A DNA stretch of 64,000 nucleotides, from positions 248,001-312,000 of the forward strand of contig JAJYYK010000001.1 of NCBI GenBank assembly GCA_021801025.1. Direction: 5' to 3'. Below, in pieces: positions 1 through 64,000 of the stretch; position 1 is the first letter of the stretch, and each line of letters opens with the position of its first letter. The translations under genes were made by a program, and so were the position numbers. Under the pieces are notes generated by a model. The model searched no databases, was not told the origin of the DNA, and saw only the letters and a list, made by a program, of their open reading frames with translations. The stretch is from Pseudomonadota bacterium (GTDB taxonomy: Bacteria > Pseudomonadota > Gammaproteobacteria > Burkholderiales > Sulfuriferulaceae).

Positions 1-561
1 CAGCTGTATTTGCCCCGTAGCGGCCGCTTTGACCATCAGTTGAATTCGTTCATCCATGCTGCGATCAAGGACACCTCGCAAACTGAACAACTGGGCACCA
101 TCTGTTTGTTTTTTTGTGTTTGGATTGCTACGCATTGTTTGTAAACGATCCATCAACTGGGTGGGTGGAGATTTTTCACGTTTGAGCACGTAATCCATAC
201 TCAGTTGCTCAAAAGCGTCAACTTGTTGTGTTGTCACATACAATTCGAATAGCATCATCCATAGCATATCTTCCTCTGGATTTTGCTGTAGCATGGTTTG
301 CAGCAGTAGTGCCGCCGCCTCCACCTTGTTATTGGCATACAGCATGGCCACGTCTTCTGTGCCGGGCGGAAGTTTGGACTCAATTTCGGTCACTTCGATT
401 TGGGTTTCTGTTGCATTTAAACCGAAACCCTGTTCAGACAGCGGTTCTTGTTCGATTTGCGCAATGGCTAATTCCATTGCATTTTTAGGGTGAGTAGAGC
501 CAGATTCCTCGGTAGGCGTCTGCTTAGCCTTTTTGCGTGAAAAAAATGTACCGAAATCCAC
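1..561 (-). CDS. STAS-like / tetratricopeptide-type protein, truncated by the window edge
   Basis: The reading frame is open from a GTG at 561 (or an in-frame TTG at 567) to base 1, so the C-terminus is missing. An AAGG stretch precedes both starts and does not decide between them. The first ~50 residues are charged and low complexity (FFSRKK near the N-terminus, then a Glu-rich linker). A helical segment follows whose wording (AAALLLQTMLQQNPEED, then an acidic and aromatic helix) resembles repeat-type helices. The last visible part (LFSLRGVLDRSMDERIQ) resembles the start of a STAS domain. No function can be assigned. It is on the same strand as ubiX, 208 bases downstream of it. Confidence 0.6.
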   Translation of the reverse strand, partial: MDFGTFFSRKKAKQTPTEESGSTHPKNAMELAIAQIEQEPLSEQGFGLNATETQIEVTEIESKLPPGTEDVAMLYANNKVEAAALLLQTMLQQNPEEDMLWMMLFELYVTTQQVDAFEQLSMDYVLKREKSPPTQLMDRLQTMRSNPNTKKQTDGAQLFSLRGVLDRSMDERIQLMVKAAATGQIQL

Positions 562-769
562 TGTCAAATAACCTTTTCTGTTGTCAATTCATCACTAAAT
601 CTGGCGTGGTCACTTGTAACAAACAGACATGCGCAATGTCATTGTTACCCATGGCGTTTTCATGCCCAATAAATCGTTAGATTATCCATGTATACAGGAA
701 AAACGGCAACTTAATTCACCCGCACTGTTGATATCGGTGAGTGGTTTGAACGGGTTTTGTGCACAGGTT

Positions 770-1378
770 TTACTCACCCCAACGGACCATCAAGTTGTGC
801 GGCACCTGTAGATGATCCAATATTCGCGCAACCACAAAATCTACCAAGTCTTCAACAGATTTCGGCTGATGATAAAAGCCGGGGTTAGGGGGTAGAATCA
901 CCACACCCATGCGTGCCAGTTTGAGCATGTTTTCCAGGTGCAACACCGAATAAGGCGTTTCTCTGGGTACGACAATCAATTTGCGCTGTTCTTTGATACA
1001 GACGTCGGCTGCCCGTTCAATCAAATTATCCGACATGCCTTGCGCCACAGCAGCCAAGGTGCCCATGGTGCACGGACAGATCACCATGGCATCCGCCGGA
1101 TTGGACCCTGATGCCACTGGCGCAAACCATGCCTCGCGTCCAAATACACGCACCTCACCCGGCAGATGCGCATAGCGTTCGGTCAATTGTGTTTGTAAAG
1201 CCTCGGCATGCGTGGGAATCGTCCACCCCATTTCTTGCTTCGCCACAATCTGTGCTGCCGTAGACACAAGCAAGTACACACTTACATTGGCGAGCAGTAA
1301 TTGTTCCAACAAACGTACGCCATAAGGCATGCCCGATGCACCGGTCCATGCCAGAGTGATGTTATGCGGTTGGGACAT
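770..1378 (-). CDS. ubiX: Flavin prenyltransferase UbiX
   Basis: Makes prenylated FMN, the cofactor of UbiD-type decarboxylases in ubiquinone synthesis. 202 residues, the usual length. The N-terminal FMN-binding loop TGASGMPYG lies at residues ~11-19, and a Ser/Pro-rich C-terminal region typical of the family contains ILPPNPGFYHQPKS. Start chosen at MSQPHN because AAAGG lies six bases upstream; an upstream in-frame extension has no such site. The start overlaps the end of the membrane-protein gene at 1362-1886, which indicates coupled translation. Together with the two genes upstream it forms a three-gene tail to the rapZ operon. Confidence 0.93.
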   Translation of the reverse strand: MSQPHNITLAWTGASGMPYGVRLLEQLLLANVSVYLLVSTAAQIVAKQEMGWTIPTHAEALQTQLTERYAHLPGEVRVFGREAWFAPVASGSNPADAMVICPCTMGTLAAVAQGMSDNLIERAADVCIKEQRKLIVVPRETPYSVLHLENMLKLARMGVVILPPNPGFYHQPKSVEDLVDFVVARILDHLQVPHNLMVRWGE

Positions 1379-1886
1379 GTTTAACCTTTCGCAACCATTG
1401 TTCGGCCAGTACACCATTCACCAGGCCACCCAGCCATGCCGCAGTGGCAAACAGGGGGCTCGAAGCCCACACGTTGACGCCAGGCATCATCCACCAGGAC
1501 ACCACGGCCAATTGCGCGCTAATGTGGGCAAAAGCTGCCAACACGCTCACACCCACCAGACTGATCCAGCGAGCAGAAAAGCGACCCACCAGAGCCAGCA
1601 CCACCAAACTGCTAGCCGCCCCCGCGCAACTGAGTACAAACCCGGGGGTTAAAAAACTGCCCAGAAGCAGGCTGCCCGCGATCACCCGCAGGCCAGATAC
1701 CCAAGCTGCAGTGGCCAAGCCGTATTGCCGCAACACCAGCAATATGACGATATTGGCCAAACCCGGTTTCACGCCGGGGATGGGTGAAGGTAGACTCGCT
1801 TCCAGCCACATCAATGAGATAGCTAACGCAGCCAGTTGCGCAATACGGTGATCGTCAGCAGTAGATTCAATAGTTAAGGCTGTCAT
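1362..1886 (-). CDS. Membrane protein of the heptaprenyl diphosphate synthase component I family
   Basis: 174 residues with about five hydrophobic segments. The conserved GVKPGLANI motif (residues ~38-46), followed by a long hydrophobic stretch, matches the Hpre_diP_synt_I family as I know it. Despite the family name, many members are small membrane proteins found beside NusG-domain-II and flavinylation genes rather than true synthase subunits. Here it overlaps a NusG-II gene upstream by 20 bases and ubiX downstream by 17 bases, so the three are probably translated together. The substrate is unknown; a quinone or prenyl link is suggested only by the ubiX neighbour. Confidence 0.75.
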   Translation of the reverse strand: MTALTIESTADDHRIAQLAALAISLMWLEASLPSPIPGVKPGLANIVILLVLRQYGLATAAWVSGLRVIAGSLLLGSFLTPGFVLSCAGAASSLVVLALVGRFSARWISLVGVSVLAAFAHISAQLAVVSWWMMPGVNVWASSPLFATAAWLGGLVNGVLAEQWLRKVKHVPTA

Positions 1887-2289
1887 ATTGCTTCGATGCT
1901 CCAGTGATTTCTATGCTGACCTGATTCGGCAGGCAAATTGCGGCTTCTCCCGCCCGGCTGATCCAGCCCTGGTGTACGCACAACTGTCTTGGGCCCGGGT
2001 CGCGTAGCACACGGGCACGGCGTCCGACCAATTCAATGTGAGTCATACCCAGCGGACCGGAAACATCTGCACTCAAGTCATGCGTTAAGGGCGCATTGAG
2101 AAATACGGCACCGCCTTGCCGGATAAGCAATCGTTCTCCCTGCCGCTCTCCCAGCCAAAACCGGGTGATTAAAACGCCCACCGCAACAAGGCCCAACACT
2201 AGCACCAACCAGTCGCCGGGTCGAATCAGCCGGGCATGATGCAAAGCCTGGGTTATCCCTGATTTTGAAAAAACGGGAAAGACACTCAC
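1867..2289 (-). CDS. NusG domain II-containing protein
   Basis: 140 residues: a short N-terminal part, [19 protein letters not shown] as a membrane segment at residues ~22-40, then a periplasmic beta domain ([34 protein letters not shown]), which is the NusG domain II pattern. Start chosen at the GTG at 2289, whose GTGA overlaps the rapZ stop; the frame extends further upstream but only inside rapZ. Such proteins usually sit with Hpre_diP_synt_I, ApbE or FMN-binding proteins in extracytoplasmic redox systems. No ApbE is in this window. Confidence 0.7.
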
Positions 2290-3143
2290 TTTAATTCCCG
2301 ATGTCTCACCAAACATTGTTCCCGGGTAGAAAAATGTTGCGCCAATTGCTCGCACAAATAGACGGATCGGTGCTGTCCACCGGTACAACCTATGGCCACA
2401 GTCAAATAAGCACGGTGATCACGTATAAAACAGGGTAACCATTTTTCAACATATTGGCGAATGTCTTGCAGCATTTCGGACACATCTGTGCTGTTTTGTA
2501 AAAAAGCCTTCACCGGTTGATCCCGTCCGTTCAAGGGTCGTAATTCCGGGTCATAATGTGGGTTGGGCAAGCAGCGCACATCAAATACCAAGTCAGCATC
2601 CAGCGGAATGCCATGTTTGAAACCAAATGAAATGAACAACAAAGTCAGTCGTGCGGATTTTACGGCAACAAAATCCTTAATCCAGGTTTGCAGCGTGCTG
2701 ACTGACAAATCACTGGTATCAATACGATGTGCCAACCGTGCAACAGGATCAAGTAAGTCGCGTTCCAGTTCTATCGACTCATGCAATGCGCGTTGATCTG
2801 AGCTTAATGGGTGCCGCCGTCTGGTTTCAGAAAAGCGGCGCACCAGTGTTTCGGTTTTTGCTTCCAGAAACAGCAAACGCAAATCCAGCCCCGTCTGTAA
2901 ACGCGACACCCATTCAGGCAACTGCTGATAAGAGTCTTTACTGCGCGCATCGATGCTGATGGCAACGCGAAATTCACCATATTCGGCCAATACACGCAAA
3001 GTATCTTCCAGCAATGCCGCAGGCAAATTGTCAATGCAATAATAACCCGCATCTTCTAACACGCGCAATGCAATGCTTTTACCTGAGCCTGAGAGTCCGC
3101 TGACCAATACCAGTTGGGTGGCGGGGTTTGAGGACGTGCTCAT
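2286..3143 (-). CDS. rapZ: RNase adapter protein RapZ
   Basis: 285 residues. The N-terminal P-loop GLSGSGKS (residues ~15-22) and the [12 protein letters not shown] motif are typical, and a C-terminal half with [18 protein letters not shown] is the RapZ-specific domain. In enterobacteria RapZ brings the small RNA GlmZ to RNase E and so controls glmS; whether that holds here is unknown. Its ATG overlaps the hprK stop by four bases (ATGA), and the next gene starts on its own stop (GTGA). It belongs to the ptsN-hprK operon. A glmS gene is present at 58.7 kb in this window. Confidence 0.95.
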
Positions 3144-4090
3144 GTCAAATGCTCGTCCCGCAAAGCGGCCTGCTGTCTGGCAATAAAATCTTCCACGCTG
3201 TTGACGCCGCGTTGACGCAACATATGATTGCGGGTCGCGACCTCCACCAGCACTGCCAAACTGCGTCCGGCAGCCACAGGGACAAAAACTTTGGGGATTT
3301 CGACCCCCAGAATAAGCTCATTGGATTCGGACATATCCAGGCGGGAAGCGTTTTTTTCTGTAAATTCTTCAAATGGCGTGAGGTGAACGATCAATCTGAG
3401 GTTTTTCTTCAGCTTGATTGCCAGCTCACCGAACAGCGCCCGCACATTCAGTATACCGATGCCGCGTACTTCCAAAAAATCTTGCAGCAAAGGCGGGCTC
3501 TCGGCGCTTAATGTATCCGGGGCTACTTTATACACTTCCACCACATCATCAGCGACCAGACGGTGCCCGCGTGTTAATAACTCCAGTGCCAGTTCGCTTT
3601 TCCCAACAGCTGGCGCGCCCGTCAACATGACGCCGATGCCATTGACTTCCATCATCACGCCATGCATCGTGACTGATTCAGCCAGGGCCACCGATAAATA
3701 ATGGGACAGCAGCGCCATCAATTCCGGACTGGCTTGCGTGGAGGTAAATAAAGGGGTACCTGTGCGTTCCGATGCGGCCAGCAGGGCTTGTGGGACAGGT
3801 TCGCCATTGGCAACAATCACGGCGGCCAGTTCTGTTGAAAACAAATTATCAATCGCTTGGCTAAGCCGGGTAGTGCTTAATTTGGCCAGATAATCCATTT
3901 CAGCACACCCCAACACTTGCACCCGATTGGGGTGGACAAAATTAAGGTGACCCACCAGGGCCAGAGATGGTTTTTGTACGGTATCACCCATCAAGGCTTT
4001 GTCGCCGCCCCCTTGCCCGCAAACCCATACCAGAGCCAGTGTGTGTTCCACTGCATCGAACATCTGTTTAACTGTGATAGTTGGAATCAT
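3140..4090 (-). CDS. hprK: HPr kinase/phosphorylase
   Basis: Phosphorylates and dephosphorylates HPr on a serine. 316 residues, normal length. The Walker A motif GAPAVGKS sits near residue 157, followed by the HprK signature [11 protein letters not shown] and [16 protein letters not shown]. The N-terminal half is the usual HprK N-domain. It starts two bases after ptsN ends and overlaps rapZ by four. In proteobacteria with an incomplete PTS this enzyme acts within the nitrogen-type regulatory PTS; no HPr or enzyme I gene is in the window. Confidence 0.96.
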
Positions 4091-4092
4091 CT

Positions 4093-4557
4093 TTACTCAC
4101 TCCATGCTTGCCATTGTTGCAATAAAGCCAATATTTCTTCAGGATTAACACTGTCCAGCAGCTTTTCCCGCATGGCTTTATCGCCAAATAATTGTGCGAC
4201 TTCGCTCAGTATTTGCAAATGCAAGTCCGTGGCGCGTAGAGGTACGAACAGCACAAACAACAAACGAACAGGTAATTGATCTGGCGCAGAAAAATCCACT
4301 GCAGTATGCAAGCGTACCAAAACGCCTGCAGCAGATTGCAGCGCTTTGATGCGTCCATGCGGAATCGCCACACCTTGGCCCAAACCGGTGGAACCCAAAC
4401 TTTCACGGGCCTGTAGCGCGTCTACAATTGTTTTGGTATTGATGCCTAACGCAGAAGACATGTGTTGCGCCACATATTCAAACAGGTGCGACTTGCTGGC
4501 CACCTCTATATCCAGCAGGATGCGTTCGGAGGTAAGGAGTGGCGCAAGCTGGTTCAT
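4093..4557 (-). CDS. ptsN: PTS IIA-like nitrogen regulatory protein PtsN
   Basis: 154 residues of the EIIA fructose/nitrogen type. The phosphorylated histidine is in GVAIPHGRI (residue ~66). The regulatory PTS relays phosphate to proteins controlling potassium and nitrogen metabolism rather than importing sugar. It heads the ptsN-hprK-rapZ-NusG-II-Hpre-ubiX run, separated from hpf by 356 bases that should hold its own promoter. Confidence 0.94.
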   Translation of the reverse strand: MNQLAPLLTSERILLDIEVASKSHLFEYVAQHMSSALGINTKTIVDALQARESLGSTGLGQGVAIPHGRIKALQSAAGVLVRLHTAVDFSAPDQLPVRLLFVLFVPLRATDLHLQILSEVAQLFGDKAMREKLLDSVNPEEILALLQQWQAWSE

Positions 4558-4913
4558 GATCCTGAAAACGGCGACGATTGAACGAACATTTCAACGCGTA
4601 ATGTGAAAACAATCCATCGGGTGAGTGGCGAAACAGTGAAAAAAGACTTTTGTTGCATGTCGTTATCCTAAATGTTCGTTAATGAATCGCTGCAACATGC
4701 GCCGGAATGCGTCAAAAGCGGCCTCAACCCGGCAGTTTGCTGCGTATTCGGCGTATGCGATGTTGTGAGGTTTGCAAAGGGGAAAACCATTCGCCGCGCC
4801 TCACATCTTGCATCCATCCCTATATGCGGCAACATATGTCACAGTATATGTCACAGTGATTCATTTACGAGCCCTAACAAACAAGCGGTCAGCTGCCATA
4901 TTCAGAATGATGC
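4558..4913. other. 356-base gap between hpf and ptsN with a tandem repeat
   Basis: No gene is convincing here; a frame from 4672 encodes nothing recognisable. It holds a perfect tandem repeat of the 12-mer ATATGTCACAGT at 4834-4857. It also holds a stretch near 4678-4699 (TTAATGAATCGCTGCAACATG) close to one at 32717-32737. The region should carry the promoter of ptsN on the minus strand. Confidence 0.5.
4834..4857. repeat. Two tandem copies of a 12-mer
   Basis: ATATGTCACAGT occurs twice without a gap. The unit contains TGTCACA, which reads like a protein-binding half-site. It lies ~280 bases upstream of the ptsN start, just past the hpf stop. Confidence 0.6.
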
Positions 4914-5252
4914 TTATTCGTCGTCTGTTTCCAGCGCCTGATGTTTGACGCCTCCCGCCATTTGGTGCGCATGGCTGTGTTTTTCCTTGTTCTTCACAAT
5001 TTGACGATCCAGTTTATCAGCCAAACTGTCTATGGCGGCATACATGTTTTCATCTTCAGCTTGTACGAAGATGTCTTTGCCGCTCAAGTGTACATTGGCT
5101 TCTACAGTGTGCTTGAGTTTTTCAACTGTCATGATAATGGCGATATCGATAACTTGATCGGAATGCCGCTTGATACGCTCGATTTTTGATAACACATAAT
5201 CGTGAATGGCCGGTGTGATGGTCAAATGATGTCCGGTAATTTTAAGATTCAT
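4914..5252 (-). CDS. hpf: Ribosome hibernation promoting factor
   Basis: 112 residues, the short HPF/YfiA form. The N-terminus (KITGHHLTITPAIHDYV) and a central basic helix are typical, and the protein lacks the extra dimerisation domain of long HPF. It stabilises inactive ribosomes in starved cells. Start chosen at MNLKITG with AAAGGA eight bases upstream; a longer frame upstream runs into rpoN and is not needed. It lies 22 bases after rpoN, the standard arrangement, so both are likely on one transcript. Confidence 0.93.
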   Translation of the reverse strand: MNLKITGHHLTITPAIHDYVLSKIERIKRHSDQVIDIAIIMTVEKLKHTVEANVHLSGKDIFVQAEDENMYAAIDSLADKLDRQIVKNKEKHSHAHQMAGGVKHQALETDDE

Positions 5253-5274
5253 GATGCGTGTCCTTTCGTATGAG

Positions 5275-6693
5275 TTATAGCGCTTTGCGCTGATTGGCGG
5301 GAGGAATTTGTAATGCTTCCCGGTATTTTGCAATGGTACGTCGTGCGACCACGATACCCTGTTGTGCAAGAATTTCGGCCATCTGCCCATCGGACAGCGG
5401 TTTTTTCTGGTTTTCCGCATTGACCATTTGCTTAATTAACGCACGAATTGCCGTCGCAGAGCAAGCACCGCCCACTTCAGTGTTGACATGGCTACCAAAA
5501 AAATATTTTAATTCAAAGATGCCCCGTGGCGTCATGATGAATTTTTGTGTGGTGGTACGTGACACAGTGGACTCGTGCAACTCGACGACATCGGCGATTT
5601 CGCGTAGCACCAAAGGCCGCATGGCCACTTCACCGTGCTCCAAAAAAAGCCCCTGCCGGTCAACAATGCATTGAGAGACGCGCAAAATGGTATCAAAACG
5701 CTGCGCCAAATTTTTGATAAACCATTTGGCTTCCTGCATTTGTCCGGACAGTTGTTGATGATCACTGTCTTTGTTACGGCCCAATATTTCAGCGTACATC
5801 TGGTTAACACGTAAACGTGGGATGGCCTGCTGATTTAATTTTACCACCCATGCGCCCTTGATTTTTTCTACGATCACATCTGGAATGATGTAGCGCGTAT
5901 CATTGGGTTCAAATGCCGTACAGGGTCGAGGATTGAGTTGCATGATGAGTTCATAGGCTTGACGAAATGCCGCATCATCACAATGCAGCCGGCGTTTGAT
6001 GCCCGCATAATCATGCGTGCCCAGAGCGGGCAACTCCTGCGCAACAATGACCTGCGCAAGCTTTATGTCGAGCGTGCTTTCGGGCAGAGCCGACAGTTGC
6101 AATGACAGGCATTCAGTCAGCGTGCGCGCGCCAACGCCAACAGGATCAAGGTGCTGAAGGTGCTTGAGGGCAATTTGCAGTTCTGTCAGATCGACATCAA
6201 TGTCATCGGGTAACATCTCCAGAATCTCTTCCAGGTCTTGTGTTAAATACCCGTGCTCATCCAGTGCATCGATCAGTAATTCCACCAGTTGTTGATCATG
6301 CTCAGTCAGTGCGCTAAGCCGAATCTGCCAGAGTAAATGCTCGCGCAAGCTTAATGCAGGTTGGGGTGTTTGTATTTCGTAGGTGTCGTCTTCATCGCCC
6401 GAACTAAATCCAGGGGCCTCTTGCCAGGTCAGTTCTGCCAAATCAACCGGCGCGCTATCAGTATCCCCCTGTGCTGTGTCGGGGCCGCTCATTTCTTGCC
6501 CCTCTTCGGGCGCCACGGGGTGATCCATGCCTTCCATACCTTCCACGCGTTCCAGCAATGGGTTGGTTTGCATGATTAATTCGACTTCTTGATCCAGTTC
6601 AAGCGTAGACAATTGCAACAAACGTATCGCTTGTTGTAACTGGGGTGTTAGCGTGAGTTGCTGTGAAAATTTAAGTTGTAGGCCTTGCTTCAT
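5275..6693 (-). CDS. rpoN: RNA polymerase sigma-54 factor
   Basis: 472 residues. The Gln/Leu-rich activator-interacting region I is at the N-terminus (LTPQLQQAIRLLQLSTLEL), followed by an acidic region II with many Asp and Glu at ~50-110. The core-binding domain comes next, and the RpoN box ARRTIAKYRE is close to the C-terminus. It recognises -24/-12 promoters and needs enhancer-binding ATPases. It lies between lptB and hpf, as in many proteobacteria. Confidence 0.97.
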   Translation of the reverse strand: MKQGLQLKFSQQLTLTPQLQQAIRLLQLSTLELDQEVELIMQTNPLLERVEGMEGMDHPVAPEEGQEMSGPDTAQGDTDSAPVDLAELTWQEAPGFSSGDEDDTYEIQTPQPALSLREHLLWQIRLSALTEHDQQLVELLIDALDEHGYLTQDLEEILEMLPDDIDVDLTELQIALKHLQHLDPVGVGARTLTECLSLQLSALPESTLDIKLAQVIVAQELPALGTHDYAGIKRRLHCDDAAFRQAYELIMQLNPRPCTAFEPNDTRYIIPDVIVEKIKGAWVVKLNQQAIPRLRVNQMYAEILGRNKDSDHQQLSGQMQEAKWFIKNLAQRFDTILRVSQCIVDRQGLFLEHGEVAMRPLVLREIADVVELHESTVSRTTTQKFIMTPRGIFELKYFFGSHVNTEVGGACSATAIRALIKQMVNAENQKKPLSDGQMAEILAQQGIVVARRTIAKYREALQIPPANQRKAL

Positions 6694-6756
6694 AAGTTTG
6701 GTCTGTATTGATTTATTAACGAGTCCTAACCCGGATTTTGCTGTTTCTTGGGCGAC

Positions 6757-7479
6757 TTATAGACGGAAATGTTCGCCCAGATAAACTTTTTTCACACGCT
6801 CATCCTGCACAATCTGGTCGGGTCGCCCATCGGCCAGCACGGTGCCGTCGCTAATGATATACGCCCGATCACAAATCCCCAAGGTTTCTCGCACATTATG
6901 ATCGGTAATCAATACGCCGATATCCCGTTCAGTAAGAAAACGAATCAGCTTTTGAATGTCCATTACTGCAATAGGGTCAATACCGGCGAAGGGTTCATCC
7001 AGTAGAACGAAACGTGGATTCATGGCCAATGCACGGGCAATTTCAACGCGACGCCGTTCACCTCCAGACAGACTGATGGCCGGTGAGTCGGCCAAATGCT
7101 GGATATTTAAATCAGTCAACAAATTTTGCAAATGGATTGCAATTTCATCTTCGTCATATTGTTTCAATTCAAGAATGGCGCAAATATTTTGCTGAACTGT
7201 GAGCTTGCGAAAAATAGAGGCCTCCTGGGGCAGATAACTTAAACCGAGTGCTGCGCGCTGATGAATCGGCATATTGCCCAAATCATGCGTATCTAGGAAA
7301 ATTTGTCCGCCATCCAGTTTGAGCAAGCCGACAATCAAATAAAAGCAGGTGGTCTTCCCGGCACCATTCGGGCCAAGCAGGCCCACGACTTCACCGCTGT
7401 TCACCCGAATCGACACATCTTTGACCACGAGGCGTGAGCGGTAACTTTTTCGCAAATGATCTGCGCGCAATTCACTCAT
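6757..7479 (-). CDS. lptB: LPS export ABC transporter ATPase LptB
   Basis: 240 residues. Walker A GPNGAGKTT (residues ~36-44), signature LSGGERRR, Walker B RFVLLDEPFAGIDP and the switch His in ITDHNVRE are all intact. It powers LptFG in extracting lipopolysaccharide from the inner membrane; lptF and lptG are not in this window. It overlaps lptA by eight bases, so the lptC-lptA-lptB run is translationally coupled. Confidence 0.97.
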   Translation of the reverse strand: MSELRADHLRKSYRSRLVVKDVSIRVNSGEVVGLLGPNGAGKTTCFYLIVGLLKLDGGQIFLDTHDLGNMPIHQRAALGLSYLPQEASIFRKLTVQQNICAILELKQYDEDEIAIHLQNLLTDLNIQHLADSPAISLSGGERRRVEIARALAMNPRFVLLDEPFAGIDPIAVMDIQKLIRFLTERDIGVLITDHNVRETLGICDRAYIISDGTVLADGRPDQIVQDERVKKVYLGEHFRL

Positions 7480-8176
7480 GAGCAGCTTGTCCGTCGGGCA
7501 AAGTGGTCGTGTTTTGTAAAGGTAAAGGCGGGGCAGGTGTTTGGAGGGGTGCTTTGGGGAAAATAGACGTCCTCACCCGCGCATTCGACCCACCGCTGGA
7601 CGCGTTGGTATCTGGTTTCGCCCAAAATTTTTGCGTTGCCGTATTATACATCATCGCATTAGCGTGCATTTCGCTTGTGCCACGCTTGAGACGTGCATGG
7701 CCAGTTAATAATATGGTGTTTTGTTTGTTGTCCACATCGATGCGATCTGCCCAGCCTTCTATGTATTCGCTAGAGCCATCTTGCAATTGACGAAAATAGG
7801 CGGGCGAACCGATGGCAGTGCCCGTGCTGAATCCCTGCGCATCCTGATGCATGGACAAAGTGTTGGACCGCAGCAAAAGCGTCCCTTGTTGCAGGACCAC
7901 ATCCCCTTGATAAAAGCTGGTTTTATTCACGTTATCCATCTGTACGCTGTCTGCTTCCACATTCACAGGTTTGCTGCGATCCGCTTGTTCAGCGAATGCG
8001 CATTGTGCTACCAGTATGCAGGTCAGCATTGCGCTAACGGTCATGGCGAATCGCCGCCCCAAATCACGAAACAGCCCTTTGCCATGCCCGTTTCCCCTCA
8101 CTCCTTGCTCTCTCCCCCAAGGGGCAAGAGGGACGAAGCCTCGCTGCGCGAGTTTTTTGTTAACGCGCCGTTTCAT
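7472..8176 (-). CDS. lptA: LPS transport periplasmic protein LptA, with an inserted N-terminal repeat
   Basis: 234 residues. The bridge domain is clear from ~residue 68 (KPVNVEADSVQMD, YQGDVVLQQG), as expected for the OstA/LptA fold. The start at 8176 has GAGGG seven bases upstream and overlaps lptC, so it is favoured. Residues ~8-28 (containing FVPLAPWGREQG) are the translation of a GC-rich repeat, pushing the hydrophobic signal core (MTVSAMLTCILVAQCAFA) to residues ~45-62. A second possible start at 8044 would leave the repeat untranslated but has a weaker ribosome site. The C-terminus is Pro-rich. Confidence 0.9.
   Translation of the reverse strand: MKRRVNKKLAQRGFVPLAPWGREQGVRGNGHGKGLFRDLGRRFAMTVSAMLTCILVAQCAFAEQADRSKPVNVEADSVQMDNVNKTSFYQGDVVLQQGTLLLRSNTLSMHQDAQGFSTGTAIGSPAYFRQLQDGSSEYIEGWADRIDVDNKQNTILLTGHARLKRGTSEMHANAMMYNTATQKFWAKPDTNASSGGSNARVRTSIFPKAPLQTPAPPLPLQNTTTLPDGQAAHE
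8100..8155 (-). repeat. Short GC-rich palindromic repeat inside lptA
   Basis: Holds an imperfect hairpin built on CTCTCCCCC and GGGGCAAGAG (8109-8130) and a smaller one, CTCGC-TGC-GCGAG (8140-8152). Sequences of this kind are scattered in betaproteobacterial genomes, usually between genes. Here it lies in frame in the 5' part of lptA. Confidence 0.55.
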
Positions 8177-8732
8177 ATTGTGCCCTCACGTTATGCATTA
8201 AATCTACCCACTGTTTGTGGTTGTCCATTTCCATTCCTGTTGCGGTGATATGCGCCCACTTGTCCGTGATGTCTACGGGTTGCTGGGTGCGGAGAATTTG
8301 TTGATCAGGGAAAGCTTCCAGATACGTTGTCGTGAGTGTCATCGGCCCACGCACACTGTGCTGGTCGCGCACGACAACCACATGCCCAATGAAGTTAACC
8401 TGCGCGGCTTTTGAGGTGGCTACTGCGCGGTCTGAGCGTACAGAGACCTGCCCTTGTTGCGCATCTTGAGCCACCATGCGTGGCAAGCTTAAGTCAGTGC
8501 TGTCATCGTCAGGATAATGTTGTGCAACATCGGCCCATAACGTGTATTGTTTTTGACCCAACAAGTTGGTGCGCGTGACGGTAAAATGACGAATGATGTA
8601 ATCGGGACTGTGTGCACCAAACTGATGCGTATCCAAGTGTTGTGTTTGCACGGAATATTCCAGCCATAAACTCATGAGCGCCAGCAAGGCAAGCAGGAGC
8701 AATACAAATCCATACATGGGGCGATTATTCAT
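8160..8732 (-). CDS. lptC: LPS export protein LptC
   Basis: 190 residues: a single N-terminal membrane anchor (residues ~5-25, FVLLLLALLALMSLWL) and a periplasmic LptC beta-jellyroll domain (HFTVTRTNLLGQKQYTLWAD). It docks LptA to the LptBFG complex. Its start overlaps the kdsC stop by four bases (ATGA) and its end overlaps lptA by 17, placing it inside the kdsC-lptC-lptA-lptB coupled block. Confidence 0.92.
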   Translation of the reverse strand: MNNRPMYGFVLLLLALLALMSLWLEYSVQTQHLDTHQFGAHSPDYIIRHFTVTRTNLLGQKQYTLWADVAQHYPDDDSTDLSLPRMVAQDAQQGQVSVRSDRAVATSKAAQVNFIGHVVVVRDQHSVRGPMTLTTTYLEAFPDQQILRTQQPVDITDKWAHITATGMEMDNHKQWVDLMHNVRAQYETAR

Positions 8733-9262
8733 TGCAGGTAATGTGCGAGCAGGCGTTCATAACTTCCCTGAGCCCGCATGATGAGTTCGCAAGCTTCGCG
8801 TACCGCACCCATGCCACCAGTTCGTGTGGTGACCCAATGTGCGGATTGTACGACGATTTCCGGCGCCTCAGGCACTGTAATGGCCAGGCCGCAATGTAGC
8901 ATCACGGGTAAATCCACGACATCATCTCCCATGTAAGCAGCCTGCGTTGCGTCCAGTCCGGTTTGCGCCAGCACTTCCCGGAAAGCGGCACTTTTGTCTG
9001 CTACCCCCTGGTACAACAATTCAATGCCCAGGTTGCGCGCCCGATGTACCACCACTTGCGAGGTGCGACCAGTGATAATCGCTAATGCCACGCCGCTTTG
9101 TTTGAGCATTTTCAGGCCGTGACCATCCAGTGAATGAAAGGCCTTGAACTCCTGTCCGTCATCTCCAAAGTATAACCGGCCATCGGTCATGACGCCGTCA
9201 ACGTCAAAAACAGCTAACTTGATCAATGACGCACGTTGTTGCGCAGTCTTGTGTTCGCTCAT
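8729..9262 (-). CDS. kdsC: 3-deoxy-manno-octulosonate-8-phosphatase KdsC
   Basis: Removes phosphate from Kdo-8-phosphate in lipopolysaccharide core synthesis. 177 residues, a cap-less HAD phosphatase: motif I FDVDGVMTDG (residues ~19-28), motif II IITGRTS, motif III KSAAFRE and motif IV GDDVVDLPVM are all present. The KdsD isomerase that starts this pathway is encoded 111 bases upstream on the same strand. Confidence 0.95.
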   Translation of the reverse strand: MSEHKTAQQRASLIKLAVFDVDGVMTDGRLYFGDDGQEFKAFHSLDGHGLKMLKQSGVALAIITGRTSQVVVHRARNLGIELLYQGVADKSAAFREVLAQTGLDATQAAYMGDDVVDLPVMLHCGLAITVPEAPEIVVQSAHWVTTRTGGMGAVREACELIMRAQGSYERLLAHYLQ

Positions 9263-9373
9263 TCATTTTCCTTGCAGGGTTTTATTTGTCTGTTTGGCTG
9301 ACTGATTTAAAATTCCGGCTTTTCGGGGCGGTAAACGTACTCGATCCGTAGCGCAGGATGAGGTTTAAATGTT

Positions 9374-10372
9374 TCACACTACCCCTGCACGCAGTAAGTC
9401 CAGCATATTGAGTGCGCCGACCAGGGTGTTGTCTTCTTCGACGACCAGTACACCATTGATGTTATGGGCTTGCATCATTTCTACCGCTTCTACGGCCAAC
9501 TTTTCCGGTGTAATGCAATGCGGGGCGGTCGTCATCAGTTCGCTCATCCGTAAGGTGCGCACATCCATGGCTTTTTCCAGAACGCGACGCAAATCACCAT
9601 CGGTAAAAATACCCAGTACATGATGCGCGTCATCCACCACGGCAGTCATCCCCAAACGTTTGCGCGTCATTTCCAGCAGTGCTTCAGGCAGTAAGGCCTG
9701 CCTGTTCACCATGGGCAAGTACTCATCTTTGTGCATGACATCACGAACGTGTACCAGCAACCGTCGACCCAGTGTGCCGCCGGGATGGGTTTTGGCAAAA
9801 TCTTCCGAGCCGAAACCGCGCACATCCAGTAGCGCAATGGCCAGCGCATCACCTAAAGCCAATGCCGCTGTGGTACTCGCTGTTGGCGCCAGATTTAACG
9901 GACAAGCTTCTTTTTCGACACGGACCGTTAAATGGGCATCTGCCGCTTGTGCCAGTGACGAATGAGGATTACCCGTCATGGCAATCAAGCGCGCGCCACG
10001 ACGCTTGATTAAGGGCACAATTGCCGTCAATTCAGCGCTTTCTCCCGAATTAGACAGCGCGATGCACACATCATCGCGGGTAATCATGCCCAAATCTCCG
10101 TGACTGGCTTCACCTGGATGAACGAAGAATGCGGGTGTACCCGTGCTGGCCAGTGTGGCGGCAATTTTATGACCAATATGCCCAGATTTCCCCATGCCGC
10201 TGACCACTACCCGGCCACGGCAGGCAAGAATCAGGGACATGGCCTTAATGAACTGGTCATCCAGTCGATCACGCAACGCCAGAACCGCATTGCCTTCAAT
10301 GAATAACACTTCGCTGGCGCGCTTCAGGGCTGCTTGCGAGTCAAAGGCAATAATTGAATTTTCGATACCCAT
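9374..10372 (-). CDS. kdsD: D-arabinose 5-phosphate isomerase KdsD
   Basis: Converts ribulose 5-phosphate to arabinose 5-phosphate, the first committed step to Kdo. 332 residues: an N-terminal SIS sugar isomerase domain (VVSGMGKSGHIGHKIAATL, FVHPGEASHGDLGMI) and two C-terminal CBS domains from ~residue 210 (VRDVMHKDEYLPMV, MSELMTTAPHCITPE). It is divergent from the antiporter gene at 10575 across 202 bases that must hold both promoters. It is first in the kdsD-kdsC-lptC-lptA-lptB group. Confidence 0.95.
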   Translation of the reverse strand: MGIENSIIAFDSQAALKRASEVLFIEGNAVLALRDRLDDQFIKAMSLILACRGRVVVSGMGKSGHIGHKIAATLASTGTPAFFVHPGEASHGDLGMITRDDVCIALSNSGESAELTAIVPLIKRRGARLIAMTGNPHSSLAQAADAHLTVRVEKEACPLNLAPTASTTAALALGDALAIALLDVRGFGSEDFAKTHPGGTLGRRLLVHVRDVMHKDEYLPMVNRQALLPEALLEMTRKRLGMTAVVDDAHHVLGIFTDGDLRRVLEKAMDVRTLRMSELMTTAPHCITPEKLAVEAVEMMQAHNINGVLVVEEDNTLVGALNMLDLLRAGVV

Positions 10373-10574
10373 AGTCCTTGTTCGTTTACTGGTGCTGGTA
10401 CGTGGTTTTTAAAAGCTGCAAAATATCTCGCATTCTAACTGATACTGAGCGTTGGGCATAACCCAAATTTGTATTTGGCGTTGGCAATTGAAATTTCAAC
10501 TCGTACTCGTGTGGTGCTGGTAAACATTTTCCCGGCAAAGACTTGCACAGCGCAACATAAATCTCTACCCTAGA

Positions 10575-12551
10575 ATGATGCATTCTATCCTTGGTTTGAT
10601 TATTGTACTTCTGGCTGCCGCTGTCGTGGTATCGGCCTTGTTTCGTCGTCTGAAATTGCCTTTGATGCTGGGTTTCCTGCTTATTGGCATTTTGCTCGGG
10701 CCACATAGCCTCAATTGGCTGCAGGATAACCCGGACACCACGGATTTGGCCGAATTCGGCGTGGTGTTCCTGATGTTCAGCATCGGTTTGGAGTTTAGTC
10801 TGTCCAAATTGCGCGCCATCCGAAATACGGCATTTGGATTCGGCGGAGCACAGGTATTCAGTTTTATTGGTTTGGTGATGGGGATTGCAGTGCTGGCAGG
10901 CTTGCCCTGGACAACGGGTTTGGCACTCGGTGGCACGCTGGCCATGTCGTCCACGGCCATCGTAAGTGGGATGCTGGCAGAACGACTTGCGTTGCAATCC
11001 GATCATGGTCGACAAATGATTGCTGTGCTGTTGTTTCAGGATTTGGCGGTCATTCCCCTTTTGATTTTGATTCCCGCCTTGTCTAATGGGGTGCATGAAG
11101 CGTTATCACTCTTTCTGCTGGCCATGGCCAAAGCATCGATTGCCCTGTTTTTACTGTTGTTCGTGGGAAAACGGCTCATGAGCCCGTGGTTTCACTGGGT
11201 GGCCAGCCACAAATCCACTGAGCTGTTCATGCTGAATGTGCTGTTGATGACTTTGGGCCTGGCCTATTTTACACAACGCGCTGGCTTGTCGTTGGCATTG
11301 GGCGCCTTTCTGGCCGGCATACTGATTTCCGAAACCGAATACCGCTATCAGGTGGAAGACGATATCAAGCCGTTTCGCGATGTATTGCTGGGCTTGTTTT
11401 TTATCACCATTGGGATGCTGCTCGATGCGCAGACCGTTTGGTTGCATTTCGGCTGGGTGGTACTTGTTCTCACCGGGCTCATCCTGAGTAAAGCCGCGCT
11501 GGTCTGGTTGATTGGCCGTTTGTTAGGTAACCCTGCGCCTGTCGCATTGCGCACCGGGCTGGGTTTGGCACAAGCGGGCGAATTTGGTTTTGTGCTGTTG
11601 TCACAAATCGCGCATCTCAATTTGGTCGGCGACACACCATTACAAATTATACTTGCCGCGATGGTGTTGTCGATGGTGAGCGCACCGTTATTGATCCAGC
11701 AATCCGAGCGCATTGTCCGGCATTTGTGCACCAGTGAATGGACGTTCCGTGCACGCGAATTGCATGACATCGCTACGCACGCCATGGGTATCAGCGAACA
11801 CCTGATTATTTGCGGCTATGGGCGCAGCGGACAAAGTCTGGCTCGCTTGCTCGAATCCGAAGACATCCGTTTTATTGCGCTTGATGCGGATTCTTCGCGT
11901 GTTCGCGCAGCATCGGCTGCCGGTGAAACGGTGGTATTTGGCGATGCGTCGCGCCGCGAAGTGCTCAAGGCGGCAGGTTTAAATCGGGCCAGCGGTATGG
12001 TAATTACCTTTGCCGATTATGCGGCCTCAATGAAAATTCTTCAGTTGGTGCAAGAAATTCGCCCTGATTTGCCGGTGATCGTGCGCACCCTGGATGAAAC
12101 TGATTTGGACAGCCTCATGCAGGCTGGCGCGATGGCGGTGGTGCCGGAAATTATCGAGGGATCACTGATGCTGGCATCGCATGCCCTGTTGTTGCTGGGT
12201 GTGCCCTTGAGCCGGGTGTTGAAAAAACTGCGAAGTGTGCGTGAACAGCGCTATAGTCTCATGCGCGGATTTTTTCAGGGCTCAAGCGATGATACTGATT
12301 CCGCTGGTGGCGAAGCGGTGCAGTTGCGTATGCTCCCGGTGCTTATTACCGAGCAAGCTGCTGCTGCACATCAAACGATCGCGCATAGCGGTTTAGCCGA
12401 ACTGAATGTTGAGGTGCTGGCAGTGCGCCGCCACAATATCCGTGGATTGGATCCTCAACCCACGATGCAGATTTTGCCCGGTGATGTGCTGGTGCTGCGC
12501 GGCGGCTCCGAAAACCTTGCGCAAGCGGAAACGCGATTGTTGCAAGGATAG
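10575..12551 (+). CDS. Monovalent cation:proton antiporter of the KefB/KefC type
   Basis: 658 residues. About twelve membrane segments over residues 1-380 form the CPA2 exchanger domain, with GLEFSLSKLR and GDDTPLQ-type loops. A TrkA-N nucleotide-binding domain follows (IICGYGRSGQSLARLLE, residues ~413-429), then a C-terminal TrkA-C-like part. Such proteins move K+ or Na+ against H+. The specific ion, and whether glutathione gates it, cannot be read from sequence. The start is the first of two adjacent ATGs; no clear ribosome site is seen. Convergent with the ferredoxin gene 32 bases away. Confidence 0.9.
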   Translation: MMHSILGLIIVLLAAAVVVSALFRRLKLPLMLGFLLIGILLGPHSLNWLQDNPDTTDLAEFGVVFLMFSIGLEFSLSKLRAIRNTAFGFGGAQVFSFIGLVMGIAVLAGLPWTTGLALGGTLAMSSTAIVSGMLAERLALQSDHGRQMIAVLLFQDLAVIPLLILIPALSNGVHEALSLFLLAMAKASIALFLLLFVGKRLMSPWFHWVASHKSTELFMLNVLLMTLGLAYFTQRAGLSLALGAFLAGILISETEYRYQVEDDIKPFRDVLLGLFFITIGMLLDAQTVWLHFGWVVLVLTGLILSKAALVWLIGRLLGNPAPVALRTGLGLAQAGEFGFVLLSQIAHLNLVGDTPLQIILAAMVLSMVSAPLLIQQSERIVRHLCTSEWTFRARELHDIATHAMGISEHLIICGYGRSGQSLARLLESEDIRFIALDADSSRVRAASAAGETVVFGDASRREVLKAAGLNRASGMVITFADYAASMKILQLVQEIRPDLPVIVRTLDETDLDSLMQAGAMAVVPEIIEGSLMLASHALLLLGVPLSRVLKKLRSVREQRYSLMRGFFQGSSDDTDSAGGEAVQLRMLPVLITEQAAAAHQTIAHSGLAELNVEVLAVRRHNIRGLDPQPTMQILPGDVLVLRGGSENLAQAETRLLQG

Positions 12552-12583
12552 TGCGAAGACAGAAGGATGCGCTGTGCAGAGTT

Positions 12584-12880
<297 letters not shown>

Positions 12881-13021
12881 TTATTCCTGGTACTAAAATT
12901 TGCCTTGCCAGTCAATGACAGTGAATTTGTCGTGTGGCGTTCATGGCGTGAGTGGGCGGTATTTTAACAGAGCAAACACACTCACGACACTGAAATTTTG
13001 TGAGGGTCCGTGCAATAGTGG

Positions 13022-13621
13022 TTATGCTTGTTCATGCATTAACCATTCGCTGATTTCATTGAGCAATTGTTGCTCGGCCTGATTGAAGGCGGCAGCAGCG
13101 CTCGCGGCGTCATATTGACTTAAGGAAGCGCGAACCGTAAACACTTTTCTGGCGATCAGCCGGTGGGTGTGCTGGTTGTACAGTTCGGCACGCAAACGAA
13201 TGACCGCTTCGCCAGGCGATCTGGCTGCGTCGTGATAACAATCAAGTAATTCTGTGGACAGCGTATGATCGGCGTCAGCGTCACTGCGGGCATTGAGCAC
13301 AGTGCGGTAGATACTCGCTTCAGACAGCCGGCTGAACAGCAATTCGGTCATGCGGCTGCTGGGCAGCTCGCTCCATTGGGCATACTGATAACGGCCCCGG
13401 GTGTTCGGTCGACGGCTATAGACCAAATGAATACTGTCGTCATAACTGGTTGAATAAGTGCTTTCCACCATTAACACCTGGGGTTGTTTGTTGTGCGCGG
13501 GCAACCTGGCAGCGGGTTTGTCGTTCAGTACATACACATGGCGTGCTGCCCCGGTACCCGTCAGGCTCATACAGCCACTGAGCAGGCTAAGCAGGACAAT
13601 CATCCGTAATGTTCGTAACAT
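13022..13621 (-). CDS. MCE-transporter auxiliary lipoprotein (ABC_trans_aux / PqiC-like)
   Basis: 199 residues with a lipoprotein signal: hydrophobic core then LLSGC at residues 13-17. The rest (YVLNDKPAA near the N-terminus, ILLVESTYSTSYDD-like strands, repeated Arg-rich helices) fits the PqiC/YmbA auxiliary family found with MCE systems. It probably anchors to the outer membrane and receives the MCE protein. It starts two bases after the mlaD-like gene ends and is last in the four-gene transporter operon. Confidence 0.8.
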   Translation of the reverse strand: MLRTLRMIVLLSLLSGCMSLTGTGAARHVYVLNDKPAARLPAHNKQPQVLMVESTYSTSYDDSIHLVYSRRPNTRGRYQYAQWSELPSSRMTELLFSRLSEASIYRTVLNARSDADADHTLSTELLDCYHDAARSPGEAVIRLRAELYNQHTHRLIARKVFTVRASLSQYDAASAAAAFNQAEQQLLNEISEWLMHEQA

Positions 13622-13623
13622 AT

Positions 13624-14556
13624 CTATTCTCCTGGCGCCTTGTCTGCTGTACGGCCACTGAACAACAGCTCGCCGGGGTCGCTCAGGCGCTGGCCTGTTT
13701 CTTTAATCACCTGGCTGTCCTGGTGCACATCGCTGCCCAGTTGTTTCATTTGATAATCGGCGGTACCGATCAGGCGCTGCAATGATTGTGTCACGACAAC
13801 GGATTGTTGTTGGACGCTGCTCAGGGTTCGGGTGGTTTGCTTTAAAGTGGTTGCTGCATCCTGGCTCAGCTGTCCCATATGTTCATCAAGGTGAGTGCTG
13901 GTGACGCTGATGTGATCCGCTGCCTGCTTGAGCGCATCAGCGGCAGACAGAACACTGTGTAAACTGTCATCAAGCATTTGTTTGTGTGCAACCAGTTGAG
14001 CGGACAAGGTGTGAAGGTTATCCAGGGTTTGGGTAAATGCTTGCTGGTTGTGCGCACCCAACACTTGATTGATATTGTTCAGGGCCTGTGATGCTTGTTC
14101 ACCCATTTGGGTGAGGTTGGTGGTTACTTTCTCGAAATTCGAACTGCCTTCGGCAATGACCGGCCAGGGTGGACTGTCCGTGGCCTGAATCAGTGGGCTT
14201 TGCGTCTTCGGGTTGTCAATTTCGATGGTAGCCAGACCAGTCACAATACTGCGCTGTACCGTAGCCCGGCAGCCTGTTTGCAATGGCGTGCCGGGTTCTA
14301 CTTTGATGTTGACCTGCACGGCTTCCTGTGCGCCGGTGACAAAGGCATAATCGGCGACCTCGCCCACTTTCACGCCGCGTAATTTAACCGGGCTGCTGAT
14401 ATCCAGCCCGTCTACGGATTGATTGCGAAAATAAATGGTGTAATGGACGTAGTCAATCCGATTGCCGCCTGACAGCCACACCAGACCCAGTACCATCGCC
14501 AGTACCACTGCCACGATGACACTGCCAACCAAAAGATAACGGGGTTCATTTTCCAT
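13624..14556 (-). CDS. mlaD: MCE (MlaD/PqiB-type) substrate-binding protein
   Basis: 310 residues: one N-terminal membrane helix (residues ~7-28), one MCE domain (~38-118, YFRNQSVDGLDISSPVKLRGVKVGEV), then a long Gln-rich helical C-terminal part up to ~300 that would form a tube or coiled coil. It carries lipid between the membranes with the ABC pair encoded upstream. Start set at MENEPRYL, where AAAGG lies about eight bases upstream; the gene start overlaps the end of the ATPase gene by 11 bases. It is longer than E. coli MlaD because of the helical tail. Confidence 0.87.
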   Translation of the reverse strand: MENEPRYLLVGSVIVAVVLAMVLGLVWLSGGNRIDYVHYTIYFRNQSVDGLDISSPVKLRGVKVGEVADYAFVTGAQEAVQVNIKVEPGTPLQTGCRATVQRSIVTGLATIEIDNPKTQSPLIQATDSPPWPVIAEGSSNFEKVTTNLTQMGEQASQALNNINQVLGAHNQQAFTQTLDNLHTLSAQLVAHKQMLDDSLHSVLSAADALKQAADHISVTSTHLDEHMGQLSQDAATTLKQTTRTLSSVQQQSVVVTQSLQRLIGTADYQMKQLGSDVHQDSQVIKETGQRLSDPGELLFSGRTADKAPGE

Positions 14557-15361
14557 CTTGATTGCCTTTTTCCTGAGCGGCGTTCGAAACAGCGTGTGTG
14601 ATGACATCCTGCGTACGAGTGGCAAAATACGCCCGTAACCAGGGTTCGTCAATCTCCCTGACTTGCGCCAGCGTGCCAGAACCCAATACCCTGCCTTGCG
14701 CCAGCACGATCACCTGATCCGCAATGGTCAGCAAGGAATCCAGGTCGTGAGTAATGAGCAGCACTGTTAATTTCAGGTTGTCGCGCAAGGTGAGGATGAG
14801 TTGGTCAAATGCTCGTGCTGACACTGGATCCAGACCCGAAGTCGGCTCATCCAGAAACAGCAACTCAGGGTCCAGCGCCAGTGCTCGTGCCAATGCCACG
14901 CGTTTACGCATACCGCCAGACAGGGTGTCCGGCATTTGACCGGCCACGCTGGCATCCAAACCCACCATCGCCAGTTTCAGACGCGCCAATTGCAAGCAGG
15001 TTGCCCGGGGTAATGTGGTGTGTTCAAACAGTGGCGTGGCCACATTTTGCGCCACAGTCAGGGAAGAAAACAGAGCGCCATCCTGAAACAACATCCCAAA
15101 CCGCTGCCGCAAGGCGTTACCTGTGATCGTATCAGTATCCCATATGTCCGTACCAAACAACATCGCCTGTCCCGCGTTGGGTCGTATCAAACCACCAAGC
15201 ACTTTCAATAACACCGATTTTCCGGTGCCGCTGCCGCCGATTAACGCCGCGATATTACCCTGTCTTACCTGCAGGGACACATCCTGGTGAATAATTTGCT
15301 CATCAAGCCGGGTGACGATGTGGCGTGCATTGATAACATTCGCATCCCCCATATTATTCAT
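14546..15361 (-). CDS. mlaF: MlaF-like ABC transporter ATPase
   Basis: 271 residues. Walker A GGSGTGKSVLLK (~42-53), signature LSGGMRKRVALARAL, Walker B ELLFLDEPTSGLDP and the switch ITHDLDSL are intact. The SGGMRKR form of the signature is characteristic of MlaF/Ttg2A/Mkl ATPases of lipid transporters. It overlaps the permease gene by four bases and the MCE gene by 11, so stoichiometric translation is likely. Confidence 0.92.
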   Translation of the reverse strand: MNNMGDANVINARHIVTRLDEQIIHQDVSLQVRQGNIAALIGGSGTGKSVLLKVLGGLIRPNAGQAMLFGTDIWDTDTITGNALRQRFGMLFQDGALFSSLTVAQNVATPLFEHTTLPRATCLQLARLKLAMVGLDASVAGQMPDTLSGGMRKRVALARALALDPELLFLDEPTSGLDPVSARAFDQLILTLRDNLKLTVLLITHDLDSLLTIADQVIVLAQGRVLGSGTLAQVREIDEPWLRAYFATRTQDVITHAVSNAAQEKGNQDGK

Positions 15362-16470
15362 ATCCCCAAGTTCACCAGCGTCACCGCAATCAGTGCGTTC
15401 AGCAAAATCACCGCCACGATGCTGTGCACCACCGTGGCCGTGGTGTTGAGGCCAATGCTGCGCGCGTTGCGCGCCACGTGCAACCCGTTCTGACAGGCGA
15501 TTAAACCAATAAATGCCGCAAATACCGGTGCTTTACCCAGACCAATTACCACTGTAGAGGTATCCAGCGCAGTCATCATGCGGTGAATAAAAGCGATTGG
15601 CCCGATGCCCAGTTGTTGCGCAGTCACCACCATGCTGCCCAGGATGCCAGCCAAATCACCTAAAAATACCAGCAAGGGCAAGGCCAGCACCAGTGCCAGC
15701 AGGCGAGGAATAATCAGTACCGCATAGGGGGATAAGCCCAGTACTCGAATCGCGTCGATTTCCTCATCAAATTTCATCGTGCCCAATTGCGCCGTCATGG
15801 CTGCGCCGGAACGACCTGCCACCAAAATGGCCACCAGCACGGGTGACAGTTCGCGGCACAAGGCCAGCGTCGTGCCATCCACCACAAACACATTCGCACC
15901 ATACTGGATGGCTTGTCGCCCCAGCAAATACGCGAACACGACCCCCAGTAAAAACATGATCAACAACACCAGCGGAATGGCCGTCACAAATACCGCCTGC
16001 AACTGGGTGACGAATTCTTTCATGCGGAAGCGGTTCGGGTGGCGCAACAATTGGGAAGATTCCGTGCCCAGCACCCCCACCAAACTCAATCCGCTCGCAA
16101 ATTGCCGTATGAGCGTATGCAAACCGGCACCCAGCTTTACCAGCCAAGGCGTTTTTATTGCCGGTGTGGCAATGCTTGCCATGTAATGCTGGCGCACCAA
16201 TTCAAAAATGGCGCGGTGTTGGGGGTTGAAAGCCTCCAGCGTCATGCCTTCCAGTGTCGCGCCCCGCGCCAGCAAAGCCTGAATCAAAAAATAGGCACCA
16301 CTGGTATCCAGGGCGTCTAACGCTTTACCCTGTAAGTGAATCTGTGGTGGCAGCCTAAGTAAATCCCAATCCGGTACAGCCTCCATCCGGGTCAGCTGCC
16401 AGCACCCACCTACAGTCACCTGCGGAGGCAGGGTGCTGGGTTCAAGATGCAGGTTGGGACGGGCTAACAT
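15358..16470 (-). CDS. mlaE: MlaE-like lipid transporter permease with N-terminal STAS-like domain
   Basis: 370 residues, about 110 longer than E. coli MlaE. The C-terminal ~250 residues are the MlaE permease: FVTQLQAVFVTAIPLVLLIMFLLG, then AGRSGAAMTAQLGTMKFDEEIDAIRVLG, the family hallmark. The N-terminal ~100 residues (LDALDTSGAYFLIQALLARGA) read as a STAS fold, so the job done elsewhere by separate MlaB appears to be fused here. No mlaC is in the operon; the lipoprotein at 13022-13621 takes its place. Confidence 0.88.
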   Translation of the reverse strand: MLARPNLHLEPSTLPPQVTVGGCWQLTRMEAVPDWDLLRLPPQIHLQGKALDALDTSGAYFLIQALLARGATLEGMTLEAFNPQHRAIFELVRQHYMASIATPAIKTPWLVKLGAGLHTLIRQFASGLSLVGVLGTESSQLLRHPNRFRMKEFVTQLQAVFVTAIPLVLLIMFLLGVVFAYLLGRQAIQYGANVFVVDGTTLALCRELSPVLVAILVAGRSGAAMTAQLGTMKFDEEIDAIRVLGLSPYAVLIIPRLLALVLALPLLVFLGDLAGILGSMVVTAQQLGIGPIAFIHRMMTALDTSTVVIGLGKAPVFAAFIGLIACQNGLHVARNARSIGLNTTATVVHSIVAVILLNALIAVTLVNLGI

Positions 16471-16502
16471 TTTTTATTACGGTGAGCGGGCGCCATTGCA
16501 AA

Positions 16503-17090
16503 TCACATCCCATCCCGCGTAAAACGGTAGACGGCAAGGCTGCCACTCAAATTGCGCAACCAGTTTACGCGGTGGCCGCCGGTCATGACCACACATTCCT
16601 GAATGTGTATCCCCACCTTGGCACATAAGGCTTCGAAATCGTGCATGGTGCACAAATGCACGTTAGGTGTGTCATACCATTGATACGGTAAGTCTTCCGA
16701 TACGGGCATGTGACCGCGCAAGATTTGCCAGCGGTTTTTCCAGTAACCGAAATTGGGGAAGGTAATGATGCCCTGGCGACCCACGCGCAGTATTTCGTGC
16801 AGGATGGCTTCGGTGTGGTGGACCGCTTGCAATGTTTGCGACAACACCACGTAATCGAAACTGTCGCTGGCAAATTCCGCCAAACCCGCTTCCAAATCAC
16901 GCTGAATCACGTTCACGCCATTTTTGACGCAACCCAGCACATGCTCATCGGAAATTTCTACCCCATAGCCATGGATGTTGCGCGTGTCTTGCAAATACTT
17001 GAGCAATTCACCATTGCCACATCCAAGGTCCAACACTTTGGCTTTGGCGCTGATCCAGTCTGCAATGGTTTGAAAATCATGCCGCATCAT
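16503..17090 (-). CDS. metW: MetW, methionine biosynthesis methyltransferase-like protein
   Basis: 195 residues of the class I SAM-methyltransferase fold: [15 protein letters not shown] (residues ~19-33) binds the cofactor, with [10 protein letters not shown] and VLSQTLQA further on. MetW is paired with MetX in many proteobacteria and is reported to be needed for its activity in some of them. It overlaps metX by four bases, consistent with the metX-metW pair acting as one unit. Confidence 0.93.
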
Positions 17091-18211
17091 AGGGATATCC
17101 TGTCCATGTAAGCGTTGATTAACGCATGATAATGGGGGTCGGGCATTAAAAATGCATCGTGACCATGTGCGGAATCAATTTCGGCATAGCTTACCCTGCG
17201 TTCGTTATCCAGCAGGGCGCGCACTATTTCACGTGAACGTTCGGGTGCAAAACGCCAGTCCGTGGTAAAGGAAATGACTAAAAACTCTGCCATGCTGGGC
17301 GCAAGCGCTGCTTTCAGGCTTCCGGCTTCATGCGCCGGATCAAAGTAATCCAGTGCCTTGGTCATGAGCAAATAGGTGTTTGCATCGAAACTTTCAGCAA
17401 ATTTGTCACCTTGATAGCGTAAATAGGATTCGATTTCAAACTCTACGTCATACCCATAATTGATTGCCGCATGACGTAACACACGGCCAAATTTGCTGCC
17501 CATGACGTCATCGGACAAGTAGGTGATGTGCCCCAGCATCCGGGCCAGTTTCAGCCCACGTTTTGGCGTGGTGTGGTGTGCATAATAGTCTCCACCATGG
17601 AAATCGGGGTCGGTCAAAATGGCCTGGCGCGCCACATCATTGAATGCGATATTTTGGGCGGTGAGGTGTGGTGCCGCAGCAATGACCAGACAATGGCGCA
17701 CCCGTTCCGGGTAAGCGATGCTCCAATGCAGGGCCTGCATCCCACCCAATGATCCACCCACTACGGCGGCAAATTGCCGTATTTCCAGCACATCCGCCAG
17801 ACGCGCCTGCGTATCGACCCAGTCTGCCACGGTCATCATGGGGAAATTTGACCCCCAAGCCATGCCAGTGTCTGGATTGATTGAGGCGGGGCCGGTTGAG
17901 CCGTGGCAACCACCCAGATTATTAACACCAATGACAAAGAATTTGCGCGTGTCGATGGGTTTTCCGGGGCCAATCATGTTATCCCACCAGCCCGGTTTTT
18001 TGTCGCTGGCCTGATGGTAACCTGCAATGTGGTGATTGCCGGACAGCGCATGGCACACCAGAATGGCGTTGCTGTGTGCAGCGTTAAGCTGCCCATGTGT
18101 TTCGTAGACCAAGTCGTATGCCGCCAGCAATGCGCCCGATTTTAAGGGCAGTGGCACAGAAAAATGCGCAATCTGAGGCGTGACCAGAGGGATAGAGTCA
18201 ATCATGTTCAT
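17087..18211 (-). CDS. metX: Homoserine O-acyltransferase MetX
   Basis: 374 residues, alpha/beta hydrolase. The nucleophile is the Ser in [12 protein letters not shown], and the catalytic Asp and His fall in [13 protein letters not shown] and [10 protein letters not shown]. It acylates homoserine in methionine synthesis. Whether it uses acetyl- or succinyl-CoA cannot be told from the motifs visible; in MetX proteins coupled with MetW, succinyl transfer is common. The first ATG (MNMIDS) was preferred to a TTG two codons earlier. It follows cyaY by ten bases on the same strand. Confidence 0.94.
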
Positions 18212-18221
18212 GCGCAACGAT

Positions 18222-18542
18222 TCACGTCAAACTCAGCGGCAAATGCGCGCCGCATTGCGCGAGGATCATGCCAGCCAAACTGCTGATGAGTTCGCTGCCA
18301 TCCCGCGTGTTGCGCCAGGCACCTTCTTGCCAGCGGTAATGGAAACCGCCCGAACGTGCGGCGACCCACATTTCGTGCATGGCCGCCTGACGGTTAATGA
18401 TGATTTTGCTGCCCGAACAATCGATTTCCAGTACATTCCCTCCCGCCATTTCAAAATCAATATCGCCTTCCGTGTGCTCAAGCAAAGATTCAAGCTGTTG
18501 AAAGGTTTGCTCGCTCAGTTGGTTAAATTCCGATTCTGTCAT
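18222..18542 (-). CDS. cyaY: Frataxin-like protein CyaY
   Basis: 106 residues, exactly the E. coli length. The acidic helix at the N-terminus ([16 protein letters not shown]), the [14 protein letters not shown] strand and the PSRQ-like region with W residues ([17 protein letters not shown]) match. It binds iron and regulates iron-sulfur cluster assembly. Start set at MTESEFN. It is divergent from lptM-lysA over 36 bases and lies upstream of metX and metW on the same strand. Confidence 0.9.
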
Positions 18543-18578
18543 GTTAGACTGTGCCCCTGTGCATAAAATGAAAGTGCA

Positions 18579-18839
18579 ATGGTGATGCAAAAAGTGTTAA
18601 GGCGTTTAAAATCGCCGATGAGTTTGGCCCTGCTGTTGGCGGTAGCGGGTTGTGGCACCAAGGGTGCTTTATTTCTTCCAAAGCCCGTTCAGCCCCAATC
18701 AACCCAGGTGCCGGTAAGCCAGATGCCGACAAGTCAAGCACCGGAACCCCAAACGGATGTGAGTCCAACTCCGGATAATACCGAAAATCCAAACCAGTTG
18801 CTCAATCTTGCAACACCCACACCAGTGAGTTCACAATGA
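18579..18839 (+). CDS. lptM: LptM-like small lipoprotein
   Basis: 86 residues with a lipoprotein signal ending LLLAVAGC at residues ~18-25, directly followed by GTKGALFLP, the conserved start of mature LptM (formerly YifL). LptM helps LptD reach its correct disulfide state. After this the protein is Pro/Ser/Thr/Gln-rich and unstructured. Its stop overlaps the lysA start (ATGA), the arrangement seen in many proteobacteria. Confidence 0.85.
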   Translation: MVMQKVLRRLKSPMSLALLLAVAGCGTKGALFLPKPVQPQSTQVPVSQMPTSQAPEPQTDVSPTPDNTENPNQLLNLATPTPVSSQ

Positions 18840-20071
18840 GTTTTGCTACATCCCTGTTGCCTTTTGATGCTGACACCTTAACACTGATTGCGGACCGTTG
18901 GGATACCCCTTGCTATGTTTATGATGCACGGACGCTCACGGACAATTACTTGCGTTTTGAGCAGGCGCTGACCAATCAACCGCACCAATTATGTTACGCA
19001 GTCAAGGCTAACCCTTCGTTGGCCATTTTACAACTGTTTGCCCGTTTGGGTGCAGGCTTTGACGTGGTCTCCGGTGGAGAATTGCAACGGGTGGTGGCGG
19101 CAGGCGGCGACCCGAACAAGGTCGTGTTCTCCGGTGTGGGTAAACAGACTGACGAAATTGCCCTGGCGCTGTCTTTGGGAATTCATTGCTTTAATGTGGA
19201 ATCCGAATCTGAGCTGTACCGGATTAACCGCATTGCGGGTGAGCAGGGGCAGCATGCGCCGGTTAGCCTGCGTGTGAACCCGGATGTGGATGCCAAAACG
19301 CACCCTTATATTTCGACCGGCCTCAAGTCGAACAAATTCGGCGTGGCGCACGATGACGCTTTGCGCCTGTACCAGCTGGCTGCCAGCTTGCCGCACTTGG
19401 TGTTGCGAGGAATTGATTGCCACATTGGTTCTCAACTGACCGAAATCGCGCCCTTTGTTGATGCGCTGGATCGGGTATTGAGTCTGGTGGATGCTTTGGC
19501 GGAATATGGGATTGTTTTGCAACACATTGATTTGGGTGGAGGCCTCGGTATACGCTACCACGATGAAACCCCACCGCATGTGGAGGCCTATATCGCTGCG
19601 CTGCGCGAAAGGCTGGCTGGACGGGGGCTGACCCTGTTGCTCGAACCGGGGCGTGCGCTGGTCGGCAACGCTGGCGTACTGCTCACCCGGGTGGAATACC
19701 TCAAACCGGGCGCAGAAAAACAGTTTGCCGTCGTGGATGCCGCGATGAACGACTTGATGCGCCCTGCCTTGTATGGGGCCTACCATGATATTGTTGCTGT
19801 GCACCCGCGCGATGAGGCGCCGCAACAATGGGAAATTGTCGGGCCGGTGTGCGAAACCGGCGATTTTCTGGGCCATGATCGGGCTCTGGCGCTGGCAGAA
19901 GGGGATTTGCTGGCGATTAAATCGGCAGGGGCTTACGGCATGTCGATGAGCTCACAGTATAACACCCGCCCGCGCGCAGCGGAAGTTCTGGTGCTGGCGG
20001 GCCAACCGGTATTGATCCGGCAGCGGGAAAGCATCGCCTCGCTGTTCGAAAATGAACGGCTGCCGGATTGA
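18836..20071 (+). CDS. lysA: Diaminopimelate decarboxylase
   Basis: Last step of lysine synthesis: meso-diaminopimelate to lysine. 411 residues of the PLP-dependent fold III type. The PLP lysine is in YAVKANPSL (~residue 62), with the HIGSQ motif at ~200, the GGGLGIRY phosphate-binding loop, LEPGR at ~275 and the partner-subunit motif CETGDF at ~345. All key residues are intact. It begins within the lptM stop codon. Confidence 0.97.
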   Translation: MSFATSLLPFDADTLTLIADRWDTPCYVYDARTLTDNYLRFEQALTNQPHQLCYAVKANPSLAILQLFARLGAGFDVVSGGELQRVVAAGGDPNKVVFSGVGKQTDEIALALSLGIHCFNVESESELYRINRIAGEQGQHAPVSLRVNPDVDAKTHPYISTGLKSNKFGVAHDDALRLYQLAASLPHLVLRGIDCHIGSQLTEIAPFVDALDRVLSLVDALAEYGIVLQHIDLGGGLGIRYHDETPPHVEAYIAALRERLAGRGLTLLLEPGRALVGNAGVLLTRVEYLKPGAEKQFAVVDAAMNDLMRPALYGAYHDIVAVHPRDEAPQQWEIVGPVCETGDFLGHDRALALAEGDLLAIKSAGAYGMSMSSQYNTRPRAAEVLVLAGQPVLIRQRESIASLFENERLPD

Positions 20072-20673
20072 TTTACATTCGGCGGGTTAGGCCCCATGGC
20101 GCTTTGATGGCTCACAGGCATTTATTTTGTATGGGTTATATTCGTTCGGGATGTGTGTTGAATTATCCAAAGCTGTTCAAAAAACGCCTTCGGGTTGATT
20201 CAGGAACCCGATTGAGAAAAATTACGCCATTGGTTTGGGATGATGAGCAGGACCCTCTCGCCTCGCGAATCGCCGCTATCGGCTTTGTTGTGAACTGGTC
20301 GCTCCGTTTGTTGCTGGCTGATTATGGGAAGTGCGATACATGCCCATGTCGCAACCCTTCTGCCTTTGCAGCATATTTCGCCGGTCGACTTTCCATAATC
20401 ACTGACTTTGCATAATCGGCCTTATGTAAAGCTTTACATAAGGCCGAATAACCGCCCTTCAGAGATGAGATTCAACCAGCATGCTTCCCGGAGAATGGGG
20501 CTGCATAGCCAATTTCAAACCATGGCGATTTAGACTCGGCACAACCAGAAAGAGCTTGATTGCAACTTCAGAATGCATATAGCCGCTTTTTATTGGCCAT
20601 TGAAAAACCCATGAATGGGTGCTATATTAGAAAAGTTGAATGTTTTGGCAAGAGATTGTTACCTGTCAGTGAA
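20072..20673 (+). other. 602-base region between lysA and the efflux operon
   Basis: A 115-codon frame starting at 20068 shows no recognisable domain and overlaps the lysA end, so it is not called. The region holds an inverted pair of GATTATGG-type sequences (20320-20335 and 20386-20400), a third copy at 20400-20415 and a 32-bp perfect palindrome (20416-20447). The part from 20450 to 20673 should carry the promoter of the efflux operon; no clear -35/-10 pair was chosen. Confidence 0.5.
20320..20447. repeat. Inverted GATTATGnnAAGT repeats next to a 32-bp perfect palindrome
   Basis: GATTATGGGAAGTGCG (20320-20335, plus) faces GATTATGGAAAGTCG (20386-20400, minus) and GATTATGCAAAGTCAGTG (20400-20417, minus). 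Immediately after comes a palindrome with 16-base arms centred between 20431 and 20432 (arm starting TCGGCCTTATG). Sixteen bases of the third copy recur exactly at 57250-57265. The arrangement looks like the end of a mobile element or a recombination site. Confidence 0.55.
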
Positions 20674-21069
20674 ATGATGAAATTGTGGCTTACATGGGGA
20701 TTGGTGGTGTGGTTAGCGTTGATGCAAGGCATCGCGCCGCTGTTGCACGCCCATGTTCATGATTTGTCTGTTCCTGGCAAGATACATATTCAGGGCCTGG
20801 ACGAGGCCATGAATCATTTGCCTGGCAAATCAGTGGTGTCCCAGATTCAAACGTATTCGACGGATGATTCTATCAGTATGGAATCGCTGGGAAAGAATGA
20901 GCATCAAATCAATTTAGCTGCTGTGTGCTTATTGGTTGCAGTGATCTTGCTGGCATTGGCCCGGTTGCCCTGCCTGATCCGCATCACCCCCGTTTATGTC
21001 ATCGATGCGTTAAGCGCACCGCCTTACACCCTCCCCTGGTCGCTCGCACCACCTACTCTCCTGCATTAA
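20674..21069 (+). CDS. Small membrane protein ahead of the RND efflux genes
   Basis: 131 residues with a hydrophobic N-terminal segment (LWLTWGLVVWLALMQGIAPLL, ~3-23) that is either a signal peptide or an anchor. HAHVHD follows it, then a polar periplasmic-looking part, a second hydrophobic segment (~88-108) and a Pro-rich tail. The His cluster just outside the membrane could bind metal. I know of similar short proteins ahead of czc/cus-type operons but have no family name. Start set at the MMKLW ATG; a longer frame exists upstream. Confidence 0.6.
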   Translation: MMKLWLTWGLVVWLALMQGIAPLLHAHVHDLSVPGKIHIQGLDEAMNHLPGKSVVSQIQTYSTDDSISMESLGKNEHQINLAAVCLLVAVILLALARLPCLIRITPVYVIDALSAPPYTLPWSLAPPTLLH

Positions 21070-21079
21070 AAATTTCATG

Positions 21080-21111
21080 CCTGCTGTCTGCTGACAGCAG
21101 GGGATTTTTTT
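21080..21111 (+). terminator. Hairpin plus T-run ahead of the RND adaptor gene
   Basis: Nine-base perfect stem CCTGCTGTC / GACAGCAGG (21080-21088 and 21093-21101) with a TGCT loop, followed by GGATTTTTTT. It lies between the small membrane protein and the adaptor gene, 17 bases before the adaptor ATG. It is therefore either an intrinsic terminator with read-through or an attenuator. Confidence 0.75.
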
Positions 21112-21127
21112 CATGTGGGAGAAAACC

Positions 21128-22207
21128 ATGCAACGTATTATTTTTGCTGTCGCTCTGTGCGCAGCGACCACGGCTCATGCTGTCGATCAATTGACATTTA
21201 CGGCCAGGCAACTACAGTCTTTAGGCGTCATCACTACCCCGATTGCCAGTACGCAATCGCAAACCAGCTTGAACTATCCTGCAACAGTGGACATTCCAGC
21301 GAATCAAGTGCGTATTGTGGCTGCGCCGATGACGGGAATGGTGAGCCGGGTTTGGGTGACGGCAAACACATCTGTGAAAGTGGGGCAACCATTAGCCACG
21401 CTGTTAAGCCCCGAACTGGCACAGGCTCAAGGTGGTTTGGTGCAAGCAGCCGCGCAGGCGCAGCTGGCGCAAATGCAATTGCAGCGCGATGATCAATTGC
21501 TGGCGGATGGCATTATTGCCGCTTCACGTCAACAAACCACACGGGCAAATTATTTATCGGCACAAGCCATGTTGACCCAGCATCGTCAATCTCTGCGTAT
21601 GTTGGGGGTGCCTGCGATCACTGTTGCACAGATGGAACATGGTATTGCGCACAGCGCGGAATTGCAGCTGTCTGCCCCGATTTCTGGTGTGGTACTGGAA
21701 GCCAGTGTTACTGCCGGACAGCGAGTTGATCCGACCACTGCTTTGTTTAAAATCGCACAAATGCGTCCGTTATGGTTGGTGATTCAGGTGCCCGGCCCGG
21801 CGGCGGCTCATATTAAAGTGAATGACAGTGTGAGTTTGGTTGGGCGTGCTGCGACAGGTCGCGTGTTGTCAATCGCACAAAACACACAAGCCTCGCAAAC
21901 GGTTGCCGTGCGTGCGGAAATCAATGGGGATTTAGATGGCTTGTTCAGTGGGCAAGCAGTTGAAGCCAAAATACGTAGTGCTGTAAATATGGCTTGGCAG
22001 GCCCCTGTCAGCGCAATAGTCTACCAACAAAATAATCCTTATATCTTTGTGCGTGATGCGCATGGGTTCCATCCCGTCGCGGTGCAAGTGTTGGCACAAA
22101 CTGGCGCGATGGCAATCATCGCAGGCAAGTTGTCGCCCGCTGACATGATCGCCACACAAGGCGTCGCCCAGATTAAAGCAGTCTGGTCTGGCGCAGGGGG
22201 GGTATAA
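21128..22207 (+). CDS. RND efflux periplasmic adaptor (CusB/CzcB type)
   Basis: 359 residues. Signal peptide cleaved after AHA at residue ~20. A biotinyl-lipoyl-like half (AAPMTGMVSRVWVTANTSVKVGQPLATLLSPEL), an alpha-helical hairpin rich in Ala and Gln, and the second half-motif (LSAPISGVVLEASVTAGQRV) follow in the usual membrane-fusion-protein order, then beta-barrel domains. It links the inner-membrane pump to the outer-membrane channel. It lacks the long Met- or His-rich N-terminal extension of some CusB and CzcB proteins. GGGAG precedes the start. The pump gene begins three bases after its stop. Confidence 0.9.
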   Translation: MQRIIFAVALCAATTAHAVDQLTFTARQLQSLGVITTPIASTQSQTSLNYPATVDIPANQVRIVAAPMTGMVSRVWVTANTSVKVGQPLATLLSPELAQAQGGLVQAAAQAQLAQMQLQRDDQLLADGIIAASRQQTTRANYLSAQAMLTQHRQSLRMLGVPAITVAQMEHGIAHSAELQLSAPISGVVLEASVTAGQRVDPTTALFKIAQMRPLWLVIQVPGPAAAHIKVNDSVSLVGRAATGRVLSIAQNTQASQTVAVRAEINGDLDGLFSGQAVEAKIRSAVNMAWQAPVSAIVYQQNNPYIFVRDAHGFHPVAVQVLAQTGAMAIIAGKLSPADMIATQGVAQIKAVWSGAGGV

Positions 22208-22209
22208 CC

Positions 22210-25200
22210 ATGCTGGATAAACTCGTTGCTTTTTCGCTTTCCAAGCGGTTGTTGATATTGATATTGACAGCTATTTTGATCGGTACAGGCTGGATGGCTT
22301 TCCAGCAATTGCCTATTGATGCGTTTCCTGATGTATCAAGCACGCAAGTTAAGCTGATTATGAAAGCGCCAGGCATGACCCCCGAAGAAGTCGAGGCACG
22401 TATTGTTGCACCGATAGAAACGGAATTGCTGGGCATCCCCAGGCAACAAATGTTGCGCTCCATTTCCAAATATGCCCTGGCTGACATCACGATTGATTTT
22501 GCTGAGGGGACAGATATTTACTGGGCGCGGCAGCAGGTGGCAGAACGCCTGGCGAATGCGCAGGGCAGTTTGCCGCCGGGCAGTTCGGGCGGATTGGCAC
22601 CCATCACCACGCCTTTGGGCGAGATGTTTATGTTTACGGTTGAAGGTGGTGGCTTGTCACTTGAGCAACGACGCTCATTGCTGGATTGGGTTATCCGTCC
22701 GCAATTACGCACGTTAGCCGGTGTGGCGGATGTGAATACGTTGGGCGGCATGGTGCGCACGTTTGAAATCGTGCCCAATAATGTACAACTTGCTGCGCGT
22801 GGTGTGAAGTTAAGTGATTTGCAGCATGCGCTGGAGATGAATAATCGTAACGATGGCGCTGGGCGGTTACGCGCTGGTGAGGAAGTTCTGGTAGTGCGTG
22901 TTGAAGGCGCAATTAAAACGCTGGATGACGTGCGTGCCATTGTCGTCGCGAATCGGGCCGGCATTCCTGTGCGGATCGGTGATGTGGCTGAGGTACAAAT
23001 CGGCAGTCTGACGCGGTATGGCGCAGTGACCAAAGACGGCCGTGGCGAGGCAGTAGAAGGTCTGGTGCTGGGTCTCAAAGGCGCGAATGCCCGGCAGGTG
23101 GTTGCCGCCGTACAGGACAAGCTGGCTGAAATCGATAAAACCTTGCCCGCAGGTGTGCACACCAGGGCATTCTATAACCGAGGTGGTTTGGTTGATCGTG
23201 CAGTGGGGACCGTATCCGAAGCGTTGGCCGAAGCGATTGTGTTAGTGGTGATATTGCTGGTGCTGTTCCTGGGCAATCTGCGGGCAGCAGTACTGGTTGC
23301 GCTGGTATTGCCATTGGCAGCCTTGTTTACCTTTATTCTCATGCGCCAATTTGGTATGTCGGCGAATCTCATGAGTCTGGGTGGGTTGGCCATCGCAATT
23401 GGTATGCTGGTCGATGCTGCAGTGGTGGTGGTAGAAAATATTGTCACCCATCTTGCTCATGATAAAACCAGTGAAAAATTACATTTGATTTATCGCGCAG
23501 TCGGGGAGGTCATTACCCCTGTCGCGTCAGGCGTGTTGATCATCATCATCGTGTTTTTTCCGTTACTGACGTTGCAAGGCCTGGAAGGTAAGTTATTTAT
23601 TCCCGTTGCATTGACCATCGTGTTTGCTTTGGCGGGTTCGTTGTTGCTGTCGTTGACGGTCGTGCCCGTTTTGGCATCCTGGCTACTCAAACAGGGCGCA
23701 CATTCTGATCCCTGGTTGGTGCGCAAAGCGATGGCGATTTATGAGCCTGTTTTGGCGTGGGGTCTGGCACACGCGCGTACTGTGGTGATTGCAGCAGTGC
23801 TTGGTTTGTTGGCGACAGGTGGGGTTTATACGTTGATTGGTAAAACTTTCATGCCTGTGATGGATGAGGGGGATGTGATTTTGCAGTTGGAAAAGTTGCC
23901 CTCTATCGGCCTGGAAGATTCAGTCAAGCTGGATTTGCATATACAACAAGCGCTGATGCGTGTCCCTGAAGTCAAAGGGGTGGTCGCACGGACAGGGTCG
24001 GATGAATTAGGTCTGGATCCTATGGGGTTGAATCAAACGGATACTTTCCTCGTGCTCAAACCCCGTGAGCAATGGCGCAAGCCCGATAAAGCCTGGTTAA
24101 TCGACCAGTTACGTACAGTGATGCAAGATTTTCCCGGGGTGACCATTTCGTTTACGCAGCCGATAGAAATGCGCGTGTCAGAAATGCTCACAGGCGTACG
24201 CGGTGATTTGGCGGTAAAAATATTTGGTACCGATCTGGACCGGTTAAATCAGTTAGCCAGTCAAGTTGAAGGGGTGCTTAAAAGCATACCAGGGGCTGAA
24301 GACGTGATCACGGTGAAAAACGACGGGGTGCAGTTTTTGCAAATCAAAGTGGATCGATTGGCGGCAGGACGATTTGGACTGAACATTGATGACATCCAGA
24401 ATGATCTGCGTGCGCAAATTGAAGGTAAGCCGTTGGGTGTGGTGCTGGAAGGCACGCGCCGTACCCCGCTTGTATTGCGTGGCGATGAAACAGTGCGCAA
24501 TTCGCCTGAGCAATTCGCGGCCATGCGCATCACTTTGCCAGACGGACAAAGCATTCCTTTATCAGAAATTGCGCAATTACAGCGTGTGGATGGCCCTGTC
24601 AAAGTCGACAGAGAAAACGCGCGGCGTTATGTCGTGGTGCAAGCCAATGTCCGTGGCCGTGATTTGGTGGGGTTTGTCGATGCAGCGAAACAGGCCGTGG
24701 CGAAGAAAGTGCCGTTGCCTGCGGCGTATAACATTGTTTGGGGCGGGCAATTTGAAAACCAGCAACGGGCAGCCAAGCGCTTGGGCATTGTCGTGCCCAT
24801 TGCGCTGGTGATGATATTTTTGCTGCTCTATGCCACGTTTAATTCATTGCGACAGTCCTTGCTGGTGCTGGCTAATGTGCCGTTCGCACTCATCGGTGGC
24901 GTGTTCGCATTGTGGTTGTCAGGAGAATATATGTCTGTGCCTGCGTCGGTCGGTTTTATTGCCCTGTTGGGGATTGCTGTCTTGAATGGGGTGGTGCTGG
25001 TCAGTTATTTCAATCAGCTCATCGAGACAGGCATGGATATCGGGCAAGTCGTGGTCGAAGGTGCGAAACGCCGTCTGCGCCCTGTACTGATGACTGCAAT
25101 GATTGCCGCATTTGGCCTGTTGCCCCTGGTTTTTGCAAGTGGCCCCGGTTCCGAAATCCAGAAACCATTAGCGATTGTAGTCATCGGTGGCCTGGTCACC

Positions 25201-25278
25201 TCAACCTTGCTGACTTTAATTTTACTTCCTGTTTTATACCGCCGTTTTGGCTTTGCTAAAACAGAGTTGGAGGCTTAA
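22210..25278 (+). CDS. Heavy-metal RND efflux pump (CusA/CzcA family)
   Basis: 1022 residues, normal for the family. First membrane helix at ~12-30, large periplasmic loops at ~35-335 and ~555-855, and two six-helix bundles. The helix-4 motif GGLAIAIGMLVDAAVVVVEN places it in the heavy-metal (HME) group and, by the AIAIGMLVDAA form, closer to CusA-like members than to CzcA with DFG. The metal is not certain. It pumps cation from periplasm or cytoplasm to the outside using the proton gradient. It ends directly at the outer-membrane gene. Confidence 0.93.
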   Translation: MLDKLVAFSLSKRLLILILTAILIGTGWMAFQQLPIDAFPDVSSTQVKLIMKAPGMTPEEVEARIVAPIETELLGIPRQQMLRSISKYALADITIDFAEGTDIYWARQQVAERLANAQGSLPPGSSGGLAPITTPLGEMFMFTVEGGGLSLEQRRSLLDWVIRPQLRTLAGVADVNTLGGMVRTFEIVPNNVQLAARGVKLSDLQHALEMNNRNDGAGRLRAGEEVLVVRVEGAIKTLDDVRAIVVANRAGIPVRIGDVAEVQIGSLTRYGAVTKDGRGEAVEGLVLGLKGANARQVVAAVQDKLAEIDKTLPAGVHTRAFYNRGGLVDRAVGTVSEALAEAIVLVVILLVLFLGNLRAAVLVALVLPLAALFTFILMRQFGMSANLMSLGGLAIAIGMLVDAAVVVVENIVTHLAHDKTSEKLHLIYRAVGEVITPVASGVLIIIIVFFPLLTLQGLEGKLFIPVALTIVFALAGSLLLSLTVVPVLASWLLKQGAHSDPWLVRKAMAIYEPVLAWGLAHARTVVIAAVLGLLATGGVYTLIGKTFMPVMDEGDVILQLEKLPSIGLEDSVKLDLHIQQALMRVPEVKGVVARTGSDELGLDPMGLNQTDTFLVLKPREQWRKPDKAWLIDQLRTVMQDFPGVTISFTQPIEMRVSEMLTGVRGDLAVKIFGTDLDRLNQLASQVEGVLKSIPGAEDVITVKNDGVQFLQIKVDRLAAGRFGLNIDDIQNDLRAQIEGKPLGVVLEGTRRTPLVLRGDETVRNSPEQFAAMRITLPDGQSIPLSEIAQLQRVDGPVKVDRENARRYVVVQANVRGRDLVGFVDAAKQAVAKKVPLPAAYNIVWGGQFENQQRAAKRLGIVVPIALVMIFLLLYATFNSLRQSLLVLANVPFALIGGVFALWLSGEYMSVPASVGFIALLGIAVLNGVVLVSYFNQLIETGMDIGQVVVEGAKRRLRPVLMTAMIAAFGLLPLVFASGPGSEIQKPLAIVVIGGLVTSTLLTLILLPVLYRRFGFAKTELEA

Positions 25279-26535
25279 ATGAAAAAATTAATCTACCTGC
25301 TGGTGATAATGAGTTTGCCAGCCTATGCCGGCAACTATTCGAGTCCGCCTGATTTACCGGCCATAGATGCTGTGAGTCTGGCCTTAAACAGCACGCCGAC
25401 GGTGCGCGCCGCCAAGGCGAATTTGGGCGTAGAAGTTGCCAACAATGACCGTTTGCGCGCGGGGAATTATGAAACAGCCATTCTTTTAAACACCCAGCAA
25501 CGTCACACCATAGCGCCTGAACCGGATTACCGCTATACCGAATGGGATGTGGCGCTGGAACGTACGTTGCGTTTGCCGAATAAAGCAAGACTGGATGCGC
25601 AATTGGGTGAGCAAGGCATCAATCAATCGCATTATGTGCTGGGTGATGCTTTGCACGAGTCTGGGCGTATGCTATTGACCAGCTGGTTTAACTGGGTGCG
25701 TGAGTTTTATCAGGTTCGGCAATGGCAGTCGCATGTCGAAGGGCTTAAAAGCCAATTGGATGCAGTGAATCGGCGCGTGCGGGCTGGCGATGCGGCCAGG
25801 CTCGATCAACTTCAGGCCAAAGCGGCATTGGCCATTGCGCAGGCACAATTTGCCGATGCCGAATTACGCTTGTCAACCGCCAAAAATGAACTAAATCGGC
25901 GCTTTCCGGCGATCAGGTTACCCGCCGAACCTATTTTGCCGCAACCCGAGTTAGTGGCCGAACCACTGGAAGTGTGGCAACAGCGCAGTATGGCACACAA
26001 CCATGAATTAGCCATTGCGCACGGCGAAACCCTGCGATACCGAACGATGCTGGCGCGTAGTGAGGCCGATAAAACGCCGGATCCAAGCGTTGGCGTACGC
26101 TTTGCCAATGAACGGGGCGGTGAAGAGAAAATCATCGGTGTATACCTTTCTATCCCGTTTGCTGGGGGCGCCCGCCTTGCTGTGGCGCGCATGGCGGCGG
26201 CAAATCAGCTTGTTGCCAGCGAACTTGAAGCGGGTGTGCGTACCAAAGTTGAAACCGACACGGCCAACACATGGCTCGCTACGCAATCGGCCTATGGTGC
26301 ATGGCAAGCCAGTGCCGCCGCCAGCGCTGCCATGCATCAACATGCCGATCTGGTGACGCGCGCCTACCAGCTGGGAGAAAGCGGACTCACCGATGTGCTC
26401 AACGCCCGCCGCCTGGCACAAGAAGCCGACTTGAACGCCATCAATAGCCGTCTGGCTGCTGCACAAGCACGTTATCGGCTTCTGCTGGACACGCATGCAC
26501 TGTGGCCGATAGATGCCGATGAGGAGGGGGCGTGA
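25279..26535 (+). CDS. TolC-family outer-membrane efflux channel (CusC/CzcC type)
   Basis: 418 residues. Signal peptide ending AYA at ~17; then two OEP repeats of long Ala/Gln/Leu-rich helices (VSLALNSTPTVRAAKANLG; the second copy begins near residue 225, HNHELAIAHGETLRYR) around short beta segments. It forms the outer-membrane exit duct. TTGGAGG lies before its ATG. Gene order is adaptor-pump-channel, differing from czcCBA, where the channel gene comes first. Confidence 0.9.
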   Translation: MKKLIYLLVIMSLPAYAGNYSSPPDLPAIDAVSLALNSTPTVRAAKANLGVEVANNDRLRAGNYETAILLNTQQRHTIAPEPDYRYTEWDVALERTLRLPNKARLDAQLGEQGINQSHYVLGDALHESGRMLLTSWFNWVREFYQVRQWQSHVEGLKSQLDAVNRRVRAGDAARLDQLQAKAALAIAQAQFADAELRLSTAKNELNRRFPAIRLPAEPILPQPELVAEPLEVWQQRSMAHNHELAIAHGETLRYRTMLARSEADKTPDPSVGVRFANERGGEEKIIGVYLSIPFAGGARLAVARMAAANQLVASELEAGVRTKVETDTANTWLATQSAYGAWQASAAASAAMHQHADLVTRAYQLGESGLTDVLNARRLAQEADLNAINSRLAAAQARYRLLLDTHALWPIDADEEGA

Positions 26536-26890
26536 TGCGATAGATCCGCGTACCGGGCGCAGTACTGTATTCGGTGCGCAGGTAAAGACATACTCACAGC
26601 ACAGTGGAAACTGTCGACGGCGTCTGTCATGGCGCTGTCGCTGGAGGCGCGTGCGTCACTGTCATGATCAACTCATTTGCGAAAAACATATAATCTTGTT
26701 TTAATCAGTTTAAATTCAAATATCTATATCAGTTTATCGGTCGCCTGACAGATTGTGTTGTTTAATTACAACAAAATTCAGGTTAACTTTTATTAAAAAG
26801 ACTTTGTTGTCTTGTTACATTCGCGTACAATTAGCGACGTGCTGTTGGAATTTTCTGGTGGCCGGTCTTTTGAACTCAGGGAGGATGTGT
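26536..26890 (+). other. 355-base region upstream of the Cyc2-like gene
   Basis: AT-rich from about 26680. It contains an inverted repeat TGTTGT-ttaatt-ACAACA (26756-26773) and a promoter-like pair at 26804-26831. In the first ~150 bases I see nothing. A long in-frame extension of the Cyc2-like gene back to 26753 has no ribosome site and is not used. Confidence 0.5.
26804..26831 (+). promoter_or_regulatory. Candidate sigma-70-type promoter of the Cyc2-like gene
   Basis: TTGTTG (26804-26809), 16-base spacer, TACAAT (26826-26831). Predicted transcript start near 26838 gives a leader of about 50 bases before the GGGAGG ribosome site. The -10 is five of six to consensus, the -35 is weak. Confidence 0.45.
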
Positions 26891-28309
26891 ATGAATATCT
26901 TGAATTGGAACAAGAATTTCAATCGGTTGCGCGAGGCTGTTTCGACTCAAGCGCCTGTTGATCTGTGGCGCACAGCTGTGCAAAAGGTAACCTGGCAAGG
27001 GGTTTCGGTGGCATTGCTGGCGACGGTCAGTACCGTGGCATCAATGGATGCAGCCGCTGTGCCACTGTTTGCACGGCAGACCGGTCAAAACTGTCAGGCC
27101 TGTCATGCGGGTGGGCATTTCCCTGAATTGACGCCTTATGGTCGTATGTTCAAGTTAACCGGCTATACTTTGGGGCAACGGACCTCACTGCCCATCGCGG
27201 CGATGGCGGTGTTCACATCCACCTCAGTGAATGGTGGCACAGGGACCATGGCCAATGGTCAACCAACTTTTAATACCGCCAGCCTGTTCGCCGGTGGCAA
27301 GTTAACCGACAGCATCGGTATGCTGGCGCAATACACCTACAACAATTATCAAGATGGCACACAGTCAGGTCACATGGGATCTGATAACACCGATATTCGT
27401 TATGCGAAACATATTATCAATGACCAGACGGATCTGATTTTTGGCTTTGACGCCAACAACAACCCTGGGGTAGAAGATGTGTGGAACAGTTCTGGTGCGT
27501 GGGGTTATAACGTCGTACCAGGCAGTACCGGTACGGGAGCAAACCAGTTGCCTCTTCTTGCGGGAGGGTTGGCGCAGCAAGCAGTGGGTGCTGGCGCATA
27601 CCTGTACTGGAATAAAACCCTGTATGCGGAATTGTCAGGCTATCGTACTGGCGATGGGGTATTCTCTTTCCTGACACAACAACAAGGCGGTCAGGGTGCT
27701 TACCTTCAGGGTACAAACCCTTACGTCCGTTTGGCGTTGACGCATGACTGGGGCACCAGCAATGCGATGATCGGTTACACCTATTTTGATGCCAATGTGT
27801 ATGAGCAACCAGCGGGACTCTATAGTGGTCCTGGTACCTATGGCAACACGGGTGGCCCTGTCGATGAACACCGCGACAACATGGTGGATTTCCAGTACCA
27901 GTATCTGCTGGATCCGAATGTCTTCACTTTTGATGCAGCGTACACCAATGAGCAGATTTTTTACGGTTCTGGTGGGCTCGGCGGAGCTGGCGGTACTTCA
28001 GACAGCATCAATGAATTTCAGGCCAAAGCAAACTATACCTACCAAGCCCATTATGGGGTCTCGCTGAGCTATTTTAATGTTACTAATACGGACAACAATG
28101 GTCTGAATGCAGCGGCTACTTGCGGCGGCTCAGGACCTGCAGGCGTCGGGCAGTGCGGTACGGAAGGATGGACCCCGGATATATATTTCATGCCAGTACA
28201 AAATGTCCGGATTGGTCTTCAGTACACCCTCTTTAACCGTGCTTACGGCACGACGGTGAATGCCACGGCGAATAACACCACGATGCTTTACGCCTGGACG
28301 GTATTTTAA
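26891..28309 (+). CDS. Cyc2-like fused monohaem cytochrome and outer-membrane porin
   Basis: 472 residues. A long polar N-terminal stretch, a hydrophobic signal core at ~37-52, and mature start near AAAVPLFARQTG. One haem motif CQACH at residues 68-72, followed by GGHFPELTPYGRMFKLTGYT. This string (FARQTG-x2-CxxCH then P-x-L-T-P-x-G-R-x-F-K) is the cytochrome-domain signature I know from Cyc2 fused cytochrome-porins. The remaining ~370 residues alternate polar and aromatic residues with Gly/Asn-rich turns and end in Trp-Thr-Val-Phe, as in outer-membrane beta barrels. Start chosen at MNILNW, six bases after GGGAGG. A dihaem cytochrome gene follows. Related non-iron cytochrome-porins exist, so the electron donor is inferred. 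Confidence 0.82.
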   Translation: MNILNWNKNFNRLREAVSTQAPVDLWRTAVQKVTWQGVSVALLATVSTVASMDAAAVPLFARQTGQNCQACHAGGHFPELTPYGRMFKLTGYTLGQRTSLPIAAMAVFTSTSVNGGTGTMANGQPTFNTASLFAGGKLTDSIGMLAQYTYNNYQDGTQSGHMGSDNTDIRYAKHIINDQTDLIFGFDANNNPGVEDVWNSSGAWGYNVVPGSTGTGANQLPLLAGGLAQQAVGAGAYLYWNKTLYAELSGYRTGDGVFSFLTQQQGGQGAYLQGTNPYVRLALTHDWGTSNAMIGYTYFDANVYEQPAGLYSGPGTYGNTGGPVDEHRDNMVDFQYQYLLDPNVFTFDAAYTNEQIFYGSGGLGGAGGTSDSINEFQAKANYTYQAHYGVSLSYFNVTNTDNNGLNAAATCGGSGPAGVGQCGTEGWTPDIYFMPVQNVRIGLQYTLFNRAYGTTVNATANNTTMLYAWTVF

Positions 28310-28316
28310 TGACCTT

Positions 28317-28351
28317 TCGGGTCACGTGACTGATACGATAACGTGACCCGA
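28317..28351 (+). other. Hairpin between the Cyc2-like and c4 genes
   Basis: Eleven-base perfect arms TCGGGTCACGT (28317-28327) and ACGTGACCCGA (28341-28351) with a 13-base loop, starting eight bases after the Cyc2-like stop. There is no T-run, so it is more likely an mRNA processing or stability element than a terminator. Confidence 0.65.
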
Positions 28352-28378
28352 CTTTAAACTGAATTGGGAGAAATGACG

Positions 28379-29032
28379 ATGAACAAAGCAATCCTTTCAG
28401 CCGTGTTGGGGGCTGCGCTACTGGCGACAGGGTGTAGCAACCTGCAATCCAACACAGCATCTATCCGCGATTTGAACGACCCCAGCGTATCCGGCCATGT
28501 ACTCGCGGAACAAGTGTGCAGTATGTGTCACGGCGTGGGCGGCAACTCAATCAACCCGACTTTTCCGCGTTTGGCAGGGCAGCAACCCGCATATCTGGTT
28601 GAGCAGTTAAAAGCCTTTCGTTCGCATGACCGCAGCGACGTGGCTGGCTATCAATACATGTGGGGCATTGCCCGCAGTCTGACCAACAAACAGATTGATG
28701 AGTTGGCGCAATATTACAAGGGGCAAATCCCGGTTCCCGGTCAGGCGAAAAACGCTGGCCTGGTCGCGCAGGGTGATGCGATTTTCCATAATGGTGTCGA
28801 GGCGACCGGCGTACCGGCCTGTGCTTCGTGTCATGGTCCTCAAGGCCACGGACATGATGGTTTCCCACGCCTTGCCTCACAACATCAGGATTACCTCCTG
28901 AAACAACTGAGTGTGTTTAAACACACCAATGACCGTTATACGGGCCTGGGTACGATGATGTCTCCAGTGGCGTATAACTTGTCAGGGGATCAGGCACGGG
29001 AAGTGGCCGCTTACCTGTCTTCCCAGCCTTGA
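28379..29032 (+). CDS. Dihaem cytochrome c4-type lipoprotein
   Basis: 217 residues. Lipoprotein signal with LLATGC at ~14-19. Two class I cytochrome c domains: haem motif CSMCH at ~47-51 with FPRLAGQQPAYLVEQL after it, and CASCH at ~146-150 with FPRLASQHQDYLLKQL after it. The axial Met residues are likely those in YMWGIAR and GTMMSPVA. This tandem c4 layout matches Cyc1 of Acidithiobacillus and c4 oxidase donors. GGGAG lies eight bases before this ATG. It would take electrons in the periplasm, here held on a membrane by lipid. Transcribed with the Cyc2-like gene, 69 bases downstream. Confidence 0.9.
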   Translation: MNKAILSAVLGAALLATGCSNLQSNTASIRDLNDPSVSGHVLAEQVCSMCHGVGGNSINPTFPRLAGQQPAYLVEQLKAFRSHDRSDVAGYQYMWGIARSLTNKQIDELAQYYKGQIPVPGQAKNAGLVAQGDAIFHNGVEATGVPACASCHGPQGHGHDGFPRLASQHQDYLLKQLSVFKHTNDRYTGLGTMMSPVAYNLSGDQAREVAAYLSSQP

Positions 29033-29101
29033 TTGGGTAGGGGTTTCGCCAGCACAGGTGATTTGTTGGTGATGTTGGTGTAACCCCGCTGGTTTTATCT
29101 G

Positions 29102-29140
29102 AATGCGCTGTGCAAGGAAAGCTTGCGCAGCGCATTTTTT
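29102..29140 (+). terminator. Intrinsic terminator after the c4 gene
   Basis: Fifteen-base stem (29102-29116 with 29122-29136, one G-T pair), loop GAAAG, and a run of T to 29140. It closes the Cyc2-like/c4 transcript 70 bases after the c4 stop. Confidence 0.9.
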
Positions 29141-29161
29141 ATGCTATTGCTTTCCTGCATT

Positions 29162-29208
29162 AAAGTAACATATACTTTCTCACAATGACCATTTATGATA
29201 AAGTATAT
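29162..29208. promoter_or_regulatory. Palindromic operator sites upstream of hipBA
   Basis: AAAGTA-acata-TACTTT (29162-29178) and ATATACTTT ... AAAGTATAT (29170-29178 and 29200-29208) overlap and end four bases before the hipB ATG. HipB-type antitoxins bind such AT-rich palindromes to repress their own operon. Confidence 0.65.
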
Positions 29209-29211
29209 ATC

Positions 29212-29589
29212 ATGTCTAAATCATCCTTGGCACTCACTTCATTCCCACCTGAGGCAGCCAGTTCCCTGATCACACTTGGAGAGCAGCTTGCCTTGGCTCG
29301 TCTCCGCCGGAACGAATCCCAGCGGCAATGGGCGATACGAATTGGGGTATCCGTGCCAACATTGATTCGTATGGAGCGTGGAGATCCAAGTGTCAGTATC
29401 GGTGTTTACACCACGGCGCTATGGTTACTTGGGTTATCCAGTGCCTTGGGCGAATTGGCCAACCCGGTCAAGGATTTGGGGGCATTGGAAGCCGTTATTC
29501 GGGAAACTAACCGTATTCGCGCCACACGAAAACAGGCATCTAAAACGGCTCAAATGGGTAAAGTGGCTAAAAACCATGCAAAACCATAA
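29212..29589 (+). CDS. hipB: HipB-like helix-turn-helix antitoxin
   Basis: 125 residues. An XRE-type helix-turn-helix at ~23-80 (LGEQLALARLRRNESQRQWAIRIGVSVPTLIRMERGDPSVSIGVY is split over its helices), followed by a basic tail rich in Lys. It neutralises HipA and represses the pair. Start set at MSKSSL; an ATG nine codons earlier lies inside the operator. It overlaps hipA by 14 bases. Confidence 0.85.
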   Translation: MSKSSLALTSFPPEAASSLITLGEQLALARLRRNESQRQWAIRIGVSVPTLIRMERGDPSVSIGVYTTALWLLGLSSALGELANPVKDLGALEAVIRETNRIRATRKQASKTAQMGKVAKNHAKP

Positions 29590-30820
29590 CCCAATACAGG
29601 GCAATACACTTTACCTTTGGTATCTGGGGCATCCTGTTGCCCCTATCCTGGTGGGCGATCTGAATCTTGTGATGTCTGCGCGGGGCGTTTCGTTGAGATA
29701 TGATGCGGGCTGGTTGAATACTGGTTTTCCGTTGAGCGAAGACCTACCGCTGGTGGATATCGAGTTCTTTCCCCGGGAAAAAGACACAGCAGCTGGCGCG
29801 GTAGACGATGCCAGGCCGGACAGGTGGGGTGAAAAGATCATTCGTTTGCTTGATCGCCCGGCACGATTATCCATTTTGGAATTTCTGTATTACACGGGAG
29901 ATGATCGGTTTGGCGCATTGGGGGTTTCTACGTCCAGGGAAGTTTACCTTCCCCGTCATATTGGGCCATTGCCGCAGCTTTCCGATGTTGACGCCGTTCA
30001 CACGGTAGTGCGCAAAGTGATGGCAGGCGAACAGATCGGGGAACGCTGCAAACGATTGATTGCTCCAGGCGTAACCATGGGGGGCGCGCGGCCTAAAGCA
30101 CTGTTTCAATTAGATGGGGCTGAGTGGATATTGAAATTTGCAGAAGAAGAGATGTCTTCTGAGTCCTTGATTGAGCATGCTGCCATGACTTTGGCCGCGA
30201 AGGCGGAGATCAATGTGGCAGTTACCCGTCCGATCAAACTTGAGAAGGGTGTCGCTGTTGCCATTAAACGATTTGACCGGTTTAATAACAAGTTGCGGCG
30301 GCATGTGCTTTCCGCCAATGTGGCATTCAAGGCGGCTGGCGTGGAGATCAGCTATCCAAATTTGTCCTTGTTGCTCCGCCGCAAGGGTGTGGCGGAGGAC
30401 CAACTGTATACGAGCCAGATGCATGAATTATTTCGTCGATTGATTTTTAATATTCTTATCGACAATACTGATGATCATGAAAAAAACCATGTCTTACTAG
30501 TCACGGATTCTCAGCATTATGAGTTGGCACCAGCGTTTGATGTGCTGCCTGTGAGCCACTCACTCGGGTATCAGGCGATGGTGGTTGGCAAGCAAGGTGC
30601 AGAATCAACCATCGACAATGCGCTTTCGATGGCGACGGCTTACTGGCTTACACCCCAAGCCGCTGTGGATGAAGCGCGGAAAGTGGCGCGGGTTGTGGAC
30701 TCGTGGCAAAATCACTTCGCTGAAAAAGGGCTTGGCGCTGCGGTTCTGGACGCTTTGTCGACACATATTGACCGGCCATTTTTGCTGAAACAGCGCCAGG
30801 CACTGCTTCAACAGGCCTAA
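29576..30820 (+). CDS. hipA: HipA-type serine/threonine kinase toxin
   Basis: 414 residues. N-terminal HipA_N part (YLWYLGHPVAPILVGDL), the MGGARPKAL activation-loop segment at ~165, the catalytic loop FNILIDNTDDHEKNH near 300 and LAPAFDVLPV after it. The Asp in DNTDDH and Asp in FDV are the expected catalytic and metal-binding residues, so the kinase appears intact. In E. coli HipA phosphorylates glutamyl-tRNA synthetase and causes persistence; the target here is unknown. The start overlaps hipB. A longer frame upstream lies inside hipB and is discarded. Confidence 0.87.
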   Translation: MQNHNPIQGNTLYLWYLGHPVAPILVGDLNLVMSARGVSLRYDAGWLNTGFPLSEDLPLVDIEFFPREKDTAAGAVDDARPDRWGEKIIRLLDRPARLSILEFLYYTGDDRFGALGVSTSREVYLPRHIGPLPQLSDVDAVHTVVRKVMAGEQIGERCKRLIAPGVTMGGARPKALFQLDGAEWILKFAEEEMSSESLIEHAAMTLAAKAEINVAVTRPIKLEKGVAVAIKRFDRFNNKLRRHVLSANVAFKAAGVEISYPNLSLLLRRKGVAEDQLYTSQMHELFRRLIFNILIDNTDDHEKNHVLLVTDSQHYELAPAFDVLPVSHSLGYQAMVVGKQGAESTIDNALSMATAYWLTPQAAVDEARKVARVVDSWQNHFAEKGLGAAVLDALSTHIDRPFLLKQRQALLQQA

Positions 30821-30865
30821 AAACGGCAAGTCAGATCAAAACAGGGCTTCACATTGGAGTACGCC

Positions 30866-32269
30866 ATGCAAACAAAAATTTTAGACCATGTCGATTGCCT
30901 GATTATCGGATCTGGCGGCGGGGGTTACCCGGCAGCTTTTTTTCTTGCCAAATCCGGTTTAACCGTGCTGATGGTCGACCTCATCGGGAATTTGGGCGGC
31001 AATTGTCTGGCTGAAGGGTGCGTGCCTTCCAAAGCCATCCGTGAGGCGGCACTGGTGCGCGGATTGGCAGATAAATTCACCGGCTTTGGTCTGCGTGGCG
31101 CCAAGCCCGATGTGGATTGGCGTGCAGTGATGGCTCATAAAGATCGCGTACAAAACATGCGCTACACCCAACACCGTGAAGACATCGAATCGAACGCAGT
31201 CGTTTTCCTGCAGGCCGAGGCGAGCATCCTGTCCGCTGACACCGCGTGCTTGCACACCCCGGATGGCAAGGAACGCCAGTGTCGTTTTCGTCACCTGATT
31301 TTGGCCACCGGCTCGCGCCCGGCGAGTTTAGCCATTCCGGGCGCAGAACTGGCCTTTACTTCACATGACTTGTTCCGTTTGGGTGCAGATTTGCCGCAAC
31401 CCAGGCACTTGGTCATTATTGGCGGAGGTTATATCGGGGTGGAGTCCGCCTCCATGCTGCAAGGTTTGGGTACCGAAGTGACCCTGCTGGAGCATTCCTC
31501 ACAATTGTTGCGTGGCTTTGATTCGGAGTTGTCCAGCCACCTGTATAGCGGCCTGAGTCAGCGGGTGCGTATTGAACTCTCGGCTGATGTATTGGGCATT
31601 CAGCGCACGGGTACAGATTTGACCGTCAATTACAGCCAGAATGGACAGACACTGGCTGTACAAGGCGATGCCGTGCTGATGGCGACAGGGCGAGCACCTG
31701 TGTTGCCAAAGGGAGTTGAGCATCTGACGCTACGCATGGAACGCGGGTATGTGGTGGTCGATGCCAGCCTGCGCACGAGCAACCCGCAAGTGTGGGCACC
31801 GGGTGATGTCAATGGCCGCAGCATGCTGTTTCACTCTGCTGTCCGGCAAAGTCTGGTGGCTGCGCACTGCATCGTGGCCGGTGGTCAGGCCGTGGATCGC
31901 ATGCGCTTCGATGCTGTACCGATGACAGTGTTCACCGAACCGGAACTTGCACATGTGGGGCTGACCGCTGAACAGGCTGAAGCTGCATTCGGTAAAGAGG
32001 CAGTGCTGGTGACGCGTTATGCCTACGCAACAGACTCCCGCGCACAGATCTACCATGACACACAGGGTTTCATTAAACTGGTGTTTGACCTGCGTAATGG
32101 GGTGCTCCTGGGCGCGCAGATCGGCGGTATGGATGCAGCGCAACTGATTGCTCCGCTGGCGCTGGCCATCGAACAGGGTTTGGGCGCCGATGCACTGGCG
32201 AACACGGTATTCCCTCATCCCATGCTGAGCGAGGGTATTAACCAGGCTGCCCGAAAATTTCGCCCTTGA
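30866..32269 (+). CDS. Dihydrolipoamide dehydrogenase-like flavoprotein
   Basis: 467 residues of the FAD/NAD(P) disulfide reductase family. FAD motif IIGSGGGGYPAAF (~13-25), redox disulfide GGNCLAEGCVPSK (~44-56), NAD motif IIGGGYIGVESA (~180), and a second FAD motif APGDVNG (~307). The C-terminal dimer part ends with the catalytic His-Glu pair in HPMLSEG. Both redox cysteines are present. No lipoyl enzyme complex gene is adjacent, so the disulfide substrate is uncertain; mercuric reductase-type C-terminal cysteines are absent. GGAG precedes the ATG by six bases. Confidence 0.87.
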   Translation: MQTKILDHVDCLIIGSGGGGYPAAFFLAKSGLTVLMVDLIGNLGGNCLAEGCVPSKAIREAALVRGLADKFTGFGLRGAKPDVDWRAVMAHKDRVQNMRYTQHREDIESNAVVFLQAEASILSADTACLHTPDGKERQCRFRHLILATGSRPASLAIPGAELAFTSHDLFRLGADLPQPRHLVIIGGGYIGVESASMLQGLGTEVTLLEHSSQLLRGFDSELSSHLYSGLSQRVRIELSADVLGIQRTGTDLTVNYSQNGQTLAVQGDAVLMATGRAPVLPKGVEHLTLRMERGYVVVDASLRTSNPQVWAPGDVNGRSMLFHSAVRQSLVAAHCIVAGGQAVDRMRFDAVPMTVFTEPELAHVGLTAEQAEAAFGKEAVLVTRYAYATDSRAQIYHDTQGFIKLVFDLRNGVLLGAQIGGMDAAQLIAPLALAIEQGLGADALANTVFPHPMLSEGINQAARKFRP

Positions 32270-32295
32270 GACTGCTATTGAGTTGATCGTCCAGC

Positions 32296-32409
32296 TTATG
32301 CGTGACCAAAAAACATCATGGCAAGCACAGCAAGCACAGCGGCACCCAAACAAACCATGCTGATAATAAACAAAACGTGACGGGTTTTATTGCTGACAGT
32401 TACCACCAT
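32296..32409 (-). CDS. 37-residue single-span membrane protein
   Basis: ATG at 32409, TAA at 32296. The protein has a short basic N-terminus (VSNKTRH), one hydrophobic helix of ~22 residues with Ala/Val/Leu/Met, and ends FFGHA. AAAGGGG lies directly upstream (3-6 bases, depending on whether ATG or the following GTG starts). It is convergent with the flavoprotein gene, 26 bases away. Size and layout are those of small subunits of membrane complexes, but no family is recognised. Confidence 0.55.
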   Translation of the reverse strand: MVVTVSNKTRHVLFIISMVCLGAAVLAVLAMMFFGHA

Positions 32410-32784
32410 ATACCCCTTTGCTTCGTGCCGATATTTCGGCCTGGATGAAAAAATGAGACAGTCTGTCACAATGTGCTCATCTGTCTGGATAAATTGATTT
32501 GGGTGTGCCCAATAGCAGTTTTGCAGTATAGCACCGGGGTGTCGGTATCGACCAGTTTCAGTACATACATCATGTATTTTTGCGTTGCGTGAAGGCTGTC
32601 ATTTAAGGAAGCGATGAATTATTCGTCATCCCCGAGAAAGCGGGGGGGCCCGTACCCTGTTTTAGCTGGGTTCCCGTCTTCGCGGGAAAGAAGAAGCCGA
32701 ATAAAGCAGTGTCTCCTTAACGAATCGATGCAACATGTATAATTTGGGTTAAAATCACTGCTTAACAAAAAAATTTTAATTGAC
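32410..32784. other. 375-base gap with REP-like hairpins
   Basis: No coding frame is convincing. It contains the repeat at 32622-32690 and an AT-rich stretch just before the start at 32785. It also includes TTAACGAATCGATGCAACATG (32717-32737), close to a sequence at 4678-4699. Confidence 0.5.
32622..32690. repeat. Pair of REP-like hairpins
   Basis: CGTCATCCCCGAGAAAGCGGGGG (32625-32647) forms one hairpin; TTCCCG-tcttcg-CGGGAA (32671-32688) forms a second. The wording CGTCATCCCCG...AAAGCGGGG is that of the widespread GTCATTCCCGCGAAAGCGGGAA-type repeats of proteobacteria. Confidence 0.65.
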
Positions 32785-33531
32785 ATGAATAAATCCGTAT
32801 CGCAAAAGATGACTGGCGGGGCTCTGACAGCTGGAAAGCCGGGTTCAGTCCATAAACAGGCACAGGATCAGCTCAAGGCATTAAAAAACGGACTGAATTT
32901 GTCTGATGAAACCATGGCGAACGCGATCGGGGTACCCTTGCCTCAGCTGGTGGTGATGCTTTATGGCCCACCTGCCAGAATTCCGGCAAAGATCGCTTCA
33001 AAAATCAGGGTATTAGAGTCCCTTAACGCTTCACGCAACAGCGATCCGGAAATCATTGAAGACGACACATCTGATGAACCGCAACCATCTGTATCTCTAC
33101 GCCCAGACCAGCAAGAGTTAATGGCGCTGCAGAAATCACTGGGTTTGACGCACGATGACCTCGCTCGTATTGCGGGAATTCCGCGCTCACGGATGATGAC
33201 CTACGTGTACGGGCGTACCCGTTCCATTCCTTCAGCAGTGCTGGACGCGCTCCGGCAAGTGCGCGATCAGAAGAAAACGGATGACAATCCTTACCTGTTT
33301 GATGCCATTAAGGAGATGGAAGGCAGCCTGCCGGAATTTGTTGCCCGTTGGCAAGCCCGGCTGAATATTAAACCCGATGATCTGGTTGAGACGGGCAAAG
33401 CCATGGGGGTTTCAAAATCCACCTTGCTACGCTGGATGGAAGGTCATTGTAGCACCCGACCTTCATTTATCCGGAAATGCCTCACGGCACTGCATGAATA
33501 CGAGCAGAAAAAAATGTGTGCTGCTGAGTGA
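32785..33531 (+). CDS. Protein with three tandem HTH-like repeats
   Basis: 248 residues built of three divergent units at about 30-78, 112-160 and 188-238. Units one and two share the frame LxxLxxxLxLxxxxMAxxxGIPxxxLxxxxYGxxxxIPxxIxxxIRxLx; unit three keeps WQARLxIxPDDLxxxGxAMGVSKxTLLRWMEG. Each reads as a small XRE/Cro-like helix-turn-helix domain. The linkers are acidic (residues 82-100) or short. Such a layout suggests a DNA-binding protein contacting several sites, but I recognise no named family. It stands alone, with IS relics and a toxin-antitoxin pair downstream on the other strand. Confidence 0.7.
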   Translation: MNKSVSQKMTGGALTAGKPGSVHKQAQDQLKALKNGLNLSDETMANAIGVPLPQLVVMLYGPPARIPAKIASKIRVLESLNASRNSDPEIIEDDTSDEPQPSVSLRPDQQELMALQKSLGLTHDDLARIAGIPRSRMMTYVYGRTRSIPSAVLDALRQVRDQKKTDDNPYLFDAIKEMEGSLPEFVARWQARLNIKPDDLVETGKAMGVSKSTLLRWMEGHCSTRPSFIRKCLTALHEYEQKKMCAAE

Positions 33532-33655
33532 AAGGCTCGTTAGGTCTCATTCATAAACCCCCGAATTTTTCACGGGCAATAAATTAGAGTTTGCTTATGC
33601 ATCAAAACAGCATCGCATGTTTTGACTAAAACCAGCTCAATCTTGCTATCTCGCG

Positions 33656-33958
33656 TCAAAATTTATTATTTATTTTAATCAATAAGTTGAGTTTGTCATG
33701 ATCTGACTCAATTCGATTGTCCAAATACTTGACCTGCCTTTGTATCAAATCCTCTGGGCAGATGCCTTCTTTCTTCAGCGCTTCCAGCGCAGGTGCGTAT
33801 TAGATCATCCAATGGTATATCGTCGTATGATCAACCATCATATCGCGCTCGAACATAATTTCTTCCAAATCACGATAACTGATTCCAGAGCGACAATATC
33901 AGCGAACACAGTTCAATATCAGGCCACCTTCAAAATGACACCATTTGAAATCATTCAT
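33656..33958 (-). pseudogene. IS6-family transposase relic with two stops and an internal deletion
   Basis: Reading frame from ATG at 33958 to TGA at 33656 with two internal stops. The first part (FKWCHFEGGLIL, then YCRSGISYRDLEEIM, VDHTTIYHWM) matches the N-terminus of IS6/IS26-type transposases. The last part (ALEALKKEGICPED, RQVKYLDNRIESDHDKL) matches their C-terminal third. The middle with most of the DDE catalytic core is missing, so the element is dead. Confidence 0.8.
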
Positions 33959-34049
33959 CGTCTACCACCTATCAACATGATTCGAGTATCATCTCAGCAT
34001 CATGGATTGTTTGCAACAGAGCCTGATTTCCTGGTATTCCGGGTGAGCA

Positions 34050-34472
34050 TCACATGACTGACCATGGATTCAGTAAATCCACTGGCGTATTAGAAAAATC
34101 ACGAACATTTCTCGTTACCAGGCAGAATGAGTGTTCAATAGCGGTTGCCGCAATGATTGAATCAAAAGCGGCAATCGGCTTGCCAATGGCTTCTGCCTTC
34201 GCGCACATTTCCGCCCAGGTATGTGCAGTATCGCGCGTGAATGGCAACACTCGCTCATCAAATCCTGCTTCCAGTTGTTGTATCCAAATAGTTAAATCGC
34301 TCCTGCGACGGGAGGGTATGAGCTTTGCAATACCACGATGAAGCTCGGCAATCGTCATTGCACTAACGTGAAGTTCATGTTCTTTGCGCTCAGCCATCCA
34401 TGCAAGCACGGTGGGGTCAGGTGCTGTCTTTACCAACTCTGAAAATACGCAAGTATCGAGGAGGTACTTCAA
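34050..34472 (-). CDS. vapC: PIN-domain ribonuclease toxin (VapC/FitB type)
   Basis: 140 residues. Acidic active-site residues are in place: LLDTCVFSEL at the N-terminus, SAMTIAELHRGI at ~38, FDSIIAATA at ~103 and LVTRNVRDF at ~117. Such toxins cut RNA, commonly initiator tRNA or rRNA. The start is a TTG overlapping the antitoxin stop (TTGA), which would keep toxin yield below antitoxin. GGAGG lies a few bases upstream. Confidence 0.87.
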   Translation of the reverse strand: MKYLLDTCVFSELVKTAPDPTVLAWMAERKEHELHVSAMTIAELHRGIAKLIPSRRRSDLTIWIQQLEAGFDERVLPFTRDTAHTWAEMCAKAEAIGKPIAAFDSIIAATAIEHSFCLVTRNVRDFSNTPVDLLNPWSVM

Positions 34473-34711
34473 AGTGTTAAATCCCGAATTGACTCATACG
34501 TACGTTCCATGTCCAGCGGTTCACCTCGTGGAGCACCAAGCAGCGTCTTGAGTAAGCCAGGAGCACCCGTCATGCGACGATAGTCCAGAGCAGAAAGAAT
34601 GACGACCGCGTCTTGCCCTCGTCGCGTAACCATCTGCGGCCCCTCACTAAGGGTAAGGTCAACAACCTCGCTGAAACGGCTTTTTGCTTCTTGTAATTGC
34701 CATGTGTGCAT
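34469..34711 (-). CDS. vapB: Phd/YefM-type antitoxin
   Basis: 80 residues. The N-terminal Phd/YefM DNA-binding fold is visible in WQLQEAKSRFSEVVDLTLSEGPQMVTRRGQ (split over helix 1, helix 2 and the strand), followed by AVVILSALDYRRM; the C-terminal tail should wrap the toxin. Start taken as the second of two ATGs, six bases after AGGAG. A CTAGTC direct repeat lies just upstream. Confidence 0.85.
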   Translation of the reverse strand: MHTWQLQEAKSRFSEVVDLTLSEGPQMVTRRGQDAVVILSALDYRRMTGAPGLLKTLLGAPRGEPLDMERTYESIRDLTL

Positions 34712-34724
34712 CATTTTCTCCTGC

Positions 34725-34739
34725 CTAGTCTGTCTAGTC
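34725..34739. promoter_or_regulatory. Possible antitoxin-binding repeat
   Basis: CTAGTC-TGT-CTAGTC, a direct repeat with three-base spacer, 14 bases before the antitoxin start. A position and form expected for autoregulation; not proven. Confidence 0.35.
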
Positions 34740-34766
34740 ATATTGTCGGTTAGGTGCTTTATAAAG

Positions 34767-34940
34767 TCAAGAAGAAGAATCTACATGAGGCAGGGGGTAC
34801 GCCCAAACCGGGGAAAATTTCGTCAGAGGGCGCACTCCATATTCCTGCGCTATCTGATTAACCATCTTCTCTCCACTGATCGCCTCAAACGCAACCTTTG
34901 CCTTCTGCGCACCACTAAAATTCTTACGCTTCGATTCCAC
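34767..34940 (-). pseudogene. IS3-family OrfA relic
   Basis: Frame from GTG at 34940 to TGA at 34767. Residues ~3-38 ([20 protein letters not shown], then IAQEYGVRP) match the N-terminal helix-turn-helix of IS3-family OrfA proteins. After that the similarity stops and the frame runs into unrelated sequence. No OrfB is present. Confidence 0.7.
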
Positions 34941-35085
34941 CCATCATTACCCCCTACCAGGCACCATCTTAAGCAATTGTTTGATTATTGGCGGCCACTT
35001 TAACCCCGCAATATTGATATATGTAATAGCTGGATGATACTATGCGACAATCCACCCACAAATCATTTATTGGGAAAAGCATATC

Positions 35086-35637
35086 ATGGACAGATCGTTA
35101 ATCGTTGGACTGGTTTCTGGTGCTGTGGCCGTTACCGCAGTCGCTGGCATTGCGGGTTATAAAGTATTCCATCACGCACCCAGCTATGCCGATGTGCTGA
35201 ATGTGCAACCAATCGTGGAACCTATCCGTATCCCTCATACTGTCTGTCAGGATCAGGTCCTCACCCGGGAAGCGCCGGTGCGGGACACCAATCGTTTGGC
35301 CGGTACGGCGATTGGCGCGGTATTGGGCGGGGTATTGGGTAACCAGATTGGAGGTGGCGCGGGACGTACGCTGGCGACGGTAGCTGGCGCAGCTGCGGGC
35401 GGTTATGCGGGTAATCGGGTACAAAACAATATGCAGCAATCCGACCAGCAAACCTATACCCGTAAGCGCTGCCGGACAGAATATGAAAAGCTGCAAAAAG
35501 TGACCGGGTACAAGGTCACCTACAAGCTGGGCGATCAGCAGGGGGTAGTACAGATGGATCATGCGCCCGGTCCGCGGATTCCGGTGCAGAATGGGCAATT
35601 GGTCTTGACGCCACCCATCACTGCCAACCCAGTCTGA
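35086..35637 (+). CDS. Glycine-zipper 2TM-domain surface protein
   Basis: 183 residues. An N-terminal hydrophobic segment (~4-24) without a lipobox acts as signal or anchor. The glycine-zipper region at ~72-110 (AGTAIGAVLGGVLGNQIGGGAGRT, split by turns, then AAAGGYAGNRVQ) is of the 17-kDa antigen/SlyB type. The C-terminal domain carries two cysteines around (C53 and C127) that could pair. Such proteins are found in the envelope and respond to stress; the exact role is unknown. It is convergent with metK. Confidence 0.8.
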   Translation: MDRSLIVGLVSGAVAVTAVAGIAGYKVFHHAPSYADVLNVQPIVEPIRIPHTVCQDQVLTREAPVRDTNRLAGTAIGAVLGGVLGNQIGGGAGRTLATVAGAAAGGYAGNRVQNNMQQSDQQTYTRKRCRTEYEKLQKVTGYKVTYKLGDQQGVVQMDHAPGPRIPVQNGQLVLTPPITANPV

Positions 35638-35652
35638 TTTTTAATGTGGCAG

Positions 35653-35714
35653 GTCGAGTTTTAACCCGACACGGGCATTGTGCCTTTCCCCACCACGTCA
35701 GGTTGAAGCCTGAC
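35653..35714. repeat. Two REP-like hairpins between convergent genes
   Basis: GTCGAGTT-TT-AACCCGAC (35653-35670, one mismatch) and GTCAGG-TTGAAG-CCTGAC (35697-35714). The second, read on the minus strand with its flanks as GTAGGTCAGGCTTCAACCTGACG, is the form of a common interspersed repeat. They lie between the 3' ends of two genes. Confidence 0.6.
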
Positions 35715-35740
35715 CTACGGAAGGTGCATTACATGCTTCC

Positions 35741-36904
35741 TTACAAGCCAGCCGCAGATTTCAGTGCTTCGGCTTTGTCTGTCATTTCCCATGTAAACTC
35801 GGGTTCGTCACGACCAAAATGACCGTAAGTAGCTGTTTTGAGATAAATAGGTCGTAACAGATTGAGTTGCTGAATGATGGCTTTGGGCCGCAAATCAAAG
35901 TATTCGGTGATCAGTTCGGCGATGCGTTCATCACTGATGCGTCCGGTGCCAAAAGTCTCCACCATCAAAGATACTGGTCGCGCCACACCGATGGCATAAG
36001 CCACTTGCACCAGACAGCGGCTGGCCAAACCGGCAGCCACCACATTTTTAGCCACATAACGTCCTGCGTAGGCCGCAGAGCGATCGACCTTGCTGGGGTC
36101 CTTACCAGAAAAAGCGCCGCCACCGTGTGGCGCAGCACCACCATAGGTATCGACAATGATTTTGCGGCCTGTTAAACCGGCGTCTCCCATCGGTCCGCCA
36201 ATCACGAAGCGCCCAGTGGGGTTCACCAGGTAACGAACGACACCTTTCATCAATTCTGGCGGAATAGATGGTTTAATAATGAGTTCAATGATGGCTTCTT
36301 CAATGTCTGCATGGGAAACATCGGGGTGATGTTGGGTGGACACCACGACGGTATCCACATGCTGCGGCTTTCCGTCTTTATAGTGGATGGAAACTTGGGA
36401 TTTGGCATCCGGGCGCAACCAGGGCAAGCGACCATCGCGGCGCAGCAAAGCTTGTCGTTCCATCAAGCGGTGCGCCAAATAAATGGGTAGTGGCATCAGG
36501 GCAGTGGTTTCATCGCAAGCGTAACCGAACATCAGTCCCTGATCGCCTGCGCCCTGGTCGAGGTCTAGTCCCTGGCCTTCATTCACCCCTTGGGCAATGT
36601 CGGCAGACTGCTTGCCAAAGGTGGTCAGTACGGAGCAGGTGCGGTAATCAAAACCGATGTCTGAACTGTCATAGCCGATGCGTTTGACGGTTTCACGGGC
36701 GATCTGGTTGTAATCGATCATGGCGTGGGTGGTGATTTCACCGGCAATTACCACCAGGCCGGTCGTCACTAATGTTTCGCAAGCTACCCGTGCGTGAGGG
36801 TCTTGGGTTAGAATAGCGTCCAGGACAGCATCTGAAATTTGATCTGCGACTTTGTCTGGATGTCCATCAGACACTGATTCTGAACTAAAAATGTATTCTT
36901 TCAT
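35741..36904 (-). CDS. metK: S-adenosylmethionine synthetase
   Basis: 387 residues. [19 protein letters not shown] (~15-33), [12 protein letters not shown] (~116-127) and [19 protein letters not shown] (~260-278) are the ATP/phosphate and metal-binding motifs of the enzyme. Makes SAM from methionine and ATP. It is divergent from the lpxL pair across 66 bases. No SAM-riboswitch-like fold was seen in the short leader. Confidence 0.98.
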
Positions 36905-36970
36905 TACGCTCTGGTCTCAAATTGTTATGTCAATTATTTCGAATTCTATCACAAGTTACCTCGCTAAACG

Positions 36971-37840
36971 ATGCAAACAGTCCAGTTGATATTGCGGTTG
37001 TTCGCGCGCCTGCCTTTGCGCTTCTGGCACACGCTGGGTGCGTTGGGGGGGGTGCTGGTTTTTCGTTTTAATACGCGTTACGCCACACGCTTAAAAGATA
37101 ATTTGTTGCGCAGTGGTATTGCATCAGACGAAGCGGAACAACAAAAGTTATTGCATGACTGCGTGCGTCAACTGGGCATGGCTGCAGCAGAAGTGGTGCC
37201 CATTTGGTTTCGATCCTATGCGGACGTGCTTGATTTGGTGACAGAATGTGTTGGATGGGAGCATGTTGAGGATGCGGTGCGTGGCGGTAAAGGCGTCCTG
37301 GCAATGACGCCGCATTTGGGCTGCTTTGAAATTGTCAGCCTGTATTATGTGGCGCGCTATCCCATGGCCATTATGTATAAACCTCCGCGCCAGCATTGGG
37401 CGGAGGTGTTGATGTGCGCCGGACGCGATCGGGGTTTGGCAAGCTTGGCGACCGCAGACAAGAAAGGGGTGCGCATCATGTTGGCGGCATTAAAACGCGG
37501 TGAAGCCGTCGGTATTTTGCCTGATCAAGTGGCCAGCACGGGCGATGGCGTGTGGGCGAGTTTTTTTGGCCGGCCTGCTTACACACCCACGTTGCCCGGT
37601 CGGCTTGCCAACTTGACAGGCGCCGTGCCCTTGATCATGTTCGGCGAGCGTTTGGCGCAATCTCGCGGCTACCGTATTCACATTACCCCTTTGCCCCATG
37701 CCTTATCAGAGGACAAGGCGACCGCCACGCGCGAACTGAACGCAGCGCTTGAAACGTTGATACGGAAATACCCGGCGCAATATTTGTGGAGTTACAACCG
37801 TTATAAACAGCCCGGTGGTGTTGCGCCGCCCGATGCGTGA
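36971..37840 (+). CDS. lpxL: Lipid A biosynthesis acyltransferase (first LpxL/HtrB paralogue)
   Basis: 289 residues. N-terminal hydrophobic helix, catalytic HX4E motif in TPHLGCFEIV (~114-123), PDQVASTGDGVWASFFG and the YLWSYNRYK C-terminal motif. It transfers a secondary acyl chain to lipid A. Its TGA shares a base with the ATG of the next acyltransferase, so the two are coupled. Confidence 0.92.
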   Translation: MQTVQLILRLFARLPLRFWHTLGALGGVLVFRFNTRYATRLKDNLLRSGIASDEAEQQKLLHDCVRQLGMAAAEVVPIWFRSYADVLDLVTECVGWEHVEDAVRGGKGVLAMTPHLGCFEIVSLYYVARYPMAIMYKPPRQHWAEVLMCAGRDRGLASLATADKKGVRIMLAALKRGEAVGILPDQVASTGDGVWASFFGRPAYTPTLPGRLANLTGAVPLIMFGERLAQSRGYRIHITPLPHALSEDKATATRELNAALETLIRKYPAQYLWSYNRYKQPGGVAPPDA

Positions 37841-38715
37841 TGATGTCTCGCCTGGGCATCGCATTACTCTGGCTCATTCACGGATTGCCGCTTGGGGTGC
37901 AGGCAATGATCGGTAATGGGTTGGGGATGCTGTTGTATTGGCTGGCTGTGCCGCGTCGCCGTATCGGCGCCACCAACCTTGCCTTGTGTTTTCCTGACAT
38001 GACAGACCAGCAACGCCGCGCATTATTGCGCCAACATTTTCGGGCAGTGAGTCGCGCAGCACTTGAACATGGGATATTGTGGTGGTCGTCTGCTGCACGC
38101 GTCAATCGCATTGTCCGTTTTGAAGGGTTGGAGCACTTGCAGGCAGCTTATGGGCAACCCCTTATTTTATTGGCACCGCATTTTGTAGGTCTGGACATGG
38201 GCGGCATTCGCATCAGCACCGAATTTCATCCTTTGGTGTCCATGTACAGTCGGCTCAAAAATCCGCATTTTGATCGTCTGATGCTGCATGCACGCACGCG
38301 ATTCGGTCAATCGCGCCTATTCTCGCGCCATGAGGGTGTGCGCCCGCTGATCACGGAAATCAAACGCGGCTTGCCTTTGTATTATTTGCCAGACCAGGAT
38401 TTTGGTGCCAAAGATGCGGTATTTGCACCTTTTTTTGGTATTCCGACTGCAACGGTGAACGCTTTGCCAAGACTGGCGCGATTGACCTGCGCGCGCATTG
38501 TGCCTGCTGTCACGCGGCAACTCGCCGGAGGGCAGGGCTATGTGGTACGATTCTATCCGGCGTGGCAGGATTTTCCTACCACAGACCTCGATGCAGACGT
38601 GGCGCGAATGAACGCCTTTATTGAAGCGCGGGTGCGCGAAAATCCAGCCCAGTATTTTTGGCTGCACAAGCGGTTTAAAACACGCCCTCCTGGCGCGCCG
38701 TCACTGTATCATTAA
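37840..38715 (+). CDS. Lipid A biosynthesis acyltransferase (second LpxL/HtrB paralogue)
   Basis: 291 residues. The HX4D motif in [28 protein letters not shown] and the FWLHKRFK C-terminal motif are present. Probably adds the other secondary acyl chain; the order of action and chain preference of the two copies is unknown. ATG overlaps the previous stop (TGATG). Fourteen bases separate it from dapF. Confidence 0.92.
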
Positions 38716-38728
38716 CGAGCTCCTGGTT

Positions 38729-39571
38729 ATGACGCTTAAATTTACCAAAATGCACGGTGCAGGCAATGATTTTGTAGTCATTGATGCCATACGGCAATCC
38801 GTCAAGCTGACGCCCGAACAGGTTCGTGCTATTGCTGACCGTCATTTCGGCGTGGGCTGCGATCAATTGTTGCTGGTAGAGCGTGCGACGCGTGCCGATG
38901 CAGATTTTTGCTATCGTATTTTTAATGCCGATGGTGGCGAAGTCGAGCAATGCGGTAACGGCGCTCGCTGCTTTGCCCATTTTGTACGGCATTGTGGATT
39001 GACTGACGCGCGTGAAATCCGTGTTGAAACAGCTGCTGGCATCATTACCCCCAGAATTGAGGATGATGGGCGCGTGACGGTTAATATGGGTGCGCCAAGA
39101 TTTATGCCGGAAAATGTGCCTTTTGCGTCTGAATCACCGGATTTGACCTATACGTTAGACGTGGCCGGGCAACCCGTCGAAATGAGTGTGTTATCAATGG
39201 GCAATCCCCATGCGGTGATCCGCGTTGCTGACACGGACAGCGCGCCGGTGACGGAGCTGGGTGCCGCGATAGAATGCCATGAACGTTTTCCTCAGCGCGT
39301 AAATGTGGGTTTTGCGCAACCACTGGATCCCCACCATCTCCGCTTGCGCGTGTTTGAACGCGGGGCAGGGGAAACGCTGTCTTGTGGCACCGGTGCGTGC
39401 GCTGCGGCAGTGGCCGGTATTCGTTCAGGACAATTGCAATCCCCGGTCGAAATCAACACGCGAGGCGGCATGTTGACCGTTGCCTGGGCGGGGGACGAAT
39501 CGGCCGTTTACCTTACCGGCCCGACGGCCATTATTTTTGACGGCGAACTTTCATCTACTTTTTTATCATGA
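38729..39571 (+). CDS. dapF: Diaminopimelate epimerase
   Basis: 280 residues. The two catalytic cysteines are in [10 protein letters not shown] (~74) and [11 protein letters not shown] (~220). Interconverts LL- and meso-diaminopimelate, supplying LysA (at 18.8 kb) and peptidoglycan. Start set at [15 protein letters not shown], which is the family N-terminus; an upstream in-frame extension lies inside the acyltransferase gene. Its stop overlaps the next ATG by four bases. Confidence 0.96.
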
Positions 39572-40242
39572 CCCCTGACAATATTGCTCACTACCTCAGT
39601 ACTCATCCCGAATTTTTTGATCAGCACCCACACTTGTTGACCCATGTGCGGGTGCAACACCCATTTGAAGGGCGGGCTATTTCGATCACAGAGCGGCAGC
39701 TCCTTAATTTGCGTGAAAAAAACGCACTGCTGGAGACTCGTTTGGCTGATTTTGTTCGTTTTGGCGAAGAGAATGACCAAACAGCCGCAAAGCTGCATGC
39801 ACTGGCGCTGGATTTGATTGCCGCAAAAGACCTGCCCGAATTGCTGGCCGCCCTGTATTATCACCTGCAGGAAAATTTTGGTTTGGCCCATACTTATGTG
39901 CGCTTGTGGCATATTGATCAAGCGCTGTCCGAGTGTGCGCCGTGTGAACAGAGTGTGATTGACTGGGTTCAAAATATGCTTCACCCGCAGTGTGGCGCAA
40001 CACTGCACCCCGATGCGCTGAACTGGCTGGGCGAAAATGGTGAGCTGCTCAATTCATTCGCAACCATTCCTGTGCGGCTTCAAAATATCACTTACGGTGT
40101 TCTGGTGTTGGCTTCAAAAGATGCGGCGAGGTTTTTTCCGGAAATGGGAACCATCTATTTGCAGCAAATGGGGCAATTGGCGGCAGCGGCATTGCTGCGG
40201 ATGTTCCCGGATTTGTCTGGCTGTGCATCAACGGTTAATTGA
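39568..40242 (+). CDS. DUF484 family protein
   Basis: 224 residues. N-terminal [31 protein letters not shown] is split around the family's conserved HP..L region, a coiled coil with an Arg/Glu-rich stretch follows, then a GAF-like C-terminal half. It is typically found between dapF and xerC, as here, but its role is not known. The end overlaps xerC by 20 bases. Confidence 0.9.
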
Positions 40243-41119
40243 TGGCTGGCTGAATTACCTTGCGGCGGAACGCGGATTGTTGCCGCGCACTCAAAATGCC
40301 TACGCGCGCGACATCGGTTTACTGAGCGAGGCTCACCCGGCGCAAGCTTTAAACGAGCTGTCGTCACAAGATATCCGCCGGTTGCTGGCTACTTTGCACA
40401 AGGGAGGATTGTCGGGCCGCAGTCTCGCCCGGGTGTTATCAGCCTGGCGCAGCTTTTATGCCTATCTGGTGCGCCGTCACAATGCCCTTCACAATCCTTG
40501 CGACGGCATTCGCGCTCCCCGCGCGGGGCAGTTGTTGCCACACAGCTTGTCTGTAGAACAAGTCATGCATTTGATTGATGTGCCCGGGCAGGCGGCCAGC
40601 GCTCTGGGCCAGCGGGACACGGTCATGTGCGAACTGTTTTATTCTTCCGGCTTGCGTCTGTCTGAACTGGCCAGTTTGCGACAAAACCAGCTTGATCTCA
40701 AGCAGGGTGAAATTCGTGTGGTGGGGAAAGGCAATAAAACCCGTATTGTGCCGATAGGAAAGGCTGCGGTTGCCGCATTAACGAATTGGTTATCCCAACG
40801 GTCTGCCAACGCGTTGCAGTCCAATGATTACCTGTTTCCGGGACGTAAGCCCAACCAGCATTTGAGCCAGCGTGCCATAGAATTAAGGGTGGCGCACCGG
40901 GCACGCGAGGCACAATTGGACGAACACGTTCACCCCCATATGCTACGCCATGCGTTCGCCTCGCACTTGCTGCAATCCTCAGGGGATTTGCGTGCCGTGC
41001 AAGAAATGCTGGGACATGAACACATCCGCTCTACGCAAATTTACACGCGTCTGGATTTTCAGCATCTGGCAAAAGTGTACGATCAGGCACACCCCCGTGC
41101 AAAAAAGAAGGTCGATTGA
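40223..41119 (+). CDS. xerC: Tyrosine recombinase XerC
   Basis: 298 residues, the normal length. N-terminal SAM-like core-binding domain, then the catalytic set: Arg in SSGLRLSEL (~151), Lys in VGKGNKTR, HMLRHAFASHLL (~241), LGHEHIRSTQIYTR with the nucleophile Tyr (~276). It resolves chromosome dimers with XerD. The GTG at 40223 is chosen because the frame then has the usual length; the reading frame further upstream lies inside the DUF484 gene. Convergent with argH, eight bases apart. Confidence 0.94.
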   Translation: MHQRLIDGWLNYLAAERGLLPRTQNAYARDIGLLSEAHPAQALNELSSQDIRRLLATLHKGGLSGRSLARVLSAWRSFYAYLVRRHNALHNPCDGIRAPRAGQLLPHSLSVEQVMHLIDVPGQAASALGQRDTVMCELFYSSGLRLSELASLRQNQLDLKQGEIRVVGKGNKTRIVPIGKAAVAALTNWLSQRSANALQSNDYLFPGRKPNQHLSQRAIELRVAHRAREAQLDEHVHPHMLRHAFASHLLQSSGDLRAVQEMLGHEHIRSTQIYTRLDFQHLAKVYDQAHPRAKKKVD

Positions 41120-41127
41120 AACATCAA

Positions 41128-42525
41128 TCATCGGGATGTCAGGCTGGCTCGCGCTCGCGCTACCGCTGCGCGCACCTGATTTGGGGCCGTGCCGCCTACG
41201 TGATCGCGGCTGTGCAGGGAACCGTTTATCGACAAGACCGCATACACATCATCCTGTATCAGTGCAGAGAATTGACGCAAGGTGTCCAACGATAAATCGG
41301 CAAGCTCGCATGCCCGTTGTTCCGCCAAACGTACCGCACGGGCAACGGCTTCGTGCGCATCACGGAAAGGCAGTCCTTTTTTGACCAGATAATCTGCAAG
41401 GTCAGTGGCGGTGGCAAAGCCTTGTTGCAAGGCAGCTAACATTGCTTCGGGGCGTACTTGTATCCCCGGCAGCATATCCGCCGCAATCGCCAAAGTGTCC
41501 AGCAGGGTATCAACGGTGTCAAACAGGGGTTCTTTGTCTTCCTGGTTGTCTTTGTTGTAGGCCAGCGGCTGGCCTTTCATGAGGGTCAGCAAGCCCAGCA
41601 GGTGACCATACACGCGCCCCGTTTTGCCGCGCATCAATTCGGGTACATCCGGATTTTTCTTTTGCGGCATAATGGATGAGCCGGTACAAAAGCGGTCGGG
41701 CAGATCGATAAAGCCGAAGCGGGGGTTCATCCACAGGATAAGTTCTTCCGACAGCCGGGAAAAATGCATCATCACTACGCTGGCGCAGGCACTGAATTCA
41801 ATTGCAAAATCCCGGTCGGACACCGCATCCAGCGAATTTTCACAGACGCCATCAAAGTCTAATTCTTTGGCCACTTGCGCACGGTCAATCGGGTAGCTGG
41901 TGCCTGCCAGCGCGGCAGCACCCAAGGGTAAACGGTTCAAGCGGCGGCGACAATCGGTCATGCGATGGGCGTCGCGACTGAACATCTCGAAATATGCCAT
42001 CATGTGGTGACCAAAACTGACAGGTTGCGCTACTTGCAAATGGGTGTGTCCGGGCATGGGGATGTCGGCGTGTTGTTCAGCCAAATCCAGCAGGGCCAAT
42101 TGGCAATCACGCAAACCCTGCAGAATGAGATCAATGTTGTGTCGCAGATACAAGCGTATGTCAGTGGCCACCTGATCGTTGCGCGATCGTCCCGTATGCA
42201 GACGTTTGCCTGCATCGCCTACCCGTTCGGTCAGGGCCTTTTCGATATTCAGGTGCACGTCTTCCAGTTCCAGTTTCCACGTAAAGCGACCAGCACGGAT
42301 ATCGTTCAGGATATCCGTCAGGCCCTGTTCGATGGCGCGCAAATCGCCATCATCAATAATGGCTTGGCGCGCCAACATTCGCGCATGCGCCAAAGAGCCC
42401 TGAATATCGAATTCCGCTAAACGGTAATCAAAGCCGATGGATGCCGTATAACGTTGCACGCGGGCAGTGACGGGTTCGCTGAAACGACCAGACCAGAGTG
42501 TAGGGGAAGCTTCGGACATAGCCAT
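41128..42525 (-). CDS. argH: Argininosuccinate lyase
   Basis: 465 residues. Signature [16 protein letters not shown] (~285-300), with [13 protein letters not shown] and [11 protein letters not shown] in the expected order. Splits argininosuccinate to arginine and fumarate. It precedes the atp operon on the opposite strand, with 378 bases between the starts. Confidence 0.98.
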
Positions 42526-42903
42526 TAACCTGTATGGAGGGTGTCATAAAGTGACTATTATGCCAAAGCCTGAGTGTCAGGGCTATCTTAAGCGCGATTG
42601 TGGCAAATTAAAGTTGATTTAAAGATTTTATGGTATGAATTGTGAGTAGAAAAAAATGCGGACTCAGGATCAATATTTTATACGACAAATGTCTTTAAAT
42701 ATATTGTATATCAACAGGTTGATTAAATTGTAAAGCGAAAATAATTGTGTCCTGTTTTGATTTGTAAAAAAACAAAAGGTGTAAAGTGGTTGCGGAAAAG
42801 GCAGTTCTTCATGTATCATCGGCAAGTTTGCAAATTAAGCGGCGCAAATGATGCGAGGCAAAATGGTTTGCGTGAAGGCCCATATAGTGAGTTCGGTTTC
42901 GGC
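42526..42903. other. 378-base divergent region between argH and the atp operon
   Basis: Very AT-rich between about 42600 and 42760, with TTTAAATATATTGTATATC near 42692-42710. It must hold the promoters of both argH and the atp operon, but no pair is good enough to name. A longer in-frame extension of atpI back to 42745 has no family support. Confidence 0.5.
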
Positions 42904-44179
<1,276 letters not shown>

Positions 44180-44261
44180 TGGATGTGGAATTCCATTGCT
44201 TCGGTTCTTTAGAAGTAATATCTCAAAATTTTTAAATGATTTTTTATTAGGAGTGCAGTAA

Positions 44262-44501
<240 letters not shown>

Positions 44502-44532
44502 TTCATTCACCCATCCATAGAAAGGTTACAGC

Positions 44533-45003
44533 ATGAATATTAATGCCACCCTAATCGGTGAATCGATTACGTTCTTTATCTTTGTGTGGTTTTGCATGAA
44601 GTACGTATGGCCTCCGATTATGAATTCATTGAATGAGCGTAAAAAGCTAATCGCTGATGGTTTGGCGGCAGGTGATCGCGGTCGGCATGAACTGGAGTTG
44701 GCATCAAAAAGTGCTAGCCAACACCTGCTTGAAGCCAAGCAAAAATCAGGTGAAATCATGGCTGCGGCGGATAAGAGAGCTGCCCAGATCATTGACGAAG
44801 CCAAGCAGACAGCAAAAGTGGAAGCGGACCGTATTTTCGCCAGTGCACAAGCCAATGTGGCCCAAGAGGTTGCCCGGGCCAGAGAAACTTTGCGTAGCCA
44901 TGTGGCGGAGTTGGCTGTTGCGGGTGCGGAGAAAATTCTGCGCCGCGAAATTAACAGCAAAACACACGCTGACCTATTAACTGCAATTCAGAACGAGCTG
45001 TAA
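44533..45003 (+). CDS. atpF: ATP synthase subunit b
   Basis: 156 residues. One N-terminal membrane helix (IGESITFFIFVWFCMKYVWPP is split across it), followed by a long Ala/Lys/Glu coiled coil. Forms the peripheral stalk as a dimer. Two bases separate it from atpH. Confidence 0.96.
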   Translation: MNINATLIGESITFFIFVWFCMKYVWPPIMNSLNERKKLIADGLAAGDRGRHELELASKSASQHLLEAKQKSGEIMAAADKRAAQIIDEAKQTAKVEADRIFASAQANVAQEVARARETLRSHVAELAVAGAEKILRREINSKTHADLLTAIQNEL

Positions 45004-45005
45004 TC

Positions 45006-45542
45006 ATGGCAGAAATTGCAACCATTGCACGACCTTATGCCGAAGCAGTGTTTAGCTTGGCAAAAGAAACAAAAAGTTTGCCCGCATGGTCTTCAGCACT
45101 TGCTCTCGTGCAAGCTGTTAACGTGGATCCCGAAATGCGACGGCTGGCAACAGACCCGGCATTCGGTAAAGACAAGCTGATCAAGTTGTTTTTAGACGTG
45201 TGTGGTCAGCAATTGGGTCCAGACGCAAGCCGTTTCCTGCAAGTGCTGATTCATGCTAACCGTTTGGACGCTTTGCCGGAAATCATCGCGCAATTCGAGG
45301 TGCTCAGAGCATGCGAAAATGGTGTAAAAGAAGCCAGTGTGGTCAGCGCTTACCCATTGGATGCCACCCAGGTCGCTGCTTTAACTGCCAGATTGTCATC
45401 GCGATTTGGCGGCACCATTGATGTCACGCAGCATGTTGATCCCGAAATAATTGGTGGATTAATTATCACTATCGGGGATGAAGTGTATGACGCATCGGTA
45501 CGCGGTAAATTGCAAGACATGGCGAACACATTGAACCGTTGA
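45006..45542 (+). CDS. atpH: ATP synthase subunit delta
   Basis: 178 residues. N-terminal helical bundle (IARPYAEAVFSLAKE) and the C-terminal part with GGLIITIGDEVYDASVRGKL, the family hallmark. Joins the stalk to the F1 head. Nineteen bases before atpA. Confidence 0.95.
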   Translation: MAEIATIARPYAEAVFSLAKETKSLPAWSSALALVQAVNVDPEMRRLATDPAFGKDKLIKLFLDVCGQQLGPDASRFLQVLIHANRLDALPEIIAQFEVLRACENGVKEASVVSAYPLDATQVAALTARLSSRFGGTIDVTQHVDPEIIGGLIITIGDEVYDASVRGKLQDMANTLNR

Positions 45543-45561
45543 GAATTCTTAGGAGCAAGTA

Positions 45562-47103
45562 ATGCAACTTAATCCCACTGAGATCAGTGATCTTATTAAA
45601 ATCCAAATTCAAAATTTGGCTTCAACCACGGAATTGCGTACCCAGGGTACTGTGGTTTCAGTCACCGATGGCATCGTGCGTGTTCATGGATTGTCCGATG
45701 TGATGCAGGGTGAAATGATTGAGTTTTCGGGTAATACCTTCGGTATGGCGCTTAACCTGGAGCGTGACTCAGTTGGAGCGGTAGTGCTGGGCGAATACGA
45801 GCACATCAGCGAAGGCGAAATCGTTAAATGTACCGGCAGGATTCTGGAAGTGCCAATCGGTCCCGAATTGATTGGTCGTGTGGTGGACTCTTTGGGGCGT
45901 CCTATTGATGGTAAAGGTGCAATTGCCACCACCGCTACCGCACCCATAGAAAAAATTGCGCCTGGTGTGATTGCACGGCAATCTGTCACACAGCCTTTAC
46001 AAACCGGATTGAAATCGATTGATGCCATGGTTCCAGTCGGTCGTGGTCAACGTGAATTGATTATTGGTGACCGCCAAACTGGAAAAACGGCTGTGGCGAT
46101 TGATGCCATCATCAATCAAAAAGGCACGGGTGTGATCTGCATCTATGTTGCGATCGGTCAGAAGGCGTCTTCGATTGCCAACGTGGTACGTAAACTTGAA
46201 GAGCACGGCGCATTGGCGCACACCATTGTGGTGGCTGCAACGGCATCCGATTCTGCAGCGATGCAATACATTGCGCCCTACGCTGGTTGTACCATGGGGG
46301 AATATTTCCGTGATCGCGGTCAAGATGCATTGATTGTGTACGACGATTTGACCAAACAGGCTTGGGCATACCGGCAAATTTCACTGCTGCTGCGTCGTCC
46401 GCCCGGTCGTGAAGCCTATCCTGGTGACGTGTTCTATTTGCACTCGCGTTTGCTGGAGCGTGCATCACGTATTAATGCAGAACATGTTGAAAAGCTGACC
46501 CATGGCGAAGTCAAAGGCAAAACCGGTTCGTTGACCGCCTTGCCAGTGATCGAAACCCAGGCTGGTGACGTGTCCGCCTTTGTTCCAACCAACGTGATTT
46601 CGATTACGGACGGGCAAATTTTCCTGGAAACCGATTTGTTTAATGCGGGTATTCGTCCTGCTATCAACGCAGGTTTGTCTGTGTCTCGTGTGGGTGGCGC
46701 AGCCCAAACCAAAGTGATAAAAAAACTGGGTGGTGGTATTCGTCTGGCATTGGCTCAATACCGTGAACTGGCTGCATTTGCCCAGTTTGCTTCAGATTTG
46801 GATGAGGCCACACGCAAGCAGTTAGAGCGCGGAAAAATGGTCACTGAGCTGATGAAGCAAAATCAGTATGCACCGATGAACATTGCAGAAATGGCATTGA
46901 CTTTGTTTGCAGTGAACAAGGGGTTTATGGACGATGTGGAAGTGAAAAAAGCTTTGGCGTTTGAAAGTGCCCTGGCGACATTCGTTAAATCAAACCATTC
47001 TGCCTTGATGGCAAAGGTGCTTGAAACAGGCGATTTGTCCGGTGAAAACGAAGCCGAACTGACCAAAGCGGTTGAAGCGTTTAAAGCCAGCTCCGCATAC
47101 TAA
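45562..47103 (+). CDS. atpA: ATP synthase subunit alpha
   Basis: 513 residues. Walker [16 protein letters not shown] (~169-183), the alpha signature [22 protein letters not shown] lies upstream. Noncatalytic nucleotide-binding subunit of F1. Confidence 0.98.
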
Positions 47104-47115
47104 CAGGACTGAATC

Positions 47116-47991
47116 ATGGCATCAGGCAAAGAGATACGTACCAAGATCAAAAGCGTCGAAAACACGCGCAAGATCACGCGTGCGATGGAAATGGTGGCTG
47201 CTGCGAAAATGCGTAAAGCGCAGGAACGTATGCGTGCTACACGCCCCTATGCTGAGAAAATTGCCACTGTGGCCGCGCATTTGTCTTCAGCGAGTTCGGA
47301 GTACAAACACCCATTTGTACTGAAACGTGATGCGACCCATCGCGTGGGTGTAATCGTTGTCAGTACGGATAAGGGTTTGTGTGGTGGTCTCAACACCAAC
47401 ACTTTGCGTTTGGCGGTTAATCTCATGAAGCAGTGGGAAGCCAAAAGTGTTGGGATTGATGTGACGGCAATTGGCAACAAAGGTTTGGGCTTCATGCAGC
47501 GTATGGGCGCCAACGTGGTGTCGCATGAAACTGCATTGGGTGATACACCACATGTAGACCGTTTGATTGGACCTACAAAGGTCATGTTGGACGCTTATTT
47601 GGCAGGTCAGATTGATGAGCTGCATTTGGTATACAGCCGTTTCGTGAATACGATGAAGCAAGAGCCGACCAGCGTACAGTTATTGCCGCTTTCTGGCAAA
47701 CCTGACCAGGCAGCCAGCGATTCACTGGATCATCATTGGGATTACATCTATGAGCCTGAAGCGAAATCTGTCGTGGATGGTTTGTTGGTGCGTTACATTG
47801 AAACATTGATTTACCAGGCCATAACAGAAAATATGGCTTGTGAACAAAGTGCGCGTATGGTGGCCATGAAGGCAGCATCTGATAATGCTAAAAATGTCAT
47901 CGGTGAATTAAAACTGGTGTACAACAAAACCCGTCAGGCAGCCATTACCAAAGAACTATCCGAGATCGTTGCAGGTGCAGCGGCCGTTTAA
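47116..47991 (+). CDS. atpG: ATP synthase subunit gamma
   Basis: 291 residues. N-terminal [20 protein letters not shown] helix and the C-terminal helix ([20 protein letters not shown]) that form the central shaft are both typical. Twelve bases after atpA. Confidence 0.97.
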
Positions 47992-49395
<1,404 letters not shown>

Positions 49396-49429
49396 GTATT
49401 ATTTGACAGCTTTGCTGTATGGCGCACTG

Positions 49430-49476
49430 CTGAATGCCGTCTGACTTGTTATGTCGGCATTCAGTTTTGTGTTTTA
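49430..49476 (+). terminator. Terminator-like hairpin between atpD and atpC
   Basis: Ten-base perfect stem CTGAATGCCG / CGGCATTCAG (49430-49439 and 49455-49464), 15-base loop, then TTTTGTGTTTT. It starts 35 bases after the atpD stop and lies 110 bases before atpC. Confidence 0.75.
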
Positions 49477-49585
49477 GCATTGTGGCAACATGGGTTCGGT
49501 GTGGTCTGTAGAAGTCATGTCTCAATGGTTCGGATAATTGCTGAAAATATGCTTTTAGCGCATTGAATATTAAAGGAAAGTGTTT

Positions 49586-50008
49586 ATGTCTATGACCATG
49601 CAAATCGAGATTGTCAGTGCAGAATCGACATTGTTTACCGGAATGGCTGAATACGTCATCGTTCCTGGTGAGATGGGCGAACTGGGGATTTACCCCCGTC
49701 ACACGCAACTGTTAAGCCGATTAAAAGCAGGTTCCGTGCGCGTCAAACTGCCAGACACCGATGTAGAAGAATTGATTTACGTGTCCGGTGGGATGCTTGA
49801 AGTGCAACCGCATGTCGTGATCGTATTGGCTGATACGGCCATTCGCGGTCATGATCTCGATGAGGCGAAAGCACTAGAGGCCAAGCGCCGCGCAGAAGAA
49901 GCGATGAAAAATCGCGCCTCTGCATTTGATTATGCGCAAGCACAAGCCGAATTGGCTCAAGCGATAGCGCAGATCGCTACCATCCAGCGTCTGAGAAAAC
50001 TGCATTAA
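49586..50008 (+). CDS. atpC: ATP synthase subunit epsilon
   Basis: 140 residues. N-terminal beta sandwich ([30 protein letters not shown] is the family start, ending [15 protein letters not shown]) and C-terminal helical hairpin rich in Ala, Glu and Arg. Inhibitory and coupling subunit of F1. Start at MSMTMQ with AAGGAAAG eight bases before. Separated from atpD by the hairpin above. Confidence 0.95.
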
Positions 50009-50222
50009 TCCCCTTCTATACGAGCCCGTTACTGTTGGCTCTTGCCTGATCAATCACCAGGAATTGATTGCGCTCATTGCCTGTTTGGGATGACCCACTT
50101 TTTTAACATGGAATCGTGTCAATGGGTTGCGTACCCAGATTGATTCTTTCATCCTTTGCTGGTTTAAAACCAGGGCCTGAAGGGCGGTGACCTCATTACT
50201 TCAAGCCAAAAGCACAATTGTT
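50009..50222. other. Gap after atpC with a repeat shared with 57.1 kb
   Basis: CCTTTGCTGGTTTAAAACCAG (50153-50173) with a following GGGCCTGAAGGGC resembles CCTTGCTGGTTTAAAACC at 57082-57099, which is followed by CCGGCCTTCAGGCC. Convergent 3' ends meet here (atpC and the zinc-ribbon gene). No gene seen. Confidence 0.5.
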
Positions 50223-51161
50223 TCAATCTGTTTGTGCGGGATAGAACAAGACCATCTTATAATTACTCACACCATTGCTGCTCGTGGTCAGGTCCAGTGT
50301 GATTGGCCATTCTTTTTGCGCGGGGATGCCGTGGTGCAATGTTTTCTCTAATTTTAAGTAATCCATCGGATAGATGGTTTTACGCGAGATGGTTTCTTCC
50401 GACTCGTTTTTCAATGAAATTGAAATGGCGGGGAAAGCAACAGGTAAGCCGGATTGATTCAGGATCGACAATTGAACATGAAATAAATGATCATGGTCTT
50501 TGTCTCCGCTGAATACAGAGCTTGAGATTTTAAGGGCATCAATATTATGCGACAAGGTGTTGCCACAATGAACTGACGTGCAAAGCTGATTGAGTAGCGG
50601 CATGAGTTCGGGGTGATATTCGACAATCGTATCCCGAAAATGCCATGTAATTTGCCCGCATAGGGCCAGAATGAGGGCGGCACTGATGACGCCTGTCCAA
50701 GCGCCCCGGTGTTTGGGTTTAATCCCGATTGCGTCTGTAACATCCACCTTCTCGTCGAATTCGGACGTGGATGGTCTGATGTCTTCAGATTTGTGTTCTG
50801 ATGTGTCCAATTCCGCAGGAAAAGTCTCCTCGATGGATGGCTGATCTGAAACAACCTCCTGGTCAGGGATTGCTGGGTGCTCAGCAAGCGTTAACGAAGC
50901 CGTTTCCGTCATTTCCGCGTCTGTTTGGGCTGTATCGCCAACAGGATGAGTTGAAGTTGACTCGTCGTTAATATTTTCTGTTGCCAGGTGTGTATCCAGG
51001 ACTTCGCTTACTGCCGGGGCATCCATGACGATTTGGGCTTCAAGTGCATTGAACACCATGCCACACACCCCACATTTTGCATGACCGCCAGAACGGATCA
51101 GATCACTTTTTTCTATGTGAAAGACCGTGTGGCAGGCCGTGCATTGAGTCAGGCTACTCAC
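50223..51161 (-). CDS. DUF3426 zinc-ribbon membrane protein
   Basis: 312 residues. N-terminal zinc ribbon with CTACHTVF and CGVCGMVFNALEA (two CxxC pairs, ~7-36), acidic low-complexity linker to ~150, one membrane helix (GVISAALILALCGQITWHF, ~160-178), and a periplasmic C-terminal DUF3426 domain. This family is common beside prmA in betaproteobacteria; its role is unknown. The GTG start overlaps the prmA stop (GTGA), as in the NusG-II gene at 2289. Confidence 0.85.
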   Translation of the reverse strand: MSSLTQCTACHTVFHIEKSDLIRSGGHAKCGVCGMVFNALEAQIVMDAPAVSEVLDTHLATENINDESTSTHPVGDTAQTDAEMTETASLTLAEHPAIPDQEVVSDQPSIEETFPAELDTSEHKSEDIRPSTSEFDEKVDVTDAIGIKPKHRGAWTGVISAALILALCGQITWHFRDTIVEYHPELMPLLNQLCTSVHCGNTLSHNIDALKISSSVFSGDKDHDHLFHVQLSILNQSGLPVAFPAISISLKNESEETISRKTIYPMDYLKLEKTLHHGIPAQKEWPITLDLTTSSNGVSNYKMVLFYPAQTD

Positions 51162-52159
51162 TTCTGTCGAGTCCCCGTCAGGCAGACCCAACCTTCAGAT
51201 TCGGCCCATATCGTCAGATTAAACCAGTCCGCATAAGCGGACTGGATGAGGCCGCTCTGATCTGCCAGAATGCCAGATAGCACCAGGCGACCGCCGATGC
51301 GACAATGTGCGGCGATCAGCGGGGCCAAGGTGCGTAACGGATTGGTCAAAATATTGGCTACCACAATTTCATACTGACCGCCAGGATCGGATTCGGGGGA
51401 AATAAACCTTACTCTGCGCGGAGGTTGATGGACTTGATTTGATTGCCCAGGAGTCGATGACTGACTATCCTGTGGCAAGGGTTGTTCGGTTGCGTCGAGC
51501 AGGACGTAATCCTGACCACAATTGACGAGCGCATTTTCGCGCGCAGTCAAGACGGCTTGTGGGTCAATGTCGATGCCCAGCACCGAATGCGCACCCAGTT
51601 TAGCCGCAGCAATGGCAAGTATGCCGGACCCGCAACCATAATCGAGAACGGTTTCTCCTCCGGCAATATGATCTACCAACCACTCAAGACATAGCCGTGT
51701 GGTGGGATGAGAACCTGTACCAAAAGCCAGACCTGGATCAAGCTGGATGGAAATGGCAGAAGGGTCTGGAACAGCATGCCAGGAAGGGACAATCCACAGT
51801 CTGTCACCAATCGGAATGGGATTGAATTGTGATTGCGTCGCGCGTACCCAATCCTGTTCAGCAATATGTGCCTGGGTGTAATGGTCCAAAGGGTAATCTG
51901 CTTGCTCGGCTGCCTGAGCCAGTAGGTAGGGAATGTCTAGCTCAGGTAACGGTTTTTCCGGGAAAAGACACACAACACTGCATTCTTGCCACAGTACCTG
52001 CGCAGCACTGCCGGGTTCCCCAAATACGGCGTGTTCATTCGGAGTACCTGCAGCAGCGTCCTCTATGCTGACGGATAGCGCACCAAAGTCCATTAACGCA
52101 TCGGAAAGACGGTCTGCCTGATCAGGTGTTGCCGGTAACGTGATGGCGATCCAACCCAC
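51158..52159 (-). CDS. prmA: Ribosomal protein L11 methyltransferase
   Basis: 333 residues, about 35 longer than the usual ~295. The SAM-binding motif VLDYGCGSGILAIAAAKLG (~169-187) and EIVVANILTNPL are intact, as is the N-terminal L11-binding domain. Extra length comes partly from a Ser/Gln/Pro-rich insert (DSQSSTPGQSNQVHQPP) between the two motifs. The start is GTG. It follows accC by four bases. Confidence 0.93.
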   Translation of the reverse strand: MGWIAITLPATPDQADRLSDALMDFGALSVSIEDAAAGTPNEHAVFGEPGSAAQVLWQECSVVCLFPEKPLPELDIPYLLAQAAEQADYPLDHYTQAHIAEQDWVRATQSQFNPIPIGDRLWIVPSWHAVPDPSAISIQLDPGLAFGTGSHPTTRLCLEWLVDHIAGGETVLDYGCGSGILAIAAAKLGAHSVLGIDIDPQAVLTARENALVNCGQDYVLLDATEQPLPQDSQSSTPGQSNQVHQPPRRVRFISPESDPGGQYEIVVANILTNPLRTLAPLIAAHCRIGGRLVLSGILADQSGLIQSAYADWFNLTIWAESEGWVCLTGTRQK

Positions 52160-52163
52160 GATT

Positions 52164-53516
52164 TTAGTTCTCCACTGCTTTGGTCAATTTGTGTTCCAGG
52201 TAGTGGATGCTGGTTCCGCCATCCAGCACATTTTGATCCTGTAATAAATCCTGATGCAAAGGAATGTTGGTGTTCACGCCTTCCACCACCATTTCAAGTA
52301 ATGCTGTACGCATGCGGGCAATGGCTTGCTCGCGGGTGGCGCCATGGGCAAGCAGTTTGCCGATCATTGAATCATAGTGAGGTGAAATCAAATAATTTTG
52401 ATAAACATGTGAATCAACGCGTATTCCCGGTCCTCCTGGTGCATGGTAAGCCGTAATTCTGCCTGGGGATGGCATAAAGGTATAAGGATGTTCTGCATTA
52501 ATTCGGCATTCAATTGCGTGCCCCCGGAATTCAATATCCGATTGGCCGAATGACAGCACCTCTCCTGCAGCGACCCGAATCTGTTGCTGTACCAAATCAA
52601 TACCGGTAATCAATTCTGTTACGGGGTGTTCAACCTGAATTCGCGTATTCATCTCAATAAAGAAAAATTCGTTGTCTTCAAATAGAAATTCAAAGGTCCC
52701 TACGCCACGGTAGCCAATTTTGCGGCAGGCGTCAGCGCAACGCTTACCGATACGATTGCGCAATTTGGGGTCTAAACCGGGAGCGGGAGCTTCTTCAAGG
52801 ATTTTTTGGTGACGTCGTTGCATAGAGCAGTCTCGTTCACCCAAATGCACGGCGTGACCGTGTTCATCGGCAAGTACCTGAATCTCAATATGGCGCGGTT
52901 TTTGCAGATAACGCTCCATATACACAACGGGATTACCAAATGCAGCTTGTGCTTCGGCTTGGGTCATGGCGACGGCATTGAGCAATGCACCTTCCGTATG
53001 TACCACACGCATGCCTCGTCCACCACCACCACCGGAAGCTTTGATAATAATCGGGTAGCCGATGTCTTTGGCGATTTTGCGTATCGTGTCAGGGTCTTCG
53101 GGCAATGCACCTTCAGAACCGGGTACGCAGGGTACGCCTGAAGCACGCATGGCGGCTTTGGCTGATACCTTGTCACCCATCAATCGTATTGTTTCCGGGC
53201 GGGGGCCAATGAAGACAAAACCGGAAGACTCCACCCGTTCAGCAAAGTCTGCATTTTCAGATAAAAAGCCATAACCGGGGTGAATGGCTTCTGAATCTGT
53301 CAATTCAGCAGCGCTAATGATGGCTGGGACATTGAGGTAGCTGAGTGTCGAAGACGCTGGACCGATGCACACGGACTCATCCGCCAATTTGACATACTTG
53401 GCGTCTGCATCGGCTTCGGAATGCACCGCAACAGTACGGATACCCATTTCACGACACGCACGCTGTATGCGCAGGGCAATTTCACCACGATTGGCGATTA
53501 GAATTTTTTCAAACAT
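52164..53516 (-). CDS. accC: Biotin carboxylase subunit of acetyl-CoA carboxylase
   Basis: 450 residues. ATP-grasp with [14 protein letters not shown] (~159-172), [16 protein letters not shown] (~285-300) and the C-terminal biotin-carboxylase part. With AccB it makes carboxybiotin, the first step of fatty acid synthesis. Sixteen bases after accB; the accB-accC pair is conserved in most bacteria. Confidence 0.98.
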
Positions 53517-53532
53517 TTATGATGCCCTGACT

Positions 53533-53979
53533 TTAAGCGATGATAAATAAGGGCTCGCCATATTCAACCGGCTGACCATTTTCAACCAGAATAGCCTTGA
53601 TGACACCAGAATGATCGGATTCAATCTCATTCAGCAATTTCATGGCTTCAATAATACACAGCGCATCGCCAGTGGTCACCGACTGGCCTATTTCAACAAA
53701 TGCTTTGGCATTGGGATTGGGTGAGCGGTAAAAGGTACCGACCATCGGGGATTTGACGATGTGGCCAGTTTCAATGGCGGGTTCGGCAGCCACTGCTGTC
53801 GCCGAAAGGTTGTCCGGCGCGTGGGCCAGCATTGGCGCTGGTGCGTAAGCCATAGAGTGAAAGGATTGGGGGGCTGCGCGAGAGATGCGTACCTTTTCTT
53901 CACCTTCAGTGATTTCGAGTTCGGTAATGCCTGATTCTTCGACCAAATCGATCAGTTTTTTGAGTTTTCTCAAGTCCAT
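53533..53979 (-). CDS. accB: Biotin carboxyl carrier protein
   Basis: 148 residues. The biotinylated Lys is in [12 protein letters not shown] near residue 114; N-terminal helix [21 protein letters not shown] and a Pro/Ala linker are typical. It lies 15 bases after aroQ and is cotranscribed with accC. Confidence 0.97.
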
Positions 53980-53994
53980 AATGTAGAGAGGTCC

Positions 53995-54477
53995 TTATGT
54001 GGAGTGTTGGAAAAGTGCATAATCGAGGGCAAGTTCGTAGCCTTGCGCACCCAAGCCGCTGATGACGCCGACCGCCACATCGCTAAAAAACGAATGGTGA
54101 CGAAAATCTTCACGGGCATACACATTGGAAAGATGGATTTCAATAAACGGGATAGACACCGACAGCAGGGCATCGCGCAACGCAACGCTGGTGTGCGTGA
54201 ATGCGGCTGGATTGATGAGAATATAATCAATTTTCCCCCACGCTTGATGAACAGCATCAATTAACTCGGATTCTGAATTGCTTTGCAGAAAAGAAAGCGT
54301 CGCGCCTGCTTTGGCGGCGCGTTGTTCAAGGCCAAGCCGAATGTCGTCGAGTGTGCGGTGTCCATAAATATTGGGTTCACGTACCCCAAGTCGATTCAGA
54401 TTGGGGCCATTGAGTACCAGAATGCGTGAAACCGCAGCCTTGGAACAGGGATTCATTTGGGTAGTGCTTGTATTCAT
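53995..54477 (-). CDS. aroQ: Type II 3-dehydroquinate dehydratase
   Basis: 160 residues including a 17-residue polar N-terminal tail. [19 protein letters not shown] (~20-38) with the catalytic Tyr, [15 protein letters not shown], and [18 protein letters not shown] with the catalytic His. Third step of the shikimate path. A shorter start (MNPCSK, seven codons in) is possible. It is 57 bases after the tlpA-like gene. Confidence 0.96.
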
Positions 54478-54534
54478 AGACGCAAGTTTGCCGAAAATGT
54501 CGACAAATGTCCAGACTTTGACGACAAAATAAAA

Positions 54535-55059
54535 CTAATGGCTCGTGTGTTGGCGCAAAATTTCATTTAATTGCGCTGCTGGAAAATCCCCGATATGTTG
54601 AGCAATCAGCTTGCCGTCCGGACTGATCACGAGCGTATAGGGCAATGTTCCGGAAGCGTCGCCGCTAAGCCGCATTTGGGACAGGGTTTCCAGATCGCCC
54701 AGCAATACTGGGTAAGTGATACCCAGTTGGGCAATGTCGTGCATGACCTCAGGCTTGTCGGCCAATGCAATGCCGATAAACTGCACGCCTTGCGAAGCAT
54801 AACGCGCCTGTAAGGCAACATAACCCGGAATATCTTTGCGACAAGGGGTGCACCAGGGCGCCCAAAAATGGATGACCAGCAGCCGCCCGTGCCACTGCTG
54901 GAGTGGTTGGCGTATGCCTAAAGGATCAGGCAGTTGTGATGACAACAAGGGCGCAACAGAAAAAGAATCCGGATGAGCGGCGGTATGGTGAATATGGCGG
55001 ACAAATAAAGCCACCGCAAGAATGGAAATCAGCATCAGTAAAGCAATGCGTTTAAGCAT
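54535..55059 (-). CDS. TlpA/ResA-like thiol-disulfide protein
   Basis: 174 residues. N-terminal membrane anchor (LLMLISILAVALFV, ~6-19) and periplasmic thioredoxin fold with WAPWCTPCRK (~70-79). It keeps periplasmic thiols reduced, for example in cytochrome c maturation. Its ATG overlaps the dsbD stop by eight bases, so it is translationally coupled to the DsbD that would supply its electrons. Confidence 0.9.
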   Translation of the reverse strand: MLKRIALLMLISILAVALFVRHIHHTAAHPDSFSVAPLLSSQLPDPLGIRQPLQQWHGRLLVIHFWAPWCTPCRKDIPGYVALQARYASQGVQFIGIALADKPEVMHDIAQLGITYPVLLGDLETLSQMRLSGDASGTLPYTLVISPDGKLIAQHIGDFPAAQLNEILRQHTSH

Positions 55060-56845
55060 GAGGGGAGTTACCTGATTTAACGAGTCCCAACCAGTGGGAA
55101 AATGTATCGACAGATTGGATGCCAATGGCGTGTTGCGGAAGTTCTTGACCATCTGCATCAAACAAAATCATGGCCGGTGGACCGAATATGCCAAATTTTT
55201 TTCGTAAGGCGTCTTCATCGGGGGTGTTGTCCGTAATGTCGGCCTGTATGAGTACGAACCCGGACAGTTGTTGGCGTATCGTGGGGGCCTGAAACGTGGT
55301 GGCGGCCATTTCTTTGCATGAAACGCACCAGTCAGCGTAAAAATCCAGCAAAACCGGTTTACCTTTGGCTTGCGCTAAACGATTGTCCAGCTCATTGATG
55401 CTGTGCACGGTGATGAACTCAGGTGACTGACTCACCGTGCCGGAAGTTGTGCTGGTGGAATGGAAGACCTCCAGTGGTTGCAGTGGATTGGTGGCGCCAG
55501 CCAGCGCACCCAGCAGCATGGCCAGGCCAGTGGCCAGTATGATGACAGCAAACGCTTTGCTCAAACGCTGGTAAGCGTGGGCTTGGGCAGGCAAGGTATC
55601 CAAAGCGTGCCAAAATACAGCAGAGACGATGAGTAAACCTGCCCACAGCAGCATGTGCAATTGAGACTTCAGCATGGGCGCAATGATTTCAATCGCTACG
55701 GCCAACAACGCCACCCCGAAAAATTGCTTCACACCCGTCATCCAGGCACCCGCACGCGGCAGCAAGCTGTGGGCACCCAGTCCGATGAGCAACAGGGGGG
55801 CACCCATGCCGATAGACAGGCTAAACAGGGCGGCACCACCCAGCAGCATATTGCCAGATTGCGCAATCCAGGCCAAAGCTGCCGCCAAAGGAGGGGCCAC
55901 GCAGGGGCCAATAATCAGCGCCGACAACACGCCCATGACAAAGGTGCCCAACAGATGCCCATTGTGAAAGCGATTGCTCACTTCAGAGAATTTGCTTTGC
56001 AGCGCGCTGGGCAATTGCAACTCATAAAGGCCGAACATCGACAATGCCAAACCGGCGAACAATGCGGCAGACAAACCCAACGCATAGGGGTTTTGCAGCG
56101 TATTGGAAATCAGGGTGCCGGACATGGCCGCCGCCACACCTGCCAGCGCATAGGTCAGCGCCATGCCCAGTACATAGGCCAGAGAAAGAAGAAACGAAGC
56201 GGTGCGTGTGGTCGCGCCCTGCTGCACGATGATGCTGGACAGCACAGGTATCATGGGGAACACGCAAGGCGTCAGCGACAGTAAAATGCCGGCACCAAAA
56301 AACAGGGCCAGCGTGCGCCAAAAATGCCCTTGATGTAAGCTGAGCGTGAATTGGTCGCCGGATAGTGGGGGATTGACAGCAACTTCAGCTGGCGTAAGCG
56401 CTGGGGCGTTCAGCGAGCTTGCCGCCTGAATGGGCACGTCGGTCAGCGTCAGCTGAATGTGCTGATGGATGGGCGCATAACAAATACCCGCTTCCGCGCA
56501 GCCTTGCGCAGTGCTTTCCAGTTGTAATGTCGGGCTGGTGGCATGGTCAAACGGCAAGATGATCGTCACATCGTGGCGATACACTGTTTGTGGGCCAAAA
56601 GTAGGGTCTTGTACTGTTTCACCAGCAGGAAACTCTGCGGGGGATAAGGTCGCCCCGGTGAGCTGGAAATGGAATTTGTCACGGTAGAGATGGTAACCAT
56701 CGGCAATGGCATAATGGACGGCAATGTGTTTCGCATCTGCAAGCTGTGCAGAAAAAACAAACGCCTGTTGCGGATCCAGAAAATCATCGCCATGCGCGGG
56801 TAAATAAAGGACAAACAGAGCAAGAATCGACCACAGTAAACGCAT
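55052..56845 (-). CDS. dsbD: Thiol:disulfide interchange protein DsbD
   Basis: 597 residues. Signal peptide, periplasmic alpha domain with CAEAGICYAPI, eight membrane helices with the cysteines in LTPCVFPMIPVLSS and GPCVAPPLAAAL, and C-terminal thioredoxin domain with DWCVSCKE (~507). All three redox pairs are intact. Passes electrons from cytoplasmic thioredoxin to periplasmic partners. ATG at 56845 chosen, with GAGG nine bases before it; a TTG seven codons earlier lacks this. It heads the dsbD-tlpA-aroQ-accB-accC-prmA-DUF3426 run. Confidence 0.95.
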   Translation of the reverse strand: MRLLWSILALFVLYLPAHGDDFLDPQQAFVFSAQLADAKHIAVHYAIADGYHLYRDKFHFQLTGATLSPAEFPAGETVQDPTFGPQTVYRHDVTIILPFDHATSPTLQLESTAQGCAEAGICYAPIHQHIQLTLTDVPIQAASSLNAPALTPAEVAVNPPLSGDQFTLSLHQGHFWRTLALFFGAGILLSLTPCVFPMIPVLSSIIVQQGATTRTASFLLSLAYVLGMALTYALAGVAAAMSGTLISNTLQNPYALGLSAALFAGLALSMFGLYELQLPSALQSKFSEVSNRFHNGHLLGTFVMGVLSALIIGPCVAPPLAAALAWIAQSGNMLLGGAALFSLSIGMGAPLLLIGLGAHSLLPRAGAWMTGVKQFFGVALLAVAIEIIAPMLKSQLHMLLWAGLLIVSAVFWHALDTLPAQAHAYQRLSKAFAVIILATGLAMLLGALAGATNPLQPLEVFHSTSTTSGTVSQSPEFITVHSINELDNRLAQAKGKPVLLDFYADWCVSCKEMAATTFQAPTIRQQLSGFVLIQADITDNTPDEDALRKKFGIFGPPAMILFDADGQELPQHAIGIQSVDTFSHWLGLVKSGNSPHA

Positions 56846-57328
56846 AGGGAGAAACCTCAAATTCAAGAGAGAACTGACATTGTGGCAGTTTAGCCTGGTT
56901 CTCGCGGCATTCGTGCCAACGGGGTAGATGAGTGTGCATTATAACCGGATACCCGCAAACAGTGCATTGGAGAAATGCGCTTCGTCGTTATGGAAGGGCA
57001 TGTTTTCTGGCAGGCATCACCCAAACAGAAGTGAATGTTTTCGGTTGGAACGTTATGTTAGCAGATGTGAATTATCCTTTTCCTTGCTGGTTTAAAACCC
57101 CGGCCTTCAGGCCAGCAGGAGTGCCGAACCCCGCCCTGACTAAATATCCACCGGCCTGAAGGCCGGTTCATTGCAGGCAGAATTGTTTTGGCTCGTCAGG
57201 TTTCGGCTTGCGGGAACACTCTGTGTAAATCAAAAATCATTGCGTGAATTTATGCAAAGTCAGTGTTAAGGGTTTGTGCAAAATTCGGGATATAATCAGC
57301 ACTCTTCAAGTCATTTAAAATTAAGAAC
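56846..57328. other. 483-base divergent region between dsbD and glmU
   Basis: No gene seen. Holds CCGGCCTTCAGGCC (57100-57113) and the palindrome CCGGCCTGAAGGCCGG (57151-57166), which are inverted copies of one another, with GCTGGTTTAAAACC just before the first. TTATGCAAAGTCAGTG (57250-57265) also occurs at 20400-20415 on the other strand. TATAAT at 57291-57296 is a likely -10 box for glmU, though no good -35 was found. Confidence 0.6.
57084..57166. repeat. Inverted pair of CCGGCCTTCAGGCC-type hairpins
   Basis: Two hairpins of the same sequence face each other 37 bases apart, the second a 16-base perfect palindrome. The GCTGGTTTAAAACC leader recurs after atpC at 50158-50171. The form suggests a REP-type or IS200-like end. 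Confidence 0.6.
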
Positions 57329-58711
57329 ATGGATGTGACGATGAATGTGGTGGTGTTGGCGGCTGGACGTGGTACGCGCATGCGCTCTGAATTGCCTAAA
57401 GTTTTACAGCCACTGGCGGGACGCCCTATGCTTGCGCATGTGTTGGTCACCGCACGTTTATTGGCCCCGCAACGAATTTGCGTGGTGTACGGTTATGGTG
57501 GGGAGCAGGTGCTGGCGGCGATGTCTATGGCGCTGGATGGGGTGACTTGGGTGGAGCAGGCGCAACAGTTGGGAACCGGACACGCGCTCATGCAGGCAAT
57601 GCCGCATTTGAATAATGCACCGGTGACGCTGGTGCTGTATGGCGATGTGCCTTTGGTGCAAGTCGATACTTTGCGGGCATTGGTTGAACAGGCAGCAAGA
57701 GGCAAGCTGGCGGTATTGACGGTGGACATGGCTCAGCCAGCCGGATATGGGCGGATTGTGCGTGCGCCGTCAGGCGTCATTGTGCGTATCGTCGAAGAGA
57801 GGGATGCGGATGCGGTCACCCGGGAAATTGTTGAAGTCAACACCGGCATTATGGCTTTGCCCACAAACAAACTCGCAGACTGGTTATCGCGCTTGAACAA
57901 CGATAATCAGCAAAATGAATATTATTTAACCGATGTGGTGGCGTTGGCGGCGGAAGATGGTGTGGTGGCGGTAGCCAGTCAGCCCACTCATGAATGGGAA
58001 GTGATGGGGGTAAACGACAAGGTGCAATTGGCTGCCGTGGAGCGTCAGTTGCAATGGAATTGCGCCGAGCGTTTGATGTTGCAAGGCGTGACGATACTTG
58101 ATCCCACACGAATTGACGTGCGCGGAAATTTGCAGTGCGGTCGCGATGTCAGCATTGATGTGGGATGTGTATTCAGTGGCGAGGTGGTGCTGGGCGATGA
58201 TGTGTCAGTGGGTGCTTGCTGTGTACTGAGGGATGTGGTGATCGGTGCCGGCACGCGTATCGCGCCGTTTTCGCATTTGGAGCACAGTCAAGTGGGGGCG
58301 AATAATCACATTGGTCCGTATGCGCGCTTGCGTCCAGGAGCTGAGCTGGGTAATTCGGTGCATATTGGCAATTTTGTGGAAATCAAAAATAGCCGTGTGG
58401 ACGATGGCAGTAAAATTAACCATTTGTCCTATGTGGGCGACAGTATGGTGGGCAAACGCGTTAACATTGGTGCGGGCACCATCACTTGCAATTACGATGG
58501 CGCAAACAAACATCGTACTGTAATTGAAGATGATGTGTTTGTCGGGTCGGGGACGGAATTGGTGGCACCGGTGACTGTTGGTACAGGCGCGACGGTGGGC
58601 GCCGGTTCCACCATCACGCGTGATACGCCCGCAGGCGAATTGACCTTGTCGCGTGTGCGGCAGGTGACGATTTCTGGCTGGAAAAGGCCTGTTAAAAAAG
58701 GAATTGAGTAA
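57329..58711 (+). CDS. glmU: Bifunctional UDP-GlcNAc pyrophosphorylase / GlcN-1-P acetyltransferase
   Basis: 460 residues. N-terminal nucleotidyltransferase [19 protein letters not shown] (~8-26), [16 protein letters not shown]-terminal left-handed beta helix of hexapeptide repeats from ~250 with the active-site region [19 protein letters not shown]. Makes UDP-GlcNAc for peptidoglycan and lipid A. The stop overlaps the glmS ATG by one base (TAATG). Confidence 0.97.
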
Positions 58712-60543
58712 TGTGCGGTGTGATTGGCGCAGTGGCGCAACGCAATGTGGTGCCTATTTTGCTGGAAGGGCTGCGGCGTTTGGAATACCGGGGCTATGAT
58801 TCCGCAGGGTTGGTGGTGGTACAGGAGGGCGCTTTACATCGTGCCCGCAGTTTGGGGCGGGTAGCACTGCTGGCGGATGCCGTGGCGCAACAAAGTTTGC
58901 GCGGCGTGTGGGGGATTGCGCACACGCGTTGGGCTACGCATGGCGTACCCAGCGAAGCCAATGCCCATCCTCATATCAGTGGTGATTTAATTGCCGTAGT
59001 GCATAACGGCATCATCGAAAACCACGACAGTTTGCGTGCTGAATTGCAGGCGCAAGGTTATGTGTTCACATCGCAAACCGACACAGAAGTGATCGCCCAC
59101 CTCGTGCACCGGCATTATTTACAAACGCATGATTTGCTTTTGGCGACACAACAAAGTTTGGCTGCGCTACAGGGCAGTTTTGCGATTGTGGTGGTGGCGG
59201 CGGATGCATCCCAGCGCCTGATCTGTGCGCGGCGTGGCAGCCCCCTGTTACTCGGTGTGGGAATAGAAGAGCATTTCGTTGCTTCGGATGTTTCCGCTTT
59301 GCTGCCGGTCACGCAACGGGTCATCTATCTGGAAGAGGGCGATGTGGTCGATGTGCGCTTGTTATCGTATGCGATTTACGATGCGCAGGGTAACCCTGTC
59401 GAGCGAGAAGTGAGTGTGTCAGAGCAGTCTGCTGAAATGTCAGAGCTGGGTCCCTACCGCCACTTTATGCAAAAAGAAATCCATGAACAACCCCGGGCAT
59501 TGGTGGACACCCTGCAAGAGGCGTTGATGAGCGATCATTTGCAGCCGGAGTTGTTCGGGCAAGGTGCGGCTGAGGTGTTCGGGAAGATTCATGCAGTCCG
59601 TTTGCTGGCCTGCGGCACCAGCTATCACGCCGCGCAAGTGGCCGCCTACTGGATAGAAGCTTTGGCGGGCGTGCCTTGTCAAGCGGAAATTGCCAGCGAA
59701 TACCGATATCGTACAAGCGTACCCGATCCCCAAACCTTGGTGGTGACCTTGTCACAATCGGGCGAAACCGCCGACACTTTGGCTGCCCTCAAACATGCAC
59801 AAGCACTTGGCCACATCTACACCCTGTGCGTGTGCAATGTGCCGGAATCGGCCCTGGTGCGCGCTTCGCGTCTGTGCTTTTTAACGCGGGCCGGCCCGGA
59901 AATTGGCGTTGCCTCGACCAAGGCATTTACCACGCAACTTGCAGCGTTGTTTTTGTTGACGCTGCTGTTGGCCAAAGCCAAAGGCAAATTAACGCCCAAA
60001 GAAGAAGCGGCACATATCCAGAGTTTGCGTGAGTTGCCGGGAGCGATAGGCCGGGTGTTGGCGTTGGAGCCGCAAATTGAGCGTTGGGCGGAGCGGTTTA
60101 CGGATAAACAGCATGCTTTATTTTTGGGGCGCGGTGCACATTTTCCCATCGCGATGGAGGGTGCCCTGAAACTCAAGGAAATTTCCTATATTCATGCCGA
60201 AGCCTATCCGGCGGGTGAATTGAAGCACGGGCCGCTCGCTCTGGTAGATCGGGACATGCCGGTGGTTGCCATCGCGCCCAATGATGCATTGCTGGATAAA
60301 ATTAAATCCAATTTGCATGAGGTCGCGGCGCGCGGCGGTGAATTGTATGTGTTGACGGATGCAGACACCCATGTGGTGGCAGGAGAGGGTGTGTGGCAAA
60401 TACAGCTTGATCATCACGCGGGGTGGTTGTCGCCCATTTTGCATACCGTGCCATTACAGATGCTGGCTTATCATGCTGCCTTACAAAAAGGTACTGATGT
60501 GGACAAGCCGCGCAATCTGGCCAAATCGGTCACTGTCGAATGA
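58711..60543 (+). CDS. glmS: Glutamine--fructose-6-phosphate aminotransferase
   Basis: 610 residues. N-terminal nucleophile Cys2 in MCGVIGAV, glutaminase motifs RGYDSAG and HTRWATHG, two SIS domains ([22 protein letters not shown]) and the C-terminal [13 protein letters not shown]. Makes glucosamine-6-phosphate, feeding GlmU. Its end overlaps the next gene by four bases. Confidence 0.98.
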
Positions 60544-61007
60544 CAAACTCGCCCATCATTAACAGTTACACCAGTGCCAGCCGCTATCACGATATCAGTT
60601 GCGGTCACGTGGTATGGGGGCATGAAAGCAAGTGCCAGCATTTGCATGGACACAATTATCGCGTGCATTTTCAGGTGTCCGGTGAGCGTGATGCGTTAGG
60701 TCGCGTACTCGATTTCGGTGTGATCAAAGAAAAATTGTGCATGTGGTTAGAAACGGAGTGGGATCACCGGTTTTTAATTTGGGATCAACATCCTGTGGCC
60801 AATGCCCTGGTTGCACTCGACCCGCAAGGCGTGCTGTGTTTGCCCTTTAACCCCACAGCTGAAAACATGGCGCGACATTTGCTGGAAATCATCGGGCCGA
60901 AACAACTGGCCGGATTGCCTGTTACGCTAAGTCGGGTGGTGGTCGAAGAAACTGCAAAGTGTTCGGCGGAAGCCGGTTTGTGGGTGCCGCAGGCGGGCCA
61001 AAGATAA
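60540..61007 (+). CDS. queD: 6-carboxytetrahydropterin synthase (QueD)-like protein
   Basis: 155 residues. Zinc ligands and catalytic Cys in [18 protein letters not shown], with [11 protein letters not shown] and [12 protein letters not shown] following, as in QueD/PTPS proteins. The N-terminal [13 protein letters not shown] is a variant of the usual F-x-A-x-H. It probably acts in queuosine synthesis, though the variant means a related pterin reaction cannot be excluded. Starts on the glmS stop (ATGA), an odd functional pairing. Confidence 0.87.
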
Positions 61008-61070
61008 ATGCGTGGTATGCACAGCAGTGCAAATGTCGGGTTATTCGTTAATGGGCCATGAATATCTGGC

Positions 61071-61787
61071 CTAACCGTTTGCGCTTAAATCAAATTTCAC
61101 TTGTTCCAAATGGTCTTTTGCAACAACATTGCCTGTTTTGGATTCACGCAAGGCCATATGCCAAAAGGCAGCTGCGGCAAGTAATTGTTCAGCAGTGTGG
61201 CATCGCTCTATGCGTGAAATGACTGTCGCACCCATTAAACCCAAATGGGTATTCGATGCGGTGATCATGAATGATTTGATTTTGAAAACAATGGCGGGGT
61301 CTTGCGTTAATCGGGGTGTCGTCAGTGATGGCCCGGTGTGGGGTGGGCGAATCGCTGAAACAGGACGGGTTTCAAAAGACGCTTTGTGGCCTAAAATGTC
61401 AGCCGGGATCAATGATGCCGGTTTGGCGTTTCCCAGTATGATAAAACCATGTTCCATCAAAAAAGGGATGGTTCGATCCAGTTCTTCTAACGGAATAGCG
61501 TCAGCAATGAGCCCCAACGTTTTGGCGCAGTCCATTAAAATCAGGGTTTGACGTTGTTTGGAAATCAGCCCATGTGTGCGTGTGCTGATTTCGTGCCGGC
61601 CTTTTTCGGTTTTGCAATAAACGCGATCCAGATGTGTGGGCATGGGCGAATGAGTCCGCGTGAGGATATGGGGCAGTGTCGTCAGCATGCGGTGAAGCCT
61701 AGCATGGCAATGTGACCAAATGATGACGGTAATAACGGTAATAATTAGGGCAGTGACGGATAATGAATTGAACAGACGCAATTTCAT
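61071..61787 (-). CDS. Membrane-anchored protein with winged-helix-like domain
   Basis: 238 residues. N-terminal membrane helix (~8-27), then at ~61-130 KTEKGRHEISTRTHGLISKQ followed by TLILMDCAKTLGLIADAIP and FLMEHGFI. This pattern of a KGxxEI-helix, LxLxD strand and GFI strand recurs in betaproteobacterial proteins of unknown role, and resembles a winged helix. The rest is Pro/Thr-rich and then helical to the end. Start taken at MKLRLF; a longer frame to 61856 has less support. Divergent from gcvT. Confidence 0.65.
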   Translation of the reverse strand: MKLRLFNSLSVTALIITVITVIIWSHCHARLHRMLTTLPHILTRTHSPMPTHLDRVYCKTEKGRHEISTRTHGLISKQRQTLILMDCAKTLGLIADAIPLEELDRTIPFLMEHGFIILGNAKPASLIPADILGHKASFETRPVSAIRPPHTGPSLTTPRLTQDPAIVFKIKSFMITASNTHLGLMGATVISRIERCHTAEQLLAAAAFWHMALRESKTGNVVAKDHLEQVKFDLSANG

Positions 61788-61876
61788 TCGCACGTAAATA
61801 GACCTAAGGTATAATCCAGAAAAAGTTTCCACAAAACAAGTTTTTATCCCTATCACTTAACTTATCAGGAATCACC

Positions 61877-62953
61877 ATGCGCCAAGTCACCGTTTTAAAT
61901 GCTGTGCACCGTGAGATGGGTGCCAAGATGGTAGATTTTGGTGGTTGGGATATGCCTTTGCATTACGGTTCCCAAATCAGTGAACACCATGCGGTGCGAC
62001 GCGATGCCGGGATGTTCGATGTGAGCCATATGCGGGTGGTTGATATTGCCGGTACAGATGCGCGCGCCTGGTTGCAACATCTTTTGGCCAACAATGTGGA
62101 TAAATTGACTACGCTGGGCCGTGCGCTGTATTCCTGTATGCTGAATGAGCAAGGCGGGGTGATCGATGATTTGATTGTGTATCTGCAGCCAGGTGATCAA
62201 TTTCGCATTGTGGTGAATGCCGCGACCACGGAAAAGGATTTGGCATGGATGCGCCACACGGCCGAAGGGTTGGATGTCAGCATCGTGCCCCGGGCTGATC
62301 TGGCGATGATTGCGGTACAAGGCCCCAATGCCCGGGCTCAGGTGTGGGCGGCTTTGCCGGGTGCGCAAGCCGTCAGTGAATCGCTCAAACCGTTCCATGC
62401 GATTGAATTTAAAGGTATCTTTATTGCGCGCACGGGCTATACCGGGGAAGATGGATTCGAACTCATGTTGCCCGTCACCGAAGCGGAGGCATTATGGCGG
62501 AAATTGTACCAGCAAGGGGTACAGCCGACCGGTTTGGGCGCACGCGACACTTTGCGTCTGGAAGCCGGTATGAACCTGTATGGGCAAGATATGGATGAAA
62601 CCACTTCACCCTTTGAAACAGGTCTGGCCTGGACAGTAGACTTAAAAAGCGACAGGGATTTTATCGGTAAATCGGCGCTGGTCGGACAAACATTTACCCA
62701 GCAACAAGTCGGTGTGCTGTTGCAGGACAAGGGCGTACTGCGGGGGCATCAAAAAGTCGAAACTCCTTTGGGGTTGGGAGAAATTACCAGTGGCAGTTTT
62801 TCACCCACCTTGCAGCAATCCATCGCCTTTGCACGAGTGCCGATGGGAATTGCTCCGGGCGATGTGCTTGCAGTACAAGTGCGTGACAGGGCATTGCAGG
62901 CAAAAGTAGTGCATTATCCGTTCGTGCGTAACGGACGCGGTTTAGTGTCATAA
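61877..62953 (+). CDS. gcvT: Glycine cleavage system T protein (aminomethyltransferase)
   Basis: 358 residues. N-terminal [23 protein letters not shown] (split at the conserved Gly-Trp), [17 protein letters not shown] and [20 protein letters not shown]. Transfers the methylene to tetrahydrofolate. CAGGA precedes the start. First in the gcvT-gcvH-gcvPA operon; no glycine-riboswitch-like fold is evident in the 89 bases upstream. Confidence 0.97.
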
Positions 62954-63033
62954 TTTTCAAATAAATTGAATAGGTCAGTCTTCCAGGACAATACATTTTT
63001 AGCATTAACCTCTACTGAATTCCAGGAGAAATG

Positions 63034-63423
63034 ATGAACATTCCGAATGACTTAAAATACACCGCCAGTCACGAATGGGTGCAGGCCCAAGCCGATGGCA
63101 GCGTGCGCATTGGCATTACCGATCACGCACAGGATTTGCTGGGTGATATGGTGTTTGTGGAAAATCCGGTACCAGGTCGTCATCTTGTTGCTGGGGAGGA
63201 ATGCGCAGTGGTGGAATCGGTGAAAGCCGCGTCTGATGTGTATGCGCCGATCGCCGGGAAAGTCCTGGCGACGAATCCCGATGTGGAAGTTGCGCCGGAA
63301 GCACTCAATACGGATGCTTATGAGGCATGGTTGTTCAGTTTGCAGCCTGACAATCCGGCTGATCTGAACGGTTTGCTGGATGCCGTGGCCTATCGCGCAT
63401 TGGTCGAAGCAGACAGCCACTGA
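63034..63423 (+). CDS. gcvH: Glycine cleavage system H protein
   Basis: 129 residues. The lipoylated Lys is in [17 protein letters not shown] (~65). Start at the second ATG, five to six bases after AGGAG. It carries the aminomethyl group between P, T and L proteins. The flavoprotein at 30.9 kb resembles the L protein, but a link is not shown. Confidence 0.96.
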
Positions 63424-63436
63424 GAAATTTGTCGAG

Positions 63437-64000
63437 ATGCCTTTTATTCCTCACACCCCTGCAGAGGTGGCTGCGATGCTGGAAATCATCGGCGCGCCGG
63501 ACCTTGATGCTTTATTTGATGAAATTCCAGCTGATTTAATCGGTCCGCCTGATGCAGCTTTGCCCGTTGCGCTGAATGAAATGGAAATCACGCGCCTCAT
63601 GCATGATCGTGTGGCGCAAGATGGCCGTTGGCTCAATTTCATTGGGGCAGGTGGGTATGAACACCATATTCCTGCTGCGGTGTGGCAAATTGTGACGCGC
63701 GGCGAGTATTACAGTGCTTATACGCCGTATCAGGCTGAAGCCTCGCAAGGCAGCTTGCAGCTGATTTATGAATACCAGACCATGATGGCCAGCCTGACCG
63801 GGCTGGATGTTTCCAATGCATCCCTGTATGACGGCGCATCGGCTTTGGCTGAGGCTGTGTTGATGGCGGTGCGGGCACACAAAATCTCCACCCGCGTGCT
63901 GATACCGAAAACGGTGTCACCCATTTATCGGGCCACAGTGAAAACCATTGTGGCGCATCAGGGTATTGAAGTGGTGGAGTTGCCGTATGATCCAGTTACT
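63437..64000 (+). CDS. gcvPA: Glycine dehydrogenase (decarboxylating) subunit 1, cut by the window edge
   Basis: 188 residues visible, open to the last base. [17 protein letters not shown], then [34 protein letters not shown] and [17 protein letters not shown] are the N-terminal half of the split P protein. The two-subunit form (gcvPA/gcvPB) is expected to continue beyond the window. Starts 13 bases after gcvH. Confidence 0.95.

Follow-up and report, generated by a model that had tools for sequence, protein, structure and literature searches.

A cyc2 gene paired with a lipobox-bearing cytochrome c4 in a genome assigned to Sulfuriferula

In the rus operon of Acidithiobacillus ferrooxidans the genes are reported in the order cyc2-cyc1-cup-coxBACD-rus, with cyc2 first and the c4-type cyc1 second, and stand-alone cyc2 and cyc1 genes have also been reported in Acidithiobacillus (PMC10654088). 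In Ferrovum, a c4 gene is described directly 3' of a cyc2-like gene and a cbb3 oxidase has been proposed as the acceptor (PMC10879576). Closer to the genome considered here, four Sulfuriferula isolates (AH1, GW1, GW6 and HF6a) are reported to carry cyc1 together with a cluster 2 cyc2; all four, AH1 included, grow on Fe2+ in gradient tubes, and cyc2 is given for all four described species of the genus (PMC12285272). According to PMC10734462, the function of cluster 2 Cyc2 depends on supporting context.

Here we describe a cyc2-c4 pair in a 64,000-nucleotide stretch of DNA (the window; positions 248001 to 312000 of contig C2 in genome G000, 2.38 Mb) from a genome whose genus we infer to be Sulfuriferula. 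A search of that genome for a 16S gene gave no match. The pair is real and ordinary, and of a well-known type. It is not unusual, because cyc1 and cyc2 occur in the four Sulfuriferula isolates, Ferrovum has such a pair, and the genes occur on their own in Acidithiobacillus. As in the rus operon, a c4 gene comes after cyc2, and the c4 has its nearest structural relative in A. ferrooxidans (see below); the two differ in that the window pair has no cup, cox or rus genes (and so no rusticyanin) 3' of it, that the genome yields no rusticyanin match above 20 bits, and that the oxidase is of the aa3 type in the rus operon and of the cbb3 type in this genome. The arrangement is that of Ferrovum Cyc2-like/CytC-18, where the c4 gene likewise lies directly downstream of the cyc2-like gene; in Ferrovum strain JA12, by way of difference, two c-type cytochromes are predicted to be soluble (PMC4725956). 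Among the Sulfuriferula isolates, taken as congeneric, locus L060 (whose genome we take to be that of AH1) also has cyc2 followed by a lipobox c4. The window genome differs in having the pair twice, and PMC12285272, in the portion available, makes no mention of gene order or lipobox. Cluster 1 Cyc2 of Mariprofundus is a fused cytochrome-porin with the same signature as the window protein, in a separate clade. From its sequence, the window pair is probably a Sulfuriferula iron oxidase unit of the Cyc2 type.

The Cyc2 protein and its relatives

The cyc2 gene (26891 to 28309, plus strand; hereafter copy A) encodes a fused monohaem cytochrome-porin of 472 amino acids, identified by open reading frame, motif and tree. 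It is preceded by a leader (26788 to 26890, plus strand) that is kept in copy A of a sister species and includes a ribosome-binding site, GGGAGG at 26879-26884, 6 nt 5' of the ATG. The Cyc2 family has been defined by AxPxFAR[Q/K][T/Y] ahead of CxxCH, with PxL after it (Keffer et al. 2021, PMC8406198); the window protein carries AVPLFARQT-GQN-CQACH-AGGHF-PEL (motif through CxxCH at 27056 to 27106, plus strand), with 3 residues between motif and CxxCH and 5 between CxxCH and PEL (5 and 4, respectively, are quoted in PMC8406198). The CxxCH (27092-27106, within AVPLFARQTGQNCQACHAGGHFPELTPYGRMFK) is the only one in the protein, which at 472 amino acids also exceeds the length of at least 365 that, with a haem-binding motif, serves to recognize Cyc2. 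In an alignment of 21 homologues, the window protein included, columns A56, P58, R62, Q63, T64, C68, C71, H72, P78 and L80 are invariant. The preliminary description of this DNA had proposed a Cyc2-like monohaem cytochrome-porin ending in Phe, and the signature, the single haem site and the C-terminus (MLYAWTVF) bear this out.

The C-terminal domain, a putative barrel, can be aligned along its full length with those of other Cyc2 proteins. A crude count of amphipathic segments gave 10 to 18 strands depending on threshold (14 at the first threshold; about 16 are expected for a Cyc2 barrel), and AlphaFold on five Cyc2 rows reached a pLDDT of 28. A profile of 21 Cyc2 rows had no match below E 0.6 in the PDB. 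Neither the window protein nor any of the 21 rows matched a Pfam family, and in NCBIfam the window protein was likewise without a match, other rows giving weak ones at best (E 0.015 for the strongest). A hydrophobic stretch, VSVALLATVSTVASMDAAA, precedes the Cyc2 motif in a long protein leader and may belong to an export signal. This leader runs for about 55 amino acids before VPLFARQT (26891-27055) and is found in both copies of both species; its length recalls the extended signal peptides of autotransporters.

For the Cyc2 tree, 110 rows were collected by motif pattern and 91 were kept after removal of 19 that were duplicates, near-duplicates or fragments; hits missed by the pattern, among them Ideonella and A. 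ferrooxidans plasmid hits, lie outside it, and the chromosomal Cyc2 of A. ferrooxidans and those of Ferrovum and Leptospirillum are not knowingly among its rows. Cyc2 proteins of the genus form one clade, inside a large clade that holds the Cyc2 of a rus-type cluster in genome G323 (both with support of 100, given as SH-aLRT from short searches in a quick tree). In that cluster (locus L189), a rusticyanin match of 137 bits (curated cut-off, 146.7) lies about 7 kb 3' of cyc2, with cox-like ORFs, read by eye, between them; its cyc2 had no visible dihaem ORF as a neighbour. A regular expression for COX1 found none in loci L084 to L160. Rows of family f241, read as Mariprofundus-like and used as the cluster 1 anchor, form a separate Cyc2 clade. 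With G323 and f241 as anchors, the window protein falls within Cyc2, in the clade of the rus-type protein and apart from Mariprofundus-like cluster 1 (support of 100), which supports the Cyc2 membership proposed in the preliminary description and agrees with the cluster 2 assignment of Sulfuriferula Cyc2 in PMC12285272.

A Cyc2 match was found in 14 of 18 same-genus genomes (own included), the four without it being 80, 64, 75 and 100% complete. The last of these (G017) is a 2.2-Mb genome listed as complete. Relatives had been suggested as a place to look for the same gene pair, and a dihaem c4 directly follows cyc2 on the same strand at 16/16 evaluable genus loci (the window plus 15), three contig-end pieces (G007:C33, G008:C22 and G008:C15) being left out of the count. 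Because it recurs at all these loci, and because the 21 homologues show little or no variation in the signature columns, the pair stands above chance. Outside the genus, Cyc2 matches occur in 9/43 same-order genomes; c4 adjoins cyc2 in five of these nine, and one of the remaining four (L064) has a one-haem cytochrome there. At wider range, homologues were found in 54/369 class genomes and 85/398 phylum genomes, with four matches in a single genome (G387). This wide spread, the lack of a match in G017 and the dependence of cluster 2 Cyc2 on its context count against the iron oxidase reading.

Some of this distribution bears on the electron donor. Homologues with 28 to 43% identity lie on nine plasmid records, including those of Paraburkholderia, Caballeronia, Ideonella and Methylocystis, in none of which do we know of iron oxidation. 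Such a spread would suit a Cyc2-family conduit of otherwise similar mechanism that naturally draws its electrons from something other than dissolved Fe(II), for instance a solid sulfide such as pyrrhotite, an electrode, manganese or an organic redox carrier, as would the reported growth of the Sulfuriferula isolates on pyrrhotite too (PMC12285272) and a reported response of Tenderia cyc2 to electrode potential. However, Fe2+ supports growth of each of the four isolates in PMC12285272, every one of which has cyc2, and the window genome has no MtoA-type decahaem candidate, in a search that matched two control genomes below cut-off. A donor other than dissolved Fe(II) is an unlikely reading, and an iron oxidase unit remains the one we prefer.

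The c4 partner and the electron chain

The partner gene (28379 to 29032, plus strand) encodes a 217-amino-acid dihaem cytochrome c4 with a lipobox. Its start is most likely the ATG at 28379, with TTGGGAGAA directly upstream; the ORF list begins at a TTG at 28364. The protein has two CxxCH sites (CSMCH, 28517-28531; CASCH, 28820-28834) and matches Pfam Cytochrom_C (E 1.1e-18). Its nearest solved structure, above other chains named cytochrome c4, is PDB 1h1o, cytochrome c-552 (E 6e-38), identified in PMC10879576 as A. ferrooxidans Cyc41. With its pair of c4-homologous class I haem domains it fits the description of a cytochrome c4. The N-terminus reads MNKAILSAVLGAALLATGC-SN and holds the lipobox LATGC (Cys codon, 28433-28435), which by sequence pattern marks a putative bacterial lipoprotein with a residue other than Asp at +2. 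The lipobox pattern is present in 16/16 genus c4 rows (the window and 15 others), with Ser, Asn, Thr or Ala at +2 and Asp in none. In Escherichia coli, the Lol rule is that a residue other than Asp at +2 predicts the outer membrane, and the c4 lipoprotein is accordingly predicted to be an outer-membrane one.

The preliminary description had named the partner a dihaem c4 lipoprotein, a designation that the 1h1o match, the Cytochrom_C match and the putative lipobox uphold, and had set it apart from a soluble Cyc1. Of that contrast, the lipobox of the window c4 stands; the solubility of Cyc1 is uncertain, a transmembrane segment having been predicted for it by one paper (PMC4725956), and the comparison is with rus Cyc1 as described, its sequence lying outside the lipobox check. 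Among five partner c4 proteins outside the genus, the lipobox was found by script in one (L066), its Cys was seen by eye in another (L063, missed by the script because the ORF start lies too far upstream), and three (L065, L070 and L076) are without it. A further c4 gene, on contig C16 (L078), precedes a resB-like ORF, and its product starts with an ordinary signal peptide, both as read by eye; in the c4 tree it and L070 fall outside the partner-c4 group (98/96). A literature search, with subscription papers mostly outside it, turned up no report of Cyc2 accompanied by a c4 lipoprotein.

The pair had been described as cut off from any oxidase, which is correct for the locus and incorrect for the genome: a COX1 match at C2:177386-178678 starts an operon, with ORFs for a one-haem and a two-haem protein, that we read as ccoNOP, a cbb3-type oxidase about 96 kb from the pair on the same contig. 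Three matches to the RuBisCO large subunit above cut-off (contigs C3, C2 and C10) and a HiPIP (contig C5) were also found. The only rusticyanin match, at 20 bits, lies inside a haem-site-bearing ORF of 490 amino acids that, on inspection by eye, we take for a nirK-type cytochrome fusion. The region around this ORF (G000:C6:85000-97622), where the cupredoxin match is weak, also has norB/norC-like ORFs, for possible partial denitrification, and contig C4 carries a 715-amino-acid ORF with five CxxCH sites (L079, 4694-6841).

Neighbouring genes, hairpins and the two copies

Upstream of the pair lies lysA (18836 to 20071, plus strand), split off from cyc2 here by a block (20072 to 26787, plus strand) with a CzcB/CzcA/OMF-type RND metal efflux operon (21113-26535), whose efflux protein is of the CusA/CzcA family (1094 bits). 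At 6/15 fetched genus loci lysA adjoins cyc2 directly on its 5' side (L052, L054, L057, L061, L073 and L074, the last on a contig that starts inside lysA); it was not found there at eight of the 15, and L062 was not scored because its contig starts inside cyc2. The block is absent at the sister locus, where homology extends to the last base of lysA (20071) and restarts at 26788; the efflux operon is therefore an extra block in the window. Downstream lie a hipBA-type pair (29185 to 30820, plus strand; listed as 29185-29589 and 29378-30820) and a gene for a pyridine nucleotide-disulphide oxidoreductase. In the sister (L052, G004:C52), compared over window positions 29160-30810, both hipBA ends are kept and the counterpart of 29367-30554 is missing, so the hipBA pair is probably ancestral and was lost there. 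The preliminary description had placed the pair between a metal efflux operon and hipBA. The placement is right; a functional tie is not borne out, the sister lacking the efflux block and having hipBA reduced, and both sets of neighbours look incidental. Membership of the efflux operon or hipBA in the cyc2-c4 unit was rejected on the same comparison.

Between cyc2 and c4 lies an intercistronic hairpin of 11 pairs (28317 to 28351, plus strand). Its stem, 28317-28327 with 28341-28351, is present in all four A and B loci of the two species (44/44 cells paired), and 5/11 pairs are changed on both sides, as many as in 6/500 shuffles. The covariation score was 0.56 against 0.30 in shuffles (0/500 as high) and 0.18 or less when the stem was slid; further pair types numbered 6, not above shuffles (7.0). 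These statistics come from a small set of four related sequences, and the stem was picked from folds of those same sequences. Hairpins of different sequence lie between the genes in L056, L057, L061 and L074, and not clearly in L054 and L073. The hairpin may give unequal protein amounts by stabilizing or trimming mRNA. After c4, a hairpin of 16 pairs with a T run, like an intrinsic terminator (29101 to 29137, plus strand), agrees with the terminator previously ascribed to that gene; it is the longest of five terminator-like sites in the 2.9 kb (3.0 ± 1.7 in shuffles).

A second cyc2-c4 pair (copy B) lies at about C12:98745-100872, and the sister genome (G004) likewise has two. In the c4 tree, the window with L052 and L051 with L075 form separate pairs (98/93 and 99/94), and the pair was therefore duplicated before the species split; in the Cyc2 tree the grouping of the two A copies is not resolved. 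Multiple copies are not peculiar to these two species: another genome (G007) has at least two pairs (L053 and L074), which stand together in the Cyc2 tree, apart from the window and sister copies.

The two copies differ in divergence between the window genome and its sister. Amino acid identity is 80.3% for cyc2-A (dN 0.140, dS 0.98) and 93.2% for cyc2-B (dN 0.038, dS 0.40), and 94.9% for each of c4-A and c4-B (dS 0.35 and 0.64, respectively). Neighbouring genes have dS of 0.23 to 0.55 at the A locus (n = 4) and 0.24 to 0.50 at the B locus (n = 11, non-cytochrome), so that c4-B lies slightly higher than the genes around it. Along cyc2-A, taken in windows of 50 codons, dS was 0.42 and 0.65 over the leader and haem region, against 0.7 to 1.8 in the barrel, where one window was saturated. 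Over 26891-28309 compared with L052, synonymous divergence in the barrel is about two- to fourfold that of the neighbours, and the leader and c4-A lie in the neighbours' range. Since the raised synonymous divergence is concentrated in the barrel, it suggests replacement by a diverged allele of the surface protein. dN/dS is 0.05 to 0.14 for both copies of both genes, a range in keeping with retention of the copy B pair under purifying selection.

The higher dN and dS of cyc2-A could also mean that copy A is minor or decaying and that copy B on C12 does the work. Yet the reading frame, motif, ribosome-binding site and partner of copy A are all intact, its dN/dS is about 0.14, c4-A is as conserved as c4-B, and copy A sits at the lysA locus common to other members of the genus; we consider a minor role for copy A quite unlikely. 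Decay as such was rejected, with frame, motif and partner intact and dN/dS low.

A possible mechanism and its meaning

If the pair is an iron oxidase unit, Cyc2 would be an outer-membrane protein whose haem domain plugs the barrel and which takes electrons from dissolved Fe(II) outside the cell. The c4, lipidated and retained in the outer membrane (+2 being Ser, not Asp), would face the periplasm, and for that reason a tether of about 27 residues would hold its first haem under the barrel. Electrons would pass to soluble carriers encoded elsewhere, either the soluble c4 beside resB (C16) or the HiPIP (C5), and these would feed the cbb3 oxidase or, by uphill transfer, CO2 fixation. The tether geometry would fit either direction of flow, and the norB/C-like and nirK-like ORFs, as read by eye, suggest a flexible respiration; the pair might then run in reverse, with c4 and Cyc2 passing electrons out of the cell, either onto extracellular Fe(III) or as a way of shedding an excess. 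But a high potential is reported for A. ferrooxidans Cyc2 (560 mV at pH 4.8; PMC5371394), which suits uptake, and no Cyc2 reductase was found in the literature search, so that reverse flow appears highly improbable and uptake from Fe(II) is the direction we favour.

The tethered c4 is the most interesting feature of the pair. To our knowledge, the route of electrons across the periplasm after Cyc2 is not settled outside Acidithiobacillus, and a c4 lipoprotein beside Cyc2, kept across the genus loci examined, would give a simple answer, namely that the electrons are first received in the periplasm by a protein anchored to the outer membrane. New here are the covarying hairpin between cyc2 and c4 and the unusually diverged barrel of copy A; a fast-changing barrel set against a slow-changing c4 would separate surface selection from electron-transfer constraint. 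We tentatively suggest, as a view that may well need revision, that iron oxidation in the genus could be a fixed outer-membrane device, in which Cyc2 and a lipid-tethered c4 docking under its barrel take the place of a freely diffusing rusticyanin/Cyc1 step. The lineage would then have parallel channels A and B, the surface barrel of copy A swapped by recombination, the inner c4 almost constant and the ratio of subunits set by the conserved hairpin.
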